Source: Amylibacter sp. (GTDB taxonomy: Bacteria; Pseudomonadota; Alphaproteobacteria; Rhodobacterales; Rhodobacteraceae). Taken from it: a stretch of 10,654 nucleotides of DNA. Within the stretch, counting starts at the first letter, position 1. Each line of letters starts with the position of its first letter. Made by a program: the position numbers and the translations under genes. This document shows, piece after piece, positions 1 to 10,654 of the stretch. The stretch spans positions 1-10,654 of the forward strand of contig JALWOO010000818.1 of the NCBI GenBank assembly GCA_027083485.1. The letters run 5' to 3'. The notes beneath the pieces are model-generated. The model did not search any database, was not told the origin of the DNA, and worked only from the letters and a program-made list of their open reading frames with translations.

Positions 1-21
1 ACCCAGTTCCTTGAAATCCAT
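1..21 (-). CDS. 5' end of a minus-strand gene, product unknown
   Basis: An ATG on the minus strand (complement of 19-21) opens seven codons, MDFKELG, running off the left edge. A Shine-Dalgarno-like AAAGGGA lies about six bases upstream of it, which supports a genuine start. The N-terminus vaguely resembles DEAD-box RNA helicases, which often start with M-x-F-x-x-L-G-L, but seven residues cannot establish this. The preceding gene ends 60 bases upstream with no clear terminator between them, so it could belong to the same transcript. Confidence 0.4.
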
Positions 22-80
22 GTGCCATCCCTTTTTTCTGGCCCTTTTTTCGGGAGAGTTTGGTTAATGGCTCCGGTTTG

Positions 81-1115
81 TCAACCGACCCCGCGCCAAT
101 TGACCCAACGTCCATGGAAATCGGCGCGGCCCAGATTGTATTTTTGCCCGCCGGGCCAGATTTGCGCTGTCAGCCCTGCGCCATCGCCTTGGCCGTCGGC
201 TTCCATGCCGATATGGGCAAGCGGTGCCTCTGCTGTGGCCGCCGCGCCGGCCTGTTGCAAGGCGGCTTCGCAGGCGTTTTGGGTGGCTTGCGGGAAATAT
301 TGCCATGCGACAGTGTGATAGACCACATGCACGGCCCCATGATGGCGGGTGGACAGGCGGGATTTCAGCCAGTCTTCGGCGTCCATGCGGGCCACGGGGG
401 CGTTTTGCTGTTGCGCAATGGCGATGGCGGCTTCGGTGCGCTGCATCCGGTCGGTCTGGTCCGGCCAGATATAGGCGCGCAGGCGCAGGGCGTCGCGCAC
501 CGGATCCAGCGGGTTGATGTCGCATCCGGCCTTGTCGATCACCTGCGGGGCGATCTGCGGGGGCAGGGGGCCGGACCAGTCAGGGGCCAGTTGCACGGTG
601 GCGTTGGGGGTGCCGAATTTCTGCCCCTCAAGGGTCAATTCAAAACGGTCCCAGTTCAGATTAAGCCCTGCACTGGCCCCGAGTTCGGAAATCACCAGCG
701 GCAGGTTGAACATGGTTTGCAGCGACAACATGGCCGGCATTAGCGCGGCCGCGCGGCGGACCTCGTTGGTTTGGGGTGGCGAATCCAGCCAGTCCTGAAG
801 CTGGTCATTATGGGCTGTCAGGGCGCTGTGAACGGCCTGCCACAGGGTGGCATCATCCACGGCATTGGGCGGATAGGCGGCGATCAACGCGGGGGATTTC
901 CCCTGCAACACCAGCGCATGCAGCGCGCCGGTCAGGCGCAGCGGCACCGAATCCCCGCGATTGGAGGCATCGCCCTGCCAGTTCAGGATACGTTCGCCGA
1001 CGGCGGTATCAGGGGCAAGCTTCTGTGCCAGAAGGGTCAGCAATCTGCCGGTAAAAGGCGAGCCAAGGGCGGTGCAGGCCTCGGCCTGTTCCTCAAAAAA
1101 CGCGCGTATCGTCAT
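81..1115 (-). CDS. DUF2332 family protein
   Basis: The 344-residue protein matches the uncharacterised DUF2332 family (COG4427 type) along its whole length. Recognisable blocks are the N-terminal AEACTALGSPFTGRLL (11-26), GDSVPLRLTGALHALVL (54-70), TNEVRRAAAL (116-125), SELGASAGLNLNWDRF (143-158) and the C-terminal WPGGQKYNLGRADFHGRW (320-337). The ELGASAG segment resembles a glycine-rich nucleotide or SAM-binding loop, which is only a resemblance. No signal peptide or membrane segment is visible, so it is probably cytoplasmic. The start follows a weak GGGG eight bases before ATG. It begins 33 bases after the pth stop codon on the same strand, so it is probably cotranscribed with pth. The family is confident; its function is unknown. 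Confidence 0.85.
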   Translation of the reverse strand: MTIRAFFEEQAEACTALGSPFTGRLLTLLAQKLAPDTAVGERILNWQGDASNRGDSVPLRLTGALHALVLQGKSPALIAAYPPNAVDDATLWQAVHSALTAHNDQLQDWLDSPPQTNEVRRAAALMPAMLSLQTMFNLPLVISELGASAGLNLNWDRFELTLEGQKFGTPNATVQLAPDWSGPLPPQIAPQVIDKAGCDINPLDPVRDALRLRAYIWPDQTDRMQRTEAAIAIAQQQNAPVARMDAEDWLKSRLSTRHHGAVHVVYHTVAWQYFPQATQNACEAALQQAGAAATAEAPLAHIGMEADGQGDGAGLTAQIWPGGQKYNLGRADFHGRWVNWRGVG

Positions 1116-1148
1116 ATCGGCCCCAAGTTATGGTCAGGTCTTCTGACC

Positions 1149-1823
1149 TTATTTAAACTTGTCCGCCAGTTTTTGTAAAGGGCTGCGGCTGTCTTCGGGG
1201 GCGGGGGCCGGTTTGGCGGGCTTTTTCATTGCCGGTTTGGTTGTGGAGGAGCGCGGCGGCGCGGTGCGCAGGGCCACCGCATTCATAAAGCGCCCCGTGT
1301 CGCCGCGCGCCAGATCATCCGCTCCGTCCGAAATACCGCGCAGCAGATCATCGAGCCAGTCCTGATCCGCCTTGGCGAAATCATGCAGCACATAGCGCGC
1401 CACCAGCTCCTTGCGCCCCGGATGGCCAATGCCAAGGCGCACACGGTTGTATTCCGGTGTGATATGCTGATGGATAGAGCGCAACCCGTTATGCCCCGCA
1501 TGGCCGCCGCCGGTTTTGACCCGACATTTTCCCGGCGCAAGGTCCAGCTCGTCATGGAATACGGTCACATCGGAGGGGGCCAGTTTGTAAAACCGCATGG
1601 CCTCGCCTACGGATTGGCCGGACAGGTTCATAAAGGTTTCCGGTTTCAGCAGAGCGATTTTTTCGCCCCCCAAACGGCCTTCGGAAATCTGGCCCTGAAA
1701 TTTGCGCCGCCACGGGGCAAAGCCGTGATCCTGCGCGATACGGTCCAGCGCCATAAAGCCGATGTTGTGCCGGTTTTGCGCGTATTTGCCGCCGGGATTG
1801 CCAAGGCCTACAAACAGTTTCAT
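1149..1823 (-). CDS. pth: Peptidyl-tRNA hydrolase
   Basis: Pth cleaves peptidyl-tRNA released prematurely from ribosomes, recycling tRNA in the cytoplasm. The 224-residue product has the bacterial Pth fold signature: FVGLGNPG (4-11) with Asn9, catalytic His19 in the NRHNIGF block, ETFMNLSG (62-69) with Asn66, HDELDL (90-95) with Asp91, and [12 protein letters not shown] (105-116) with Asn112. These match the E. coli active-site residues Asn10, His20, Asn68, Asp93 and Asn114. I chose the ATG at 1823 rather than the TTG five codons upstream because the family starts with [11 protein letters not shown] and the upstream codons (GAAAAGAAG) read as ribosome-binding sequence. About 30 residues beyond the usual end form a Pro/Ala/Lys-rich tail ending [11 protein letters not shown]. 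It lies 31 bases after a lipoprotein gene and 33 before a DUF2332 gene, an operon-like arrangement. Confidence 0.96.
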
Positions 1824-1854
1824 CTTCTTTTCACCCAAATCTTGCTTTGGGCTG

Positions 1855-2208
1855 TTATAAGCCGTGAACCATCAAAGTGACCACCAGATTTTCGCGCGCC
1901 TCTGCTGTGTTGTCCCTGTACATGGCGAAATCCTTTTGCAGAAGGGCCAGCAGGTCGGCACGTGCAGACGGGTGGACCTTGGCCAGATCAAGCGCATGGA
2001 TCAGGGCAGGGCCGTTTCCGTCCTGAATATCGGCCAGAATATCGTGGTGGCGGGCGTTGACATAATCCGAAACCTTGTTGCGGCGGGCCTCATAGCCGGC
2101 ATTGCCGACGGCGGTGGTTACCGCCCCGATTGGCAGCAAGAGCGGATTGCCCAGATGGCCCATATCGCAAGCGGCCAGAGCAAGAGGGAGCAGAAATAAA
2201 AGACGCAT
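1855..2208 (-). CDS. Small predicted lipoprotein
   Basis: The 117-residue product has a very short signal peptide, [14 protein letters not shown], in which LAAC is a lipobox. Cys14 would be lipidated and the mature protein would be about 104 residues, anchored in a membrane facing the periplasm. The residue after Cys is Asp15, which in enterobacteria favours inner-membrane retention; whether that rule holds here is uncertain. The mature part is mostly helical-looking and polar, with no motif I recognise. The start has a good Shine-Dalgarno (GGAAGGG, six bases before ATG). It lies between the rplY terminator and pth, 31 bases before pth, so it is likely the first gene of a lipoprotein-pth-DUF2332 transcript. 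Function unknown. Confidence 0.8.
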
Positions 2209-2276
2209 ATGAAACCCTTCCTTGCCGGCTCATCTGGTGATTCCAGCGGGAAATGCAAGGGGCAGGCACCGCGCAT

Positions 2277-2309
2277 AAAAAAACGCCCCGACCAGAGATC
2301 GGGGCGTTT
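2277..2309 (-). terminator. Intrinsic terminator of rplY
   Basis: On the minus strand an 11-bp perfect stem (arms 2299-2309 and 2281-2291, core CGCCCCGA/TCGGGGCG) encloses a 7-base loop. The 3' end runs into seven T residues (2277-2283 read on the minus strand). It begins 18 bases after the rplY stop codon and should separate rplY from the downstream lipoprotein-pth genes. Confidence 0.92.
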
Positions 2310-2327
2310 ACAGGGACGCGATGCGTC

Positions 2328-2969
2328 TTATTCTTCGGTTGCGGCCTCTTCGGTCGCGACTTCTTCTTCTGCTTCATCATCGTCGTCTTCAGCCTTCAGG
2401 CTGCTTGGCGCGGAAATATTGGCAATCACGAAATCACGGTCGGTGATCATTGGGCGTGTGCCTTCTGGCAGGGTGATCGAGGAAATGGTGACCACGTCGC
2501 CCACATCCAGATCTTCCAGATCGATTTCAATGGACGAAGGAATGTTGCCTGCTGTCACTTTCAGTTCGACTTCCGAACGCACAACGGTCAGAACGCCGCC
2601 GCGTTTCAGGCCGACAGAGGTTTCCTCGTTCTTGAAGGTCACCGGAATATACAGGTTCACGCGCGAATTGCGGTGCAGACGCATCAGATCGATGTGGGTT
2701 GGCAGGTCGTTGACAACGTGACGCTGAACACCGCGGCAGATGACGCGGAAGTCATCGTGGCCTTCGAGTTTCAGGTTGAACAGTGTGGACAGGAATTTCC
2801 CCGCCTTCAGCAGTTTCAACAATTCGTTGAATTTGACGTTGATGGCTACAGGCTCTTCGCCGCCACCGTATACAACACCTGGAACCATTCCTTCGCGGCG
2901 TGCTTGGCGGGCGGCCCCCTTGCCTGTCCCCGAACGCACTGTCGCGTTAATGTTTGGCATTTCGGCCAT
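2328..2969 (-). CDS. rplY: 50S ribosomal protein L25 (general stress protein Ctc form)
   Basis: L25 binds 5S rRNA in the central protuberance of the large ribosomal subunit. The 213-residue product is the long Ctc-type form. An N-terminal 5S-binding beta-barrel (about 1-95) contains the typical [20 protein letters not shown] (16-35). A second beta domain (about 96-185) contains [17 protein letters not shown] and a segment with DLEDLDVGD. The last 20 or so residues are strongly acidic ([14 protein letters not shown]...), as in many alphaproteobacterial L25 proteins. The ATG at 2969 is preceded by GGAGA at a suitable distance, and an internal ATG at codon 4 is a less likely start. It is followed by its own terminator and divergent from the RTX gene. 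Confidence 0.96.
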
Positions 2970-2992
2970 GATAATTCTCCAATTTTACAAGA

Positions 2993-3022
2993 GCGGCAAT
3001 CCTCCAAGGGTGTAAGTGCCGC
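2993..3022 (-). other. Possible stem-loop in the rplY 5' leader
   Basis: Perfect 6-bp arms, GCGGCA and TGCCGC, are separated by 18 bases and end 24 bases before the rplY start codon. The loop on the minus strand contains GGAGG. The stem is short with a long loop, so its existence as an RNA structure is uncertain. rplY is known to be autoregulated through its mRNA leader in E. coli, which makes a leader structure worth noting. Confidence 0.3.
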
Positions 3023-3176
3023 GTGAAGGCGTTCCTATAGGCGGGAAAGGAGCAAAAGGAAAGGGTTTTTATGGCGAAACACAAGGCAAAAGTGACCATA
3101 ATAGCGTCTCCAGCCTCCTTGGATGGATGAAACAGAAACGTTTTATTGAACGGGCGGTTCGTGCTTATCCTGAAAA

Positions 3177-3194
3177 CAGTGACGATCGTCACTG
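3177..3194. promoter_or_regulatory. CRP/FNR-like operator, copy 1
   Basis: CAGTGACGATCGTCACTG is a perfect 18-bp palindrome. Its GTGA-N6-TCAC core equals the core of the CRP consensus TGTGA-N6-TCACA. It lies 105 bases upstream of the RTX start, in the divergent region shared with rplY. The binding protein is inferred, not shown. Confidence 0.6.
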
Positions 3195-3208
3195 ACTTTA
3201 TTGGTTTA

Positions 3209-3222
3209 GTGACAATAGTCAC
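3209..3222. promoter_or_regulatory. CRP/FNR-like operator, copy 2
   Basis: GTGACAATAGTCAC repeats the GTGAC-N4-GTCAC pattern of the upstream palindrome with different central bases. The two centres (between 3185/3186 and 3215/3216) are exactly 30 bp apart, close to three helical turns, so bound dimers would lie on the same DNA face. AT-rich sequence just downstream (TATTCA, 3225-3230) could be a weak -10 with TTGGTT (3201-3206) as -35. That would put this site between the promoter elements. Confidence 0.6.
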
Positions 3223-3238
3223 ATTATTCAGAATTCTT

Positions 3239-3265
3239 GCGCAACCTGCCGTTGCGCGTTTTTTT
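3239..3265 (+). terminator. Terminator-like hairpin in the RTX gene leader
   Basis: GCGCAAC (3239-3245) pairs with GTTGCGC (3251-3257) around a 5-base loop and is followed by G and seven T residues (3259-3265). This has the form of an intrinsic terminator on the plus strand. No plus-strand gene precedes it: rplY runs the other way. It therefore either attenuates transcription into the RTX gene, terminates a short unannotated RNA, or forms a 5' stabilising hairpin. The RTX start codon is 33 bases further on. Confidence 0.6.
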
Positions 3266-3298
3266 GTGTTCGCAGGTATATATTAAAAAGAGGATAAC

Positions 3299-5149
3299 AT
3301 GGCTATTGGTAAACGCGGAAGCGAAATTCTTGTTAATACATTTACAGACGATTTTCAGGGGAACCCGAATATTGATGCCAACCCGCTGACCGGCGGGTTT
3401 CAGATTGTTTGGGAAAGCGAAGGGCAAGACGGCGATGGTCTGGGTGTCTTTGGCCAGAATTTCAACGGTGCGGGCAGCAAGGTCGATGCGGAGTTCCAGC
3501 TCAATCAACTGACCATCGGGGATCAGCGCACGCCGGATGTGGCCTTTAATGAAGATGGCAACGGGGCCTGGGTCTGGCAGACCAACGCAGAGTACAGCTC
3601 CCGCAATATCGATGCGGATGTGATCCCGGTTGCAACCGATTTCCCGGCGGACAATGAACGGATTCACCAGCGGACCTTCGGGTTTGAAAATCAGGATGCC
3701 GCCGACCGGTATTACAATTTCGAACGCCGCCTGACCTCGGATTCCGGCCCTACAGAGACGCAGATCAATTATTACGGCCCGCGTGTGGTGTCTGTTGGCG
3801 GGGATATGTTCTCTACCGGCTATTTCGCCCCAGATCTGGCGCACGGGAGCATCAGCTATAAGGTCGATGTGTTTAACGCCAATGCCTATAAAAATGTTTA
3901 CGGGAACTGGACGCGGGGGTCTACGGAGGGCGTGCGCGGAGATCGTGAAGCAACGACTTTTGGCGATCTGGCCCAGATTGATGACAGCAATGTCCTGACC
4001 GTAGAAACTCTTGCCTATGATGAAAACAGCACCGGCGGCGTGATCCAGTTTCAGGTCTTGCAGTCATACCGTGATCGGCCTTTGTCCCATGAATCGACCT
4101 ATATTTCCGCGCTGACGCCGCAAGACCGTTATATACTGGAAGGGTCCGGCAAAACGGGTATCGCCACTGATCCGCGTGTTGTGATCCTGAAAGACGGCGG
4201 TTTTGCTATCACCTGGCAGGAAGAAAACCAGAGCGCAGCCAATCAGTCCAAATGGCATTCGGATGTCTATGTTCAGGTGTTCAATGCCGATTTCACCGCC
4301 CGCACGTCAGTTGTATCGGTGGATACGCGCCCCGGTTCGGACCAGACCGCCCCGGAAATCAGTGCCTTGAAGGATGGCGGGTTTATCATCGCCTGGGCCG
4401 ATTCCAAAGGGGACGGCAAAGGCAGCGGCATCGAGGCGCAACGTTTTGACGAGGACGGAGTGAAACTCGGCCATGTCATTGATGTCAACAGCACCACACG
4501 CGGGGATCAGGTGGCTCCGGCGCTTACCACGTTGAAAAACGGTCATGTTATGGTCACATGGGAATCCGATTACGGGGATGGCTCCAATAGTTCGGTTATG
4601 GCGCAAAAATTGATTATGCAGGCCTATGGAGCGAATAAATCCCAGATATTGACCGGTACGTCGGGCGCAGAGGTTTTCAATGTTGGCAAAGGCAATGACA
4701 AAGTGAACGCAGGCGGCGGGGCTGATGTGGTCAGGGGTGGCCTTGGCAAAGACGTGCTGAATGGCGGCTTTGGCAATGACAAGCTGTTTGGCAATGGCGG
4801 TAACGACCGGCTGAATGGCGGCGTTGGGCGTGATAAACTGTTTGGCGGGGTGGGGAATGACCGGCTGGACGGCGGCAAAGGCAATGATTTCCTGCGAGGA
4901 GATGGCGGTGCGGACCGGTTTATCTTTAAGGATGGCAAGGATGTGGTGCTGGATTTTCAGGATAATATCGACACGGTGGTGTTCTCCCATTCGCTGGTGA
5001 ACGGCTCGCTCACCAAGGCGCGGCTGGCCAATATTGTTGACGAAGGGGCCGGTCAGCTCACCTTTGACTTTGGTCACGGCGATCAGCTGACGATCAAAGG
5101 CATCAGCAACTTTGCCGACCTGCGCGACGATATCGCGTTTATTGCATAA
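3299..5149 (+). CDS. Secreted-type RTX calcium-binding protein
   Basis: The 616-residue protein has no N-terminal signal peptide, as expected for type I secretion substrates, which are exported by a C-terminal signal. Residues 463-543 are nine uninterrupted nonapeptides of the GGxGxDxLx type, which fold as a calcium-binding beta-roll. They are followed by a serralysin-like C-terminal domain (about 536-616) ending in an acidic/hydrophobic tail, DDIAFIA. Upstream are blade-like repeats of the form GDQxAPxxxxLKDGGFxIxWxxxxGDG (about 24-72, 288-340, 345-396 and 402-438), common in RTX adhesins and enzymes. Residues about 95-285 match nothing I recognise, and I see no HExxH protease motif or other catalytic signature. 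The ATG follows AGAGGA at a good spacing. No ABC transporter or membrane-fusion genes are present in the window. Activity unknown; a surface or matrix protein is plausible. Confidence 0.88.
4685..4927 (+). repeat. Nine tandem RTX nonapeptide repeats
   Basis: Nine 27-base units encode [72 protein letters not shown] and DGGADRFIF. The Asp at position five and the glycines are conserved, as needed for calcium-binding beta-roll turns. The array lies within the RTX gene and has no insertions between units. Confidence 0.93.
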
Positions 5150-5160
5150 ATACCTTCAAA

Positions 5161-5189
5161 TTTCCGGCCCTGTTATGCGGGGCCGGAAA
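5161..5189. terminator. Shared hairpin between convergent RTX gene and lldD
   Basis: A 10-bp perfect stem, TTTCCGGCCC (5161-5170) with GGGCCGGAAA (5180-5189), encloses a 9-base loop. It lies in the 48 bases between the two convergent stop codons. Neither side has a long T run (only TTT, with AAA on the other side), so it is a weak but probable bidirectional terminator. Confidence 0.65.
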
Positions 5190-5197
5190 ACGCGGTG

Positions 5198-6361
5198 TTA
5201 CATCCAGTCGCCGGTGAAATCCTTTGGAATCAGCAGGTTGTCGCGATTCATGTTGCGCAATTCCCGTTCCCCGCAAAGCGCCATGGTGATGTCCAGCTCC
5301 TTGTGGATGACCTCGAGCGCGGTGGTGACGCCGGCTTTGCCCATGGCCCCAAGGCCATAGATATAGGCGCGCCCGATCATGGTGCCTTTGGCCCCCATGG
5401 AAATTGCCTTGAGCACGTCTTGCCCTGAACGGATGCCGCTGTCCAGATGCACCTCGATCCGGTCGCCGACCGCGTCCAGAATGGCCGGTAACATGCGGAT
5501 AGAGGACAGTGCCCCGTCCAGTTGCCGCCCGCCGTGGTTGGACACGATAATCGCATCCGCGCCGGTTTTGACCGCCATTCTGGCATCTTCAGGGTCTAAA
5601 ATCCCCTTGAGGATCAGCGGCCCACCCCAGCGTTCCTTGATCCAGGCCACATCATCCCATTTCAGGGTCGGGTCGAACTGTTCCGCCGTCCATGCACCCA
5701 GGTTGGCCATGTCGGACACGCCTTCCACATGGCCGACAATATTGCCGAACACGCGCCGTTTGGTGCCCAGCATCCCCCATGCCCAGCGTTGTTTCATGGC
5801 GATGTTGATCATATTGGCGATGGTCATTTTCGGCGGCGCGGTCAGGCCGTTTTTCAGATCCTTGTGCCGCTGGCCGAGGATTTGCAGGTCATAGGTCAGC
5901 ACCAGCGCCGAACAGCCCGCCGCCTTGGCCCGGTCAATCAGCCGTCCAATGAAATCGCGGTCGCGCATCACATAGAGCTGAAACCAGAAGGGTTTTTTGG
6001 TGTGTTCGGCCACGTCCTCGATCGAACAGATCGACATGGTGGACAGGGTGAAGGGCACGCCGAATTCCTCGGCGGCCTGTGCGGCTTTGATTTCGCCGTC
6101 CGGATGTTGCATCCCCGTCAATCCGACAGGGGCCAGCGCCACCGGCATTTTGTAATTCTGCCCCAGCATCGGCATTTCGGTGCTGCGGTTGGTCATGTCT
6201 ACGGCCACCTTCTGGCGCAAACGGATATCGGCAAAATCGCTGACATTGTCGCGAAAGGTTTGTTCGGACCACGAACCGCTTTCGCAATAGTCGAAAAACA
6301 TCTTTGGCACACGTTTTTTGTAAAGTGCAAAAAGATCGTCGATATTGGTGATGACTGGCAT
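5198..6361 (-). CDS. lldD: FMN-dependent L-lactate / alpha-hydroxy-acid dehydrogenase
   Basis: The product oxidises L-lactate, or a related alpha-hydroxy acid, to the 2-keto acid using FMN. LldD-type members pass electrons to the respiratory chain at the inner face of the membrane. The 387-residue length fits the family. Visible motifs are FDYCESGSW with Tyr25, ALAPVGLTGMQHPDGE (75-90), QLYVMRD with Tyr130, LTYDLQILGQRHKDLKNG (155-172), the phosphate-contacting LKGI with Lys252, and the signature SNHGGRQLDG (274-283). In that signature His276 is the catalytic base and Arg279 binds the substrate carboxylate. DSGIRSG (307-313) and GRAYIYGLGAMG (330-341) contact FMN. The start has an excellent Shine-Dalgarno, AGGAGGT, followed by CCC and ATG. 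No lactate permease or LldR regulator is adjacent, so the exact substrate is not fixed by context. Confidence 0.93.
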   Translation of the reverse strand: MPVITNIDDLFALYKKRVPKMFFDYCESGSWSEQTFRDNVSDFADIRLRQKVAVDMTNRSTEMPMLGQNYKMPVALAPVGLTGMQHPDGEIKAAQAAEEFGVPFTLSTMSICSIEDVAEHTKKPFWFQLYVMRDRDFIGRLIDRAKAAGCSALVLTYDLQILGQRHKDLKNGLTAPPKMTIANMINIAMKQRWAWGMLGTKRRVFGNIVGHVEGVSDMANLGAWTAEQFDPTLKWDDVAWIKERWGGPLILKGILDPEDARMAVKTGADAIIVSNHGGRQLDGALSSIRMLPAILDAVGDRIEVHLDSGIRSGQDVLKAISMGAKGTMIGRAYIYGLGAMGKAGVTTALEVIHKELDITMALCGERELRNMNRDNLLIPKDFTGDWM

Positions 6362-6384
6362 GGGACCTCCTGTGTTGGCAGCAG

Positions 6385-6412
6385 GTTAAATCCGCTGTGC
6401 AAAGCTGTGCAA
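6385..6412 (-). promoter_or_regulatory. Candidate lldD promoter
   Basis: On the minus strand TTGCAC (6407-6412) and TTTAAC (6385-6390) are separated by 16 bases and would start transcription roughly 17 bases before the lldD start codon. The -10 match is partial (4 of 6), so this is a guess from spacing and base match. Confidence 0.3.
6394..6412. repeat. 10-bp direct repeat upstream of lldD
   Basis: GCTGTGCAA occurs at 6394-6402 and again at 6404-6412, a period of exactly 10 bp. The core CTGTGC recurs at 6419-6424. The repeats overlap the proposed -35 of lldD, so they could be an operator for a regulator binding one face of the helix. Confidence 0.5.
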
Positions 6413-6500
6413 GGAAAACTGTGCCGGAATTGGTAAGCTCGGTTTTCCAAATTGTCGTTTTTGCACAAGAATGCCGCGAAAGCTTTGCCGCTCAGGCCGC

Positions 6501-6516
6501 TGGCGCGAAAGCGCCA
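6501..6516. other. Short hairpin with GAAA tetraloop
   Basis: TGGCGC and GCGCCA form a 6-bp stem closed by GAAA, a stable GNRA tetraloop when read on the plus strand. There is no T run, so it is not a terminator. It would suit a structured leader or small RNA but could be chance. Confidence 0.35.
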
Positions 6517-6570
6517 CTGCCGTTGATATTGCGTAAATGATCGGAGGATTTCATGGCATAGCCCGAATTA

Positions 6571-6593
6571 TTTCGTGGCAGGTGGCCACGAGA
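6571..6593. other. Nine-bp hairpin
   Basis: TTTCGTGGC (6571-6579) pairs with GCCACGAGA (6585-6593), including one G-U pair, around the 5-base loop AGGTG. It lies just after the ATG-GCA-TAG element and has no T run. Confidence 0.4.
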
Positions 6594-6867
6594 GGCATCT
6601 TCCGGCAAGCAGATTTACGACCCCGGGAAGGGCTGTAGGCAACCTGTTGAAGGTATCATTCCTCGCTTGAAATAGGGCGTATTTATGAGCGTTTGATGGC
6701 CCTTTAGGGGCTTTACTCCAAAATTGGATCATGTTAAATATCAGGCTGGAATTGCGCGATTTGTATTTGAAAACGGGTTGGTTGGCCTATATTTGGTTTC
6801 TTACGTTTAGGGTACGCGGGCGCATGAAATATGATAACTTACAATGAGTTAAGTAGTGGAGGCCTAC

Positions 6868-7413
6868 ATGAATAGAGCAACATCAAAAGTCCTGCGAGGC
6901 GCGCTTTTTGCTGTCGCTTTCTTGCCGGCAGTTTCGGCGTTTGCCGAGACTGTAACCGTGGTGAATTTCGCAAGCGCAAGTCATAAGCTCAGCCCTGCAG
7001 CGCGCGCAACGCTGGATCAGTTCGTCAAGAAGAACGGCAAGCTGTGCATTAATTTGGCCGGCTATACCGATACGCGCGGTAGCGTTGCTTACAATCAGGC
7101 GCTTTCCGAGCGGCGCGTGAGCACTGTTGCGAGTTATCTCAAGAAGTTGAACTTCAAAAAAGACATCACCGGCATCAATGCTTTCGGGGAAACCCATCTG
7201 GCGGTTGCCCGTGAAGGTGACGTTGTTGCGAACCGTCGTGTGGAGCTGCGTTCCTACAAATGTGGTGGCGCTTCTTTCCCCGTCGGCGCTGTGCCAAGCT
7301 GGTTGGCTGCAGTACCGTTTGTTTGTCTGACCGGTGCTTGTGACTTCTCGTCCACATCGTCTACATCGACGACAACTACGACAACAACAACTACGACAAC
7401 AACCTCTCCTTAG
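6868..7413 (+). CDS. OmpA-domain envelope protein with poly-threonine tail
   Basis: The 181-residue product has a signal peptide with probable cleavage after SAFA (residue 26), then a single OmpA C-terminal-type peptidoglycan-binding domain (about 29-128). The motif GYTDTRGSVAYNQALSERRV (65-84) places Asp68 and Arg83 fifteen residues apart, as are Asp271 and Arg286, which hold diaminopimelate in E. coli OmpA. NRRVEL (122-127) closes the domain. There is no beta-barrel and no lipobox, so it is probably a periplasmic protein bound to peptidoglycan. The last 50 residues carry three cysteines (132, 153, 158) and end in a Ser/Thr stretch with 12 consecutive threonines. I chose ATG at 6868 because GGAGG lies five bases before it; the GTG at 6856 overlaps that SD. 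It is followed by yjbH in the same orientation, suggesting a joint envelope role. Confidence 0.87.
   Translation: MNRATSKVLRGALFAVAFLPAVSAFAETVTVVNFASASHKLSPAARATLDQFVKKNGKLCINLAGYTDTRGSVAYNQALSERRVSTVASYLKKLNFKKDITGINAFGETHLAVAREGDVVANRRVELRSYKCGGASFPVGAVPSWLAAVPFVCLTGACDFSSTSSTSTTTTTTTTTTTTSP
7369..7404 (+). repeat. Poly-threonine (ACN) codon run
   Basis: Twelve consecutive Thr codons (residues 168-179), a mix of ACG, ACA and ACT, form an imperfect trinucleotide repeat near the 3' end of the OmpA-domain gene. The mixed codons make pure replication slippage less likely and suggest selection for the amino acid. Confidence 0.9.
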
Positions 7414-7438
7414 TAGGTGGCGGTCGAGTTTTGTATTG

Positions 7439-7466
7439 AATGTCCGGCGTTATAGCGCCGGACATT
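7439..7466 (+). terminator. GC-rich hairpin between the OmpA-domain gene and yjbH
   Basis: AATGTCCGGCG (7439-7449) and CGCCGGACATT (7456-7466) form an 11-bp perfect stem with a 6-base loop, starting 26 bases after the OmpA-domain stop codon. The downstream T run is nearly absent (only the TTT at the stem end). It may be a weak terminator or a 3' mRNA-stabilising hairpin that lowers expression of the downstream yjbH relative to the first gene. Confidence 0.55.
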
Positions 7467-7564
7467 TACGCCAAGCAAACGCAAGATTTGTATGGTGTTT
7501 CAAGGGGGTGATGCAGAGCGGTTTTGCGCGTTGCTGCATCAGGGGAATCAGGAAATCCTGCGGT

Positions 7565-9655
7565 ATGAGATCTACCAAAACGAGTGTTGTTTTTTCGGCC
7601 TGTACCTGTGTTTCGGTGCTTTTCCCCGTATATGGTTCGAGCCAATCCAATCCGTCACTGAATATGTTTGGCAACCCGGGTTTGATTGATATGCCGAGTG
7701 CGGAATCCAATCCTGATGCTGAACTGAGCCTGTCGGTTTCCCATTTTGCCAAGGCAACCCGCACCTCGCTGAACTTTCAAATTAGCCCCCGTATTTCCGG
7801 TACTTTCCGCTATGCGCGGATTGATAACTGGTTCAATGGCAGCGAAACCTTTGACCGGAGTTTTGATATACGATTCAAGCTCTTGAACGAGAGCAAGTTC
7901 CTGCCTGCTGTGGCGCTCGGGCTGCGCGACTTTATGGGGACGGGGCTTTATTCGTCGCAATATCTGGTTGCAACCAAGAATCTGGGCGACACCTTCAAGG
8001 TCACCGCCGGTTTGGGCTGGGGGCGTTTGTCGGGCACCAAGAAATTCCAGCCATTGAATTTCGGGCGCGGTGGCAAACCCAATTACAAAGAATGGTTTCG
8101 CGGCGATGTCGGTGTTTTCGGGGGGCTGGAATGGCAAACGCCGATTGATGGCCTTCGGGTCAAGGTGGAATACAGTCCGGATCAATACGTCTGGGAAAAC
8201 CGTATTTTCCAAAGGCGGAGGGTGAAAACCTTTGACCGCAAGTCTCCGGTCAACTTTGGCTTTTCATACGTCACCAAACGGAACCTGCAATTTAGCGGCT
8301 ATTATATGTATGGCTCCGAAATCGGGTTTTCATTTTCAACCTCGCTTAACCCCAAGCGCAAGCGCCAGCTGTATCGGGCGCTCCCTGAACAGCGTGTTTT
8401 GGCAATTCGCCAGCGTCCACAAGGGGTTAGCACGGCTTCCTTTGCCGATGGTTTTGACAAGGTAACCACCCAGAGTTACACTGAACAGTTGCAAAAGGCT
8501 CTTGGCAAGAAAACCGTGCAGGTGATCTATGCCAATTACAACGGCGGTTCTGCCGAAGTACGCATTCGCAATGCCAAGTTTAACCGCCCGGGGCAGGCGG
8601 CGGAACACACCATGCGGGCGATGACACAGGTTCTGCCTGATGGAATCGAGAATTTTTCCGTGGTGTTGATGGAAAATGACCTGCCTATTTCCACCGTTCA
8701 TGCCAAACGCTCCGATATCGAAGCCCTTGGCCGTGACGGCATCGGCGGCAATTTCGGGCAGCTGGTTCAGGTCGATGCGGGCCAAAAGGCAAGCGGTGAT
8801 GGATTTTACACAGACGGTATTTATCCGAAATTCACCTCCTATTTACGTCCGTTCCTGAAACCTCACCTGTTTGATCCGGATGATCCGGTGCGTGCCGATT
8901 TCCGGATTGGCTGGAATTCCGTTTATGACATTAAACCGGGTCTGTCGATTTCATCAGAGCTGTCGGCCAAGGTGCTGGGCAATCTGGACAACAACAAACG
9001 GGCGTCAAATTCGGTTCTGCTGCATGTGCGGACCGATCTGGATAAATACCAGCGCAACAGCGAATTTACCATTGACCGTTTGACCATTGATTACATGACC
9101 AAACTGTCGCCCTCTGTTTATGCGCGCGTCAGTGCCGGTATTTTCGAACAGATGTACGGCGGGATTTCTGCCGAAGTTTTGTGGAAGCCGATCGACAGCC
9201 GCCTTGCCTTTGGGGCAGAGGTGAACTGGGTCAAAAAACGCGGCTTTGATCAACGGTTAAGCTTTCAGAACTTCTCTACTGTGACCGGCCATGTGTCTGC
9301 CTATTGGGATATGGGTAACAGTTATTATGGCCAGATCGATGTGGGGCGCTATCTGGCCCATGATCTGGGCGCGACCTTCACCTTTGAGCGCCGCTTTGAT
9401 AACGGCTGGCGGATCGGGGCTTTTGCGACCTTTACCAATGTCTCCTTTGCGGATTTTGGCGAAGGGTCGTTTGACAAAGGCATCAATGTCACCATTCCGT
9501 TCTCCTGGCTTGCTGGTGGGCAACCCACACGGCGGCGTCATAACCTGGTCATCCGCTCCATTACCCGCGATGGCGGGGCACGTGTGGATATTCCGAACCG
9601 GCTTTATGGAATCGTTTCGGACGCTGGCAAGAAACAGATCGTCAATTCATGGTAA
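7565..9655 (+). CDS. yjbH: YjbH/GfcD-family outer-membrane protein (exopolysaccharide-associated)
   Basis: YjbH-family proteins are outer-membrane beta-barrels linked to exopolysaccharide or capsule production; in E. coli the family sits in the yjbEFGH and gfc operons. The product from the ATG at 7565 is 696 residues, nearly the E. coli YjbH length. A signal peptide (MRSTKTSVVFSACTC..., about 1-26) is followed by GNPGLIDMPSA (36-46), RYARIDNWFN (82-91), DRSFDIRFKLL (97-107) and GLRDFMGTGLYSSQYLVATK (119-138), all hallmarks of the family. The rest alternates polar and hydrophobic residues like beta-strands, and the chain ends in Trp. The frame stays open to 7334, overlapping the previous gene, but that extension has no signal peptide logic. 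ATG 7511 is an alternative, though its GGGGG is only two bases away. The chosen start has AGGA 11 bases upstream. The yjbE, yjbF and yjbG partners are absent. Confidence 0.88.
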   Translation: MRSTKTSVVFSACTCVSVLFPVYGSSQSNPSLNMFGNPGLIDMPSAESNPDAELSLSVSHFAKATRTSLNFQISPRISGTFRYARIDNWFNGSETFDRSFDIRFKLLNESKFLPAVALGLRDFMGTGLYSSQYLVATKNLGDTFKVTAGLGWGRLSGTKKFQPLNFGRGGKPNYKEWFRGDVGVFGGLEWQTPIDGLRVKVEYSPDQYVWENRIFQRRRVKTFDRKSPVNFGFSYVTKRNLQFSGYYMYGSEIGFSFSTSLNPKRKRQLYRALPEQRVLAIRQRPQGVSTASFADGFDKVTTQSYTEQLQKALGKKTVQVIYANYNGGSAEVRIRNAKFNRPGQAAEHTMRAMTQVLPDGIENFSVVLMENDLPISTVHAKRSDIEALGRDGIGGNFGQLVQVDAGQKASGDGFYTDGIYPKFTSYLRPFLKPHLFDPDDPVRADFRIGWNSVYDIKPGLSISSELSAKVLGNLDNNKRASNSVLLHVRTDLDKYQRNSEFTIDRLTIDYMTKLSPSVYARVSAGIFEQMYGGISAEVLWKPIDSRLAFGAEVNWVKKRGFDQRLSFQNFSTVTGHVSAYWDMGNSYYGQIDVGRYLAHDLGATFTFERRFDNGWRIGAFATFTNVSFADFGEGSFDKGINVTIPFSWLAGGQPTRRRHNLVIRSITRDGGARVDIPNRLYGIVSDAGKKQIVNSW

Positions 9656-9708
9656 GGTGAAACGCGCTAAAATCCCGCTTGTGTTAAGGGGGCAAAGCGC
9701 GTTACACC
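9656..9708. repeat. Long interrupted inverted repeat after yjbH
   Basis: The left arm 9656-9668 (GGTGAAACGCGCT) and right arm 9696-9708 (AGCGCGTTACACC) are reverse complements at 12 of 13 positions, with an A-A mismatch, around a 27-base spacer. It starts immediately after the yjbH stop codon. No T run follows, so it is not a canonical terminator. It could be a 3'-end hairpin of the yjbH mRNA or an operator, because its right arm overlaps the likely promoter region of the cysS leader. Confidence 0.5.
9679..9707 (+). promoter_or_regulatory. Weak candidate promoter for the cysS leader
   Basis: TTGTGT (9679-9684) and TTACAC (9702-9707) are 17 bases apart. The -10 match is poor. If used, transcription would begin about at the ATG of the cysteine-rich ORF, giving a leaderless leader peptide. 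That would explain why no Shine-Dalgarno is seen before it. Confidence 0.22.
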
Positions 9709-9714
9709 GATCTT

Positions 9715-9759
9715 ATGAAAACCTGCATCACCATCTGCTGCATTTGTATTCCCTGCTAA
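9715..9759 (+). CDS. Cysteine-rich leader peptide upstream of cysS
   Basis: ATG opens a 14-codon ORF, MKTCITICCICIPC, ending in TAA. Five of its 14 residues are cysteine (4, 8, 9, 11, 14; codons TGC, TGC, TGC, TGT, TGC). An in-frame TAA at 9685 and the absence of any other start codon fix this reading. It lies 79 bases before the start of cysS, the enzyme that charges tRNA-Cys. By analogy with amino-acid leader peptides such as pheM before pheST in E. coli, ribosome stalling at Cys codons when Cys-tRNA is scarce could raise cysS expression. No clear Shine-Dalgarno is present; leaderless translation is possible. The ORF is seen directly; its role is inferred. Confidence 0.6.
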   Translation: MKTCITICCICIPC

Positions 9760-9767
9760 CATCGCTG

Positions 9768-9813
9768 CGTGGGCCGGTTTTTCATTTTCAGAATAACATG
9801 TGACAGGCCCGCG
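9768..9813 (+). promoter_or_regulatory. Putative regulatory stem in the cysS leader
   Basis: CGTGGGCC (9768-9775) can pair with GGCCCGCG (9806-9813), eight pairs including one G-U, around a 30-base loop. The same GGGCC (9771-9775) can alternatively pair with GGCCC at 9833-9837, which covers the bases between the GAGG Shine-Dalgarno and the cysS ATG. The stem starts nine bases after the stop of the cysteine-rich ORF, within reach of a ribosome stalled on its last Cys codons. Confidence 0.4.
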
Positions 9814-9838
9814 TCGGGATAATCGACCGTGAGGCCCC

Positions 9839-10654
9839 ATGACCGAGATCAAGCTCTATAACACCAAGACCCGCAGCAAGCAGGTTTTCACCCCGATTGA
9901 TGCGGATAATGTGCGTATGTATGTATGTGGGCCGACGGTCTATGACCGCGCCCATATCGGCAATGCGCGGCCGGTGATCGTGTTTGATACGCTGTATCGG
10001 CTGTTGCGCCATGAATACGGTGTTGAACACGTTAAGTATGCCCGCAATTTCACCGATGTAGACGATAAAATCAACGCCCGCGCTGCCGAAACGGGGCGCT
10101 CTATTCGGGATATCACCGATGAAACCATTAAGTGGTTTCTGGATGATATGGGCGCGCTTGGCGCATTGGAGCCGGATTTCGCCCCGCGTGCCACGGAATA
10201 CATCGACCAGATGATCGCCATGACGCAGGAGTTGATTGATCTGGGCCATGCCTACGAGGCCGAGGGCCACGTGCTGTTCGCGGTGGAAAGCTATGGCAAA
10301 TACGGCATCCTGTCGGGGCGGTCTGTGGATGACATGATCGCCGGCTCGCGAGTCGAGGTAGCCCCCTATAAACGCAATCCGATGGATTTTGTACTGTGGA
10401 AACCGTCGGATGAAAACACGCCGGGCTGGGACAGCCCCTGGGGGCGCGGGCGGCCGGGCTGGCATATCGAATGCTCCGCCATGTCGCGCGAATTGTTTGG
10501 CGACAGCTTCGACATCCACGGCGGCGGGCTGGATCTGGCCTTTCCCCACCACGAAAACGAACGCGCCCAAAGCTGCGCCTGTTGTGGTGAAGACAGCTAT
10601 GCGCAAATCTGGATGCATAACGAAATGTTGCAGGTCGAGGGCAAGAAGATGTCC
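9839..10654 (+). CDS. cysS: Cysteinyl-tRNA synthetase (N-terminal part)
   Basis: CysS is the class I synthetase that activates cysteine with ATP and charges tRNA-Cys in the cytoplasm. The window contains the first 272 codons; the family is usually about 460-500 residues. [19 protein letters not shown] contains the HIGH-type motif HIGN (39-42). The zinc ligands that select the cysteine thiol are all present: Cys30, Cys212 in GWHIECSAM, His237 and Glu241 in FPHHENE, matching E. coli Cys28, Cys209, His234 and Glu238. [12 protein letters not shown] (67-78), [15 protein letters not shown] (176-190) and [14 protein letters not shown] are typical. The sequence stops inside the KMSKS loop (KKMS, 269-272). 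The ATG at 9839 follows GTGAGG at a short spacing. Upstream lies a cysteine-rich leader ORF that may control it. Confidence 0.97.

Follow-up and report, generated by a model that had tools for sequence, protein, structure and literature searches.

What role does a very short, cysteine-rich open reading frame (ORF) play immediately in front of the gene for cysteinyl-tRNA synthetase, cysS? The question is raised by a 10,654-nt stretch of Amylibacter DNA (contig JALWOO010000818.1, from a genome assembly of 854 contigs), here called the window, in which the first-pass annotation had pointed to a 14-residue ORF with five Cys codons and a gap of 79 nt between its stop codon and cysS. Both the coordinates and the count are correct, the Cys codons being codons 4, 8, 9, 11, and 14 of the ORF (TGC TGC TGC TGT TGC). 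The elements concerned are the following.

9715..9759, plus strand: leader ORF, MKTCITICCICIPC and its stop codon, identified by reading of the window, recurrence in relatives, and a shuffle test
9724-9726, 9736-9741 (tandem), 9745-9747, and 9754-9756, plus strand: Cys codons of the leader
9829..9834, plus strand: Shine-Dalgarno-like GTGAGG of cysS, from sequence reading and accessibility analysis
9839..10654, plus strand: cysS, cysteinyl-tRNA synthetase (TIGR00435, PF01406), N-terminal 272 residues, starting with the ATG at 9839 and cut by the window end

Although the gene is incomplete, its product scores 364.2 bits against TIGR00435 (cut-off, 340), and the named relatives of its first 272 residues, at 79 to 82% identity, are Rhodobacteraceae. 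A tRNA gene search found no tRNA gene in the window, and no Rfam 15 family, the T-box included, reached the gathering level anywhere in it; weak matches to snR55 and Enterococcus sRNA 30 (E values of 0.55 and 2.3) were taken as chance. As for the neighboring genes, positions 6856 to 9655 hold an OmpA-domain protein with a Thr-rich tail and then a YjbH-family protein (PF06082, residues 108 to 762 of the listed ORF), whose listed start at 7334, overlapping the OmpA gene, is probably too early, while the protein encoded at positions 3299 to 5149 is 616 residues long and carries calcium-binding repeats of the RTX type (PF00353) in the C-terminal region.

Coincidence had been judged unlikely in the first-pass annotation, and the shuffle test bears this out. 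None of 5,000 dinucleotide shuffles of the 250 nt upstream of cysS matched the Cys richness of the window ORF, defined as an ATG-initiated ORF of 9 to 24 codons with its stop 25 to 190 nt before cysS and at least 5 Cys in the last 12 codons, and none contained any ORF of up to 14 codons with at least 5 Cys. For the comparison among species, the same definition was used, but with a threshold of 2 Cys instead of 5 in the last 12 codons. The Rhodobacterales set comprised the loci named as Rhodobacteraceae or its genera and the genomes of the window's family, plus two loci named only as Alphaproteobacteria (L041 and L047); the family sample consisted of 28 new loci and 60 further upstream stretches from 197 family genomes with a match, so that the set leans toward close relatives of the window cysS. 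A Rhizobiales set was drawn from 249 genomes of the order around genome G597, taken as a member of the Rhizobiaceae since its cysS and that of Rhizobium leguminosarum L071 share 95% identity; 79 of 87 loci passed a relaxed Cys/Ile score, which favors the pattern, and two loci from outside the searched order (L221 and L322) are included. The Cys-rich ORF, whose presence in close relatives had been proposed as a check, was found in 113 of 140 Rhodobacterales upstream regions, compared to a shuffle mean of 8.3, in 51 of 93 of the Rhizobiales set (shuffle mean, 2.75; L221 is again among the 93, to which the unbiased rule of at least 2 Cys applies), and in 25 of 121 others (shuffle mean, 4.7), all these counts including close relatives without phylogenetic thinning. 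On the reverse strand, the numbers were 7, 3, and 4, respectively, and raising the threshold to at least 3 Cys left 90, 7, and 11 upstream regions versus shuffle means of 1.05, 0.1, and 0.55. Furthermore, a Cys/Ile-rich ORF recurs in the window's family at a similar distance from cysS: of 149 family genomes searched with R1, a sequence model of the leader built on 69 sequences, 125 gave a match (a single one in 121) and 24 gave none, and the 87 matches that were paired by hand with cysS, among the 117 listed at E values up to 1e-4, all lie on the same strand, 21 to 79 nt upstream of the gene. The leader of cysS is real and conserved.

The pattern of substitution inside the ORF is less simple. 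A bias at synonymous sites had been suggested as a further check, and here the outcome was different, since the divergence rates at codon positions 1, 2, and 3 (0.322, 0.257, and 0.244 in Rhodobacterales; 0.35, 0.272, and 0.301 in the Rhizobiales set) show no third-position excess and do not support coding selection. A shifted frame (HHYLLHYPLT...), which is often open, was considered as an alternative coding frame and rejected: no start codon of its own was seen, and its would-be synonymous third position hardly varies. This position corresponds to the T of an Ile codon, the third before the leader stop, and this T is present in at least 100 of 108 Rhodobacterales. In the leader frame, 93 of 108 Rhodobacterales use ATT for this codon. 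Among 66 species, leader Cys codons are TGC in 198 cases and TGT in 24, whereas the first 200 codons of cysS contain 37 and 32, respectively (Fisher P = 1.1e-9), and leader Ile codons are ATT in 160 cases and ATC in 113, compared to 185 and 481 (P = 1.1e-18). Ile outnumbers Cys in the leader peptides (32.7% versus 25.3%), in a set whose selection score favors both. The codon choice is thus a constraint at the nucleotide level, beyond the amino acid, that falls outside what an attenuation model explains. It is compatible with the idea that the element is read as RNA, by a ligand or a protein, and that its Cys codons are incidental; however, Cys codons recur in other families in different nucleotide contexts and no Rfam family was found in the window at the gathering level, and we regard this idea as very unlikely.

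If the ORF works as a sensor, the position of the ribosome on it should decide between RNA structures, and we examined the pairings available to the transcript. The segments concerned in the window are as follows.

9715..9723, plus strand: segment 1, the start codon and codons 2 and 3 (AUGAAAACC), which pairs with segment 2b, from the fold of 9715-9796 and coevolution
9768..9775, plus strand: segment 2a (CGTGGGCC), partner of segment 3a, from covariation; partly used by the 1:2 helix in many relatives
9776..9789, plus strand: segment 2b with the U-rich stretch (GGTTTTTCATTTTC), which pairs with segment 1 and may serve as a terminator tail
9806..9813, plus strand: segment 3a (GGCCCGCG), which pairs with segment 2a

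The duplex between segments 1 and 2b in the window has an energy of -13.6 kcal/mol. Since the register of the pairings shifts between species, coevolution was assessed by comparing the energy of each native duplex with that obtained when segments are swapped between species, on sequences whose ORF reached a Cys/Ile score of 7, with L030, L111, L146, L158, and L164 removed by hand. In Rhodobacterales below 75% identity (n = 88), the 1:2 helix, with segment 2 taken as nt 11 to 34 after the stop, averaged -10.29 kcal/mol versus -8.27 for swapped segments (z = -8.9; 0 of 2,000 permutations), the small hairpin at the stop codon reached z = -7.6, and 2a:3a and 2b:3b reached -5.7 and -2.8, with controls at -1.4 and -1.2. 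Below 65% identity (n = 61), 1:2 and 2a:3a kept z values of -7.4 and -3.6, but the 1:3 control also stood at -2.9, so that small effects should not be over-read. The Rhizobiales set below 65% identity (n = 36) gave -5.5 for 1:2, -5.8 for the stop hairpin, and -3.7 for 2:3, with controls at -0.7 and 0.1; below 50% (n = 8), 1:2 was at -1.4 and the controls at -1.2 and -1.4, so that nothing can be decided from this subset. In a fixed alignment of 69 sequences, 90.3% of the 2a:3a cells pair and covariation is 0.111 versus 0.062 (0 of 500 shuffles for both), whereas two of the five measures are unexceptional, namely, double-sided changes (102 of 500 shuffles) and further pair types (41 of 500). The stretch of Cys codons showed no coevolving partner (z = -0.9, 0.6, and 1.3), single-sequence folds of the window were no more stable than shuffles (z = -0.87, 0.22, and -0.65), and the stop hairpin of the window itself is degenerate. 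Segments 1 and 3 compete for segment 2, and it follows that 1:2 and 2:3 either exclude each other or form a pseudoknot.

The geometry of translation can be laid over these pairings if the ribosome is assumed to have a footprint reaching 14 nt to each side of its P and A sites. A ribosome at the best-placed Cys codon would cover on average 0.81 of segment 1 in Rhodobacterales, and at least half of it in 89 of 108, while the corresponding values in the Rhizobiales set are 0.54 and 44 of 78; at the stop codon, the covered fraction falls to 0.0 and 0.02, respectively. Among the 100 sequences whose stem scores at least 18, 87 have segment 2a starting 6 to 9 nt after the stop, a distance that places it within reach of a terminating ribosome. 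With the footprint assumed, the leader thus appears to have the trait typical of the his and trp leaders, that is, mutually exclusive RNA structures chosen by the position of the ribosome. The layout of an amino acid leader sensing Cys-tRNA, as proposed in the first-pass annotation, is therefore supported by the conservation of the ORF, the coevolving exclusive pairings, and the masking geometry, insofar as sequence comparison can speak to it.

Two promoter-like elements accompany the leader, one before the ORF and one inside the leader, of which the first bears on how the ORF is read and the second on what part of the conservation belongs to the leader at all.

9679..9708, plus strand: predicted promoter P1, TTGTGT (9679-9684), an 18-nt spacer, and TACACC (9703-9708), a weak match in the window
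9785..9806, plus strand: degenerate counterpart of promoter P2, TTTTCA (9785-9790) and TGACAG (9801-9806), from reading against the consensus

In the window, P1 was not reported by the promoter scan, and its position is supported by the relatives. The end of its -10 element leaves 6 nt before the leader ATG, so that transcription is expected to start at the A of the ATG. The distance from the -10 end of the best pair of boxes to the ATG is 5 to 8 nt in 103 of 108 Rhodobacterales, compared to 20.6% of shuffles; in the Rhizobiales set, this holds for 63 of 79 sequences, compared to 22.9% of shuffles. Such a position implies that the first base is the A of the AUG or one of its neighbors and that translation of the ORF should do without a Shine-Dalgarno site; thus, the leader ORF is probably leaderless. 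An inverted repeat, AACGCGCT...AGCGCGTT, occupies window positions 9661 to 9703, in the gap that separates the YjbH gene, ending at 9655, from the leader, where it overlaps P1; partly retained in the relative L002, it could be a terminator of the upstream gene or an operator.

P2 is a block of the type TTTCCA-N14-TGnTA found in Rhodobacterales, with a fixed spacing and a variable spacer. Among 74 ORF-bearing sequences having a single TGnTA, 42 show the spacing of 14 with at least 5 of 6 matches, and no more than 8 do so at any other spacing; TGnTA is absent from 21 of 108 Rhodobacterales. The block resembles a sigma-70 promoter of the extended -10 type, one that would serve cysS itself. We had considered reading the conserved loop between segments 2 and 3 as a structured RNA, and this was set aside, as the loop contains this fixed-spacing promoter. 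The window's counterpart has a spacing of 10 instead of 14 and a C instead of a T in TGnTA and is probably non-functional; as the block is altered in the window and in its relatives L002 to L004, the window may rely on P1.

The existence of P2 allows a different account of the conservation, namely, that the conserved block is mainly the promoter of cysS and the ORF is untranslated. The sharply fixed spacing agrees with it, as does the retention of P2 (at least 4 of 6 matches) in 15 of 16 genomes, picked by reading, that were read as lacking a Cys ORF. P2, however, accounts only for the 3' half of the element, and the ORF, the stop hairpin, 1:2, and 2:3 are separate from it. In particular, the 2a:3a stem scores at least 18 in 67 of 77 sequences with both the ORF and P2, compared to none of the 15 that have P2 without a Cys ORF, five of which lie just under this cut-off (four at 17 and one at 17.5), and the Rhizobiales set retains the leader while the P2 block (at least 5 of 6 matches) occurs in none of its 79 sequences. 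We give this account hardly any credit. As a separate observation, a group of AT-rich relatives (L017, L019, L021, L023, and L024) has lost the Cys ORF and the 2a:3a stem and retained the inner promoter, and L017 and L019 keep a degenerate stretch that still resembles part of the peptide.

Taken together, the best explanation of the leader is, with good probability, a transcription attenuator that senses Cys-tRNA. The comparison provides the conservation of the ORF, the coevolution of 1:2, 2:3, and the stop hairpin, the position of the promoter, and the geometry, from which we infer translation, stalling, termination, and the response. Transcription would begin at or beside the A of the leader AUG, as the position of P1 suggests, and a ribosome would load on the bare 5' end. 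With ample Cys-tRNA, it would pass the Cys codons, stop, and leave, after which segment 1 could pair with segment 2b beside the small stop-codon hairpin and the RNA polymerase would end at the U-rich stretch. When Cys-tRNA is short, the ribosome would wait at the Cys codons and cover segment 1, the 1:2 helix would be blocked, and transcription would run into cysS, with segment 2 pairing with segment 3. In the many Rhodobacterales leaders that carry it, the second promoter could provide a basal supply of cysS that bypasses the sensor.

The output stage of this attenuator deserves separate consideration. In Rhodobacterales, 94 of 106 sequences have a U-rich 8-mer, with at least 5 T, downstream of segment 2, and 5 of 106 have one between 3a and cysS, the corresponding figures for the Rhizobiales set being 50 and 22 of 79. 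The 8 nt right after the 1:2 helix contain on average 4.08 T in Rhodobacterales and 3.04 in the Rhizobiales set, which is not a clean U-run. Since the U-rich stretch overlaps the -35 box of P2, part of its conservation could be that of the promoter; more generally, conservation within a leader can be promoter sequence, so that a conserved U-rich end alone is no proof of a terminator. Another point against the attenuation model is the timing of 2:3, which can form only beyond the stage at which the polymerase would have terminated, so that its part in termination is hard to place. In Rhizobium L071 and L053, a pattern scan detected a terminator-like hairpin with a T-run near the position of 3:4 (0.5 and 0.4 sites expected in shuffles), which would make a classical design of 1:2, 2:3, and 3:4. 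When 30 loci of the Rhizobiales set were searched by folding, on the other hand, 12, L053 among them, yielded no clean hairpin, and only L071 and L229 had one with at least 5 T in the next 10 nt; with 2 of 30 loci, a 3:4 terminator is not general.

The same sensor could instead act on translation, if segment 3, once freed from segment 2, folded over the Shine-Dalgarno site of cysS in a 3:4 pairing. In Rhodobacterales, where a U-rich stretch between 3a and cysS is rare, the native 3a does lower the predicted accessibility of this site slightly with respect to a shuffled 3a (mean difference, 0.034; standard error, 0.012; n = 94), accessibility being lower with the native segment in 51 sequences and higher in 26, and in the window the modeled value is 0.17 when 3a is present, 0.54 when it is removed, and 0.32 when it is shuffled. 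No such effect of 3a appears in the Rhizobiales set (0.021; standard error, 0.025; n = 41), and 3:4 is without clear coevolution in either group (z = -1.4 and -1.1 in Rhodobacterales, n = 88; z = -1.8 in the Rhizobiales set, n = 50). The modeled accessibilities thus speak weakly for masking by segment 3, and a translational output seems unlikely to us. With moderate confidence, based on these sequence features, we favor premature termination as the output of the attenuator, with room for differences between lineages.

How far the leader extends beyond the Rhodobacterales can be appreciated from the cysS upstream regions of Rhizobium, Ensifer, Mesorhizobium, Bradyrhizobium, and Devosia, which contain ORFs such as MKTVICIICRKIIR, MKTSFAICGICIIG, MNGHLEICSICREIIS, and MKTKCTIIACIITC, and from those of Phyllobacterium and Stappia, whose ORFs have one Cys each. 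In further families, the nucleotides of the ORF differ and Cys near its end is kept: three genomes of one family (f4) show the endings LCCCA, WCCA, and CPCRCA before the stop, two genomes of another (f91) show RCCIAIPRITG and RCCCPGGRITA, likewise before the stop, and single cases occur elsewhere. Several other cysS upstream regions consist of what we take, from its C-terminal sequence, to be the end of gltX directly before cysS, and these have no clear leader. Two observations may be added. In L203, L210, and L217, which belong to one family, the ORFs ending in LCCCA, WCCA, or CPCRCA have 21 to 23 codons and an apparent Shine-Dalgarno site, unlike the leaderless type of the Rhodobacterales. 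In L094, an alphaproteobacterial metagenome-assembled genome, cysS is preceded by a 27-residue, very Cys-rich ORF, MTHQSCSCKKCDCHGNCGKNCACGCCK, which, instead of being a leader, may encode a small metal-binding protein.

It is possible to hypothesize, as a tentative joint reading to which we would not give even odds, that a Cys-tRNA-sensing leader of cysS is widespread in the alphaproteobacteria (Rhodobacterales, Rhizobiales, and parts of other families) and that in the first two of these, both orders, the transcript begins with the AUG. With the start codon as one strand of 1:2, that helix would both end transcription and switch off further leaderless initiation. The output would then have diverged: Rhodobacterales would have a U-rich end after 1:2, overlying an inner promoter for basal supply, and a few Rhizobiaceae would have a 3:4 terminator. 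If true, one compact design would serve at least two large orders, including model strains of Rhodobacter, Sinorhizobium, and Rhizobium, and leaderless initiation would be tied to attenuation; the enzyme concerned, CysRS, is one on which all protein synthesis depends.

Among known systems, the control of cysS by the charging state of tRNA-Cys is familiar from Firmicutes, where the gene is under T-box control. The T-box reads the tRNA directly and needs no leader peptide, and in this it differs from the leader proposed here, while the gene and the signal would be the same. A closer likeness is offered by the mycobacterial polycysteine small ORFs of Canestrari et al. (2020), as described in PMC9031893 and PMC9094748: they are short and leaderless, with contiguous Cys codons, and the speed of their elongation depends on cysteine and controls the downstream genes. 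The cysS leader would share with them its small size, its Cys richness, and its start at the AUG, which here is indicated by the position of the promoter only; the mycobacterial ORFs belong to another phylum and attenuate operonic genes, whereas the gene downstream here is that of an aminoacyl-tRNA synthetase.

Within the alphaproteobacteria, the tryptophan leader trpL of Sinorhizobium meliloti is described as a leaderless leader peptide of 14 residues whose transcript, rnTrpL, starts with the AUG (PMC10117765). Length, host group, and apparent leaderless start are thus shared with the cysS leader, although trpL is a tryptophan attenuator before trpE whose translation was seen by Ribo-seq, whereas that of the cysS leader is predicted. 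Both rnTrpL and the peptide peTrpL are reported to act in trans, and by analogy the attenuated cysS leader RNA or its 14-residue peptide might do so besides acting in cis. The agreement in size and in the apparent start lends itself to this analogy; the sequence of the cysS leader peptide, however, varies much between clades, and we attribute to an action in trans only the slightest probability.

The nearest relative is already in print. The first-pass annotation knew of no standard annotation of this kind for proteobacterial cysS, but Brewer et al. (2021, RNA Biol., PMC8632094) described uORFC-8-2, with 145 examples, exclusively in Rhodobacterales and upstream of cysS, and with a conserved AUG, two tandem Cys codons usually at codons 14 and 15, two stems, and a U-run at the 3' end; ribosome-mediated attenuation was proposed there as a prediction. 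The window leader likewise adjoins the 5' side of cysS in a member of the Rhodobacterales and has an AUG and tandem Cys codons, here at codons 8 and 9 (a CC tandem occurs in 86 of 108 Rhodobacterales leader ORFs), and positions 9778 to 9789 hold 9 T in 12 nt. The two stems of uORFC-8-2 apparently correspond to our 1:2 helix and stop hairpin; its first stem contains the Cys codons, here 1:2 encloses them, and the stop hairpin of the window is weak. This independent arrival at the same prediction was counted in favor of the attenuator. No other paper on this cysS leader was recognized in the open-license literature, most subscription papers lying outside the search. The AUG transcript start, the 2:3 alternative, the inner promoter, and members outside Rhodobacterales do not appear in the accessible description of uORFC-8-2, and the wider range, the leaderless start, the alternative pairing, and the second promoter are what the present comparison of sequences would add: the mechanism of the cysS leader is one that we infer, its prediction stands in print for Rhodobacterales, and its range and anatomy are extended here.
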